43,346 nucleotides of DNA, from contig WFTQ01000022.1 of the NCBI GenBank assembly GCA_015485355.1, positions 1-43,346 on the forward strand, written 5' to 3'. Origin of the DNA: a bacterium. Its GTDB lineage: Bacteria; Calditrichota; Calditrichia; RBG-13-44-9; J042. Numbering within the stretch: position 1 is the first letter of the stretch; every line of letters begins with the position of its first letter. A program made the translations under genes and the position numbers. The notes under the pieces were generated by a model. That model saw nothing but the letters and a program-made list of their open reading frames with translations, was not told where the DNA came from and made no database searches. Below are positions 1 to 43,346 of this stretch, piece by piece.

Positions 1-716
1 GCCAGGGCAAACAGGTGCAACGATGCCACCCAGCCGCCAGTGCGGTGCAACAGTAACTCCCCTTCTGCCGGGGTTAAGGCAATACCCCAGATTTCCTGAA
101 AATAGGCCTGAATTTCTTCCCGGGTGAATTCCAGGTCATGCAGGTCGAACAAAGCTACATTCCCCCGTAGGCGCAGGCGGGAAATTGGCAGAGGCGGCTG
201 CGCGCGGCTGGTTAGTACCAGTCGAACATGGGGCGGGGATTTCTCCAGCAGGGCTTCCACTCCCTGGTGAACGGTCGGGGTATGAATGCGCTGGTAATCA
301 TCCAGAATCATGACCGCCAGAGGCGCCTCGATGGTCAGGAGTTCATTTACAAACGTTCCCAGTACGGGGGAAAGCTCCCAGTGGGCCCGGGTTCGGTTTT
401 GCAGAATACCACGGGTGTTGGCAAATTGGTGGGGATACAGATGGTGCCAGGCGGACACCACCGCGTGCATAAATGCCGGTACTTCGTTTTCCGTTTCGCT
501 GAGGCGTACCCAGGCAATGGGAACGTTCTGCAGGGCCTGCGTGACCGCTACTGCCAGGGTGGTCTTTCCAAATCCCGCCGGTGCGGTTATTACCGTGAGT
601 TTATGCTGACGCACGGCGGCGGTCACGCGTTCCACCAACTGCGGACGCGCTAGCAACTTCTGGTTCACTACTGGCGGGCGTATTTGCGTTTTGGGGATAG
701 AATCTATGGGATTCAT
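1..716 (-). CDS. MalT-like STAND ATPase regulator, N-terminal part (cut by window edge)
   Basis: The minus strand reads openly from an ATG at 716 off the left edge, giving 238 codons with no stop. The N-terminus (MNPIDSIPKTQIRPP) leads into a Walker A motif, APAGFGKTTL, at about residues 45-54. A Walker B-like AVMILDDYQ follows at about residue 135, then LTSRAQPPLPISRLRLRG. This arrangement is typical of the NTPase domain of LuxR/MalT-type STAND regulators, which bind ATP and an inducer and normally carry TPR-like repeats and a C-terminal LuxR helix-turn-helix. Those later parts lie outside the window, so DNA binding is inferred from family only. The start has no strong ribosome-binding site. 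It is separated from the next gene by about 320 bp of non-coding DNA, so it is probably transcribed alone. Confidence 0.85.
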   Translation of the reverse strand, partial: MNPIDSIPKTQIRPPVVNQKLLARPQLVERVTAAVRQHKLTVITAPAGFGKTTLAVAVTQALQNVPIAWVRLSETENEVPAFMHAVVSAWHHLYPHQFANTRGILQNRTRAHWELSPVLGTFVNELLTIEAPLAVMILDDYQRIHTPTVHQGVEALLEKSPPHVRLVLTSRAQPPLPISRLRLRGNVALFDLHDLEFTREEIQAYFQEIWGIALTPAEGELLLHRTGGWVASLHLFAL

Positions 717-1036
717 GAATTTTCCACAATTCCGTTGTTTCTGCTGAAAGCGTTAGTGGAAGGTACTTCCTGCGGTCAAGTTGCTTTCAGGCGATTAACT
801 TAAAATACATTGTGGTTTCGGGAAACCTTCCCGATAACTACTGGCACCGTTCGCCGCTTACCGGCAATCCCTTTTCCAAACCAATGATTTTACCCTCCCT
901 TTTGGGAAAAATTTCCTCTGGCCCCACTCCGCATTTGAAATAAAAATATTACAATTTTTGAATAAAACCAATCGTTTTTCCACGGTCGCTCAATTTTTAG
1001 CAGTCGGATCGGGCTGTACCCTGTTTATTTGCTGTT
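717..1036. other. Non-coding gap, probable promoter region of the MalT-like gene
   Basis: No convincing reading frame is seen on either strand. The middle (about 935-980) is AT-rich and would lie upstream of the minus-strand MalT-like gene, so it may hold its promoter, but no hexamer pair with good spacing stands out. The DUF1295 gene ends at the right border, without a clear terminator. Confidence 0.4.
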
Positions 1037-1765
1037 TTAATAGAGAAACGGCACAAACATTTTGACCCGCGCCGCATATCGCTCCCACTGCTCCCCGTAA
1101 CGCTCCCTGGCCCAGGCTTCGTTTTTGGGAATGGCGTCAAAGCGATACTGCAAAAAATTAAGCAAGGGAGCACTCCAGGCCCACACGGTGTTACCCAGCA
1201 TGGCAAATGCCACGTAGATTAAAAAATCGCCGAAATAATTGGGATGCCGGCACCAGCGCCAGAACCCCTGTTGCAGCAACTGTCCGGTGTTTTCCGGGCG
1301 TTGTTTAAACCGCACCTTCTGGTAATCGCTGCCAAAATGGATGATGGTGCCCACCACGTAAACGGCAACCGCCAGGCCATCCACCAGATTCAGCGGCATG
1401 GGACGCCGGGCGGCATAATAGAAAGGCAGGCAGTAAATCCACCCCACCCCATTGACCAGAACGGCCGGCAGCACAATTTTTTGCGACAGGGGCAAATGGG
1501 CATCCAATTTCTGAATTGCCGTCCGCTTCGATTGAAAAAAGAGCAGCCAGTTCATGTGTGCCAGATACACCAGCACCATTGCCAGTATCAGCAGGTGGCG
1601 CAAATTTACTACAGGTGCCTGAAGCATGTACACCAGGGTAACGGGAAGCATGGTGTTGAAGCCCACCCCAAACGCGATGTTGGTGCGCCCGGTTTTCCAC
1701 ACCCCCACCACACTGATGAGGGCCAGGGCTTCAATGATGATGGCGTTTACAATCCACACATTCAT
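1037..1765 (-). CDS. DUF1295 / isoprenylcysteine-methyltransferase-like membrane protein
   Basis: This 242-residue integral membrane protein has about six or seven hydrophobic segments. Its C-terminal half carries the DUF1295 signature: FGSDYQKVRFK, then QGFWRWCRHPNYFGD (about residues 168-182), and a final RYGEQWERYAARVKMFVPFLY-type tail. DUF1295 proteins belong to the steroid 5-alpha-reductase/ICMT-like superfamily. The RHPNY motif is the usual cofactor-binding core, but the substrate in bacteria is mostly unknown. I chose the ATG at 1765 because AAAGGAAG lies six bases upstream; a GTG one codon earlier is the alternative. It is transcribed away from the DUF433 gene, with a 361-bp divergent gap, and looks monocistronic. 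The family assignment is firm; the enzymatic role is not. Confidence 0.85.
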   Translation of the reverse strand: MNVWIVNAIIIEALALISVVGVWKTGRTNIAFGVGFNTMLPVTLVYMLQAPVVNLRHLLILAMVLVYLAHMNWLLFFQSKRTAIQKLDAHLPLSQKIVLPAVLVNGVGWIYCLPFYYAARRPMPLNLVDGLAVAVYVVGTIIHFGSDYQKVRFKQRPENTGQLLQQGFWRWCRHPNYFGDFLIYVAFAMLGNTVWAWSAPLLNFLQYRFDAIPKNEAWARERYGEQWERYAARVKMFVPFLY

Positions 1766-2126
1766 CACAAACTTCCTTTATTTGAGACTTCCACCGTATT
1801 GGCCCCCTTGAGCACGCCCCATCCCGCGTAACGGGTTTGTCCATTACCGGGGACACAATAAACCCGTAACGCAAGAAGATACCGGATACACAATAAAAAT
1901 CCAAAATGGATTGTTGATGGGCACTTTAATCTTGTCAGAAAATGTAACCGGTAAATGAAATGGCGTATCTTTAACGGGTTACCAATCAGGAATAAATACC
2001 GTTTTTGCTGGAATCCCCGGAGAAAATGCTTGATATAACTAAACGAAATTTTTACTATAAAAGTAAAATGATTGTAAACAAAGCAATGTTTGGTAACCTT
2101 CAAATACCACAAACAGGGAAAACAAT
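1766..2126. other. Divergent intergenic region
   Basis: This gap lies between the minus-strand DUF1295 gene and the plus-strand DUF433 gene. No convincing gene is visible. The right end is strongly AT-rich, holds a perfect inverted repeat (listed separately) and should contain the DUF433 promoter, possibly TTTACT at 2051-2056 with TAAACA at 2075-2080. The left part should contain the DUF1295 promoter, which I could not place. Confidence 0.4.
2050..2068. promoter_or_regulatory. Inverted repeat upstream of DUF433 antitoxin, possible operator
   Basis: Two perfect 7-bp arms, TTTTACT and AGTAAAA, are separated by 5 bp and lie about 60 bp before the DUF433 start, overlapping the likely promoter. 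Antitoxins often repress their own operon through such palindromes, so an operator role is a reasonable inference, not a demonstrated one. Confidence 0.35.
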
Positions 2127-2375
2127 ATGAAGGACGAAAAATTGTTGGGACGAATCGTCATTAATCCCAAGGTGATGGGTGGTAAACCGGTCATTCGAGG
2201 AATACGGCTAACCGTGGAGTATATCCTCAATCTATTAGCCCACGGTGCCAAAGCAGAGGAAATTCTTCAAGAATATAAGGGTCTTACTCAGGACGACATT
2301 CGCGCTTGCCTTCTATTTGCAACAAAAGCATTGGAAAATACGGAATTTATGCCATTAGCTGTGGAGAAACCATAA
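2127..2375 (+). CDS. DUF433 family antitoxin-like protein
   Basis: This 82-residue protein opens with RIVINPKVMGGKPVIRGIRL, the hallmark of DUF433. A helix-turn-helix-like region follows (VEYILNLLAHGAKAEEIL) and then an acidic helical end. DUF433 proteins are small DNA-binding proteins, commonly the antitoxin partner of DUF5615 PIN-like toxins. The length is normal for the family and the gene appears intact. An AGGGA-type ribosome-binding site lies about nine bases upstream of the ATG. The next reading frame begins on the base directly after this stop codon and is the expected DUF5615 toxin, but it is truncated, so this antitoxin appears to be orphaned. Regulation may involve the palindrome at 2050-2068. 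Confidence 0.88.
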   Translation: MKDEKLLGRIVINPKVMGGKPVIRGIRLTVEYILNLLAHGAKAEEILQEYKGLTQDDIRACLLFATKALENTEFMPLAVEKP

Positions 2376-2492
2376 ATGCGTTTTCTTGTGGATGAATGCA
2401 CAGGACCCGCAGTAGCCGAATGGTTACGCAAGCAGACCCATGAAGTCTTCTCCGTTTATGATGAGGCACGAGGCATTGATGGTAAACATTAG
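2376..2492 (+). pseudogene. Truncated DUF5615 (PIN-like) toxin fragment
   Basis: The frame begins with ATG immediately after the DUF433 stop and reads MRFLVDECTGPAVAEWLRK, then HEVFSVYDEARGIDG, before a stop. This is the well-known N-terminus of DUF5615 toxins, including the first acidic residues of the PIN-like active site (VDE). Intact members are about 110-120 residues; only 38 remain. The part after ARGID, which would carry the second acidic cluster (usually a TNDKDF-type motif), is absent. The family-like sequence ends at GATG, and that ATG is also the start of the next reading frame, which points to a deletion fusion. The product should be inactive. Confidence 0.8.
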
Positions 2493-2718
2493 CGAAATCC
2501 TATCTTCCCTTGCCCAATACAGACCTGTTTTTCATTCGGAAGCGGATTTTCAGCATACCTTTGCCTGGGAAATCCATCGGTGGTCACCCGGGGCATCCGT
2601 TCGATTAAAATCGCCTGTTCCGATAGAAAACCAATGCTGTTCCATGGATGTCCGGGTTGCCCATTCGGGTGCGGTTCCGCCGGACCTTTACTTTAGACCG
2701 GCCGGGACGAGTATATAG
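2479..2718 (+). pseudogene. Remnant of an accessory gene, possibly PD-(D/E)XK-like
   Basis: Starting from the ATG overlapping the toxin remnant, this frame reads MVNISEILSSLAQYRPVFHS, then EADFQHTFAWEIHRW and a strand-like ASVRLKSPVPIEN...MDVRV. I associate this pattern with a family of small accessory proteins in which a helix is followed by strands leading to a (D/E)xK nuclease-like core. Here the family-like sequence stops near residue 55, becomes low-complexity (AHSGAVPPDLYFRPAGTSI) and ends at 2718, before any (D/E)xK motif. The family link is from memory and tentative. The 120 bp that follow, up to the PHP gene, hold no recognizable coding sequence. I read it as a decayed fragment joined to the decayed toxin. 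Confidence 0.5.
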
Positions 2719-2841
2719 ACCCATCGCTATCCCCTATAACAATAGAAACATCCGGAGCCTTTCTCAGCGGCTCTCCACAAATCACCCCTTACAGCCGCAA
2801 AGCCGAAGGTCAATCTATGCGGAGAGAATCTTAGAAAAAAT

Positions 2842-4590
2842 TTGATCTATGGCCCACTATTTGGCAAATTAGTGCGTTTTTTGACCATTCATCGAAAAGC
2901 GAGGAACCGGATACTCATGGCAGGAATGGTTGCTACCACAGGATTTCCCCATTTTTCCGGCGTCACCCATCTCCCGTACCCTGATTTCATACTGATACTG
3001 CTGGGTATTCTTTTTCTGGTTTACGCCGAAATTCATTATCGTTTCTGGAAGATTCGAGGGCGACTCTACCGGGAAATGCCCGAAATTGTGTTTGATCTTC
3101 CCTTTCGCATCCGTCAGGGAAAACCGGTCCCCTTATTTCTGTTCATCAAGGATGCTCATCGTTTTCCCGTTCATTTAACGGCAGTCGTCCTCACCCTACA
3201 CCGAAAGGGCGATTCAGCTTTTCGGTATCAGGAAAGTTGGACCCTTCAACACCCCATCGAGACTCCCTTTTTTTCCCGGGTGTTCTGGATTTCGCCCGAT
3301 CGATTTCCCCAACCCGATACCTATTGGATCGAAGCAAAGGCCGTGGTCGTCTCCCGGGGCAAAACTTACCATATCGTGCGGGATAATTACACCCGTCTAC
3401 CCGATTGGCCTCTGCAGATTGCGGTGGAAGCGGATGCCCTTCCCACCCTGCCGGGCTGGTACTGGGGAGACCTGCACGTCCATAGTCTGTACACCCGGGA
3501 TGAGATTGAATTTGGTGCTCCGTTATTGGAGACGCTGCTGGCCGCTCGTTCCCTGGGATTATCTTTTCTTGCCATCACCGATCATTCCTACGACTTTCGC
3601 CTGCCTTCGGGGGTCGACACGGTACCGGAATCCTGGAAACAATTTCAGCAAGAGGTCATCCGCCTCAACCGGGAATTTCCCGATGTATGTCTGCTGGCGG
3701 GCGAGGAGGTATCTGTGGGCAACACCCAGGGGGAGAATGTTCACTGTCTGGTCATCGGTCATGGGCATTTTTTACCGGGATTCGGGGATGGGTCTTTGAA
3801 GTTATGGAACAATCAACCGGATCTGACCCTGGATGAACTGTTGCAGCGAGTGGAGGGACCGGGTGTGTTTGTGGCGGCGGCTCATCCCTTCGATATCCCG
3901 CCGCGTACCCATCAATGGATTTTAAATCGGGGCTGCTGGCACCTTCCGGACTTAATGCATCCGGGCATTCATAGTTGGCAAATCTTGAACGGCATGCGTT
4001 CTCGGGCCTTCTATCGCGGCCTGACCCAATGGCAACACCAACTCTTAAACGGAAGAACCATTTCCCTGATCGCGGGAAACGATGCCCACGGCAATTTCAA
4101 TATGTCCCGACACATTCGGTCTCCCTTATGGAAAATGGGTTTGCACCGGAACCAAATTCTGGGTCGCATGCGCACGGGCGTTTGGTTGGAGCCGCCCCTT
4201 TCCCCGAACCGGTTGCTCACCGCCCTTAGACGGGGGCAAAGCGTTATATCCAGCGGCCCATTATTGGATATCGCCGTGATGTCGGAGGGCAACACGTATC
4301 GGATCGGCGAAACCGTCCCCGAAGGCGGGCAAAAAACGCTTCTCATTCATGCCCGCTCGGCGGCCGAATTCGGTGCCATCATCCGCCTGATCCTGTTTTT
4401 CGGCGACTCGGTGGAGCACAAAGAAATCCCGATGGAACTTTCTTTCAAACCAGGGCTCCTGGAAATCGAGCGGGAAATTCCTTACCCAATCTCGTCCAAA
4501 ATATGTTATATTCGAGGGGAATTATTGACCGATAATGGAACGAATGAATATTTTTGCTATACCAACCCGCTTTGGGTTGCGGGGAGTTAA
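2842..4590 (+). CDS. Membrane-anchored PHP-domain metallohydrolase (CehA/McbA type)
   Basis: This 582-residue protein has one clear transmembrane segment at about residues 47-67 (FILILLGILFLVYAEI), a beta-rich region of about 130 residues, then a PHP phosphoesterase domain. Metal-binding motifs are visible in order: GDLHVHS (H212, H214), ITDHS (D247, H248), AGEEV (E288/E289), AAHPFD (H348) and GNDAHGN (D414, H416). PHP domains of the CehA/McbA group hydrolyse phosphate or carbamate esters with two or three metals; the substrate cannot be read here. The frame opens at a TTG at 2842 behind a GGAGAG stretch. An internal ATG near residue 26 is an alternative that keeps the membrane anchor. The next gene, an Omp85-like barrel, starts six bases after this stop, so they are probably co-transcribed and both act at the envelope. 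Confidence 0.82.
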   Translation: MIYGPLFGKLVRFLTIHRKARNRILMAGMVATTGFPHFSGVTHLPYPDFILILLGILFLVYAEIHYRFWKIRGRLYREMPEIVFDLPFRIRQGKPVPLFLFIKDAHRFPVHLTAVVLTLHRKGDSAFRYQESWTLQHPIETPFFSRVFWISPDRFPQPDTYWIEAKAVVVSRGKTYHIVRDNYTRLPDWPLQIAVEADALPTLPGWYWGDLHVHSLYTRDEIEFGAPLLETLLAARSLGLSFLAITDHSYDFRLPSGVDTVPESWKQFQQEVIRLNREFPDVCLLAGEEVSVGNTQGENVHCLVIGHGHFLPGFGDGSLKLWNNQPDLTLDELLQRVEGPGVFVAAAHPFDIPPRTHQWILNRGCWHLPDLMHPGIHSWQILNGMRSRAFYRGLTQWQHQLLNGRTISLIAGNDAHGNFNMSRHIRSPLWKMGLHRNQILGRMRTGVWLEPPLSPNRLLTALRRGQSVISSGPLLDIAVMSEGNTYRIGETVPEGGQKTLLIHARSAAEFGAIIRLILFFGDSVEHKEIPMELSFKPGLLEIEREIPYPISSKICYIRGELLTDNGTNEYFCYTNPLWVAGS

Positions 4591-4596
4591 ACGGGT

Positions 4597-5901
4597 ATGG
4601 TGCCGTGGAAAGACAAAACAATATCGGCCGGGGTTATTCTGACCACCTTGCTGATGGTCGTTCCGCTATCGGCGCAAGACGGTCCCACCTTTCCTGCCGT
4701 CATCGACACCGTCGTCATCATGGGCAACGAAAAAACCCGTGATGAAGTTATCCTCCGCGAAATTCCTTTCACTTTTCCCGATACCCTGGACTACCCGGAA
4801 TTGCAACTCATTCAAAATCGTTTGCAAAACCTGTTTCTGTTTAACCGGGTGGCGCTCGATGTCCTGAACACCGGAAGGCGTCGCATCTTACTGATACAGG
4901 TTACCGAAACCTGGTATATTTATCCCGTTCCCCTGGTATTCATCAACGATCGGGATTGGAACAAGATCAGCTACGGCTTTCAGTTGACCCATATCAACTT
5001 CCGTGGGATGAACGAAAAGGCCATGATTGGTGGATGGCTGGGATATAATCCCAGTTTCTTTTTATCCTATTTCAATCCCTGGTTGGGCAGGCATACCCGC
5101 TTGATTTTCGGGATCAAGCTATTCAACAGTTTCATCCAGAGCAAGGAATTCGACACCACCGAACGCCATGTCGGGACACAAATTTCCCTGGGCAAGCGGT
5201 TGAATCTGAATGTTTCCATTGAAGGGATGTTTCGGTTTCGCTGGATTCATTTACCGCAACCCTACACATCCTATTTAATATCCGGCAAAAAATGGGACAC
5301 CGTTCCCCAATTGGGTCTGCGCTTCATCAGCGATTATCGTGATCTGTACGAATATCCCACCAGCGGATACTATCTGCGATGGGAAATCACCCGCACCGGT
5401 CTGTTTTCCCATCAACCCCGATACTGGCGGTGGGAACTGGACAACCGCTTTTATTGGAAACCGGCCCCGCGATTCAGTATCGGCGTCCGGAATTTCACCA
5501 TCATCAACCGCCGGTACCTTCCCGTTTACGATCGGATCTATATAGGTTACCGGGAACGGATTCGGGGGTATTTTTATCGGGTGATGACCGGACAAAACCT
5601 GATTCTGCAAAGCCTGGAAATCCGCATTCCCCTGCTGAAAGTCCGTTATTTCTCGTTGGGGAACAATCCCAATTTGTCTGCCTTTACTCAGAATCTTAAG
5701 TTTGGCATCAGCATGGGATTGTTTGTGGACACCGGCCAGACCTGGGACACGACCCGGGAATTAGGAATCCGCCGTCTGAAGACCGGTTTCGGGGTGGGAT
5801 TGCACATCCATTTGCCTTTTATATACGTGGTGCGATTGGAACACGCCTGGAACGATCGGGGCAAGTCCCAGTTGATTATTGATGCGGGGGTGACGTTTTA
5901 G
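4597..5901 (+). CDS. Omp85/BamA-like outer-membrane protein with one POTRA domain
   Basis: This 434-residue secreted protein has a signal peptide ending near PLSAQ (residue 27). A single POTRA-like domain follows at about residues 30-105 (VIDTVVIMGNEKTRDEVILR... LFLFNRVALDVL...ILLIQVTETW). The rest is a barrel of alternating aromatic strands, with features typical of the surface-antigen (D15) domain: GYYLRWEITRTG, YIGYRERIRGYF and a terminal GVGLHIHLPF...VRLEHAW...LIIDAGVTF ending in phenylalanine. It is much shorter than BamA (several POTRA domains, about 800 residues) and closer to the TamA/short Omp85 class. Its role could be protein or lipid transport across the outer membrane. It follows the PHP hydrolase by six bases and precedes rsmE, suggesting an operon. 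Start: ATG at 4597 with GGGGAG upstream. Confidence 0.8.
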   Translation: MVPWKDKTISAGVILTTLLMVVPLSAQDGPTFPAVIDTVVIMGNEKTRDEVILREIPFTFPDTLDYPELQLIQNRLQNLFLFNRVALDVLNTGRRRILLIQVTETWYIYPVPLVFINDRDWNKISYGFQLTHINFRGMNEKAMIGGWLGYNPSFFLSYFNPWLGRHTRLIFGIKLFNSFIQSKEFDTTERHVGTQISLGKRLNLNVSIEGMFRFRWIHLPQPYTSYLISGKKWDTVPQLGLRFISDYRDLYEYPTSGYYLRWEITRTGLFSHQPRYWRWELDNRFYWKPAPRFSIGVRNFTIINRRYLPVYDRIYIGYRERIRGYFYRVMTGQNLILQSLEIRIPLLKVRYFSLGNNPNLSAFTQNLKFGISMGLFVDTGQTWDTTRELGIRRLKTGFGVGLHIHLPFIYVVRLEHAWNDRGKSQLIIDAGVTF

Positions 5902-5966
5902 CAAGGTTTTCATTTGTCCACCGATTGGTTCCATGGTGGTTAAAAAAACGACCGGGGGATGGCGCT

Positions 5967-6710
5967 TTGAATGAGAACAGGGACGATATTCAGGACCGGG
6001 AACTGACTTTTTTTTACGCACCCGACTTAACCCCACAGAGCCAGACGATTCTCTTGTCCCGGGAAGAATCCCATCACGCCCGGCGGGTATTGCGTAAACA
6101 TCGGGACGATCCCATCGGATTGACCAATGGCACCGGATTACTGGCCCGGGCACGCATCCAGGCCATCCGTCCCTCCGGTATTCAATGTCTGGTGGAATCG
6201 ATCGTGCCACATCCCCCACCGCAACGGTCCATTCATGTGGGACTGGCCTTGATTCGACCCAATCGCATGGACTGGGCAATCGAAAAGCTGACCGAATTGG
6301 GTGTCCACAGCATTCATCCCCTGGTGACAGAATTCACCACCACCCCAACCTTTAAGCGGAGCCATCTGGAACGGATTGCCATCAGTGCTCTTAAACAAAG
6401 CAAACGGGCCTTTTTACCGATTCTTGATGATCCGCTTCCCTTTCGAGAATGGATAAACCGGATGCGTCTGGACAATGAACGAATCGGTTATATCGCCCAC
6501 TGGATGCCCGATGCCGCCTCGCCGGCCCCCGTGGATTTGCAGGTCGGGTCCGTTTACTTAGCCGTGGGACCGGAAGGAGGGTTTTCTGAAACGGAAATCC
6601 GGTTGGCCCGGCGGAACGGATTTCAAACCCTAAAATTGCAGGAGCATACTCTGCGCAGTGAAACCGCTGCCGTGGTGGCGGTAACTCTAATAAAATTTTT
6701 ATTTTTGTAG
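5967..6710 (+). CDS. rsmE: 16S rRNA (uracil-1498-N3)-methyltransferase
   Basis: RsmE methylates N3 of U1498 in 16S rRNA using S-adenosylmethionine. The protein shows the N-terminal PUA-like domain (FFYAPDL, SREESHHARRVLRKHRDD) and a SPOUT domain with the diagnostic motifs VGLALIRPNRMDWAIEKLTE, YLAVGPEGGFSETE (GPEGG at residues 201-205) and TLRSETAAVVA at the C-terminus. These form the trefoil-knot cofactor site. The length of about 247 residues is normal. I chose the TTG at 5967 because GGGGGA lies just upstream; a longer frame opens at a TTG at 5925 but adds 14 unlikely residues. The gene follows the Omp85-like gene by 65 bp and precedes a HIT-protein gene, probably in the same transcript. 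Confidence 0.93.
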   Translation: MNENRDDIQDRELTFFYAPDLTPQSQTILLSREESHHARRVLRKHRDDPIGLTNGTGLLARARIQAIRPSGIQCLVESIVPHPPPQRSIHVGLALIRPNRMDWAIEKLTELGVHSIHPLVTEFTTTPTFKRSHLERIAISALKQSKRAFLPILDDPLPFREWINRMRLDNERIGYIAHWMPDAASPAPVDLQVGSVYLAVGPEGGFSETEIRLARRNGFQTLKLQEHTLRSETAAVVAVTLIKFLFL

Positions 6711-6764
6711 AAAAAATTTGAGCCGGAAAATAAATTATCCCTTCCAGGAAAAAAAGGAGCACCC

Positions 6765-7106
6765 ATGGACTGTATCTTCTGTAAAATCGCCCGGCGTCAA
6801 TTGCCCGCTAAAATTGTTTATGAAGACGACGATGTTGTCGCCTTTAATGACATCAATCCTCAGGCCCCGGTACACGTACTGGTTATCCCCAGAAAACACA
6901 TCCCCCGGGTGGCCGATATGGTGGAATCCGATCAACAATTGATGGGTAAGATTATTTATACGGGCAAAAGAGTGGCCGAAATGCTGGGGATCTGCGAAGA
7001 GGGTTTTCGGCTGGTATTTAATAACGGTCGATATGGCGGTCAACACGTCTACCATATTCACCTGCACGTACTGGGAGGGCGTCCCATGGGCTGGCCGCCG
7101 GGATAA
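6765..7106 (+). CDS. HIT family nucleotide hydrolase (HinT-like)
   Basis: This 113-residue protein starts CIFCKIARRQLPAKIVYEDD and carries FNDINPQAPVHVLVIPRKH and the catalytic histidine triad QHVYHIHLHVLGG (H97, H99, H101). These are the signature features of HinT-type purine nucleoside phosphoramidases, which cleave AMP-amine bonds. The two N-terminal cysteines of the CxxC pattern, typical of zinc-binding HIT proteins, are present. Length is standard. An AAAAAGGAG ribosome-binding site sits a few bases before the ATG. It lies between rsmE and a GroES-like gene on the same strand, with short gaps. Physiological substrate in this organism is unknown. Confidence 0.93.
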   Translation: MDCIFCKIARRQLPAKIVYEDDDVVAFNDINPQAPVHVLVIPRKHIPRVADMVESDQQLMGKIIYTGKRVAEMLGICEEGFRLVFNNGRYGGQHVYHIHLHVLGGRPMGWPPG

Positions 7107-7152
7107 CCCATTTGGAAATCCCGTAATCCCCTACAAGACGAGGAGAAAAAGC

Positions 7153-7563
7153 TTGGGTGAAAAGAAATTGATTGTGATTGGAGATCGGGTGCTCATTCGC
7201 CCTGACGAAAAAGAAGAGCGCACCGAAGTGGGGCTTTACCTGCCCCAAACCGTAAAGGAAAAGGAAGCCGTGATTGGGGGCTACATAGTAAAAACGGGTC
7301 CGGGCATACCTCTGGCCGATCCCTCGAGCCTGAGAGATGAACCCTGGAAGTCCAATGGTCAGGGCCTCCGATATCTTCCCATGGAAGCCCGGCCGGGGGA
7401 CTATGCGCTTTTTCTTCGTAAAGCCGCGGTGGAATTCACCTTCGAGGGCCAAAAGTACCTGATCCTTCCACAAAGTGCGATTCTGGTGCTGATCCGGGAA
7501 AAAGATGAAGAGCCCCAAGACGCTGACCATCTGGATTTTACAGAAGACGACCTCGATTTCTAA
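7153..7563 (+). CDS. Divergent GroES-like (Cpn10-fold) protein
   Basis: This 136-residue protein begins KLIVIGDRVLIRPDE and continues EERTEVGLYLPQTVKEKEAV, which matches the first strand and mobile loop region of GroES. The middle differs from classical GroES: an extended segment (KTGPGIPLADPSSLRDEPW and LRYLPMEARPGDYALF) replaces the short roof loop. The later FLRKAAVEFTFEGQKYLILPQSAILVLIRE fits the last strands. The C-terminus is a very acidic tail (EEPQDADHLDFTEDDLDF). Classical GroES is about 95 residues. Such longer relatives occur in Bacteroidetes-related bacteria, away from groEL, as here. Whether it caps a chaperonin or has another role is unknown. The TTG at 7153 has an ideal GAGGAG upstream; longer frames overlap the HIT gene and are less likely. 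Confidence 0.8.
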   Translation: MGEKKLIVIGDRVLIRPDEKEERTEVGLYLPQTVKEKEAVIGGYIVKTGPGIPLADPSSLRDEPWKSNGQGLRYLPMEARPGDYALFLRKAAVEFTFEGQKYLILPQSAILVLIREKDEEPQDADHLDFTEDDLDF

Positions 7564-7575
7564 ACGGAGCCCCAT

Positions 7576-8430
7576 TCACCCTTTACGCGCACATACTCCC
7601 CGATACCCGCGTCGCGCTCGAGAAAACCCAACTTCCTGAAGTCTCGCAAGGGTTCTCTCGGGCAACCCCTTGTGCCGATGCTTTCTGGGATTCCCCGTAT
7701 AGTGGTACAACCGTCCTCCGGTGCGCAACACCCGAAACACTTCCCGATAAAATTCCACTGAATACAACTCCGGCGCCAGAGAAAACCGGGGCGGATCATG
7801 CAGCACCGCCTGAAAAATCCCCGCGGGCAAGCCCGAAAGGCACTGGAACACATCCCCCCGAAGAACTTGTATCGTTGTGGAGCGAAATAAGTCCCTTGAC
7901 CAGGGATTTTCCCGGGATATTCGCAACATCGTTTTATCCTTTTCAAACGTGATGACTTGGAAAACCGTGGGAATCCGGCCCAGGGCCATGGCCGTATATC
8001 CCAGCCCACAACAGGTGTCCAGAACGCGACCGTTTACTTTCCCCAGGGCCTGTATCTTCCTACGGGTGTCCTCAAGCGGTCCACCGGTGTCGGTCACGTG
8101 CATTTTAATGCCGCTGATCTCCACCGTGGGCGGTTGCCCTTCCGCCACGAATACCGGCTTATAAAACGCATTGGTTTGGGGATCGAAATACCGCCATTTT
8201 TCCCATTGGCAATCCCGAAAAATAAGAATCGTTCGCTTATCGGGGTGCGCCCAATACGGCCGAGGCGGCAAGGGCAATTGGAAGCCTCCCGGCAACTCCA
8301 AGGCATCTTCGGTTCGCCGGATCGGTTGACGGGTGCGACCCAAATCCAGAGACAGGGTTAACAGCGTATTGGGCGCACAATCGCTCAAGGCCCGCAATTC
8401 CACAATCGAAAGAAAGTATGGAGGTCTCAT
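7576..8430 (-). CDS. Class I SAM methyltransferase of the COG2521 (archaeal-type) group
   Basis: This 284-residue protein has an N-terminal accessory region of about 130 residues. A Rossmann methyltransferase domain follows: VLDTCCGLGYTAMAL (SAM-binding motif I), VITFEKDKTML (motif II), VLRGDVFQCL and the catalytic-type motif AVLHDPPRFSLAPELYS, then FYREVFRVLRTGGRLYHYTG. The combination DTC.GLGYTA with HDPPRFS.A.ELYS and RLYHYTG is characteristic of COG2521, a predicted methyltransferase group best known from archaea. The DPPR motif suggests modification of a nucleobase or side-chain amide, but the target is unknown. The ATG at 8430 overlaps the stop of an upstream micro-ORF, so translation is probably coupled. 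It converges with the GroES-like gene, only 12 bp away. Possible lateral origin from archaea is an inference from family distribution. Confidence 0.82.
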   Translation of the reverse strand: MRPPYFLSIVELRALSDCAPNTLLTLSLDLGRTRQPIRRTEDALELPGGFQLPLPPRPYWAHPDKRTILIFRDCQWEKWRYFDPQTNAFYKPVFVAEGQPPTVEISGIKMHVTDTGGPLEDTRRKIQALGKVNGRVLDTCCGLGYTAMALGRIPTVFQVITFEKDKTMLRISRENPWSRDLFRSTTIQVLRGDVFQCLSGLPAGIFQAVLHDPPRFSLAPELYSVEFYREVFRVLRTGGRLYHYTGNPRKHRHKGLPERTLARLQEVGFSRARRGYRGVCARKG

Positions 8431-8537
8431 ACCCTTTCCTGATCAACCATGGCCGACTTGCAGAGCGCTTCTTCCAACCCGAAGCTTCTCTGATATTCGC
8501 CAACTATGGCAAATTTTGCAATATTTTTCTGTTTCAT
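8427..8537 (-). CDS. 36-residue micro-ORF coupled to the COG2521 methyltransferase
   Basis: On the minus strand a GGAGG (8550-8546) lies eight bases before an ATG at 8537. The frame encodes 36 residues starting MKQKNIAKFAIVGEYQRSFG and ending MVDQERV, then a TGA whose bases overlap the ATG of the methyltransferase (ATGA overlap). No family is recognized. It is basic at the N-terminus and probably helical in the second half. The strong ribosome-binding site, correct spacing and stop-start overlap argue that this frame is translated and that it couples translation of the methyltransferase. The methyltransferase itself lacks a clear ribosome-binding site of its own. It could be a small protein partner or only a leader peptide. 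Confidence 0.6.
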   Translation of the reverse strand: MKQKNIAKFAIVGEYQRSFGLEEALCKSAMVDQERV

Positions 8538-8593
8538 AAACCATTCCTCCGGTGTTAAATTAAAAGGCTAAATTTGGGAAGTCCTATACAATT

Positions 8594-10045
8594 ATGAAGA
8601 TCATCGAGGCTCTTTTTCCTTGGATTTCTGGACCCAGGCGCTTCCGGCCACCATCTCCCACCGTGATCACGGTCGAATCGGGGTCCCGTCTTCCTCCCAT
8701 ATTGCGCCTCATCGTATGGGGGATAGGGTTTATGGTTCCATTGCTGGTTTTTGCTCAATCCTCATCGTTTGCCAAGCTGGGAGATTTGTTTATTGAATTC
8801 CGGGCCTCGCGTGGGAAACTGTTGTTTCCGGAAGTCTATCAGAAATTTCAACCGTACCTGAAAGATGAGGGTCACCGCTGGCAGAGATTGTCGCCGGAGG
8901 ATCAGCAGAAATTGCTTCGGGAGTTAAGCCAATGGGTCAAGCGGTGTCGGAAGGCGGAAGCCTTTGTCGAACCCGTTTTATCCGTCCGCGAGGCGGCGTT
9001 ACAGGCGGGCGCCGAAGATTTTGCCGAGGAACTTTTTACCCGGGCGGAAACTTCCCTTCAAAAGGCCGCCTCCTGGTTGGATCGGGGTAGACGGAAAAAG
9101 GCGCAAGAAGCCCTGCAACAGGCACAATCCTTATACCAACAGGCCGAACGCGAAGCCATCCGAAACAATCTGTTAGGCCAGGCACAAATTCTTATTCAAG
9201 AGAGCATCGATTTAGACGCCTCCAAATTTACCCCCCGGTCCCTGGCCTTGACCCGGCAATTGCTTCAGGAAGTCGAACGCCTAATCCAGCAGGGACCTGC
9301 CAATAATACCGAACTTTCGCTGAAAAACGAGCAGCTGGCGGAAGCCGCCCAGCATCTGCTGTTTTTAACCCAGTTACTCAATCGGTTGTACGAGACCCCC
9401 GAAAACGCAGAAGCGTACTTTCTGGAACTGGAAGAGCGCATCAAAGAATTGGGCGAAAGCGCCGGCTACTCGCCCCTCTTGACCCGTGACTATGGCGTCA
9501 TTCTGCAGGAGATCACCCAAGCGGTACAAAATTTGAACCAAACGATCCAGCAACTTCGCAATCGAGTGCAGGAATTGCAGCAGGAAAATTATCGATTAAT
9601 GCAACGCTTGCAACGGCATCAAACCCGGGAAGAGCAACTGGCCAGGATCCAGAAAAAAATTGAGGTTGTACAGCAGATTTTTCGGGGCGGCGACGCCCAG
9701 ATTCTGGCCGATACGAGCAGGATTCGCATCCGGATCAATGGTATCGCCTTCGCCCCGGGAAGCGCAACGATTCCCACGGAAGCATACCCCACGCTGAATC
9801 GTCTGACACGGGCCATTTTAGAATTTCCTTTGCAGATGTACCGCATCGAGGTGATCCAGCCCACCGCGGGGAATCTCAAATATTCCGAAAACCTGGCACG
9901 TCTTCGGGCCAAAGCGGTGCAAACGTATCTGCAAGCCACCCTGCCCATTCCCGACGATCGATTCGAAATCGTAGGCCAGGCCATTGAAGATGGCCCCAAT
10001 CCCCGAAACAAAATCGTGTTGCAATTTCATATCCTGCTGAAATAA
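8594..10045 (+). CDS. Secreted coiled-coil protein with OmpA-like C-terminal domain
   Basis: The frame encodes up to 483 residues. A hydrophobic stretch (LRLIVWGIGFMVPLLVFAQ, about residues 38-56) looks like a signal peptide, so the true start may be a TTG near 8702 rather than the ATG at 8594; neither has a strong ribosome-binding site. The middle is highly helical: alanine/glutamine-rich segments, then a coiled coil rich in Q, L and E (about residues 300-365). The end (IRINGIAFAPGSATIPTEAY ... YSENLARLRAKAVQTYL) fits an OmpA-like domain. The usual GHTD-type aspartate that binds peptidoglycan is missing (EVIQPTAGNLKYSENLARLR occupies that place), so peptidoglycan binding is uncertain. It is divergently oriented to the micro-ORF/methyltransferase pair and probably acts in the periplasm or outer membrane. 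Confidence 0.75.
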   Translation: MKIIEALFPWISGPRRFRPPSPTVITVESGSRLPPILRLIVWGIGFMVPLLVFAQSSSFAKLGDLFIEFRASRGKLLFPEVYQKFQPYLKDEGHRWQRLSPEDQQKLLRELSQWVKRCRKAEAFVEPVLSVREAALQAGAEDFAEELFTRAETSLQKAASWLDRGRRKKAQEALQQAQSLYQQAEREAIRNNLLGQAQILIQESIDLDASKFTPRSLALTRQLLQEVERLIQQGPANNTELSLKNEQLAEAAQHLLFLTQLLNRLYETPENAEAYFLELEERIKELGESAGYSPLLTRDYGVILQEITQAVQNLNQTIQQLRNRVQELQQENYRLMQRLQRHQTREEQLARIQKKIEVVQQIFRGGDAQILADTSRIRIRINGIAFAPGSATIPTEAYPTLNRLTRAILEFPLQMYRIEVIQPTAGNLKYSENLARLRAKAVQTYLQATLPIPDDRFEIVGQAIEDGPNPRNKIVLQFHILLK

Positions 10046-10178
10046 CCCTCAGGAACCATCCGGTTCATTCCTTTGAAACCGATCAGCCCTTCCCGGATCG
10101 TCCGATCCAGAACCGTGCCGCGCCGCCCGGCCGGCTTTGACCAGCAGCAAAAAATTTTTAGAAATCTATTGCTTTTTT

Positions 10179-10206
10179 TTGACGGAATTGCTTTTATTAG
10201 TAGCAT
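10179..10206 (+). promoter_or_regulatory. Possible sigma-70 promoter of the kamA-like gene
   Basis: TTGACG (10179-10184), a 16-bp spacer and TAGCAT (10201-10206) form a fair promoter. Transcription from here would start near 10213 and give a 5' leader of about 380 bases. The spacing and the -35 hexamer are good; the -10 hexamer is weak. Confidence 0.4.
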
Positions 10207-10592
10207 CTGGCATCGGAGGAATTGAGTTGGAACCATTGCTGAAGGAGGATTCAGCAGGGGAAACGGGAAACACGAACCGACCTGAAAAACCGACTCGATG
10301 CCGATAAATAGTCCACGCACCAGCAAGGTCGGTGGTTTGACCGACCGGCTCCGTTCTGTATTTGAATGTTCGTATTCGTTTCCTTCCCCTGTGGTGAATC
10401 GACTCCCAAGACACATTTAGCCGTGGGATTTACCCGACTTTTCCGGTTGAGGAGCTCCTGTGGGGAATCCCTAAAAAAAAACACCTCAGCGGCAGCCTGC
10501 TTCTCATAGTCGGCCGATAACGGTTCGAGAATAATCTAATGGAGGTCGAAGCAGGGGACGAAGCGGCACCATTAAAACGAAAGGAGGAAATT
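10207..10592 (+). other. Long putative 5' leader of the kamA-like gene with hairpins
   Basis: This stretch lacks a convincing protein-coding gene. It contains two clean hairpins: TGCTGAA/TTCAGCA at 10237-10256 with GGAGGA in the loop, and GGTCGGT/ACCGACC at 10327-10346 with a 6-base loop. A palindrome AGGAGCTCCT near 10450 and a run of nine A follow. A GGAGG at 10215-10219 precedes a TTG that opens a 26-codon frame, a possible leader peptide. None of the riboswitch consensus sequences I know (lysine, cobalamin, SAM, c-di-GMP) is recognizable. The 130 bases before this region (10046-10178), behind the OmpA-like gene, hold nothing I can identify. Confidence 0.4.
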
Positions 10593-11957
10593 ATGCCAGG
10601 AGGGAAACATGCGGCACCGAAATTCCATGCGTATGCTTTACATAACTACGCGCGAATTCCCCAAATCGAAAAATTGAGCCGGGAGCAACGTTTCGCCATA
10701 GAAGTGGTGGGGCGCGTGCTGCCGTTCAAGACCAACAATTACGTGGTAAACGAGTTGATCGACTGGGATCGCGTTCCCGATGATCCCATTTTTGTTCTGA
10801 ATTTCCCTCAAGCGGACATGTTGTTACCCCATCATTTCCAGGAAATGGCCCGGGTGATTCAGAAAGGGGCCTCCCGGGAAGAAATATTGCAAACGGCCAA
10901 TGCCATCCGTATGCAATTGAATCCCCACCCAGCGGGTCAACTGGAATACAACATTCCCGAACTGGACGGCCAGAAGCTTTATGGTTTGCAACATAAATAT
11001 CGGCAGACGGTGCTTTTCTTTCCCAACCAGGGTCAAACCTGCCATGCTTATTGTTCTTTCTGCTTCCGCTGGCCTCAATTTGTAGGCATCGACGAATTGA
11101 AGTTCGCCATGCGGGAAACCGAATACCTGGTAGAATACATCCGCCGGCATCCCGAGATCACCGACGTGCTTTTTACCGGCGGCGATCCGCTGATCATGCG
11201 AGCCGGAGTCCTGGCTCGCCATCTGGAACCATTAATCGACAACGACCTTCCCCACCTGCAAAACATTCGAATCGGCAGCAAAGCCCTTAGCTACTGGCCT
11301 TACAAGTTTGTAACCGACAGCGATGCCGATGAATTGTTACGACTGTTCGAAAAAATTGTGAAAGCGGGCAAACATCTGGCCATAATGGCTCATTTTTCCC
11401 ATCCCCGGGAGCTGGAAACCCCCATTGTACACAAGGCTATCGAACGCATCCGAAACACAGGAGCCGAAATACGCACGCAATCTCCCATATTGCGCAATAT
11501 CAATGCCCGTGCGGATGTGTGGGCCGAAATGTGGAAGTTACAGGTGACCCTGGGTATGATACCTTATTACATGTTTATTGTTCGGGATACCGGGGCTCAA
11601 CACTATTTTTCGGTTCCCCTGGTCGAGGCCTGGCAAATTTTCAGACAGGCCTATCAACAGGTTAGCGGGTTAGCCCGTACGGTAAGGGGCCCCAGTATGT
11701 CCACCACCCCGGGAAAGATCCAGGTTCTGGGGGTCTCGGTCATCCAGGGGGAAAAAGTCATCGTTTTGCGCTTTTTACAAGGCCGCAATCCAGATTGGGT
11801 GCACCGCCCCTTCTTTGCCCGATATGATGAAAAGGCCGTCTGGATCGACGACCTGGAACCGGCCTTCGGAGAATCCGAATTCTTCTTTGAACGCGAGCCG
11901 GCGCCATCCCAACAACAATCTTCTCAGAAGGTTTTCAGCCTGTCGAACAAAAATTAA
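10593..11957 (+). CDS. Lysine 2,3-aminomutase-family radical SAM enzyme
   Basis: This 454-residue protein carries the radical-SAM iron-sulfur motif CHAYCSFC (C150, C154, C157) in the context QTVLFFPNQGQTCHAYC...FRWPQF. FTGGDPLI (the GGDP-type SAM site), the barrel strand QSPILRNINA and DTGAQHYFSVPL follow. These match the KamA/EpmB family, which moves an amino group with SAM and pyridoxal phosphate. The classical PLP-lysine motif PGGGGK is not present; the equivalent region reads GPSMSTTPGKIQVLGV, which still offers a lysine. The substrate may therefore differ from lysine. I chose the ATG at 10593 because AAAGGAGGAAATT directly precedes it; an upstream ATG at 10539 would add 18 residues spanning that site. 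A strong terminator follows. Confidence 0.82.
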   Translation: MPGGKHAAPKFHAYALHNYARIPQIEKLSREQRFAIEVVGRVLPFKTNNYVVNELIDWDRVPDDPIFVLNFPQADMLLPHHFQEMARVIQKGASREEILQTANAIRMQLNPHPAGQLEYNIPELDGQKLYGLQHKYRQTVLFFPNQGQTCHAYCSFCFRWPQFVGIDELKFAMRETEYLVEYIRRHPEITDVLFTGGDPLIMRAGVLARHLEPLIDNDLPHLQNIRIGSKALSYWPYKFVTDSDADELLRLFEKIVKAGKHLAIMAHFSHPRELETPIVHKAIERIRNTGAEIRTQSPILRNINARADVWAEMWKLQVTLGMIPYYMFIVRDTGAQHYFSVPLVEAWQIFRQAYQQVSGLARTVRGPSMSTTPGKIQVLGVSVIQGEKVIVLRFLQGRNPDWVHRPFFARYDEKAVWIDDLEPAFGESEFFFEREPAPSQQQSSQKVFSLSNKN

Positions 11958-11986
11958 GTCCCCTCAGCCGCACCGGCCTGAACCCG

Positions 11987-12014
11987 GGCACGGGAATTTT
12001 CCCGTGCCTTTTTT
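11987..12014 (+). terminator. Rho-independent terminator after the kamA-like gene
   Basis: A perfect 8-bp stem GGCACGGG/CCCGTGCC (extendable with AA/TT) with a short loop is followed by six T. It lies 29 bp after the stop codon, and the KaiC-like remnant begins directly after the T-run. Confidence 0.92.
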
Positions 12015-12017
12015 AGT

Positions 12018-12485
12018 TTGAGGGACAATCTTCCGCTCCTGTTCGATACCCTGGCCCATGCCATTCAAACCTACCGCATTAACACCACGGTGATCGATTC
12101 CCTTACCGGATTGTATGAGGCACGGGAAATGACGGCCCGGCAGATGGTGCGATCCCTGTTTCATTTTCTTAAAAAATGGCATCAGACCGCTTTTTTGGTT
12201 TCCCAGAAACGAAGTGGTCACAAAGCATTGACCGCCGAAGCGGCGGGAGGTTTTGCCATCAGCCATATTGTGGACGGCACCATTGTGGCGGCGAAACATT
12301 TGATCGCCTCCCCGTATGATGTTCGATTGTACAAACGTCCCCCGGGGGAAATCGTCCGCTTCATTCGAATAGACGGATGCCGCATGTGCGGCCACGATAC
12401 CCATACCCATTTTATGGAAATTACCCCCGGCGGCATGGTCAAAATCGGTCCCCGGGTGAAGGACGTTTTCCAGAACAGTGCCTGA
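12018..12485 (+). pseudogene. 5'-deleted KaiC-like RecA-superfamily ATPase
   Basis: The readable frame of 155 residues matches the C-terminal half of KaiC-domain ATPases. It has LPLLFDTLAHAIQTYRINTT, the Walker B-type strand VIDSLTGLYEAREMTAR, FLKKWHQTAFLVSQKRSGHK and SHIVDGTIVAAKH, and ends VRFIRIDGCRMCGHDTHTHF...GGMVKIGPRVKDVF. The Walker A half (about 100 or more residues) is entirely missing. The homologous sequence starts within a few bases of the kamA terminator, so an upstream deletion probably brought the two together. A TTG at 12018 could serve as start, but no ribosome-binding site or promoter is visible and the protein could not bind ATP normally. The C-terminal CxxC...HTHxH pattern could bind a metal. 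I call it a gene remnant. Confidence 0.72.
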
Positions 12486-12822
12486 TTCTATGCATGCGGG
12501 AACACGGAATTCCTTCTTGACTTTACCGAACCGGCCGATAAACCCGCTTTCCGATAAAAATCGGTTTTCTTGTAGTCTCCGGGATATAAAATCGATCCCT
12601 GCATCCACAGCGGTCTTTCACCAATCATGGGTACACACCGCAACCGACACCGGCCCGATCTTTTACCGGAAAGGGGACAACAGACCTCGCGGCACCAGGA
12701 GGGGACGGCCCGCCGTCTTCTCTCCCCCACAACCGTTAACAAAACGCTATACAGCAACCAGGGGATACGGAAAAGCGTCCGCGCCGGTTCTATCACCATA
12801 GCCTGCGATCGGAAACGATCGT
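12486..12822. other. Non-coding gap after the KaiC remnant
   Basis: No convincing gene is seen on either strand. Small hairpins are present: CCGAT/ATCGG near 12550-12565, and CGATCG/CGATCG near 12808-12825 just behind the end of yraN, without a T-run. The sequence may be leftover DNA from the same decay event as the KaiC-like remnant. Confidence 0.35.
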
Positions 12823-13188
12823 TTACAGCAGGTAAAACGCATTCTTGTAATGACGAATTTGATAGTTCCGGGAATTGCCGTCGATGACAATCACGTCAAA
12901 GCGATAATCCACATTGTTGCTGGGATGCTCCTGAATGTACGCTGTGGCGATTTTGTATAACTGCCGTTGCTTATTAGGGGTGATCCGTTCTTCGGGGGGA
13001 CCATATACATCCGATGCCCCGGTTTTCACTTCTACAAACGCCACTGTGTTTCCGTCCTGGATAATGAGATCAATCTCGCCCCGCTGGGCTCGGTAATTGC
13101 GTTCCAGGATAACCATACCCCGTTTCTGTAAAAATTGCGCCGCAATTTCTTCTCCCCACTTTCCAAAAGCTTTTTTATCCCCAACCAT
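12823..13188 (-). CDS. yraN: YraN / UPF0102 family putative endonuclease
   Basis: This 121-residue protein shows the UPF0102 pattern: FGKWGEEIAAQFLQKRGM, then YRAQRGEIDLIIQDGNTVAFVEVKT (GEIDLI and VEVK are the PD-(D/E)XK-like catalytic residues). ITPNKQRQLYKIATAYI and FDVIVIDG...IRHYKNAFYLL follow. The fold is that of Holliday-junction-resolvase-like nucleases; the exact function is not established, though YraN homologues are linked to DNA uptake or recombination and often sit beside ribosomal or rnhB genes. Length is normal. A GGGA lies a few bases upstream of the ATG. It is separated from folD by a likely terminator, so it may have its own promoter. Confidence 0.92.
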   Translation of the reverse strand: MVGDKKAFGKWGEEIAAQFLQKRGMVILERNYRAQRGEIDLIIQDGNTVAFVEVKTGASDVYGPPEERITPNKQRQLYKIATAYIQEHPSNNVDYRFDVIVIDGNSRNYQIRHYKNAFYLL

Positions 13189-13247
13189 TTTTTATCCCTT
13201 TTACGATACCAGATCGATTGCACCCGCCATTCCCGGGCGGGGAGAGC

Positions 13248-13271
13248 AAAAAAGAGGGAGTCCTGTTCCCT
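13248..13271 (-). terminator. Probable intrinsic terminator behind folD
   Basis: On the minus strand AGGGA, a 7-base loop and TCCCT are followed by CTTTTTT. The stem has only five base pairs, but the T-run and position downstream of folD fit the end of the rny-ymdB-folD run. Confidence 0.5.
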
Positions 13272-13338
13272 ACCGTTATCCGAAAACGGGGGCCGTCGGT
13301 TCGATCGTTTCCCTTTCGGTCCGGCCGCCCCCCATCGG

Positions 13339-14226
13339 CTATTCATCAAGCATCTGTAATTTAAAAGCCTGCAGGGTGTTTTTCAGCAGCATGGCAATGG
13401 TCATCGGTCCCACCCCTCCGGGAACCGGGGTAATATAGCGGGCAATTTGAGCGGCCTCGGCAAAGGCCACATCCCCGACCAGCCGATAGCCTTTCTCATT
13501 ATCGGCAGGCACGCGGTTTACCCCCACGTCCACCACCACGGCGTCCTTTTTCACCATATGCCCGCGGACAAATTCGGGCTTGCCGATAGCAGCCACCAGA
13601 ATGTCGGCCTGTCGGGTAAAAACGGTCACATCCGGGGCTGCGGAGTGCACCACGGTCACTATCGCGTTCCCGCGGGGGGACTTCTGTAGCAACAAATTGG
13701 CCAGGGGTTTGCCCACAATGTTGCTGCGACCCAGAATGACTACATGTTTTCCTTCCGGAGAAATGCCCGTACGGTGTAGCAATTCCACCACGCCCGCCGG
13801 CGTTGCCGGTCGAAACAAGGGTCGCCCAAGGGTCAATCGTCCCACATTATACGGATGAAAGCAATCCACATCTTTTGAAGGCAAAATCGCCTCCAGCACC
13901 GCCTGGGCGTCGATATGGGAAGGTAAGGGCAGCTGCACCAGGATTCCATGATAGCGATCGTCGCGATTCCATTCATCGATTCTTCGAAGCAATTCCTTCT
14001 GGGAGACCGTGGCGGGCAGATGATCGGTGATGGAGAGGATGCCGGCGCTCTGACAGGCCCGGCCTTTTTGACGGACATAGACCTGGGAGGCCGGATCATC
14101 GCCCACCAGGATGACGGCCAGCCCGGGCACCCGGCCGAACCGGTTTTTTAACCGCTGCACCTCTTCGGCCACCTCCTGTCGTATCCGGGCGGCTAAGCGT
14201 TTTCCATCAAGGATTGCGGCTTTCAT
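13339..14226 (-). CDS. folD: Methylenetetrahydrofolate dehydrogenase / methenyl-THF cyclohydrolase
   Basis: FolD catalyses the NADP-dependent oxidation of methylene-THF and its hydrolysis to 10-formyl-THF, feeding purine and formyl-methionine synthesis. The 295-residue protein has the catalytic YVRQK (Y50, K54), the substrate loop GILVQLPLPSHID, the conserved PSKDVDCFHPYNVGR-like segment and the nucleotide-binding VVILGRSNIVGKPLANLL. It ends with the characteristic YITPVPGGVGPMTIAMLL. Length and motifs are complete, so it should be active. The ATG lies 20 bp inside the end of ymdB, indicating co-transcription and probable translational coupling. Confidence 0.96.
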   Translation of the reverse strand: MKAAILDGKRLAARIRQEVAEEVQRLKNRFGRVPGLAVILVGDDPASQVYVRQKGRACQSAGILSITDHLPATVSQKELLRRIDEWNRDDRYHGILVQLPLPSHIDAQAVLEAILPSKDVDCFHPYNVGRLTLGRPLFRPATPAGVVELLHRTGISPEGKHVVILGRSNIVGKPLANLLLQKSPRGNAIVTVVHSAAPDVTVFTRQADILVAAIGKPEFVRGHMVKKDAVVVDVGVNRVPADNEKGYRLVGDVAFAEAAQIARYITPVPGGVGPMTIAMLLKNTLQAFKLQMLDE

Positions 14227-15016
14227 GAGAAAACTCGATCTTGTTAAAATTCAAACGGAATATCGAGCGGGCCTTTCCCGTCCCCGCATCGATTTCAACA
14301 ACCACCCCATTAAACCGGATATTTTCCCGCGCAATGGCATAATACACGTGCGATTGCATGATAAAGCGCTGAATGGCCTTCTGGGTATCCATCCCAATGA
14401 CGGAATCGAACGGTCCGGTCATCCCTGCATCGGTGATGTAAGCCGTTCCATTCGGCAAGATGCGCTCATCGGCCGTTTGTACATGGGTATGGGTGCCTAT
14501 CACAGCAGATACCCGTCCATCAAAATACCAGGCCAGCGCCTGCTTTTCCGCAGTGGCCTCCGCATGAAAATCGACAATGATAATCGGTGTTTGGCGCCGC
14601 AACCGCCGGATCTCTTCCTCTCCCAGGCGGAAAGGACAATCCAGTGGAAACATAAAACTTCGTCCTTGCAAATTGATCACGGCCACCCTGATCCCGTTGG
14701 GAGCGTCGAACACAGCGGAGCCACGCCCCAGATTTCCCGGCGGGTAGTTTAAGGGTCGCAGCAGGTACCCCTGAAATTTGCTTAACACCTCCCGCTTGCG
14801 AGGCTCCCAGATGTGATTCCCCGAAGTCAAACAATCCACTCCGTTTTCTTTTAACCGCTGCACTTGCTGGACGGTTATCCCTTTTCCTTTATCGGCATTT
14901 TCGGCATTGGCAATGACAAAATCGATCTCGAATTGGCGTTTAATTCGAGGCAACAAATCCAGCACCAGGTCGATGGCACTCTCCCCCACCAGATCGGCAA
15001 TGAACAAAATTCGCAT
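14207..15016 (-). CDS. ymdB: YmdB-family metallophosphoesterase
   Basis: This 269-residue protein shows the TIGR00282/YmdB pattern: MRILFIADLVGESA (first metal ligand), IANAENADKGKGIT, TSGNHIWEPRK (GNH ligand motif), IIIVDFHAEATAEK, VIGTHTHVQTADERILPNG and YITDAGMTGPFDSVIG. Members bind two metals and hydrolyse 2',3'-cyclic nucleotides; in Bacillus the protein influences biofilm and motility decisions and is encoded next to rny. Here the same order is kept: rny lies 264 bp upstream, and folD overlaps the 3' end. The conservation of all ligands suggests an active enzyme. The gene may form a functional pair with RNase Y in RNA turnover. Confidence 0.94.
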   Translation of the reverse strand: MRILFIADLVGESAIDLVLDLLPRIKRQFEIDFVIANAENADKGKGITVQQVQRLKENGVDCLTSGNHIWEPRKREVLSKFQGYLLRPLNYPPGNLGRGSAVFDAPNGIRVAVINLQGRSFMFPLDCPFRLGEEEIRRLRRQTPIIIVDFHAEATAEKQALAWYFDGRVSAVIGTHTHVQTADERILPNGTAYITDAGMTGPFDSVIGMDTQKAIQRFIMQSHVYYAIARENIRFNGVVVEIDAGTGKARSIFRLNFNKIEFSHESRNP

Positions 15017-15280
15017 ACAAGGTTGAACCTTTTCTGTTATATGGTTTTAAAAGCCAAATTTACATGCTTCACCGAAGGGCATCAACGGGATTTATTCTTT
15101 TCCCGGCTACCCGTCACACGGCCCCATCGGTAAAGCGAACTCCATCAAGCAAGGATGGGGTTCGTTTTCCGAAGCCTGTTTTCCAGAGTGTCAGGTTCCC
15201 CCTCCGGCCATGGCTTGATCGGCCGAACAGCCCTTTTCCGGGCGGAACGGAGCATCCGCCCGACCGCCATGTGGGGCGCC

Positions 15281-16834
15281 TCACGTCGCATAATCGTAAG
15301 CCCGGTATTCCCGGATCACGGACACGCGAATTTCCCAGGGGAATTCCATTTCTTCCTGAATTTTTTTGGCGATTTCCCGGGCGAGGGCTCGGGCACGATT
15401 ATCGTCCACCGTTTCGGTTTCTACGAATACCCGCACCTCCCGGCCGGCCTGGATGGCATAGGCTCGATCCACACCTTCAAAACGGGTGGCAATGCCTTCC
15501 AGTTGTTCCATACGTTGGATGAAATTTTCCAGCGTTTCTCGTCGGGCGCCGGGACGGCTGGCAGAAATCTGATCCGCGGCGGCCACCAACAGGGTGTAGA
15601 CGGAAGTCACCATCTTTTCATCATGATGGGCCTCGGCGGCGTTGACCACCACCTCGTGTTCATTGAATTTACGCAACAGATCCGCCCCCACCTGAGCATG
15701 ATCGGCTTCGGTATAGCTGTCCAGGGCCTTGCCAATATCGTGAAACAGGCCCGCCCGCTTGGCCAGATGCACTTCCAGGTCCAGTTCCGCCGCCATAATG
15801 CCGCATAAATAGGCCACTTCGATGCAGTGGTTCAACACATTCTGCCCATAAGAGGTTCGGTACTTCAATTTGCCCAGCAACTCCACCAGCTCCGGGGGAA
15901 CCCCGTGGACGCCTACTTCCAGCAGCGCCTGTTCTCCAATTTCACGAAGCGATTCTTTCATCTCTTGTTCGGTCTTTTCCACCACTTCTTCGATGCGTGC
16001 GGGATGGATGCGTCCATCGGCGATCAATTTTTCCATGGCCTGTCGGGCAATTTCCCGGCGATAGGAATTGAAAGACGACAGCACCACAATCTCGGGCGTG
16101 TCGTCAATAATCACATCCACCCCGGTAACCATCTCGAAGGAACGGATATTTCGGCCTTCCCGACCAATGATGCGTCCCTTCATATCATCGTTGGGGAGCG
16201 TGACCACGGACACCGTCGACTCCACCGATTGCTGCGCGGCCACCTGCTGAATGGCCTGAACCACAATCTCGCGGGCCTTGCGTTTGGCCTCCAGGCGTGT
16301 CTTTTCCAGAATATTTAAAGCAATGCGTTCGCCCTCTTCCCGGGCCTCTTCCTCCAGGTCTTTCAATAACAACGCCTTCGCTTCTTCCCGGGATAAGCCG
16401 GAAATCTCTTCCAGTTTATGAATTTGCTCCGCGATCAACTCATTCAATTCCTTTGTTTTGACCTTAATATAACGCTCTTTTTCTTGAAGCTCGTGCTGCA
16501 ATTTGCGCAAATCCCTTTCCCGTTTGTCCACTTGCTCGATGCGACGATCCACATCCAGCTCCCGCTGATCCAGGCGATGTTCCAGTTTATGCAATTCGGC
16601 CCGCTTCCGCTCCATCTCCCTTTCCAGCTGATGTTTCTGCTCGAACAGCTCTTCCTGAACCTCCAGCACCTTTTCCCGCTTTAAGTTCTCCGCCTCTTTG
16701 CGAGCATCTTCCAGAAGACGCTCCGCCTCTTGACGCGCATAAAGCAGAGATTTATTGGCGGTTATTTTCAGAAAAATTATTGTCCCAATGGCACCGAATA
16801 ACAGGCCGACCACGATACCAACAACCCATTCCAT
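15281..16834 (-). CDS. rny: Ribonuclease Y
   Basis: RNase Y is a membrane-bound endoribonuclease that starts mRNA decay. The 517-residue protein has an N-terminal membrane anchor (VVGIVVGLLFGAIGTIIFL), a long charged coiled coil to about residue 200, the KH domain (MKGRIIGREGRNIRSFE) and the HD domain with LFHDIGKALDSYTEADHA. It ends PWEIRVSVIREYRAYDYAT. All domains are in the standard order and the size is typical. GGAGGTGAG sits just before the ATG. It lies downstream of zapA and a 6S RNA gene and upstream of ymdB. Between rny and ymdB, a 7-bp hairpin GGGCGGA/TCCGCCC occurs near 15235-15260 without a T-run. Confidence 0.97.
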   Translation of the reverse strand: MEWVVGIVVGLLFGAIGTIIFLKITANKSLLYARQEAERLLEDARKEAENLKREKVLEVQEELFEQKHQLEREMERKRAELHKLEHRLDQRELDVDRRIEQVDKRERDLRKLQHELQEKERYIKVKTKELNELIAEQIHKLEEISGLSREEAKALLLKDLEEEAREEGERIALNILEKTRLEAKRKAREIVVQAIQQVAAQQSVESTVSVVTLPNDDMKGRIIGREGRNIRSFEMVTGVDVIIDDTPEIVVLSSFNSYRREIARQAMEKLIADGRIHPARIEEVVEKTEQEMKESLREIGEQALLEVGVHGVPPELVELLGKLKYRTSYGQNVLNHCIEVAYLCGIMAAELDLEVHLAKRAGLFHDIGKALDSYTEADHAQVGADLLRKFNEHEVVVNAAEAHHDEKMVTSVYTLLVAAADQISASRPGARRETLENFIQRMEQLEGIATRFEGVDRAYAIQAGREVRVFVETETVDDNRARALAREIAKKIQEEMEFPWEIRVSVIREYRAYDYAT

Positions 16835-16991
16835 TTCATCTCACCTCCGATTATCTGCACCATCTATTTTATTGGTTCGGGTAACGCAACCGCCCCCCGG
16901 GGCCGGTAGAACAACCCCGGATCAACACTCCGATGGGAAGCATCATTCCCTGTTCCGTTACCCTCTCCCCCAATTGCCATCATATAAAAAA

Positions 16992-17164
16992 CCCTGCATT
17001 GGTAGGATGGATTTGGAAAAGAACCGTGTTACACACGGTGGGTGCCTGCCTGAACGGTTCTTGCTTCCTTCGACTTACGAAGGCCTGCAATAGACGCCCA
17101 GAGTCAAGCTCCCTGTTTGTTGGTGTTGGTTCTTCCCAAATACAACACCCTAACCAATGCAGGG
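16992..17164 (-). ncRNA. ssrS: 6S RNA
   Basis: On the minus strand the transcript would begin CCCTGCATTGGTTAGG and end CCTACCAATGCAGGG, forming a 12-bp perfect closing stem plus a short extension. The 3' end is followed by TTTTTT. Inside, GGGAAGAACC near the 5' side can pair with GGTTCTTTTCC near the 3' side, leaving a large bubble. An apical hairpin CCTTCG/CGAAGG and a 3'-side hairpin ACCGTGT/ACACGGT are also present. This rod-with-bubble layout, the length of 173 bases and the location directly after zapA are hallmarks of 6S RNA, which binds sigma-70 RNA polymerase and templates short product RNAs. The 5' end is five bases after the zapA stop, so it may be processed from a zapA transcript. 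Confidence 0.85.
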
Positions 17165-17169
17165 CGATT

Positions 17170-17478
17170 TTATAACTCCAATACCTGCCCTACCGATCGA
17201 TCAATTTCCTGATTCAGTTGTCGACTTTCTTCCTCTACTTTTTGAACCAATTGATCATATTTTTCTTGCAAACGAAAGAATTCGTCCGCAATGTTCAGGG
17301 CTGTCAAAACAGCGATTTTGGTTTGCGATTTTACACTGGTCTTTTCAGAAAGTCGACGAAATTTCTCATCCACATACGCGGCAATGCTCTGTACGTATTC
17401 GCTACCGACGTCCGCCTTCAACGAATACTCCATCCCACCAATCTGCACTTTTATCGATCGTTTTTGCATTCCCGTCAT
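17170..17478 (-). CDS. zapA: Cell division protein ZapA
   Basis: ZapA binds and cross-links FtsZ protofilaments. This 102-residue protein has the N-terminal pattern SIKVQIGGMEYSLKADVG, then YVQSIAAYVDEKFRRLSE and TKIAVLTALNIADEFFRLQEKYD, followed by a C-terminal coiled coil (VQKVEEESRQLNQEID), as in the family. The start may be the ATG at 17478 or one three codons later; neither has a strong ribosome-binding site. It follows a coiled-coil protein gene by 17 bp and is followed by 6S RNA. The zapA-6S association is conserved in several bacterial phyla. Confidence 0.92.
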   Translation of the reverse strand: MTGMQKRSIKVQIGGMEYSLKADVGSEYVQSIAAYVDEKFRRLSEKTSVKSQTKIAVLTALNIADEFFRLQEKYDQLVQKVEEESRQLNQEIDRSVGQVLEL

Positions 17479-17495
17479 ACTTACTTATGTCATCA

Positions 17496-17777
17496 TCATT
17501 CAATTTCGTTTAACTTGACTGCCAGGCGTTCCAATTTGTTTTTAATTAGTTGCTCTCTCTCCTTCAGCGTTCGATTTTCTTTTTTAAGTCGTTTAACTTC
17601 GCTTTCCAGCACCGCAATACGTCTTCGATGCTCCTGTTCAGCGGCACCCGATTTGGCTTTCTCTAATTCATCCTTTAAACGTTGCTCCCTTTCCTGGAGT
17701 TCAACCATCTTTCGGATCAACCGTTGAATTCGATGACTTAAGCGAATAAAGTTTTGAAGTTCCTGTTCGACCGTCAT
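17496..17777 (-). CDS. Small coiled-coil protein between pheT and zapA
   Basis: This 93-residue protein is almost entirely predicted coiled coil, with repeated charged heptads (RKMVELQEREQRLKDELEKA, RRIAVLESEVKRLKKENRTL). It has no catalytic motif and no membrane segment. Size, composition and place directly before zapA suggest a ZapB-like or ZapA-partner division protein, but this is inference, since coiled coils give poor family signals. The ATG at 17777 begins nine bases after the pheT stop. The gene is complete and in operon with pheT and zapA. Confidence 0.75.
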   Translation of the reverse strand: MTVEQELQNFIRLSHRIQRLIRKMVELQEREQRLKDELEKAKSGAAEQEHRRRIAVLESEVKRLKKENRTLKEREQLIKNKLERLAVKLNEIE

Positions 17778-17786
17778 TCGGTTCCA

Positions 17787-20159
17787 TTATCTTAATTTGG
17801 CCTGAAATTGTTTCTGCAATCGCTGAAAAATGGCTTCCATGCGCGGATTCACTTCCTCTTCCGTCAGGGTACGGTGAGGCGATTGAAAAATGCAGCGTAT
17901 CGCCACGCTTTTCTTCCCCGCCTCTATTTGTTTCCCCCGATACACATCAAACACATAGACGTCCTTCAACAGATCATCCGTGGCCCGGCGAATTTCCCGA
18001 AGGAGCGCCTCGGCTTCCACCCGTTGATCGACAATCACCGCCAGGTCCCGATCGATCCAGGGAAATCGCGGGATGGGACGATACCGTTTTTCCTCGCCCA
18101 CCAGTTCAAAGACCCGATCCAGATTAAACTCGGCCACGTAAACGGGTGTTTCCACATCAAAGTCGTCCTGAATCGATTGTTTCACCCTCCCGAAATAGCC
18201 GATGGACCGGCCGTTGACCCGCACGGCCAGCGCCTCGAGTTCCACTGCAAAATTATCATAATAAATAAATTCTGGGTTGTCAAGGGAAAATTTGTCCAGC
18301 CAGGCCTCCACCAAACCCTTAACGTCATAAAAATCAATCAATTGCCGATTAGAATACCAGCGGTCCGGCTCCCGATTTCCCGTCAACGCCACGGCTAAAT
18401 GGGTTTCCTCCCGGGGTAACCGATTCAAATCCCCCGGATGGAAAAATACCCGGTTCACTTCAAAAATACGCACGTCTTTCACCTGACGATTGATGTTCCA
18501 CTGAATCACTCCCATCAGGCTTAACACCAGATTGTTGCGCAGCCCGCTCATGTCCTGGCTGATCGGATTCAAAATGGGATAAACCCTCTCGCCCGTCCAT
18601 TCTTCCCACCGCGCAGCATGAACCATGCTGTTGGTACACACCTCCTGAACCCCAAATCCCACCAACACCTCGCGAATCCGATCCAGAAATGTATCGAAGC
18701 GATTCACTTTCACCCGGTAAGGCATTGTGGTTTCCGAAGCCGCGGGGATCTTATCCAGACCGTACAGCCGGGCAATTTCTTCGGCAAGGTCGGCCACCCG
18801 GGTCACATCCGGACGGAAGGTGGGCACAATCACCCGATCATCTTCCACTTTCAACTCGATGCTCTCCAGAATATCGGCCATTTCCCGGCTGGATAAACTC
18901 GTCCCCAATAACGTATTGATCCGTTCCCATTTGAGAGGCACCTGTACCGGGAAAATTTTACGCGGGTACGCATCCACCGCTCCGGAATGCACTTCTCCAC
19001 CCGCCAGGTGGACCAGCAATTCCGCCGCCCGATCCTGGGCAAAACGTACTCCATTGGGATCCGTGCCTTTTTCGAACCGCTGAGAGGCCTCGGTTTTGAT
19101 GCCCAGATACCGTACACTGCGCTGGATGTTTTCCGGAGCAAAATAAGCGCTTTCCAGAAGGACGTTCCGGGTGTGAGTGCGCACTTCGGAATTCAAGCCC
19201 CCCATAATACCACCGAGCGCCACCGGCTTTTCAGCATCACAAATCAATACCGTTCCCGCTTTCAGGGCGTGTACCTTTCCATCCAGGGTGGTGAAGGACT
19301 CTCCCTCCCGCGATTCGCGAACCATGATCGTGTTTCCCTCTAACACATCGAAATCGAATGCGTGAAGCGGTTGGCCGGTTTCCAGCATCACATAATTGGT
19401 GATATCGACCACATTATTGACAGAGCGCAGGCCCACCGCCTCCAGCCGGCGCACCAACCATCCGGGAGAAGGCCCCACCCGAACGTTACGGATTAATCGA
19501 GCCGCATAGCGAGGACAACTCCCGGGATGTTGGATGTGTACCGAGATCAGTTCTTCCGCACCGGGGGAAACCTCCGGGAATGCCGGTTGAGGCTTATGTA
19601 AAGGACGCTTTAGAATCGCGGCTATTTCCCGGGCCAATCCGATATGGCACAGGGCATCCGGACGATTGGGCGTCACCCCGACGTCCAAAACATAGTCGGT
19701 CTCGAAAGCCAGGGCTTCGGCCAGGGGTTTACCCACGGGGGTGTCCTCCGGTAAAACCCAGATCCCCTCGGAGACCTCTGCCAGGCCCAATTCCTGTTCG
19801 GAACAGATCATTCCCTCGGAGTCGACTCCTCGAATGCGGGCCCGTTTGATTTTTAAACCCGCCGGCAATCGGGCCCCTTCCCGGGCGACGGGAACCACCT
19901 GACCTTCGGCCACATTGGAGGCACCACAAACGATCTGCAACCGATCCGCGCCGACATCCACCCGGCATACACTCAGTTGGTCGGCGTTGGGGTGCCTCTG
20001 CACCTGCAAAACTCTACCCACCACCACGTTCGGGAAATCCAATCGGCGTTCCTGTACCTCTTCGACCTCGAATCCGATCAGCGAAAGCCGCTCGGCCAAC
20101 CGGTAAGGGTCCAGATCCAGGTCCACATAATCTTTCAGCCAGTTGTAGGATACTTTCAT
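17787..20159 (-). CDS. pheT: Phenylalanyl-tRNA synthetase beta subunit
   Basis: The beta subunit forms the alpha2-beta2 enzyme with PheS and edits tyrosine mischarging. The 790-residue protein shows SYNWLKDYVDLDL at the start and the EMAP-type tRNA-binding domain (VVGRVLQVQRHPNADQLSVC...IVCGASNVAEGQVVPVA). The B3/B4 editing region (GVTPNRPDALCHIGLAREIA), the B5 domain and the C-terminal anticodon-binding FDX-ACB domain (YRPIPRFPWIDRDLAVIV...RTLTEEEVNPRMEAIFQRLQ) follow. Length is typical of bacterial PheT. It begins 20 bp after pheS on the same strand and is followed by a coiled-coil gene and zapA, an arrangement common in many bacteria. Confidence 0.97.
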   Translation of the reverse strand: MKVSYNWLKDYVDLDLDPYRLAERLSLIGFEVEEVQERRLDFPNVVVGRVLQVQRHPNADQLSVCRVDVGADRLQIVCGASNVAEGQVVPVAREGARLPAGLKIKRARIRGVDSEGMICSEQELGLAEVSEGIWVLPEDTPVGKPLAEALAFETDYVLDVGVTPNRPDALCHIGLAREIAAILKRPLHKPQPAFPEVSPGAEELISVHIQHPGSCPRYAARLIRNVRVGPSPGWLVRRLEAVGLRSVNNVVDITNYVMLETGQPLHAFDFDVLEGNTIMVRESREGESFTTLDGKVHALKAGTVLICDAEKPVALGGIMGGLNSEVRTHTRNVLLESAYFAPENIQRSVRYLGIKTEASQRFEKGTDPNGVRFAQDRAAELLVHLAGGEVHSGAVDAYPRKIFPVQVPLKWERINTLLGTSLSSREMADILESIELKVEDDRVIVPTFRPDVTRVADLAEEIARLYGLDKIPAASETTMPYRVKVNRFDTFLDRIREVLVGFGVQEVCTNSMVHAARWEEWTGERVYPILNPISQDMSGLRNNLVLSLMGVIQWNINRQVKDVRIFEVNRVFFHPGDLNRLPREETHLAVALTGNREPDRWYSNRQLIDFYDVKGLVEAWLDKFSLDNPEFIYYDNFAVELEALAVRVNGRSIGYFGRVKQSIQDDFDVETPVYVAEFNLDRVFELVGEEKRYRPIPRFPWIDRDLAVIVDQRVEAEALLREIRRATDDLLKDVYVFDVYRGKQIEAGKKSVAIRCIFQSPHRTLTEEEVNPRMEAIFQRLQKQFQAKLR

Positions 20160-20179
20160 CGAGTTTCAACACGTTCGGT

Positions 20180-21184
20180 TTAAAATTGACTCAGAAAACG
20201 CAGATCATTTTCGAAGAACAGCCGGATATCATCGATAGCAAATTTCAGCATGGCGATGCGATCCACCCCCATCCCAAACGCGTACCCGGAATAGACCTCG
20301 GGATCGTACCCCACCGCCGTGAAGACGTTGGGATCCACCATACCGGCTCCAGAAATTTCCATCCATCCGGTCTGTTTGCACACCCGACAGCCTTTCCCCC
20401 TGCAGAAGACGCAATTAAAATCATACTCCAGACTGGGTTCAGTGAAAGGGAAGAAACTGGGCCGAAAACGCACCTGAATGTCTTCCCCAAACATTCGCCG
20501 GGCAAATTCCGCAATCACGGCCTTCAGATCGGCGAAACTGACGCCTTTGTCCACACACAATCCTTCCACCTGATGAAAGAAGGGTGAGTGACTGGCATCG
20601 GGGGTGTCCCGCCGATAGACCCGACCCGGAGCAATGATCCGCACCGGTGGGGGCTGACTCTCCATGACCCGAATCTGAACCGGTGAGGTGTGGGTGCGCA
20701 ATAAGACGTCTTCGGTAATGTAGAGGGTATCCTGCATATCCCGGGCAGGATGCCAGCGCGGGATATTCAGCGCCTCGAAGTTGTAATAATCGGTTTCCAC
20801 TTCCGGACCATCGGCAATGGAAAAGCCCAGGGAAAGAAAAATGCTTTTGATTTCTTCCAACACCTGCGTCAGGGGATGTTTACGGGCCAGGGGAGGTTTC
20901 CGGCCCGGCAGCGTGAGGTCGATCTTCTCCCGGGTCTCGGTTCGCCGAAATTGTGATGCTCTTTCCGCGATGGAGGTTTCGAATAAAGACTTTAATTCGT
21001 TTAACAATTTGCCGATGCCGGGGCGTTCTTTCGGATCGACCTGACCCAGTTGTTTAAAAAATCCCTGGAGCTGTCCCCTGCGTCCCAGATATTTCACCCG
21101 CAGGCTTTCCAGTTCCTGCACATTTCCAACCGTCTGAATCTCGGCAAGAAAGGTTTCCCGCAACTGCTCAATCTGCTCTTTCAT
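20180..21184 (-). CDS. pheS: Phenylalanyl-tRNA synthetase alpha subunit
   Basis: PheS holds the catalytic site of phenylalanyl-tRNA synthetase. The N-terminal coiled coil (IEQLRETFLAEIQTVGNVQE) precedes the class II core: HPLTQVLEEIKSIFLSLGF, GPEVETDYYNFEALNIPRWH, RTHTSPVQIRVM (motif 1-2 region), APGRVYRRDTPDASHSPFFH (motif 2), FRPSFFPFTEPSLEYDF and the motif 3 stretch GMGVDRIAMLKFAIDDIR. I chose the ATG at 21184 (334 residues, normal length) because GGTGAGG lies just before it. A longer in-frame start at 21340 would run through an intrinsic terminator at 21315-21353, so it is unlikely. pheT follows after 20 bp. Regulation by that terminator is likely. Confidence 0.96.
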   Translation of the reverse strand: MKEQIEQLRETFLAEIQTVGNVQELESLRVKYLGRRGQLQGFFKQLGQVDPKERPGIGKLLNELKSLFETSIAERASQFRRTETREKIDLTLPGRKPPLARKHPLTQVLEEIKSIFLSLGFSIADGPEVETDYYNFEALNIPRWHPARDMQDTLYITEDVLLRTHTSPVQIRVMESQPPPVRIIAPGRVYRRDTPDASHSPFFHQVEGLCVDKGVSFADLKAVIAEFARRMFGEDIQVRFRPSFFPFTEPSLEYDFNCVFCRGKGCRVCKQTGWMEISGAGMVDPNVFTAVGYDPEVYSGYAFGMGVDRIAMLKFAIDDIRLFFENDLRFLSQF

Positions 21185-21314
21185 CGGAATCCTCACCATG
21201 CTTCCCGCCCCTACAGCCTTTCCTGCAGGGCAGGGCCGGGCCTTTCCTTCGATCCGCAATCCCACCCCACCTCCGCTCTCCCTTCCGCATTTGCCCATGG
21301 GTGGGTACCCCGTT

Positions 21315-21353
21315 AAAAAAATAGGAATTGAACCTGCCATCCAATTCCTATTT
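21315..21353 (-). terminator. Intrinsic terminator or attenuator between rplT and pheS
   Basis: On the minus strand AAATAGGAATTG and CAATTCCTATTT form a perfect 12-bp stem around an 11-base loop and run into seven T in a row. It lies 25 bp after rplT and about 130 bp before pheS. It may end the thrS-infC-rpmI-rplT transcript or act as an attenuator for pheST. No phenylalanine-rich leader peptide was seen. Confidence 0.85.
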
Positions 21354-21378
21354 GCCGTTCCCTGCTTCTTCCTCCGGG

Positions 21379-21726
21379 TTACTTGGCTACCTGTTCCACC
21401 AGGGCTTTAAAGGCTTCGGGTTCGTGCATCGCCAGGTGTGCCAGTGCTTTTCGGTTCAGGTCGATCTTGTTCTCTTTCAACCCGTGAATGAACTGCGAAT
21501 ACGTTAACCCGTGCGCCCGACAGGCCGCGTTAATCCGGGCAATCCACAAGCGACGGAAATGGCGTTTCTTTTGGCGCCGATCCCGATAGGCATATTGCAA
21601 GCCCTTTTCCACCTGGTCTTTGGCCGCCCGGTAGAGCCGGTGTTTACTCAGCCGATACCCTTTGGCCAGTTTCAATATCTTTTTATGACGTTTCCGTGCT
21701 GCAACGTTGTTTTTTGCTCTGGGCAT
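21379..21726 (-). CDS. rplT: 50S ribosomal protein L20
   Basis: L20 binds 23S rRNA and is needed for early 50S assembly. The 115-residue protein reads [21 protein letters not shown], then [46 protein letters not shown] and [21 protein letters not shown], with a complete family pattern and a very basic N-terminal half. A GGAGG lies a few bases before the ATG. It follows rpmI by 22 bp, in the conserved infC-rpmI-rplT order, and is followed by a strong terminator. Confidence 0.98.
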
Positions 21727-21748
21727 GGTTTCCTCCAGTCCTTCGGTT

Positions 21749-21943
21749 TCATTCTAAAATCATTTTGAGAACCCGGGGGGCATCGGATGCATCCACATAA
21801 CGATACCGACGCAGCTTGCGTTTGCGCTTGGCCGACTTTTTGGTTAAAATATGACTCTTGTAATTCCGGCGATGTTTAATCTTACCCGTTGCGGTTACCC
21901 GAAACCGCTTTTTCGCCCCTCGACGCGATTTCATCTTCGGCAT
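21749..21943 (-). CDS. rpmI: 50S ribosomal protein L35
   Basis: This 64-residue basic protein reads [20 protein letters not shown], then [21 protein letters not shown] and [20 protein letters not shown]. The sequence is diagnostic of L35, a late-assembling 50S protein. Length is normal. It sits between infC and rplT in the universal gene order with short gaps, consistent with one operon. An AAGGAG lies upstream of the ATG. Confidence 0.97.
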
Positions 21944-21976
21944 GGGTCCATCTTCTCCTTTCGCTTTGCCTGTGAT

Positions 21977-22492
21977 TTAATTTTTACTTCCCATGACCAG
22001 AATCATGCGGCGACCCTCCATCTTAATATTCCCCTCCGGCTGGGCGATGTCGCTCAAGTGATCCACCACCTTCTCCAGAATCTGACGCCCCATATCCTGG
22101 TATATTAACTCTCTTCCGCGAAAAATCACAGTAAATTTTACTTTATTTTTTTGTTCCAGAAACTTCCGGGCCTGGCGCAATTTGGTTTCCAGATCGTGAT
22201 CTTCGGTTTTGGGCCGCATTCGAATTTCCTTGACCGTGATGACGTGTTGCCGCTTCCGTCCTTCTTTCTCCTTCTTACTTTTCTCATACTTGTATTTCCC
22301 AAAGTCCATGATGCGACATACCGGCGGATTGGCATGGGGGGCGACTTCCACCAGATCCAGTCCGAATTCCTCCGCCCTTTTCAGCGCTTCCGCGGTGGAT
22401 ACGATACCCAGTTGCTTCCCCTCAGGATCGATCAACCGCACCCGGGGTACCCGGATTTGATGATTGACGCGGATAATGTCTTTTTTACTAAT
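21977..22492 (-). CDS. infC: Translation initiation factor IF-3 with AUU start codon
   Basis: IF-3 prevents premature subunit joining and checks the start codon. The 171-residue frame begins ATT AGT AAA AAA GAC, giving (M)SKKDIIRVNHQIRVPRVRL, which is the standard IF-3 N-terminus. It continues IVSTAEALKRAEEFGLDLVEVAP, PPVCRIMDFGKYKYEKSKKEKE, VKEIRMRPKTEDHDLETK and IKMEGRRMILVMG. A good AAGGAG lies six bases before the ATT. IF-3 discriminates against AUU starts, so this codon gives negative autoregulation in E. coli and many other bacteria. A GTG at 22441 would remove the conserved N-terminus and is rejected. thrS ends 22 bp upstream. Confidence 0.95.
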   Translation of the reverse strand: MSKKDIIRVNHQIRVPRVRLIDPEGKQLGIVSTAEALKRAEEFGLDLVEVAPHANPPVCRIMDFGKYKYEKSKKEKEGRKRQHVITVKEIRMRPKTEDHDLETKLRQARKFLEQKNKVKFTVIFRGRELIYQDMGRQILEKVVDHLSDIAQPEGNIKMEGRRMILVMGSKN

Positions 22493-22514
22493 GTGCTTCT
22501 CCTTCCTGATAAGT

Positions 22515-24443
22515 TCACTTTTTCAATTGAATTTCGTGAAGAATGCGGGCCTCGAATTCCTCCACTTTCAGGCGCCCGACATCACCTTCACCCTTATGGC
22601 GCACCGATACCGTCTGGGAGTCCATTTCTTTGTCTCCCACGATCAGCATATAGGGAATCTTTTGCACTTCGGCCTCCCGGATTTTAAATCCCACCTTTTC
22701 GTTTCGCCGATCCAGTTCCACCCGCACGCCCGCCCCTCGCAACCGATTGTGGATTTCTTGAGCATAATCGTGATGCCGGTCGGTAATGGGCAGAACGATG
22801 ACTTGTACGGGCGCCAGCCACACCGGAAAGGCGCCGGCATAATGTTCAATCAACACACCCAAAAACCGCTCCAGAGAACCGAACAACGCCCGGTGCACCA
22901 TGATCGGCCGATGCCTCTTCCCATCGGCACCAATATACTCCATATCAAACCGTTCGGGCAAATTAAAGTCCACTTGAACCGTGGAACATTGCCAGGAACG
23001 TCCCAGCACATCCTTGATTTTGATGTCGATCTTGGGCCCATAAAATACTCCCTCTCCGGGATCCACCGTATAAGCCAGTTGTTTGACTTCCAGAGCCTTT
23101 TCCAGCGCCGCCGTCGCCGCCTCCCAGTTTTCCAGGCTGCCCACAAACTTTTCCGGGCGGGTGGAAAGAAAGATGTCGTACTCGTGAAACCCGAACGTTT
23201 GCAATATGTAAAGAACCAAGTCCAATACCTGGACAATCTCGTCGGTTAATTGTTCCGGGGTACAGAATATGTGGGCATCGTCCTGGGTGAATCCACGGAC
23301 ACGCATCAATCCATGAAGCACCCCCGAACGTTCGTAGCGATAGACGGTACCAAATTCGGCCAGACGGATAGGCAAATCGCGGTAACTGCGCAATTGATTC
23401 TTATAGATGGTAATGTGGAAGGGGCAGTTCATCGGTTTCAATTGGTACTCAACTTCTTCCATTTTCATGGGTGGGAACATATTTTCCCGATAAAATCCGG
23501 TATGCCCGCTGCGTTCCCACAGATCCAACCGGGCCACGTGGGGGGTGTAGACCAGCTCGTACCCATGCTGGTAGTGTTCTTCAATCCAGAATTGCTCCAT
23601 GACCCGCCGTATTCGTGCCCCTTTGGGGTGCCACAAGATCAACCCATTCCCGATGCTTTCTTGAATGGAAAACAGGTCCAGCCGGCGCCCCAGCTTTCGA
23701 TGGTCGCGCTTTTTGGCCTCTTCGATTCGGTGAAGATGCTCCTCCAGCATCTTTTTTTTAGGATAATTGGTCCCGTAAATGCGCTGCAGCATTTTATTTT
23801 TTTCGTCGCCCCGCCAGTAGGCCCCCGCCACACTCAACAGTTTAAAATGTTTTCCTAAACGACCGGTGGAGGGCACATGCGGCCCGCGGCACAGATCGGT
23901 GAATTCCCCCTGTGAATAAGCCGAGATGACCTCCTCATCCGGGAAGTCATTAATCAGCTCGATTTTCAGATCTTCGTGATGGTTTTTAAAGAACTCGATG
24001 GCTTTCTCCCGGGGCCATTCCTTGCGCACAATGGGATAATCGGCTTCCACAATGCGGGCCATTTCGGCTTCTATCCGGTGGAAATCTTCGGGCGTGATGG
24101 GACGGTCCAGTTCGATGTCGTAATAGAACCCGTCCTCGATGGGGGGACCGATTCCCAATTTGGCCCGGGGGAAAATGCGCTTGATGGCCTGGGCCATCAA
24201 ATGGGCCGAACTGTGCCAGAAAACTTCCCGGCCCTCTCTATCGGCAAAGGTGAGAAAACGAATGTCCCCGTCCTCGGTGATGGGACGGTTGAGCTCGAGG
24301 ATTTGATCATTGATCTTGACGGCGATAGCTTCTTTTGCCAGCCTCGCACCGATTTCTTTTACCAGTTCGTCCCCGGTGATGCCTGCAGGATATTCTTTCT
24401 CTTGCCCATCGGGGAAGCGAAGTTTTATTTTTTTATTTTCCAT
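22515..24443 (-). CDS. thrS: Threonyl-tRNA synthetase
   Basis: ThrRS charges tRNA-Thr and edits Ser-tRNA-Thr. The 642-residue protein has the N-terminal TGS domain, then the editing domain with WHSSAHLMAQ (H77, H81) and the CxxxH pair C185/H189 (TDLCRGPHV). The class II core carries YQLKPMNCPFHI (zinc ligand C340), YRYERSGVLHGLMRVRGFTQDDAH and the motif 3 region with IMVHRALFGSLERFLGVLIEH. The C-terminal anticodon-binding domain ends the protein. All parts are present. I chose the ATG at 24443 since it gives the family N-terminus. It is preceded by a tRNA-Val gene and a terminator hairpin only about 14-52 bases upstream, and is followed by infC. Confidence 0.97.
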   Translation of the reverse strand: MENKKIKLRFPDGQEKEYPAGITGDELVKEIGARLAKEAIAVKINDQILELNRPITEDGDIRFLTFADREGREVFWHSSAHLMAQAIKRIFPRAKLGIGPPIEDGFYYDIELDRPITPEDFHRIEAEMARIVEADYPIVRKEWPREKAIEFFKNHHEDLKIELINDFPDEEVISAYSQGEFTDLCRGPHVPSTGRLGKHFKLLSVAGAYWRGDEKNKMLQRIYGTNYPKKKMLEEHLHRIEEAKKRDHRKLGRRLDLFSIQESIGNGLILWHPKGARIRRVMEQFWIEEHYQHGYELVYTPHVARLDLWERSGHTGFYRENMFPPMKMEEVEYQLKPMNCPFHITIYKNQLRSYRDLPIRLAEFGTVYRYERSGVLHGLMRVRGFTQDDAHIFCTPEQLTDEIVQVLDLVLYILQTFGFHEYDIFLSTRPEKFVGSLENWEAATAALEKALEVKQLAYTVDPGEGVFYGPKIDIKIKDVLGRSWQCSTVQVDFNLPERFDMEYIGADGKRHRPIMVHRALFGSLERFLGVLIEHYAGAFPVWLAPVQVIVLPITDRHHDYAQEIHNRLRGAGVRVELDRRNEKVGFKIREAEVQKIPYMLIVGDKEMDSQTVSVRHKGEGDVGRLKVEEFEARILHEIQLKK

Positions 24444-24456
24444 GGTTGCTTTCCGG

Positions 24457-24495
24457 CAAAAAATCAAACAAAGCCACGAATGTAACATTCGTGGC
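24457..24495 (-). terminator. Terminator hairpin between tRNA-Val and thrS
   Basis: On the minus strand GCCACGAATG and CATTCGTGGC form a perfect 10-bp stem with a 3-base loop, followed by TTTGTTTGATTTTTT. It lies 9 bases behind the tRNA and 13 before the thrS start. It should end the tRNA transcript, or attenuate thrS expression by partial readthrough. Confidence 0.88.
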
Positions 24496-24504
24496 CGCGG
24501 TTTG

Positions 24505-24578
24505 TGGGGCGGGCCAGAGTCGAACTGACGACCTCCACGATGTCAACGTGGCGCTCTAACCGGCTGAGCTACCGCCCC
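24505..24578 (-). tRNA. tRNA-Val (anticodon GAC)
   Basis: The minus strand folds into a complete 74-base cloverleaf. The acceptor stem is GGGGCGG/CCGCCCC, the D arm GCTC/GAGC and the anticodon stem CCACG/CGTGG. The loop TTGACAT gives anticodon GAC, and the T arm is GTCAG/CTGGC with loop TTCGACT. The discriminator base is A. The 3' CCA is not encoded. GAC reads valine codons GUC and GUU. Confidence 0.96.
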
Positions 24579-24600
24579 AATGGCCTATAAATGGCGGAAA

Positions 24601-24629
24601 AATATAACTTTTGCACCCACCAAATGCAA
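24601..24629 (-). promoter_or_regulatory. Sigma-70 promoter for tRNA-Val (and possibly thrS)
   Basis: On the minus strand TTGCAT (24629-24624), a spacer of exactly 17 bp and TATATT (24606-24601) form a good promoter. It would start transcription near 24594, about 16 bases before the tRNA. No separate promoter fits between the tRNA and thrS, so it may also serve thrS by readthrough. Confidence 0.7.
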
Positions 24630-24851
24630 GGACAAATTTTTCCTGCCCCTCGCCCAAGGTTATCCCCCCCGGGCTCCAGGCCTGGTTCCCCCATCAGTCC
24701 CGTTCACCAGAGAGGGAAACCCCCAACCCGATTGTACCTTTGATCCGCCCAATCCGGCGGAGAATAAACAAAATTTTTCTTTCGCCTGGAATGACCCGGG
24801 AATGGCTTTATATTCTCAACGCAAAAAACGACGCGGAAGGTCCGGGTGATT

Positions 24852-25682
24852 ATGGCTTTTTCCCATGGGATCATCGATATGCTGCTGGCGGCTTTTTTTT
24901 TCAGCCTGATGGCCGTTTTTGTGAAGGCCTGCGGGTCCCGGATTCCTTCACAGGAGATCGTTCTGTTCCGCAGCATCATCGTGTTCGTGATTACCGCCTA
25001 CTGGATCCACCGGAAGCGCCTGCCCTTTCTGGGGAACAATCGGGTCTACCTGTTTCTACGGGGTTTCTTCGGATTTGTGGGATTATCGGCATTTTATTAC
25101 ACCTTAACCCATATTCCGATCGCAGACTCGGTTATGCTTCAATATACCAGCCCCTTATTCACGGCTCTGTTGGCCCGATTTATGCTTAGGGAACATCCCT
25201 CTCCCCGCTTGTGGGCCTATTTTCTTATAGCTTTTATAGGCATCCTGTTCATTATTCGGCCGGGATTCAACCTACAATTTGTTCCTGCCAGTGTGGGGCT
25301 TTTAGGAGCAATGGGGGCGGGAATGGCTTACAACCTGGTTCGCAAACTGCGGGAAACGGATCATCCGTTAAACATCATTCTGTATTTACCGGCGGTATCC
25401 ATACTATTCTCCCTGCCCCTGGTGATTCCGCATTTTGTCATGCCTCGTGGATGGGAATGGTTCATGCTTTTAGGGGTTGGGTTATCCACCCAGGCGGCCC
25501 AGATTTTCTTGACCCGGGGGTTGCATCGGGAAACGGCGGCCCGGGCAACGAACGTGACCTATATAAACGTGGTGTTTTCCGTCCTATGGGGCATTCTTTT
25601 ATGGGGAGAAGTTCCCGACCGGCGCAGCATCTTTGGCGCGGGACTCATTATTCTGGCCATTGTTAAGATAGGCAAGGGGTAA
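24852..25682 (+). CDS. EamA/DMT-family transporter
   Basis: This 276-residue integral membrane protein has about ten hydrophobic segments in two EamA repeats. Typical motifs are LAAFFFSLMAVFVKACG near the start, FRGFFGFVGLSAFYYTLTHI and DSVMLQYTSPLFTALLARFM (end of repeat 1). VTYINVVFSVLWGILLWGE in repeat 2 matches the conserved drug/metabolite transporter pattern. Such proteins export amino acids, nucleosides or other metabolites; the substrate is unknown. I prefer the ATG at 24852 because GGAAGG lies ten bases upstream; a GTG two codons earlier is possible. It stands alone on the plus strand, divergent from the tRNA-thrS unit and convergent with miaB. Confidence 0.88.
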   Translation: MAFSHGIIDMLLAAFFFSLMAVFVKACGSRIPSQEIVLFRSIIVFVITAYWIHRKRLPFLGNNRVYLFLRGFFGFVGLSAFYYTLTHIPIADSVMLQYTSPLFTALLARFMLREHPSPRLWAYFLIAFIGILFIIRPGFNLQFVPASVGLLGAMGAGMAYNLVRKLRETDHPLNIILYLPAVSILFSLPLVIPHFVMPRGWEWFMLLGVGLSTQAAQIFLTRGLHRETAARATNVTYINVVFSVLWGILLWGEVPDRRSIFGAGLIILAIVKIGKG

Positions 25683-25987
25683 ACCTCCTCTCCGCCGCTC
25701 CACCGGGGAACAAAACGATCCAGCCCATAAAACCAATACTTTCTTTAAAATGCTTTCTCCCAAAGGCCCGGCATCTCGAAATTGAGGAGACCCCTGAAAA
25801 AATTGTTTTTATCATGGCCTTCGCCCCCCAACCGATCCACTTCCCCACCTTACGGGAAAAACGAACCCGTAAAGTCACCGTATTACCGATTATTTCTAAA
25901 CCGGCGCCCTTTTCGGCATGCATTCCGGTAAGAATCGGGATTCCTTGCGGCAGGAGGATTACTGCATCGACACTTTCTCGGACCCAT
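25683..25987. other. Convergent gap between the EamA gene and miaB
   Basis: This stretch holds a perfect inverted repeat TTACGGG/CCCGTAA at 25850-25872 without a T-run. A minus-strand open frame just behind miaB has protein-like composition (DAVILLPQGIPILTG, then GLEIIGNTVTLRVRFSRK) but no start codon with a ribosome-binding site. It could be a gene fragment. No family is recognized. Confidence 0.3.
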
Positions 25988-27313
25988 TTATTTGGGTAAC
26001 ACCGCCAGGACCTCCCCTCGCAGGGCATGAGGGGCGGCCTCCAGGATTTTAACATGGACAAACTGCCCTTTGTGATACTCCCCTTTCGGGACCACGACGA
26101 TTTTGTTTCCTTCGTTGCGGCCTTGATAGTGCTCCGGAGACCTTTTCGTATATTCTTGTTCGATAAGCACCTCGTGAATCTCGCCCACGTGCTGACGGTT
26201 CTTGCGATAGGAGATTTTTTTCTGAAGGTCATTCAAATACACGATACGCTCGGTTTTAACCGCGTCGGGAACATCGTCCGGATATTTGCGGGCGGCAATG
26301 GTGCGGGGTCGCTCGGAATATTTGAAAATGAACGCCGAATCGAATTGCACTTCCTCCACCACCTGTACGGTATCCTGAAACTCTTCGTCGGTTTCGGTGG
26401 GAAAACCCACAATAATATCCGTGGTCAACACTACGTCGGGCATCAACGTCCGGATTTTTTCGACCAATCGTAGAAATTCCGCCCGGGTATAGGTCCGGTT
26501 CATTAGCTGCAAAATTCGATCATTTCCCGCCTGAAGAGGCAGATGAATGTGCCGGCATACCTTAGGATTTTCCGCAATAACACGCAACAAACTTTCGGGA
26601 AAATCTTTAGGATGAGGCGAGGTGAAACGGATCCGCTCGATGCCTTCCACCTCGCTCACCCGCTGCAGCAGGTAGGCAAAGTCTCTTCCCTCAAAATGAT
26701 AAGAATTGACATTCTGTCCCAAAAGGGTCACCTGACGATAACCTTCCTCCGCCAGACGGCGGACTTCCGCCACCACATTTTCGGGATCACGGCTCCGTTC
26801 CCTTCCCCGGGTATAGGGCACCACACAAAAGGTGCAAAAATTATCGCATCCCCGCATCACCGCAATCCAGGCGTTCACCCCACCTTCCCGGGTGGGATAG
26901 ACATCGGCGTAGGTCTCAAACTCCGACAGGGTCACATCAAAACTTTTCTCCCCCGTGGTTTCCACATGTCGAATCAATTGCGGCAGGCGTTTATAGCTAT
27001 CGGGGCCGGCGATAAAATCCACCGGAAGGGCGGGATCGTTCAGCAATTGCCGCCGAAAATTGGTGGCCATACACCCCAGAACCCCAATCAGTACCCTATC
27101 GCCATTACGTTTTTGTTTGATCTGATGTATCCGATTGAACACTTTTCGATTGGCGTTATCCCGCACCGAACAGGTGTTCAGCAAAACAATCTCCGCTTCC
27201 TCGGGCGAATCGATCAACTGATATTCCCCTTCCCGGCCCAGAATGGTCTTGACCAATTCGGTATCGTAGGCATTCATCTGACAACCGTAGGTCTCGATGT
27301 ATACCTTTTTCAT
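25988..27313 (-). CDS. miaB: tRNA-2-methylthio-N6-dimethylallyladenosine synthase
   Basis: MiaB is a radical SAM methylthiotransferase that adds a methylthio group to i6A37 in tRNA. The 441-residue protein has the N-terminal UPF0004 domain with three cluster cysteines (ETYGCQMNAYDTE, LLNTCSVRDNA, LIGVLGCMA), the radical SAM motif MRGCDNFCTFCVVPYTRGRE and the RFTSPHPKDF and HLPLQAGNDRILQLMNR segments. A C-terminal TRAM domain ends it. The GCQMN...D pattern and SPHP motif fit MiaB rather than MtaB or RimO. Its ATG overlaps the stop of mtaB by four bases, so the two methylthiotransferases are translated together. Length is standard. Confidence 0.95.
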   Translation of the reverse strand: MKKVYIETYGCQMNAYDTELVKTILGREGEYQLIDSPEEAEIVLLNTCSVRDNANRKVFNRIHQIKQKRNGDRVLIGVLGCMATNFRRQLLNDPALPVDFIAGPDSYKRLPQLIRHVETTGEKSFDVTLSEFETYADVYPTREGGVNAWIAVMRGCDNFCTFCVVPYTRGRERSRDPENVVAEVRRLAEEGYRQVTLLGQNVNSYHFEGRDFAYLLQRVSEVEGIERIRFTSPHPKDFPESLLRVIAENPKVCRHIHLPLQAGNDRILQLMNRTYTRAEFLRLVEKIRTLMPDVVLTTDIIVGFPTETDEEFQDTVQVVEEVQFDSAFIFKYSERPRTIAARKYPDDVPDAVKTERIVYLNDLQKKISYRKNRQHVGEIHEVLIEQEYTKRSPEHYQGRNEGNKIVVVPKGEYHKGQFVHVKILEAAPHALRGEVLAVLPK

Positions 27314-28659
27314 GGCAATGTCCCTATCATGGTCTGTCCGTCTATCCGGTTCAATCGAACGGGTAACAGCTGATTATGAAGCCGGCGTTTCGATTGGACT
27401 TTAACCCGGATATACGTATCGGTTAAACCCGTCCAGGCATCGCCCTTTTGCTGTTCGAACAGCACTGTTTCCCACCTTCCGATAAACTGCTGGTAATACA
27501 AACGCCGTTTTCGGGCACTCAGTTCTCGCAATTGGCGGCTGCGGCGCCGAATGGTATGCCAATCCACCGGTGGATGATAGTGTCGACTGGGGGCATGATC
27601 GCGCCGGGAATAGCGAAAAACGTGAAAATAGGCCAGAGGCAGCTCTTTTAACAATCGATAGGTCTCGGCGAAATCCTCATCCGTTTCCCCCGGAAAACCA
27701 ACGATGACGTCGGTTCCCAGGCAGATTCCGGGTACTTTTTGAGATACAGAGCGAATGAATTGAGCAAACTCCTCCGCCCTATATTTTCGTTTCATCTGTT
27801 GCAGAATACGATTGCTCCCGCTTTGTAGGGGTACATGCAGGTGACGACACAATTTCGACTCCTGCCGCATCAGGTTTAGGATATCATCGGGAATGGTTGT
27901 GGGTTCGATGGAAGAAATCCGCAGGCGCCACAGGTCCGGAATTTCCATTAACGCAGTGATTACGTCCGTGATGGTCCGACCGTTATCGGCATAGGTACCA
28001 ATATTGATGCCGGTTAAAACCAGTTCATGGTGACCCGCCGCTACCAGTTGACGCGCTTCCCGAAGAATGTCCTCAAATTCCCGACTGCGCGCCCTTCCCC
28101 TGGCAAAAGGGATCTCACAAAAGCTACAAAAGAAATCGCAACCATCCTGTATCTTTAAATTGGCCCGGGTATGACGCGGATCGATCCCCGCAACGGGGAT
28201 GGTGAAACTGGTTCGGGGAATGGTGGAAACCCTTACCACCGGTTCCTCGGGAAGGCCCTGCTGCAGAATGGAAAGGAAATCCATTTTATCGGCATTCCCC
28301 ACCACCCAGTGGACATTGGGCATCTGCAACAGTTTATCCCGCTGCACCTGAGCCTGACAACCGATTAAGGCGATTCGGGTTTCCGGATTCTTGCGCACCA
28401 CCCGATGGATCAATCGGCGGGTGTCCGCATCACCATTCTCGGTTACCGTACAGGTATTGATCACCACCACATCCGCCGGTTCGCCGATATCCACCACCTG
28501 GTATCCACTCCGACGGAAACTCTGTTCGATGACGGCCGTTTCCGCCTGATTCAAACGACAGCCGAAGGTATACAGCGCCACCCGCACCCCCCGGCTCCCC
28601 GGATGGGACGGCCTCCCTTCCTGATGTATCGCAACGGATGGCATCACTTTCCCGTTCAT
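27310..28659 (-). CDS. mtaB: tRNA t6A37 methylthiotransferase
   Basis: MtaB adds a methylthio group to t6A37 in ANN-decoding tRNAs. The protein of about 449 residues has the UPF0004 domain (VALYTFGCRLNQAETAVIE, INTCTVTENGDAD, IALIGCQAQ) and a radical SAM motif QDGCDFFCSFCEIPFARGRAR. RISSIEPTTIP and HLHVPLQSGSNRILQQMKR follow, then a TRAM-like end. The CRLNQ...E and SIEP signatures are typical of MtaB. The start is uncertain: the ATG at 28659, a GTG at 28665 and an ATG at 28644 all fit, none with a strong ribosome-binding site. A good promoter lies just upstream, giving a leader of only about 15 bases. miaB follows with a 4-base overlap. Confidence 0.93.
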   Translation of the reverse strand: MNGKVMPSVAIHQEGRPSHPGSRGVRVALYTFGCRLNQAETAVIEQSFRRSGYQVVDIGEPADVVVINTCTVTENGDADTRRLIHRVVRKNPETRIALIGCQAQVQRDKLLQMPNVHWVVGNADKMDFLSILQQGLPEEPVVRVSTIPRTSFTIPVAGIDPRHTRANLKIQDGCDFFCSFCEIPFARGRARSREFEDILREARQLVAAGHHELVLTGINIGTYADNGRTITDVITALMEIPDLWRLRISSIEPTTIPDDILNLMRQESKLCRHLHVPLQSGSNRILQQMKRKYRAEEFAQFIRSVSQKVPGICLGTDVIVGFPGETDEDFAETYRLLKELPLAYFHVFRYSRRDHAPSRHYHPPVDWHTIRRRSRQLRELSARKRRLYYQQFIGRWETVLFEQQKGDAWTGLTDTYIRVKVQSKRRLHNQLLPVRLNRIDGQTMIGTLP

Positions 28660-28681
28660 CCTCACGCCTTGTTATCGGACA

Positions 28682-28710
28682 AATATAACCTTAAAAAGGC
28701 GGCAATTCAA
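28682..28710 (-). promoter_or_regulatory. Sigma-70 promoter of mtaB-miaB
   Basis: On the minus strand TTGAAT (28710-28705), a 17-bp spacer and TATATT (28687-28682) form a strong promoter. Transcription should begin near 28675, a few bases before the mtaB start. Confidence 0.7.
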
Positions 28711-28981
28711 ACGGGGCGATGAAAATCTCCGCCCCCGTGGCAGAAAACGACAAGCCGTCTCCGGCTGATACCAATGAAAATTTCACCATCATCAAATATT
28801 TTTTAAAGTCGGCCCCAGAAGTTCCGAATTTTTAAACTACACTCGTGGAGTGTTTAGGGGTATATGGCAGGGGTCTCAAACCAAAATCGAATCAGGAAAC
28901 AAGTCCGGCGGCCCTGATTTACAACGGTATGCCAAAAAGGTGGTTACAAGGACAGTAGCACTCACATAAGGGAGGATGTCT
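28711..28981. other. Upstream region of the chemoreceptor gene with an inverted repeat
   Basis: No gene is visible. ACACTC/GAGTGT with a 3-bp centre at 28839-28853 is a perfect inverted repeat about 130 bp before the chemoreceptor start and may be an operator. No convincing FliA-type or sigma-54 promoter was found. A GGAGG at 28971-28975 is the ribosome-binding site of the chemoreceptor. Confidence 0.4.
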
Positions 28982-31228
28982 ATGAAGATTAAAATTTTAT
29001 TGAACATTTTTGTGGCCACCATCGGGTTCCTACTCGTCGTGGGATTGATGTTTACCTTTTTGCAACTGGGGAAAATGAATGAGGACAGCCATGTGGTCAA
29101 TCTCAACGGTAAGCTGCGGGCCCTGACCTTTCGGCTGGCACAACTTTCCCTGGAACGATTTTACGGGGTGGACACCCAGGATGACGTTCAGCAGATTATG
29201 AGAGAATATGATCAAATTCTGAACGGCTTGATTCACGGAGATGAACAACTCAATCTACCCCCTGCGAAGAGCGACCGATACCGAGAGGCGCTTCTCAAGG
29301 TGCAAGAGATGTGGAAGCAATACAAACAAATTATATCGCAGATCAATGAAAAACCGGAGCTGGTGGCGGAGCTCCATGGAGAGAGCAAACGGTTATTCAG
29401 CCTGGCCAATTCCGCCACTGGAATAGCCGCCCATGTCGCCAATCAGCACCTTTCCGATGTTAAAACCACTCAAACGGTTCTCTTTCTGATTAACGGCCTG
29501 GTGCTGCTGGCCATTTTGTTTGTGAGCATGCGAAAAATTTCGTTGCCGCTGAATGTGTTGAAGGACAAAGCCATCCAGATCGCCTCCGGCGATTATGACA
29601 CCGACATCGACACTTCGTCCCGGGATGAAATCGGGGACCTGGCCAGGAGCTTTCGTTCCATGGTTCAGACCTTGAAGCGGAAAATTCATGCCACGAATGT
29701 GATCATCGAAAGCACAATCCATGCCATCGAACAGAGCAATCTTACGGCCACTTATCAGAAAATCCTGGAAGGGATTCGGGTTTTGACCAACGCCAATGCG
29801 ACAGCCCTGACGATCGTGGACCCGAAAACAGAGCGGCCCCTCGATGTGCGGGCTCTTCATGTTCCGGAAGAAGCCGTCCAGGAGTTATCCCGAATGGATG
29901 GTACTCATCCCCTCCTGGCTCCCGCCTTCAAGCTTCAGCAGCTCCGGGAGTGGCGGGCATCCAGTCCAGAGTTTCCGGCGGAATGGCGGTTTCAGGGGTT
30001 CTCGCATGCCTGGATTGTGCCGCTAGTGTTCATGAACCGCACCATCGCCTGTGCCCTGATTTTCAACAAACAATACAACCCGGAAGAAGATATCCGGCAT
30101 CATCTGGAACTGATTTCCAAATTGGCGGCAGCGGCCATCAGTTCCAAATCCACCCTCAACGAGGTGGAGGAAATCCGGCGATACTTAGAGAAAGAAGTTT
30201 CCACAATCCTTCAAATAGTCGAAGCCTTTTCTCAGGGAAATTTTGCCATCGAAGTGGCCCACCAGGCCAACGACGAGGAGATCGCCCGTTTGTACGAAGG
30301 ATTGAATCAGATGAAATCCAATTTGAGCAATCTGATTCTTCAGCTGAAATCGATCGGCACCACGCTGTCGGATGCGTCGATGGATTTAAGTTCCCGTTCG
30401 GAGGAGCTGGCCCGGGGGTCTCAAGAGCAGGCCAGCCGCACCCGGGATCTTTCCGCAGCCGTGGAAGAAATGAACGCCACCATCATCGAGAGTGCCCGCA
30501 ATTCCCAAGAATCCTCCGACATGGCCCAGAAAGCCTTTCAGGTGGCCCACCAGGGCGCCCATTCCATCGACCGAGCCATTCAACAGATGCGTAAGATTTC
30601 CGAATCTGTAGAAAAGATTCAGGAAATGATGACGCGACTGGACAGTTCGGCCCAGCATATCGGGGAGATCATCTCTGTGATCACCGACATTACCGAACAG
30701 ACGAATCTTCTGGCGTTAAACGCCGCCATCGAGGCGGCCCGGGCCGGCGAACAGGGCAAAGGCTTCGCCGTGGTGGCCGGAGAAGTGGGCAAACTGGCAC
30801 AAAAAGCCGCCGACTCGACCACCGAAATCAAGACCATCATCGACCAGATACAGAGCAATACCACCCGGGTGGTTAAAGCCGTGAAAGACAGCCTGAAAGA
30901 CGCCGAAGAAGGCATTAAAATTGCCGATGTGGCAGGCGATTCCCTACAGGAAATTATTTCCGTTGTCGAGAATGTGAAGAACATGATGCAGCAACTGGCC
31001 GTGGCCGGTAACGAACAGGCAACCGCCAGCGAGCAAATCAGCCAGAATATTGAAGTGATTAACAACATTACCCAGGAATCGGCCTCGGAGATCAACGAAA
31101 TCGCCCGCACCGCAGACAATTTAAACTCCATGGTGGAATCGCTTTACGAATCTTTGAATGCGTTTCGAGTGGCCGAACCGAAAACCGCCCCCGCAGCGCT
31201 GCGGCGGCAACCGCAAATGAACGAGTAA
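28982..31228 (+). CDS. Methyl-accepting chemotaxis protein with probable GAF domain
   Basis: This 748-residue receptor has TM1 at about residues 3-26, a short periplasmic sensor of about 135 residues (helical, with a conserved-looking LRALTFRLAQLSLERFY start), TM2 at about 161-180 and a HAMP domain with DEIGDLARSFRSMVQTL. A GAF-like domain follows (about residues 240-400: LTNANATALTIVDP...HAWIVPLVFMNRTIACALIF), then the MCP signalling domain. The hairpin tip is clear: DITEQTNLLALNAAIEAARAGEQGKGFAVVAGEVGKLA, written here only as its start NLLALNAAIEAA. The C-terminus lacks a CheR pentapeptide. ATG at 28982 is chosen because GGAGG is six bases upstream; the ATG at 28976 abuts the GGAGG. No che genes are nearby. 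It probably senses a small ligand in periplasm and cytoplasm. Confidence 0.92.
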   Translation: MKIKILLNIFVATIGFLLVVGLMFTFLQLGKMNEDSHVVNLNGKLRALTFRLAQLSLERFYGVDTQDDVQQIMREYDQILNGLIHGDEQLNLPPAKSDRYREALLKVQEMWKQYKQIISQINEKPELVAELHGESKRLFSLANSATGIAAHVANQHLSDVKTTQTVLFLINGLVLLAILFVSMRKISLPLNVLKDKAIQIASGDYDTDIDTSSRDEIGDLARSFRSMVQTLKRKIHATNVIIESTIHAIEQSNLTATYQKILEGIRVLTNANATALTIVDPKTERPLDVRALHVPEEAVQELSRMDGTHPLLAPAFKLQQLREWRASSPEFPAEWRFQGFSHAWIVPLVFMNRTIACALIFNKQYNPEEDIRHHLELISKLAAAAISSKSTLNEVEEIRRYLEKEVSTILQIVEAFSQGNFAIEVAHQANDEEIARLYEGLNQMKSNLSNLILQLKSIGTTLSDASMDLSSRSEELARGSQEQASRTRDLSAAVEEMNATIIESARNSQESSDMAQKAFQVAHQGAHSIDRAIQQMRKISESVEKIQEMMTRLDSSAQHIGEIISVITDITEQTNLLALNAAIEAARAGEQGKGFAVVAGEVGKLAQKAADSTTEIKTIIDQIQSNTTRVVKAVKDSLKDAEEGIKIADVAGDSLQEIISVVENVKNMMQQLAVAGNEQATASEQISQNIEVINNITQESASEINEIARTADNLNSMVESLYESLNAFRVAEPKTAPAALRRQPQMNE

Positions 31229-31354
31229 AAATCGACAAGAGCCGGTAGGTGTTGTTCGTTAATCACCGGTGTCCATATCGATGGGTGGGGGGACACCCAC
31301 TACCGCCGGGATCGGGCGGGCGAACCAATGGGAGCGCAAACCGAGGAAAAGGAC

Positions 31355-32353
31355 TCACCCTGTTTTGTCTTCGGAGACCGGCGACGCGCTTTTGCTGAGC
31401 CGATAGGCCCTTTTTACCTGCTTTCTAAAACGTTCGTAACCGGCACGCATCACCGGTGTTCCTCGAAATACTTTTTTAAAGGTTTCCTGGGTCCATTCCA
31501 GCATGCGGGAAAGCTTCCACATCTCATCAGGTAGCCGGTTGCGGAAATCGGTTACCGCAGTGGGTCGACTGAAACGATTCCAGGGGCACACCGTCTGGCA
31601 GATATCGCAACCGAACACCCAATTCCCCATGCGGGCTTCCAGTTCCGGGGCTGTTGCTCCTCGATGTTCGATCGTCAGGTAGGAAATACAGCGGCGGGCA
31701 TCCAACACATACGGTTCGATCAGGGCCTCCGTGGGGCAGGCATCCACGCAGCGGGTACAACGGCCGCAGAAATCCATATCGAAAGGCGAATCCGGGGGAA
31801 GCTCCAGATTGAGCAGGAGCTCGCCCAAGAAGAAGAAGGAGCCTTGTTGTTTAAGGATCAGGTTGGTATGCTTGCCTATCCAACCCAGGCCGGCTTGCAC
31901 AGCCAGGGGTTTTTCCATAATGGGGAAAGAATCGACACAAACCCGGCCCCGGGCGGACGGTTCCAGACTCTGAATGAAAGCCAGCAGTCGCTTCAATTTC
32001 CGTCGTAGCACTTTATGATAATCCCGCCCCCGGGCGTACAGGGAAATGTTGGCCTCTTCCGGCGGACGATCCCACGGTTCATCGTCTCGAAAATAGTTCA
32101 ACGCGACCACGATGATCGAGCGTGCCTCCGGGAAATACCGTTGAGGGCCGGCCCGATGACTTCCGTGGCGTTCCATCCAGTGCATGGTGCCATGCAATCC
32201 CTTCCCCAGCCACCAGCGCAGCCGCTGCGCCTCCTCTTCCAGGAACGCAGCCCGGCTGACCCCCACGGCATTAAAACCCATCTCCAGGGCCTTGTGCTTG
32301 ATCCGGGAAACCAGCTGATCGGGAGAGAGTGGACCAAGGTTTCGGGAAGGCAT
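31355..32353 (-). CDS. queG: Epoxyqueuosine reductase
   Basis: QueG reduces epoxyqueuosine to queuosine in tRNA, the last step of the pathway, using cobalamin and two [4Fe-4S] clusters. The 332-residue protein has the N-terminal MGFNAVGVSRAAFLEEEAQ, HGTMHWMERH, VALNYFRDDEPWD, YARGRDYHKVLRRKLKRL and VDSFPIMEKPLAVQAGLGWIGK. Two ferredoxin motifs follow, FCGRCTRCVDACPTEAL and GCDICQTVCPWNRF. All family features are present. It begins nine bases after the glycerophosphodiesterase gene on the same strand, so the two are probably co-transcribed, although their roles are not obviously connected. Cobalamin dependence is from family knowledge. Confidence 0.95.
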   Translation of the reverse strand: MPSRNLGPLSPDQLVSRIKHKALEMGFNAVGVSRAAFLEEEAQRLRWWLGKGLHGTMHWMERHGSHRAGPQRYFPEARSIIVVALNYFRDDEPWDRPPEEANISLYARGRDYHKVLRRKLKRLLAFIQSLEPSARGRVCVDSFPIMEKPLAVQAGLGWIGKHTNLILKQQGSFFFLGELLLNLELPPDSPFDMDFCGRCTRCVDACPTEALIEPYVLDARRCISYLTIEHRGATAPELEARMGNWVFGCDICQTVCPWNRFSRPTAVTDFRNRLPDEMWKLSRMLEWTQETFKKVFRGTPVMRAGYERFRKQVKRAYRLSKSASPVSEDKTG

Positions 32354-32362
32354 TATTCGCCC

Positions 32363-33130
32363 TTACCCCTGGGTCACCAGAGGCGTTTCCTCCTGAATTT
32401 TTCTTACTATATGAAAATACATTTCCGGTTTGTTGGTGATGATGGCATCGACCCCCAGTCGAATCATCCTCTCCATGGCCTTTTCCCGATCCACCGTCCA
32501 CACATGGATGGAAAATCCCCGGTCATGTAACTGGTCCACATAAAACTGGTTCACCAGTCGGTAATTGGCATGCATGGAATGCAATATCTCCTGTTCGATA
32601 AACAGGGTATAAATCCTGTGGCGATAAATGTAGCCCAGGTGATACTCCGGTGCCAAAGCGGCGATCCGCTTCAAGATTTTGAAGTTGAAGGAAGAGATGA
32701 TGATATTATCTCTCAATTTAAAATCCCGAAGCATCTGAACCAGCCGGGCCTCCAACCCGTCCATGTAAAAAGGATGCGGTTTAATGTCCAGATTGATCAA
32801 CACCCGGTCACGCAACAAGTCCAGCACATCTTCCAGCGTGGGGATGCGATGGTTGGGATCGCCGCGCAGATAAATCCCTTTTAATTTATCCATCGGCATT
32901 TTATGCACTTTACCCAGACGCCCGGTCATACGCAAGAGGCGCCGGTCGTGGAAGACCACGATATCGCGGGTGGCGGTAAACCGGATATCCAGCTCAATGC
33001 CGTCGCAACCCATTTGAATGGCTTCTTCAAACGACTGCAGGGAATTTTCCGGGGCCACGGAGTGCGCCCCCCGGTGGGCGAAAACCATCGGAAATTTTCT
33101 TTTCTCGAACAAGCGTGGAACGGGTGTCAT
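32363..33130 (-). CDS. Glycerophosphodiester phosphodiesterase
   Basis: GDPD enzymes hydrolyse glycerophosphodiesters to glycerol-3-phosphate and an alcohol, often for phospholipid turnover. The 255-residue protein has FAHRGAHSVAPENSLQSFEEA, GCDGIELDIRFTATRDIVVFHD (catalytic histidine and metal-ligating E and D), IPTLEDVLDLL and LINLDIKPHP. GFSIHVWTVDREKAMERMIRLGVDAIITNKP is the usual C-terminal pattern (here mentioned only as VWTVD and ITNKP). There is no signal peptide, so it acts in the cytoplasm, closer to UgpQ than to secreted GlpQ. The ATG at 33130 is favoured; a TTG four codons earlier is possible. Neither has a clear ribosome-binding site. queG follows after nine bases; an MBL-fold gene lies 160 bp upstream. 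Confidence 0.92.
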   Translation of the reverse strand: MTPVPRLFEKRKFPMVFAHRGAHSVAPENSLQSFEEAIQMGCDGIELDIRFTATRDIVVFHDRRLLRMTGRLGKVHKMPMDKLKGIYLRGDPNHRIPTLEDVLDLLRDRVLINLDIKPHPFYMDGLEARLVQMLRDFKLRDNIIISSFNFKILKRIAALAPEYHLGYIYRHRIYTLFIEQEILHSMHANYRLVNQFYVDQLHDRGFSIHVWTVDREKAMERMIRLGVDAIITNKPEMYFHIVRKIQEETPLVTQG

Positions 33131-33290
33131 GCGATTTACCAAACGAATTCTGAATCAGCGGGTAATTTAAACAGAAAGCATCAATTTTTCAACCGGCGGA
33201 ATCATTACCCGACATCGGCATTGCCGGTGGCGTGAACCTCCCGGTATGGATGCGGTAATCGGGGGGAGCGGCCTGTACCGAAACCGATGG

Positions 33291-34100
33291 TCAGGTTTCT
33301 CCGGATGCATTTTCGCCGGCATCGACCGTTGGTGTTTTGATCGGTACCTCTATGCGAAATCCATCGTAGGCCAGGTGAATTTCTCCATCGAAATATTTTT
33401 GGGCCACGGACTTCAGGTCGCTTTCCAGGGCATCGGGATAAAAATGGGTTAAAATGAGTTGTTTGACGCCGGCTTCCTGGGCGATCTTGGCGGCCAAGCT
33501 GGGCGAAAGGTGCCCTTCTACGGCATATTCGTCGGCATGGGAACATTCCAGGACGGCGATATCGGCTTCCCGGCACAAACGGATCAACTCGCTGCAGTAG
33601 CCGCTGTCTCCGGAAAAGGCGATAATCCGGCCACCCATTTCGAAGCGGAACCCGACACTTTCGTTTTTATGAATCACGCGATTCCAGATCAAACGGAATC
33701 CCGGGAAATCCAGCAACCGCCGTTTCAGTTCATAATATTTGATGTTTTCCATGGGGTTTTGTACCCAGCGGCCATAGGCGGTTTCCAGGCCGCGCATAAA
33801 ATTCAAAAATCCACGGGGACCCCACACCCGCAACATCCGTTCCTCTTCCCGGGAATTCCGCAGGGCAAACAGAAACGGGATCAAATCCGCCACATGGTCC
33901 GGATGAAAATGGGTGATGAAGATATACGTAATGGAGTGGATATCGATCCCTTCGTCGGCCAACCGTCGCAACGTACCTGCACCTATATCGATCAAAATCC
34001 GCTCTTTGGGCGTCTCCAGCAGAATGCTGCTGCAAGACCGCTCCGGATGCGGTAGGATACTGCCGGTGCCTAAAAAATGGAGTCGCAATGCGGCTGCCAT
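33291..34100 (-). CDS. MBL-fold hydrolase, RNase Z-like
   Basis: This 269-residue metallo-beta-lactamase-fold protein has LHFLGTGSILPHPERSCSS, ILIDIGAGTLRRLADEGID, the metal-binding FITHFHPDHVADLIP, RIIAFSGDSGYCSEL and LECSHADEYAVEGHLSP...LILTHFYPDA. These match the RNase Z/ElaC-like group (HxHxDH motif, GDS and late histidines). The long exosite arm of true RNase Z is not obvious, so it may instead be a related phosphodiesterase or a lipid-like hydrolase. A clear AAAGGAG lies just before the ATG at 34100. It heads a minus-strand cluster with the glycerophosphodiesterase and queG, and is divergent from the TPR lipoprotein. Confidence 0.85.
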   Translation of the reverse strand: MAAALRLHFLGTGSILPHPERSCSSILLETPKERILIDIGAGTLRRLADEGIDIHSITYIFITHFHPDHVADLIPFLFALRNSREEERMLRVWGPRGFLNFMRGLETAYGRWVQNPMENIKYYELKRRLLDFPGFRLIWNRVIHKNESVGFRFEMGGRIIAFSGDSGYCSELIRLCREADIAVLECSHADEYAVEGHLSPSLAAKIAQEAGVKQLILTHFYPDALESDLKSVAQKYFDGEIHLAYDGFRIEVPIKTPTVDAGENASGET

Positions 34101-34172
34101 AGGGTTCTCCTTTCTGGCATTATGCGGATTTTATAAAATTTAACGCGATTTTTATCCAATTCAAAAATTATC

Positions 34173-34200
34173 TTGCTAATTGTGATTTAACTTATATAGT
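34173..34200 (+). promoter_or_regulatory. Sigma-70 promoter of the TPR lipoprotein gene
   Basis: TTGCTA (34173-34178), a 16-bp spacer and TATAGT (34195-34200) form a good promoter in an AT-rich stretch. Transcription would begin near 34207, giving a leader of about 27 bases that includes AAAGGAGG. Confidence 0.6.
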
Positions 34201-34233
34201 TTCTGAAAGTTCAATTTAAAGGAGGACGTTGCC

Positions 34234-35211
34234 ATGTCGAAAACCTGGACGCAACAGTTTGCCATCGGTGTTGTATTATTTCTGCTGGCCTGCGGTGGCG
34301 ATCCTCTTCCCAGGGGGGACGAGGCGTTTCAACAAGGCAAGTACGCCGAGGCCATGAAGTATTACAAAGAGGCCCTGAAAAATCAGCCCGATAACCCCGA
34401 AATTCAAAAGAAAATCGCCTTTACGTATTTCAAGATCGGGGAATATTTTTTTAAAACGCGGCGCGTCATCCGGGCCTTCGAAGGCCAGGTGGAAAAGGGA
34501 ATTCAGGCGGCCCCCGATCCCGACGACCCGGAATTTCGTAGACAACTGAGCCAGACCTATTTCGCCCTGGCAGAGGCATACCAGTCCGTGAAACCCGAAA
34601 ATCCGGTACAGAAGGAACAGTTCTTTAAAAAAACCCTCTTCTATCTGGAAAAGGCCATCGAAACCGACAGCAGCAACAGCGCCGCCCAACAGGCCCTGCA
34701 ACAATTTTCGGAAAAAAACTTTCAGGAAATGTTGAACCGGGGACTGAACGCATACAAGAAGGGACCCGAAGACCCGCTGGAGTACCTGGCGGCGGAATTC
34801 TATTTAACACGGGCCTTAAAATTCAACCCCGATCACAAAGAAGCCCAACGGTACCTACGCCTGGCCCGCAAAAAGGGACTGGACGTGCTCAACATGAACC
34901 AGGATATGCCCATCGCCATCTCCTCCCAGTTGAAAAAGGGTCGGCTCCTGGCCTATTATGTCGTAATCCGCAATAACACCAACGAACCCCGCCAGGTAAG
35001 CAGCCGGAATTTCTATTTACTCACCGCAGAGGGGGACGAGGTGCAAGGCAGTACTTCCAAGGAATTTGCGGAACCGTTTCAGGAGACCACCTTGCAACCG
35101 GGCGAAGAAACCGGCGGGGTGGTAACCTTTCAGATTCAGCCACGGAAAAAATACGTACGGGTGGAATACTGGCACGAGAACGCGGTACTGGGTTATAAGA
35201 ATTTACCCTAA
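34234..35211 (+). CDS. TPR-containing lipoprotein
   Basis: This 325-residue protein has a lipoprotein signal peptide ending in the lipobox LLAC at residues 17-20. The mature protein begins CGGDPLPRGDEAFQQGKYAEA. TPR-like helix pairs follow (AMKYYKEALKNQPDNPEIQKK, AFTYFKIGEYFFKTRR, YLEKAIETDSSNSAAQQAL, YLTRALKFNPDHKEAQRYLR). The last 90 residues form a beta domain (YYVVIRNNTNEPRQVSSRNFYL, LQPGEETGGVVTFQIQP), resembling DUF4352-type immunoglobulin-like domains. It is probably anchored in the outer membrane, facing the periplasm, as a scaffold for protein interactions; no enzymatic motif is seen. The ATG at 34234 follows a strong AAAGGAGG. It is monocistronic with its own promoter and a GC-rich terminator-like hairpin. 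Confidence 0.85.
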   Translation: MSKTWTQQFAIGVVLFLLACGGDPLPRGDEAFQQGKYAEAMKYYKEALKNQPDNPEIQKKIAFTYFKIGEYFFKTRRVIRAFEGQVEKGIQAAPDPDDPEFRRQLSQTYFALAEAYQSVKPENPVQKEQFFKKTLFYLEKAIETDSSNSAAQQALQQFSEKNFQEMLNRGLNAYKKGPEDPLEYLAAEFYLTRALKFNPDHKEAQRYLRLARKKGLDVLNMNQDMPIAISSQLKKGRLLAYYVVIRNNTNEPRQVSSRNFYLLTAEGDEVQGSTSKEFAEPFQETTLQPGEETGGVVTFQIQPRKKYVRVEYWHENAVLGYKNLP

Positions 35212-35302
35212 CCCGGGCCCGTCCGGCCAAACCCGTTCATGGTTCTCGGGGACTCCCGGGGATCGTGTAACCACACCGGGAAGGGTTGACAGGGTTCCGG
35301 TG

Positions 35303-35345
35303 CCCCCGCCCCGGCATGATGCCCGGGGGCGGAGGCGGTTTTTCC
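35303..35345 (+). terminator. Possible terminator behind the TPR lipoprotein
   Basis: CCGCCCCGGCAT and ATGCC...GGGGGCGG can form a long GC-rich, slightly bulged hairpin, followed by AGGCGG and five T. It lies about 95 bp after the stop codon. The remaining bases up to the S9 gene hold nothing recognizable. Confidence 0.45.
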
Positions 35346-35506
35346 TTCACAATATCCTATCTGTCCTGGACATCGGTGCGATTCCACCTGCGGGGGGCAA
35401 GGCCGGGATCACGACCGCTCGAGAAAACGGAACCGATCCTTCACCTCCTTGTGAACGGAACCTCCGGTGGCAGAAGCGCCGCAGTACCCCTCTATCAGGC
35501 CTCGGC

Positions 35507-38293
35507 TTATTCACCGCGATAAGGTACGCCTTCAGAAAGCCATGCCGGTGCAGGCGCCCCTTTTAAATAATGATCCAGATACTGTTTCATTTTGATGGCA
35601 TAGTCCAGTTTATTGGCGTACGTTTGCAAATGATGCTTTTCTCCCCGATATTGTAAAAAAACACTTTCCTTGCCCAACCGCCTCAGGGCCAGATACAACT
35701 CAATCCCCTGATACCAGGGCACCGCCTCGTCCTGGTCCCCAAACATGATGAGCAATGGTGTTCGAATTTGATGGGCAAAAAATACAGGGGAGTTTAGAAA
35801 GTACCGTTCCGGATATTCCCACAGGCTTCCACCAATACGGCTCTGAAATTTTTCGTACTGAAACTGCCGGGCCAGTCCGCTTCCCCATCGGATCCCGCTG
35901 TAGGCGCTGGTCATGTTGGAGACCGGGGCACCCGCAATGGCACAGGTGAACAGATGGGTCTGGGTGATAACAAATGCCGTTTGATATCCACTCCAGGAAT
36001 GTCCATGCAGGGCAATGGCATCGGGATCCGCAATGCCCAGATCGATGAGTTTTTGCACCCCGGGGACCAGGCATTTCAGGGCGGAATAGCCGGGACGACC
36101 GACTTCAAAACGAATGTCGGGCAGGAAAATCACATATCCGTTGCTGGTGTATAGGGGAAAACAGGGGCGATGGTTAATTACCGGTTGATTAAATTCGTAC
36201 AACCGCTGGGAAAAGAAACGATAAAAATAGACCAACACCGGATATCGCCGGCCGGGCTGATAGTTTTCCGGCAAAATCACCACCCCCTGCAATGGGAGAC
36301 CGTCTTCGCTGCGCCATTCCACCAGTCTGGCCCGGCCCCAAAGGAATTCTTCCATTTGAGGATTGACTCGGGTCACCTTGCGGGGCCGTTTAAAATGCCA
36401 ATCGCTGACCCAGATATCGGGAAATTCCTCATAACTCTCCCGGGTAAAAATCACCCGATCGACCGATCCGGCTTTCGCCAGAAAGGTGAAACGCTTTTTT
36501 TCCTGCAACAATGTCTGCACTTCCGTCTTTCCGATGGTCGCCCGATAAAACCCACGGTATTTCTTTACGTCATGATAGCCATATAACAGCAGCGTTTCCC
36601 CCGATTGGAAAAATGGTTTTTCCGTATCCCATGGAATGATACGAAATATCAGGTGGTTCCTCCGCCCTTCGCCTCCGGTTATCCGGACGGGACGACCACC
36701 GTCTGTGGGGACCTGCCAGATGTCATATTTGTCATAAATCAAGACCGCACGATCCCCTTTCACCCAGCCGGCCACGCCATATCCCGGCGGAGGGTAAGGA
36801 TAATCATGGTCCTCGTTAAAAAACGGCACTCCCAGGGTCGCCGTCAAATTCACGTGAGTACCCCTTGCCACATCGTACAAATGCCAATGGCGATCCCGAT
36901 AATACACCAGATAGTTCCCTTCCGGGGATAAGGAGGCCGTTCGAGAAAGGCGCTCCGCCACCAAGGTACGCCGGCCCGTACGCAAGTCCACCACATACAC
37001 ATCGAACCACCAGCCCTCCCAGGTAATTTCCCTTAAGTAGGGAACATCCGAAAAACCCAGGGCGATACGGGCATTGCGGGGCACTTCCACGACAGGCAAT
37101 AAAGAATCGGCCAGCAACACAACCCTCTGGTTATCCATATGATAAACGGCCCGGTAGGTGCGTCGACGCTCCTTCTCCCATTCTCTTTTCTGATGGGGTA
37201 GAATCCGGGGATCATTCCAGTGCCATACATCCACACCGCGCTTTTTTAGGATGGCGGCGATATCGAAGAAGCGTTTGGCCCTTTCCTCCTTGCTCAACGT
37301 ATCTTTCCGGAATTTGCTCAACGCCCTATTCCGCCGAAAAAGCCATTCGGGCTGAAACCCCAGAAACAATCGCCGGCCGTCTTTGCTCCATTGCGGAGCG
37401 CCGTGCGGGGGCAACACCATCCGATCGGGGTAATCGGCGGTATCCACCAGCACCTGCAGGGAGTCTTGTGTGGCGTTCCAGAGCATTAATTGAGCCCCAC
37501 CCGGTAGCCCTTCTTCGTCCAACCGGCTTTTTAGAAACGCCAGTCGCCCCGCCCGGTGGTCCCAGGTTAATCCCGAAAAATAAGCCTGGGCTTCCCGAAG
37601 AAGGGTATCTCGCACCACTCGATCCGATTGCAACCGGTACAAATACAAACCATTTTCCCGCCCGCCGCTATCGGAAACCACCACCGCTAAATAGCGGGAA
37701 AGGCTGTCGAAGGCAAATTCCGTGGCGAACCCTACAGAATCGATCCACCCGCTGGTCAGCGCTTTGATGACCAACAGCCCCCCCAGGGGACGGGGGGATT
37801 TTTCATCCGCCGGCTTTTCGGGAAATCCCTGAAAAGCGATCCAGCGCGAATCGTTGGAAAAACGGTATGCCTTGATTTTTTCCGCTTCAAACACGGCGCC
37901 GCTGACCGTGTTCAGGAGCCTCAGTCCTGGTCGAGGGGGCTCGTCCTTACCCGCGGCCACCTCTTTTTCGACGGCCGGAGGTTCTATCCGTACCGCCACC
38001 CAACGGGCATTGCGGGAAAACAGCGGTTGCCGCCCCCGTTCAATCCGAAAGCGGCGTTCTTCTTCCAGCGCTTGAATGACCACTTCGCCATCCCCGCGAT
38101 CGGGACGTGCTTCGTAAGCCAACCAGCGGCCATCCTCCGAAATCACCGGATCGTGAATCGCCCGGAACCGCATGATATCGGCAAAAGTCAATGGCCGTTT
38201 CCTGTCCGCATGTCCCGGCGAGACAACCGCCACAATCACCAGAACGGTTAAAAATCGAACCAAAAACGAACGGCATACGCAACGTATTTCCAT
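35507..38293 (-). CDS. Secreted prolyl-oligopeptidase-family (S9) serine peptidase
   Basis: This 928-residue protein has a signal peptide (about residues 1-29, RFLTVLVIVAVVSPGHA), a large region of beta-propeller repeats (VISEDGRWLAYEAR, LFSRNARWVAVRI, RFSNDSRWIAFQG, ASLSPEGNYLVYYRD) and a C-terminal alpha/beta-hydrolase domain. Catalytic residues are visible: nucleophile S766 in GHSWSGYQ, D855 in FGDQDEAVP and a histidine in GEKHHL (H887/H888). It resembles DPP-IV/acylaminoacyl-peptidase-like S9 enzymes that cut peptides after proline or remove N-terminal residues; specificity cannot be read. It is longer than typical S9 proteins by about 150-200 residues, mostly in the propeller. Likely periplasmic or extracellular. 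A small T9SS-type gene lies 295 bp upstream. Confidence 0.92.
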   Translation of the reverse strand: MEIRCVCRSFLVRFLTVLVIVAVVSPGHADRKRPLTFADIMRFRAIHDPVISEDGRWLAYEARPDRGDGEVVIQALEEERRFRIERGRQPLFSRNARWVAVRIEPPAVEKEVAAGKDEPPRPGLRLLNTVSGAVFEAEKIKAYRFSNDSRWIAFQGFPEKPADEKSPRPLGGLLVIKALTSGWIDSVGFATEFAFDSLSRYLAVVVSDSGGRENGLYLYRLQSDRVVRDTLLREAQAYFSGLTWDHRAGRLAFLKSRLDEEGLPGGAQLMLWNATQDSLQVLVDTADYPDRMVLPPHGAPQWSKDGRRLFLGFQPEWLFRRNRALSKFRKDTLSKEERAKRFFDIAAILKKRGVDVWHWNDPRILPHQKREWEKERRRTYRAVYHMDNQRVVLLADSLLPVVEVPRNARIALGFSDVPYLREITWEGWWFDVYVVDLRTGRRTLVAERLSRTASLSPEGNYLVYYRDRHWHLYDVARGTHVNLTATLGVPFFNEDHDYPYPPPGYGVAGWVKGDRAVLIYDKYDIWQVPTDGGRPVRITGGEGRRNHLIFRIIPWDTEKPFFQSGETLLLYGYHDVKKYRGFYRATIGKTEVQTLLQEKKRFTFLAKAGSVDRVIFTRESYEEFPDIWVSDWHFKRPRKVTRVNPQMEEFLWGRARLVEWRSEDGLPLQGVVILPENYQPGRRYPVLVYFYRFFSQRLYEFNQPVINHRPCFPLYTSNGYVIFLPDIRFEVGRPGYSALKCLVPGVQKLIDLGIADPDAIALHGHSWSGYQTAFVITQTHLFTCAIAGAPVSNMTSAYSGIRWGSGLARQFQYEKFQSRIGGSLWEYPERYFLNSPVFFAHQIRTPLLIMFGDQDEAVPWYQGIELYLALRRLGKESVFLQYRGEKHHLQTYANKLDYAIKMKQYLDHYLKGAPAPAWLSEGVPYRGE

Positions 38294-38587
38294 GTGAATA
38301 CTCCCGATTTACCAATGAGTCCACTGCATTTCCCCCGAATCGGCCGGGAAAGCATTGACGGTGCTTTCTTTCGAGGATGCCTGGAAAGTAATACACAACA
38401 CCCGAAAAACACAACTTTGAAAATTTAACCCGGGGGGAAACCGGGTATCTCCATCGGCTCCGGTGCCAATTGCCATTACCATTTTAAAGAAACCAGGTAT
38501 CCGGGAACCTTCAGGAAATGTTTCAGGAATGTTTCCGGGTGTGAAGGGGACACGAACCGGCGGATTCATCCGAGTTTTCAGGGTTGT
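38294..38587. other. Gap between the S9 peptidase and the T9SS-type gene
   Basis: No gene is seen. CCCGG/CCGGG with a 7-base loop near 38430-38447 is a small hairpin. There is no T-rich terminator; the S9 promoter should lie here but I could not place it. Confidence 0.3.
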
Positions 38588-39094
38588 TCAGCGCAACACC
38601 AGCATTTTGCGGGTGAAAGTCATCGTTTCCGTCTGCAAACGATACACATACACCCCCGGGGATAACCGGGAGGCATCCATCTCCACCCGATGCCAACCGG
38701 CGTTCAGTGTCCAGCGCAGGTTCGGACTCCGTGGCTGACCATCCAGGGTAAAAATTTGCAGGCTTACCGCCCCATGCTGAGTCAGACAAAAAGTAAAGGC
38801 AGTGAACGGATATTGCGAAGACGCCCGCGTCCCGGGGCTGACAATCCGGACCGGTAATAAACGTCGGGCAGGGGAAAAGGCGCTCGCACCGCCTGCCGGC
38901 CGTCCGAGCCCTTCCAGGGACACCCCTGGCACGGGTTGATCCGACACCGAGGGCACCGGCCGACCGTCCTCTCTTCCCACCCAACGCTCCCGGCGTTGCT
39001 GAACCGCTCCGGTAAACACCGGAATCACCGCACGCTGGAGAACCTCCAGTACGACCAGAGACAAGGCAAGGAACAGCGAGATGATCAATTTCAT
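38588..39094 (-). CDS. Small secreted protein with T9SS type A-like sorting domain
   Basis: This 168-residue protein starts with a hydrophobic signal peptide (LIISLFLALSLVVLEVL) and a linker rich in R, G and P with no recognizable domain. The end, WTLNAGWHRVEMDASRLSPG and VYVYRLQTETMTFTRKMLVL, is a FlgD-Ig/T9SS type A-like sorting domain: the LSPGVYVYRL pattern and the final basic-hydrophobic strand are diagnostic. T9SS signals normally follow a cargo domain of hundreds of residues; here the cargo is only about 60 residues and unstructured-looking. The gene could be a small surface protein or a remnant of a larger one. It is on the same strand as the S9 peptidase, which lies downstream. Confidence 0.65.
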   Translation of the reverse strand: MKLIISLFLALSLVVLEVLQRAVIPVFTGAVQQRRERWVGREDGRPVPSVSDQPVPGVSLEGLGRPAGGASAFSPARRLLPVRIVSPGTRASSQYPFTAFTFCLTQHGAVSLQIFTLDGQPRSPNLRWTLNAGWHRVEMDASRLSPGVYVYRLQTETMTFTRKMLVLR

Positions 39095-39660
39095 GAATAT
39101 TCCCCAAAATCCCTTACATCAAATCCGTCGCTTATTCCGGAATCCGAGAAAATAAACCACTTAAAGGTTTTGCGGATCGTATAGAAATCGTTCCTCAATC
39201 CCTGAGGTATGCTTTACAGAATCGACCCATCCCGACACAAGTTGAGTGAATTTCGCCGGCATCCCTTCCGCCATATGGATAGACTGTTTTTCGGATTCTC
39301 CCTTTGGGGAACCCCCCAGCCAACAGAGGAGCGAATGGCCACCATGGAAACGACGTTGATGCATTTCCCTCCACGGTGGGGGAAACGCATCCCTGCGGCA
39401 GGAACGATTTTCGGTTGAAGACCCTCATTGTTGGTGCAAATTCATCCGATCAAATTGTGGGGTAAAACCGTAAAATATTTTTGAATTTTAATAAAAGTTC
39501 CGTATTTTTTGGTCTTGGACAATTTGGATTCCCATTTTAACCGGGCAGGTTTCGCTTTGTGACAGAAGACGTTCAATTCATGGTCTTTTCTTTTTGGGGA
39601 AAATTGCCCACCCATTGTCATTTTTCCATCAACCACAAACGATCCATATTTGGAGGGTGT
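39095..39660. other. Intergenic region ahead of the amidohydrolase gene
   Basis: Some minus-strand open frames exist between 39160 and 39428 but none has a ribosome-binding site or recognizable family. An imperfect hairpin (TTTCCCTCCACGG/TGGGGGAAA) lies at about 39363-39384. A possible plus-strand promoter, TTGAAT (39481-39486), 16 bp and TATTTT (39503-39508), lies 150 bp before the amidohydrolase start. The rest appears empty. Confidence 0.4.
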
Positions 39661-42600
39661 ATGCGTGGTATTTTCCCGATATTGATGATGGTTCTGATCG
39701 GGGTCATTCCCCGGAATTCCCTGTCTGAAGAGAAAGAGGGTCATCCAAAGAAGGCACCCTGGGATGTTACCTTACCCCGAGGCGTGGTGGACACGGTGCA
39801 ATTTACCGTGGAGGAAGGGACCTGGATGAATCTGGATGTCAGCCCCGACGGAAAGGAGATTGTGTTCGATTTACTGGGGGATATTTACCTTCTTCCCATC
39901 GAGGGGGGAGAGGCCCGCTTGTTGCAGGGCGGTCTATCCTACGATGTTCAACCGAGATTCAGCCCCGACGGTCGATACATCAGTTTCACCAGCGACCGTT
40001 CCGGGGGAGACAATATCTGGATCATGCACCGGGACGGCAGCCGGCCCACCCAGGTAACCGACGAAACCTTTCGCCTGTTGAATAATGCGGTATGGACCCC
40101 GGATGGACAATACTTGATTGCCCGGAAACATTTTACCAGCCGACGCTCCCTGGGAGCTGGAGAAATGTGGATGTACCATTTCAGCGGCGGAGAAGGCATC
40201 CGTTTGACCCAACGTAAAAACGATCAGCAGGACGCCGGCGAACCCTGGGTTTCTCCCGATGGACGCTTTCTTTACTGGAGCGAGGACATGAGTCCCGGAG
40301 GGGTGTTTCGATATAACAAAGATCCCAACGGACAGATTTATGTTATTCGGCGTCTGAATCTGGAAACCGGGGAAGTGGAAAACTTCATTCAGATTCAAGG
40401 AGGGGCGGTGCGGCCACAAATTTCTCCGGACGGTCGTTATCTGGCCTTTGTCAGGCGGGTGCGGGCGAAAAGTGTTCTTTACCTGCATGACTTTCAAACG
40501 GGAGAACAGTGGCCTTTGTACGATCGGTTAAGCAAAGATCAACAAGAAACCTGGGCCATTTTCGGAGTGTACCCCAATTACAATTGGACACCGGACGGCC
40601 GCTATATTATCATCTGGGCCCGGGGGAAAATCTGGAAGATCGATGTTCAAACCCGCGAGGCCACCCCCATCCCTTTTCGGGCAAGAGTCACCCAATACCT
40701 TTCCCGTGCGTTACACTTTCCCCAGGAAGCGCATCCGGAGCGTTTCCGGGTAAAAATGATCCGTCACGCCCGCACATCCCCGGATGGAAAATGGCTGGTG
40801 TTCAACGCCGTGGGTTACCTCTGGAAAAAGCGATTACCCGATGGAACGCCCCGTCGCTTGACCAAGGATACCCATTTCGAATTCCAACCCGCCTTCAGTC
40901 CCGACGGCCGATGGATTGTCTACACCACCTGGGACGATCAGGAAAAAGGAGCCCTGTATAAAATTCCGCTGAAAGGCGGGTGGTCCCGAAAATTAACCCG
41001 GGAAAAAGGGTACTACCACTCCCCTACCTTTTCCCCGGACGGCTCCAAGATCGTATTCCGTAAAGGAAAGGGGAACCGGGTGCTGGGTTATGCTTACGGA
41101 GAGCGGCCGGGATTGTATTGGATTTCCGCCGATGGTGGGGACATGCATTTTATCCGCAAAGAAGGAACCAAACCGGTCTTTAGCAAGGATGGCCGGCGAA
41201 TTTATTTTATGAGCCGTGAGGGGGGAAAGAAAGCCCTGAAGAGCGTTCGCCTGGATGGGGGCGATGAACGCACGCACTTGACTTCCCAATATGCCGTAAC
41301 CATTCTCCCCAGTCCCGACGAAAAATGGGTGGCCTGGCAGGAATTGTTTAATATCTATATCGCTCCTTTCCCTCGCACGGGCGGGGCCATCGATCTCAGC
41401 GCCGACACCAAGGCCATTCCGGTACAAAAAGTGACCCGAGACGCCGGTAATTATTTACACTGGTCGAACGACAGCCAGAGACTCCACTGGGTGATCGGCC
41501 CTTACTATTTTACCCGTGACCTACGGGAAACGTTTTCTTTTGTGGCGGGGGCCCCTCAGGAAATTCCCCCACCGGATAGCGTGGGCGTCGACATCGGGTT
41601 ATCCCTGGCCGCGGACCGTCCCGAGGGAATCATGGCTCTGGTGGGTGCCCGGATCATCACCATGAAGGGGGACGAAGTGCTGGAAAACGGAACCATCGTG
41701 GTGAAAGAGAATCGCATCCTGGCAGTGGGACCGGCCGATGCCGTGGACATCCCCCGGGGAGCATTCATCGTGGACGTAAAAGGCAAAACCATCATTCCCG
41801 GACTGATTGACGTCCACGCCCATCTTCCCAATAGTGGTAACGGCATATCGCCCCGGCAAAGCTGGCCCTATTTCGCCAATCTGGCCTACGGGGTGACCAC
41901 GGCACACGATCCTTCCGCCAACACGGAGATGGTCTTCAGCCAAGCGGAAATGGTCAAGGCCGGCGTGATGGTGGGACCCCGTATTTATTCGACCGGCACC
42001 ATTTTGTATGGCGCCGAAGGCGACTTCAAAGCCGTGGTGAACAGCCTGGACGATGCCCGAAGCCATTTGCGCCGGATGAAGGCTGTCGGCGCCTTCACGG
42101 TGAAAAGCTATAATCAACCGCGCCGCAATCAACGGCAACAGATTATCCAGGCCGCCCGGGAACTGGGCATCATGGTGTTGCCCGAGGGAGGCTCCACCTT
42201 CTTCCACAATATCAACATGATTCTGGACGGCCACACCGGCGTTGAACATGCCGTTCCCATCGCCCCGCTATATGAGGACGTCATCCGCCTGTGGGCGGCC
42301 AGTCAAACCGCCTATACCCCGACCCTGATCGTCGCTTACGGGGGACTCTGGGGAGAAAATTACTGGTACATGAAAACCAACGTCTGGGAAAAGGAGCGGC
42401 TGTTGACGTACGTGCCCCGTTCCCTTATCGATGCGCGATCCCGCCGTCGCTTGAAGGCGCCGGAGGAGGAATTCGGGCATATCCAGAATGCCCGGGCGGC
42501 ACGACGCCTGGCCGAGGCAGGGGTGCGGGTGAATCTGGGCGCCCACGGACAGTTACAAGGCCTCGGCGTGCATTGGGAACTCTGGATGCTGGTTCAGGGC

Positions 42601-42933
42601 GGAATGAGCCCGCTGGAAGCCCTGCGATGCGCCACCCTGAATGGCGCCCATTACCTGGGACTGGAAAACGATCTGGGCAGCCTGGAACCCGGCAAATTAG
42701 CCGACCTGGTGGTACTGCAAAACAATCCGCTGGAAACTATTTATCATACCGAAACGGTGGTATACGTGATGAAAAACGGTCGCCTGTACGAGGCCGACAC
42801 GATGAACGAAATCGGCCGGAAACCCAGGAAACGCAAACCGTTTTACTGGGAAATGGAACGGGTAAGCGATCGCTGGATATGGAACGAACGTCTGGAAAGC
42901 ACCGTCTGCGGCTGCCGGCGGGGGGCATTCTAA
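39661..42933 (+). CDS. Secreted amidohydrolase with TolB-like beta-propeller
   Basis: This 1090-residue protein has a signal peptide (MRGIFPILMMVLIGVIPRNSL). A beta-propeller of WD40-like/TolB repeats (LDVSPDGKEIVFDLLGDIYL, PRFSPDGRYISFTSDRSGGD, PAFSPDGRWIVYTTWDDQEK, PTFSPDGSKIVFRKGKG) spans about residues 55-620. An amidohydrolase domain follows, with GLIDVHAHLP (H719, H721), TVKSYNQP (probable carboxylated lysine), EGGSTFFHN, DGHTGVEHA and NLGAHGQLQGLGVHWELWM. Such proteins are seen mostly in Bacteroidetes-like and related bacteria and are predicted peptidases of the prolidase/dipeptidase kind, but the substrate is unproven. The ATG at 39661 has GGAGGG just before it and gives a clean signal peptide; upstream in-frame starts do not. 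It probably works in the periplasm or outside the cell, like the S9 peptidase nearby. Confidence 0.88.
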   Translation: MRGIFPILMMVLIGVIPRNSLSEEKEGHPKKAPWDVTLPRGVVDTVQFTVEEGTWMNLDVSPDGKEIVFDLLGDIYLLPIEGGEARLLQGGLSYDVQPRFSPDGRYISFTSDRSGGDNIWIMHRDGSRPTQVTDETFRLLNNAVWTPDGQYLIARKHFTSRRSLGAGEMWMYHFSGGEGIRLTQRKNDQQDAGEPWVSPDGRFLYWSEDMSPGGVFRYNKDPNGQIYVIRRLNLETGEVENFIQIQGGAVRPQISPDGRYLAFVRRVRAKSVLYLHDFQTGEQWPLYDRLSKDQQETWAIFGVYPNYNWTPDGRYIIIWARGKIWKIDVQTREATPIPFRARVTQYLSRALHFPQEAHPERFRVKMIRHARTSPDGKWLVFNAVGYLWKKRLPDGTPRRLTKDTHFEFQPAFSPDGRWIVYTTWDDQEKGALYKIPLKGGWSRKLTREKGYYHSPTFSPDGSKIVFRKGKGNRVLGYAYGERPGLYWISADGGDMHFIRKEGTKPVFSKDGRRIYFMSREGGKKALKSVRLDGGDERTHLTSQYAVTILPSPDEKWVAWQELFNIYIAPFPRTGGAIDLSADTKAIPVQKVTRDAGNYLHWSNDSQRLHWVIGPYYFTRDLRETFSFVAGAPQEIPPPDSVGVDIGLSLAADRPEGIMALVGARIITMKGDEVLENGTIVVKENRILAVGPADAVDIPRGAFIVDVKGKTIIPGLIDVHAHLPNSGNGISPRQSWPYFANLAYGVTTAHDPSANTEMVFSQAEMVKAGVMVGPRIYSTGTILYGAEGDFKAVVNSLDDARSHLRRMKAVGAFTVKSYNQPRRNQRQQIIQAARELGIMVLPEGGSTFFHNINMILDGHTGVEHAVPIAPLYEDVIRLWAASQTAYTPTLIVAYGGLWGENYWYMKTNVWEKERLLTYVPRSLIDARSRRRLKAPEEEFGHIQNARAARRLAEAGVRVNLGAHGQLQGLGVHWELWMLVQGGMSPLEALRCATLNGAHYLGLENDLGSLEPGKLADLVVLQNNPLETIYHTETVVYVMKNGRLYEADTMNEIGRKPRKRKPFYWEMERVSDRWIWNERLESTVCGCRRGAF

Positions 42934-42957
42934 TCCCCCGCAACAAAAGGGGGGATT
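42932..42957 (+). terminator. Hairpin at the end of the amidohydrolase gene
   Basis: AATCCCCC and GGGGGATT form a perfect 8-bp stem with a 10-base loop that begins in the stop codon itself. No T-run follows, so factor-independent termination is uncertain. Confidence 0.4.
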
Positions 42958-43210
42958 ATCCTAAAATGGGAGTGGAAAAAATCGGAATGCTTAAAATTTT
43001 ACGGGAATGGGTCGATTTTTTTCTCCTGGACAGCAAAAATGTTTGGGATAACCCCAATACCGGGAGGTGAATTTGATCATGAAAAACGGCGGCCGATATA
43101 TCGGGAGTCCCCCGTTTGGTTAAAGCGGTGGGGAAGAGAGGGACGAAGGCCCAATTGTGGCGGTCGAGGAGACGGCAGGGGTTGCGTTTCAGGGTCAGGG
43201 AGTAAATATT

Positions 43211-43241
43211 TTGACCATTTTAAAAATTACAAAAATGTCAA
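43211..43241. repeat. AT-rich imperfect palindrome, possible operator
   Basis: TTGACCATTTT and AAAAATGTCAA form an 11-bp inverted repeat with about one mismatch, separated by nine bases. It could be an operator or promoter element of the gene beyond the window (TTGACC resembles a -35 hexamer). Confidence 0.35.
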
Positions 43242-43287
43242 AAATTCAATTTTTTGAGTTTGAAATTTAATTTTTATTTCTTAAAAT

Positions 43288-43322
43288 GAAAGTCGGGCGT
43301 TAAGGCGGGGCACCCGACTTTC
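43288..43322. terminator. Perfect 10-bp hairpin near the right edge
   Basis: GAAAGTCGGG and CCCGACTTTC pair perfectly around a 15-base loop. The 3' side runs into TTGTGT on the plus strand; on the minus strand the flank is ATTTTAAG. A terminator of either strand, or a leader structure of the next gene, is possible. Confidence 0.45.
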
Positions 43323-43346
43323 TTGTGTATGGTTGTAAGGTAATGC

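Follow-up and report, generated by a model that had tools for sequence, protein, structure and literature searches.

A 6S RNA between zapA and rny in a Calditrichota bacterium, with a candidate E. coli-like release hairpin

The window (the whole 43,346-nucleotide stretch of DNA analyzed in this study) carries between zapA and rny an element that, judged by its sequence, is a genuine and ordinary 6S RNA, a member of a family already known. 6S is a small RNA that clamps RNA polymerase once cell growth stops. Taken as a whole, the element is very probably the single 6S RNA of this Calditrichota bacterium, binding polymerase and being released by way of a product RNA and a 3′ hairpin. The Rfam 6S model (RF00013) aligns over its full length (model positions 1–187 of 187) to the minus strand at 16987..17168, scoring 64.2 bits (E 1.5e-10) against a curated cut-off of 46.4 bits; both ends of the RNA are predicted, with nucleotide 1 at about 17168. 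A clade model, R1, built from 22 relatives, scores the same element at 177.9 bits. The minus strand of the element has a minimum free energy of −83.7 kcal/mol (z −7.23), a value reached by none of 200 shuffled sequences. No second 6S copy was found in the 3.44-Mb genome, and one tRNA is the sole other match in an Rfam scan of the window. The initial annotation had proposed a 6S RNA flanked by zapA and rny, to be checked by searching with Rfam 6S models, and both the family and the two neighbors are borne out. The interval it gave, 16992–17164, coincides with the closing stem, counted from its first C through its last G; it named no strand, which is minus, and all of the pairings it listed are literally present there.

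The class sample comprised 40 Calditrichota genomes, 23 of them of good quality. The clade model identifies one 6S RNA each in 37 genomes, including all 23 of good quality; the three without a match are 76–88% complete. With RF00013, 18 of the 40 genomes score over the cut-off; a further one (G017) falls short of it, at 40.5 bits in a small search, versus 118.9 bits for the clade model. The order pheT-zapA-6S-rny is kept throughout the class wherever contigs reach, which supports the 6S calls, as gene order is independent of the covariance model. Among the papers searched, none links 6S RNA to Calditrich or Ignavibacteri, and an earlier listing, for example in the 2014 “Dissemination of 6S RNA,” is possible. 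The gap between the two models agrees with the suspicion, raised from the sequence at the outset, that 6S RNA is poorly described in this phylum, and the RNA looks under-annotated in Calditrichota.

The rod characteristic of 6S RNAs, comprising a closing stem, a central bubble, and an apical arm, is backed by covariation. Among 35 distinct sequences, 94.3% of cells are paired and 22 of 37 pairs show two-sided changes, in an alignment fitted to the tested structure and hence biased in its favor. Shuffled controls average 13.6 such pairs, with 0 of 500 reaching 22. Sliding the pairing partners lowers pairing to 31–49%, and 16 of 30 pairs have two-sided changes in an initial alignment made without fitting; both results point in the same direction as the fitted alignment. 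The closing stem is formed on the minus strand by a 5′ arm, GCCCUGCAUUGGU (17153..17165), and a 3′ arm (16991..17003), both taken from the minimum free energy structure. It corresponds to helix 1 of the relatives, which is 91% paired with seven two-sided pairs. The apical arm (17040..17113, minus strand) corresponds to helices 3–5, in which 100%, 97.5%, and 88.6% of cells are paired and 11 pairs are changed on both sides.

The inner helix, P2, joins the 5′ strand GGGAAGAACC (17128..17137), which would also be the product-RNA template, to the 3′ strand GGUUCUUUUCC (17015..17025), both on the minus strand and both assigned from pairing probability and covariation. This central pairing, GGGAAGAACC/GGTTCTTTTCC (17137–17128 with 17025–17015), is real and covaries in relatives: helix 2 is 93.8% paired, with four two-sided pairs. 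The P2 sequence is GAAGAACC/GGUUCUUU in the window; many members of family f5 have AUAGGACC/GGUUCUAU, and one has UAAGGAUC/GAUUCUUA. The closing stem and central pairing had been described as clear, and both are found and covary. The same description treated the P2 pairing as the alternative fold, and here the assignment is reversed: with an ensemble probability of 0.91 in the window, P2 is the normal ground state, and the hairpins are the alternatives.

What follows on transcription, the binding and release of polymerase, and the start of the product RNA is carried over from known 6S RNAs. By this analogy, the rod with its open central bubble would mimic an open promoter and hold the housekeeping sigma–RNA polymerase as growth slows. 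When nutrients return, the polymerase would start at about position 17125 and transcribe the 5′ side of the bubble into a short product RNA with the predicted sequence 5′-GUUGGUUCUUCCC. The product RNA would unzip P2 and free its 3′ strand, which could then form a 7-bp 3′ hairpin, and polymerase would be released. In E. coli 6S RNA, product-RNA synthesis starts at U44 of GAGCC-GAU44. Aligning GAACC-AAC of the window with this motif places the putative start at template C 17125 (minus strand), nucleotide 44 of the RNA. The CAAC template is present in all 37 relatives, and the bubble motif CAACA is invariant at the predicted start.

The candidate release hairpin, ACCGUGU-gua.../ACACGGU, lies at 17023..17039 on the minus strand and was assigned by constrained folding and shuffling. 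It overlaps P2 by three bases. When nine template bases of the window RNA are blocked, the 7-bp 3′ hairpin is predicted to form on energetic grounds, and the same block applied to E. coli 6S RNA as a control returns its published 9-bp 3′ hairpin. The proposal that the inner helix and the 3′ hairpin are mutually exclusive holds. A 3′-type switch hairpin has already been described for E. coli 6S RNA (PMC8876501), and folding makes an E. coli-like switch plausible for the 3′ part of the originally proposed mechanism. The window hairpin beats shuffled sequences (p about 0.004). Of 10 members of the window's order tested by mononucleotide shuffles, 9 reach p < 0.05; the stricter dinucleotide shuffles, applied to a longer segment, leave 5 of 14. 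In three loci outside the 10-member test (L013, L016, and L022), the 3′ hairpin looks weak in ensemble folds. Families f4–f6 of the class give no signal (0 of 21), and covariation at the P2-fixed register was not detected within the order (p 0.26). Since the hairpin is not shared throughout the class and lacks covariation at that register, release may be independent of it.

It is a real possibility, if the less probable one in our judgment, that the element is a 6S RNA in which the product-RNA hybrid itself is the main driver of release, with the 3′ hairpin an accessory confined to this order and not the trigger. Beyond this order, most members of the class have no stable 3′ hairpin but still retain P2 and the start motif, and B. 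subtilis 6S-1 releases polymerase without the extended E. coli hairpin (PMC8876501). Against this, the 3′ hairpin of the window is worth about 10.8 kcal/mol when P2 is opened, and overlaps P2 in the E. coli manner. Release by product RNA together with the 3′ hairpin is the preferred reading for the window RNA.

A second Calditrichota model detects 6S RNA between zapA and rny also in Melioribacter and Ignavibacteria contigs, on which RF00013 finds nothing at E values up to 0.5. Across the Melioribacter class (Ignavibacteria), the second model matches in 30 of 41 genomes versus 2 for RF00013, one of them over the cut-off. Over its cut-off, the curated model thus detects 6S in under half of the Calditrichota set and in 1 of the 41 genomes sampled from the Melioribacter class, and a clade model combined with gene order recovers most of the 6S RNAs. 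The loci of the Ignavibacteria class (the class of G060; L132–L154, L128, L129, and L050) lie between zapA and rny, with pheT-zapA-6S-rny at all 25 loci checked and no other Rfam family over the 20 loci scanned. Two-sided changes occur in 28 of 37 pairs. In genomes of other phyla, two loci (L003 and L004) carry a 6S RNA over the Rfam cut-off between zapA and an rny-like ORF, indicating that the zapA-6S linkage is wider than two phyla. Because the zapA-6S neighborhood known from Proteobacteria is found in these phyla too, the linkage may be old.

In the Ignavibacteria class, the strand around P2 often folds into a hairpin wrapped around the P2 3′ strand or incorporating it. Its mean energy is −8.8 kcal/mol, versus −5.4 kcal/mol with swapped flanks, and 13 of 26 reach p < 0.05. 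Such hairpins, for example AGAUAGG...CCUAUCU, are seen in L132 (1501–1723), L134 (1501–1724), L147 (1501–1709), and their relatives. The geometry is unlike that of the 3′ hairpin of the window and of E. coli, and a P2-enclosing hairpin of this type was not seen in Calditrichota. Folding thus provides a lead that this hairpin might serve as a 6S switch. It is interesting to speculate, though we regard it as rather unlikely, that the release switch has been rebuilt between lineages at a shared locus: the window's order would have an E. coli-like 3′ hairpin, the other Calditrichota families little or no such hairpin, and Ignavibacteria a different one, wrapping or including the P2 3′ strand. As these groups differ in the hairpin adjacent to P2, the variety of 6S release mechanisms becomes testable.

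The initial annotation had both a 5′ and a 3′ hairpin form upon product-RNA synthesis and jointly drive release, a model that we consider highly improbable. The complementarity on which its 5′ half rested does exist: the 5′ arm GGUGUUG (17143..17149, minus strand) can pair with 17128–17122, and the perfect 7-bp pairing recurs in 7 of 14 order members, the window among those that have it. The release role does not stand. The perfect hairpin is absent from all 21 other class members, and folding of the window RNA and of 37 relatives gave the 5′ hairpin an ensemble probability of 0.00 in every case. In addition, its arm CAACACC holds the predicted product-RNA start, so that the product RNA and the 5′ hairpin are mutually exclusive. 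That the 5′ hairpin is more than a by-product of conserved sequence is not supported.

Upstream of the 6S RNA, zapA (17170..17478, minus strand; PF05164, 77.8 bits) ends 4 bases ahead of the closing stem, and is itself preceded by pheT and a short coiled-coil ORF. The latter encodes 93 residues (17496–17777, minus strand), and its match to ZapB is sub-threshold (21.2 bits versus a cut-off of 31.5). Downstream lies rny, encoding ribonuclease Y (15281..16834, minus strand; TIGR03319, 676 bits, cut-off 454). Across much of the window's order, the closing stem directly adjoins the stop codon of zapA, and comparison across the class revealed no common promoter motif ahead of 6S. It is therefore likely that the 6S RNA is made from a promoter inside zapA, or by processing of a pheT-zapA transcript. 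A search for a sigma-70 promoter upstream of the window 6S gave one weak match, the same number as in shuffled sequences. The genome's best RpoD-like sigma factor (G000:C28:15871-16578, L130) is a 284-residue open frame scoring 259 bits where the RpoD cut-off is 354; since it is short and under the cut-off, E. coli promoter rules may not apply in this phylum.

Directly after the closing stem is a terminator-like U tract (16986..16991, minus strand), so named from the T count in relatives: each of the 35 class members has 7 to 11 T among the 12 bases that follow the stem. The closing stem may double as the RNA's own terminator. We set aside as barely credible the idea that the zapA-rny gap holds no separate RNA, only a long-range terminator or leader: the U tract in 35 of 35 members and the upstream region without a conserved promoter would suit it, but neither a terminator nor a leader would preserve the complete 6S architecture and the bubble motifs, with covariation, in 35 species, or match RF00013 end to end, and termination at the closing stem can coexist with 6S function.

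The 6S RNA of the window invites comparison with characterized systems. It shares with E. coli 6S (ssrS, RF00013) the closing stem, central bubble, and apical arm, a position directly downstream of zapA, and the predicted response to a template block, which opens P2 and forms a 3′ hairpin. It differs from the E. coli RNA in that its 3′ hairpin has 7 bp rather than 9, with an overlap with P2 of only three bases; its downstream gene is rny and not fau; its closing stem runs into a U tract; and its product RNA is predicted to start with G, not A. The overall architecture is also that of B. subtilis 6S-1, and the product RNA is likewise predicted to begin with G, from a template C. The free form of B. 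subtilis 6S-1 already has a small 3′ bubble hairpin, and on release a central bubble collapse helix arises (PMC8876501); no collapse helix of this type was evident in the constrained folds made here. The zapB-zapA-ssrS order of beta- and gamma-proteobacteria (PMC7641849) resembles the window in having 6S immediately after zapA and, before it, a ZapB-like coiled-coil ORF. In contrast to that order, the window has pheT ahead and rny after, with no adjoining EVE or fau gene. Ms1 RNA of Actinobacteria is a rod with a bubble that is bound by RNA polymerase (PMC9130861). The window RNA has the same rod and bubble, and would bind polymerase as a member of the 6S family. Ms1, however, is a core-polymerase binder of another lineage, whereas the RNA of the window matches the 6S model itself.
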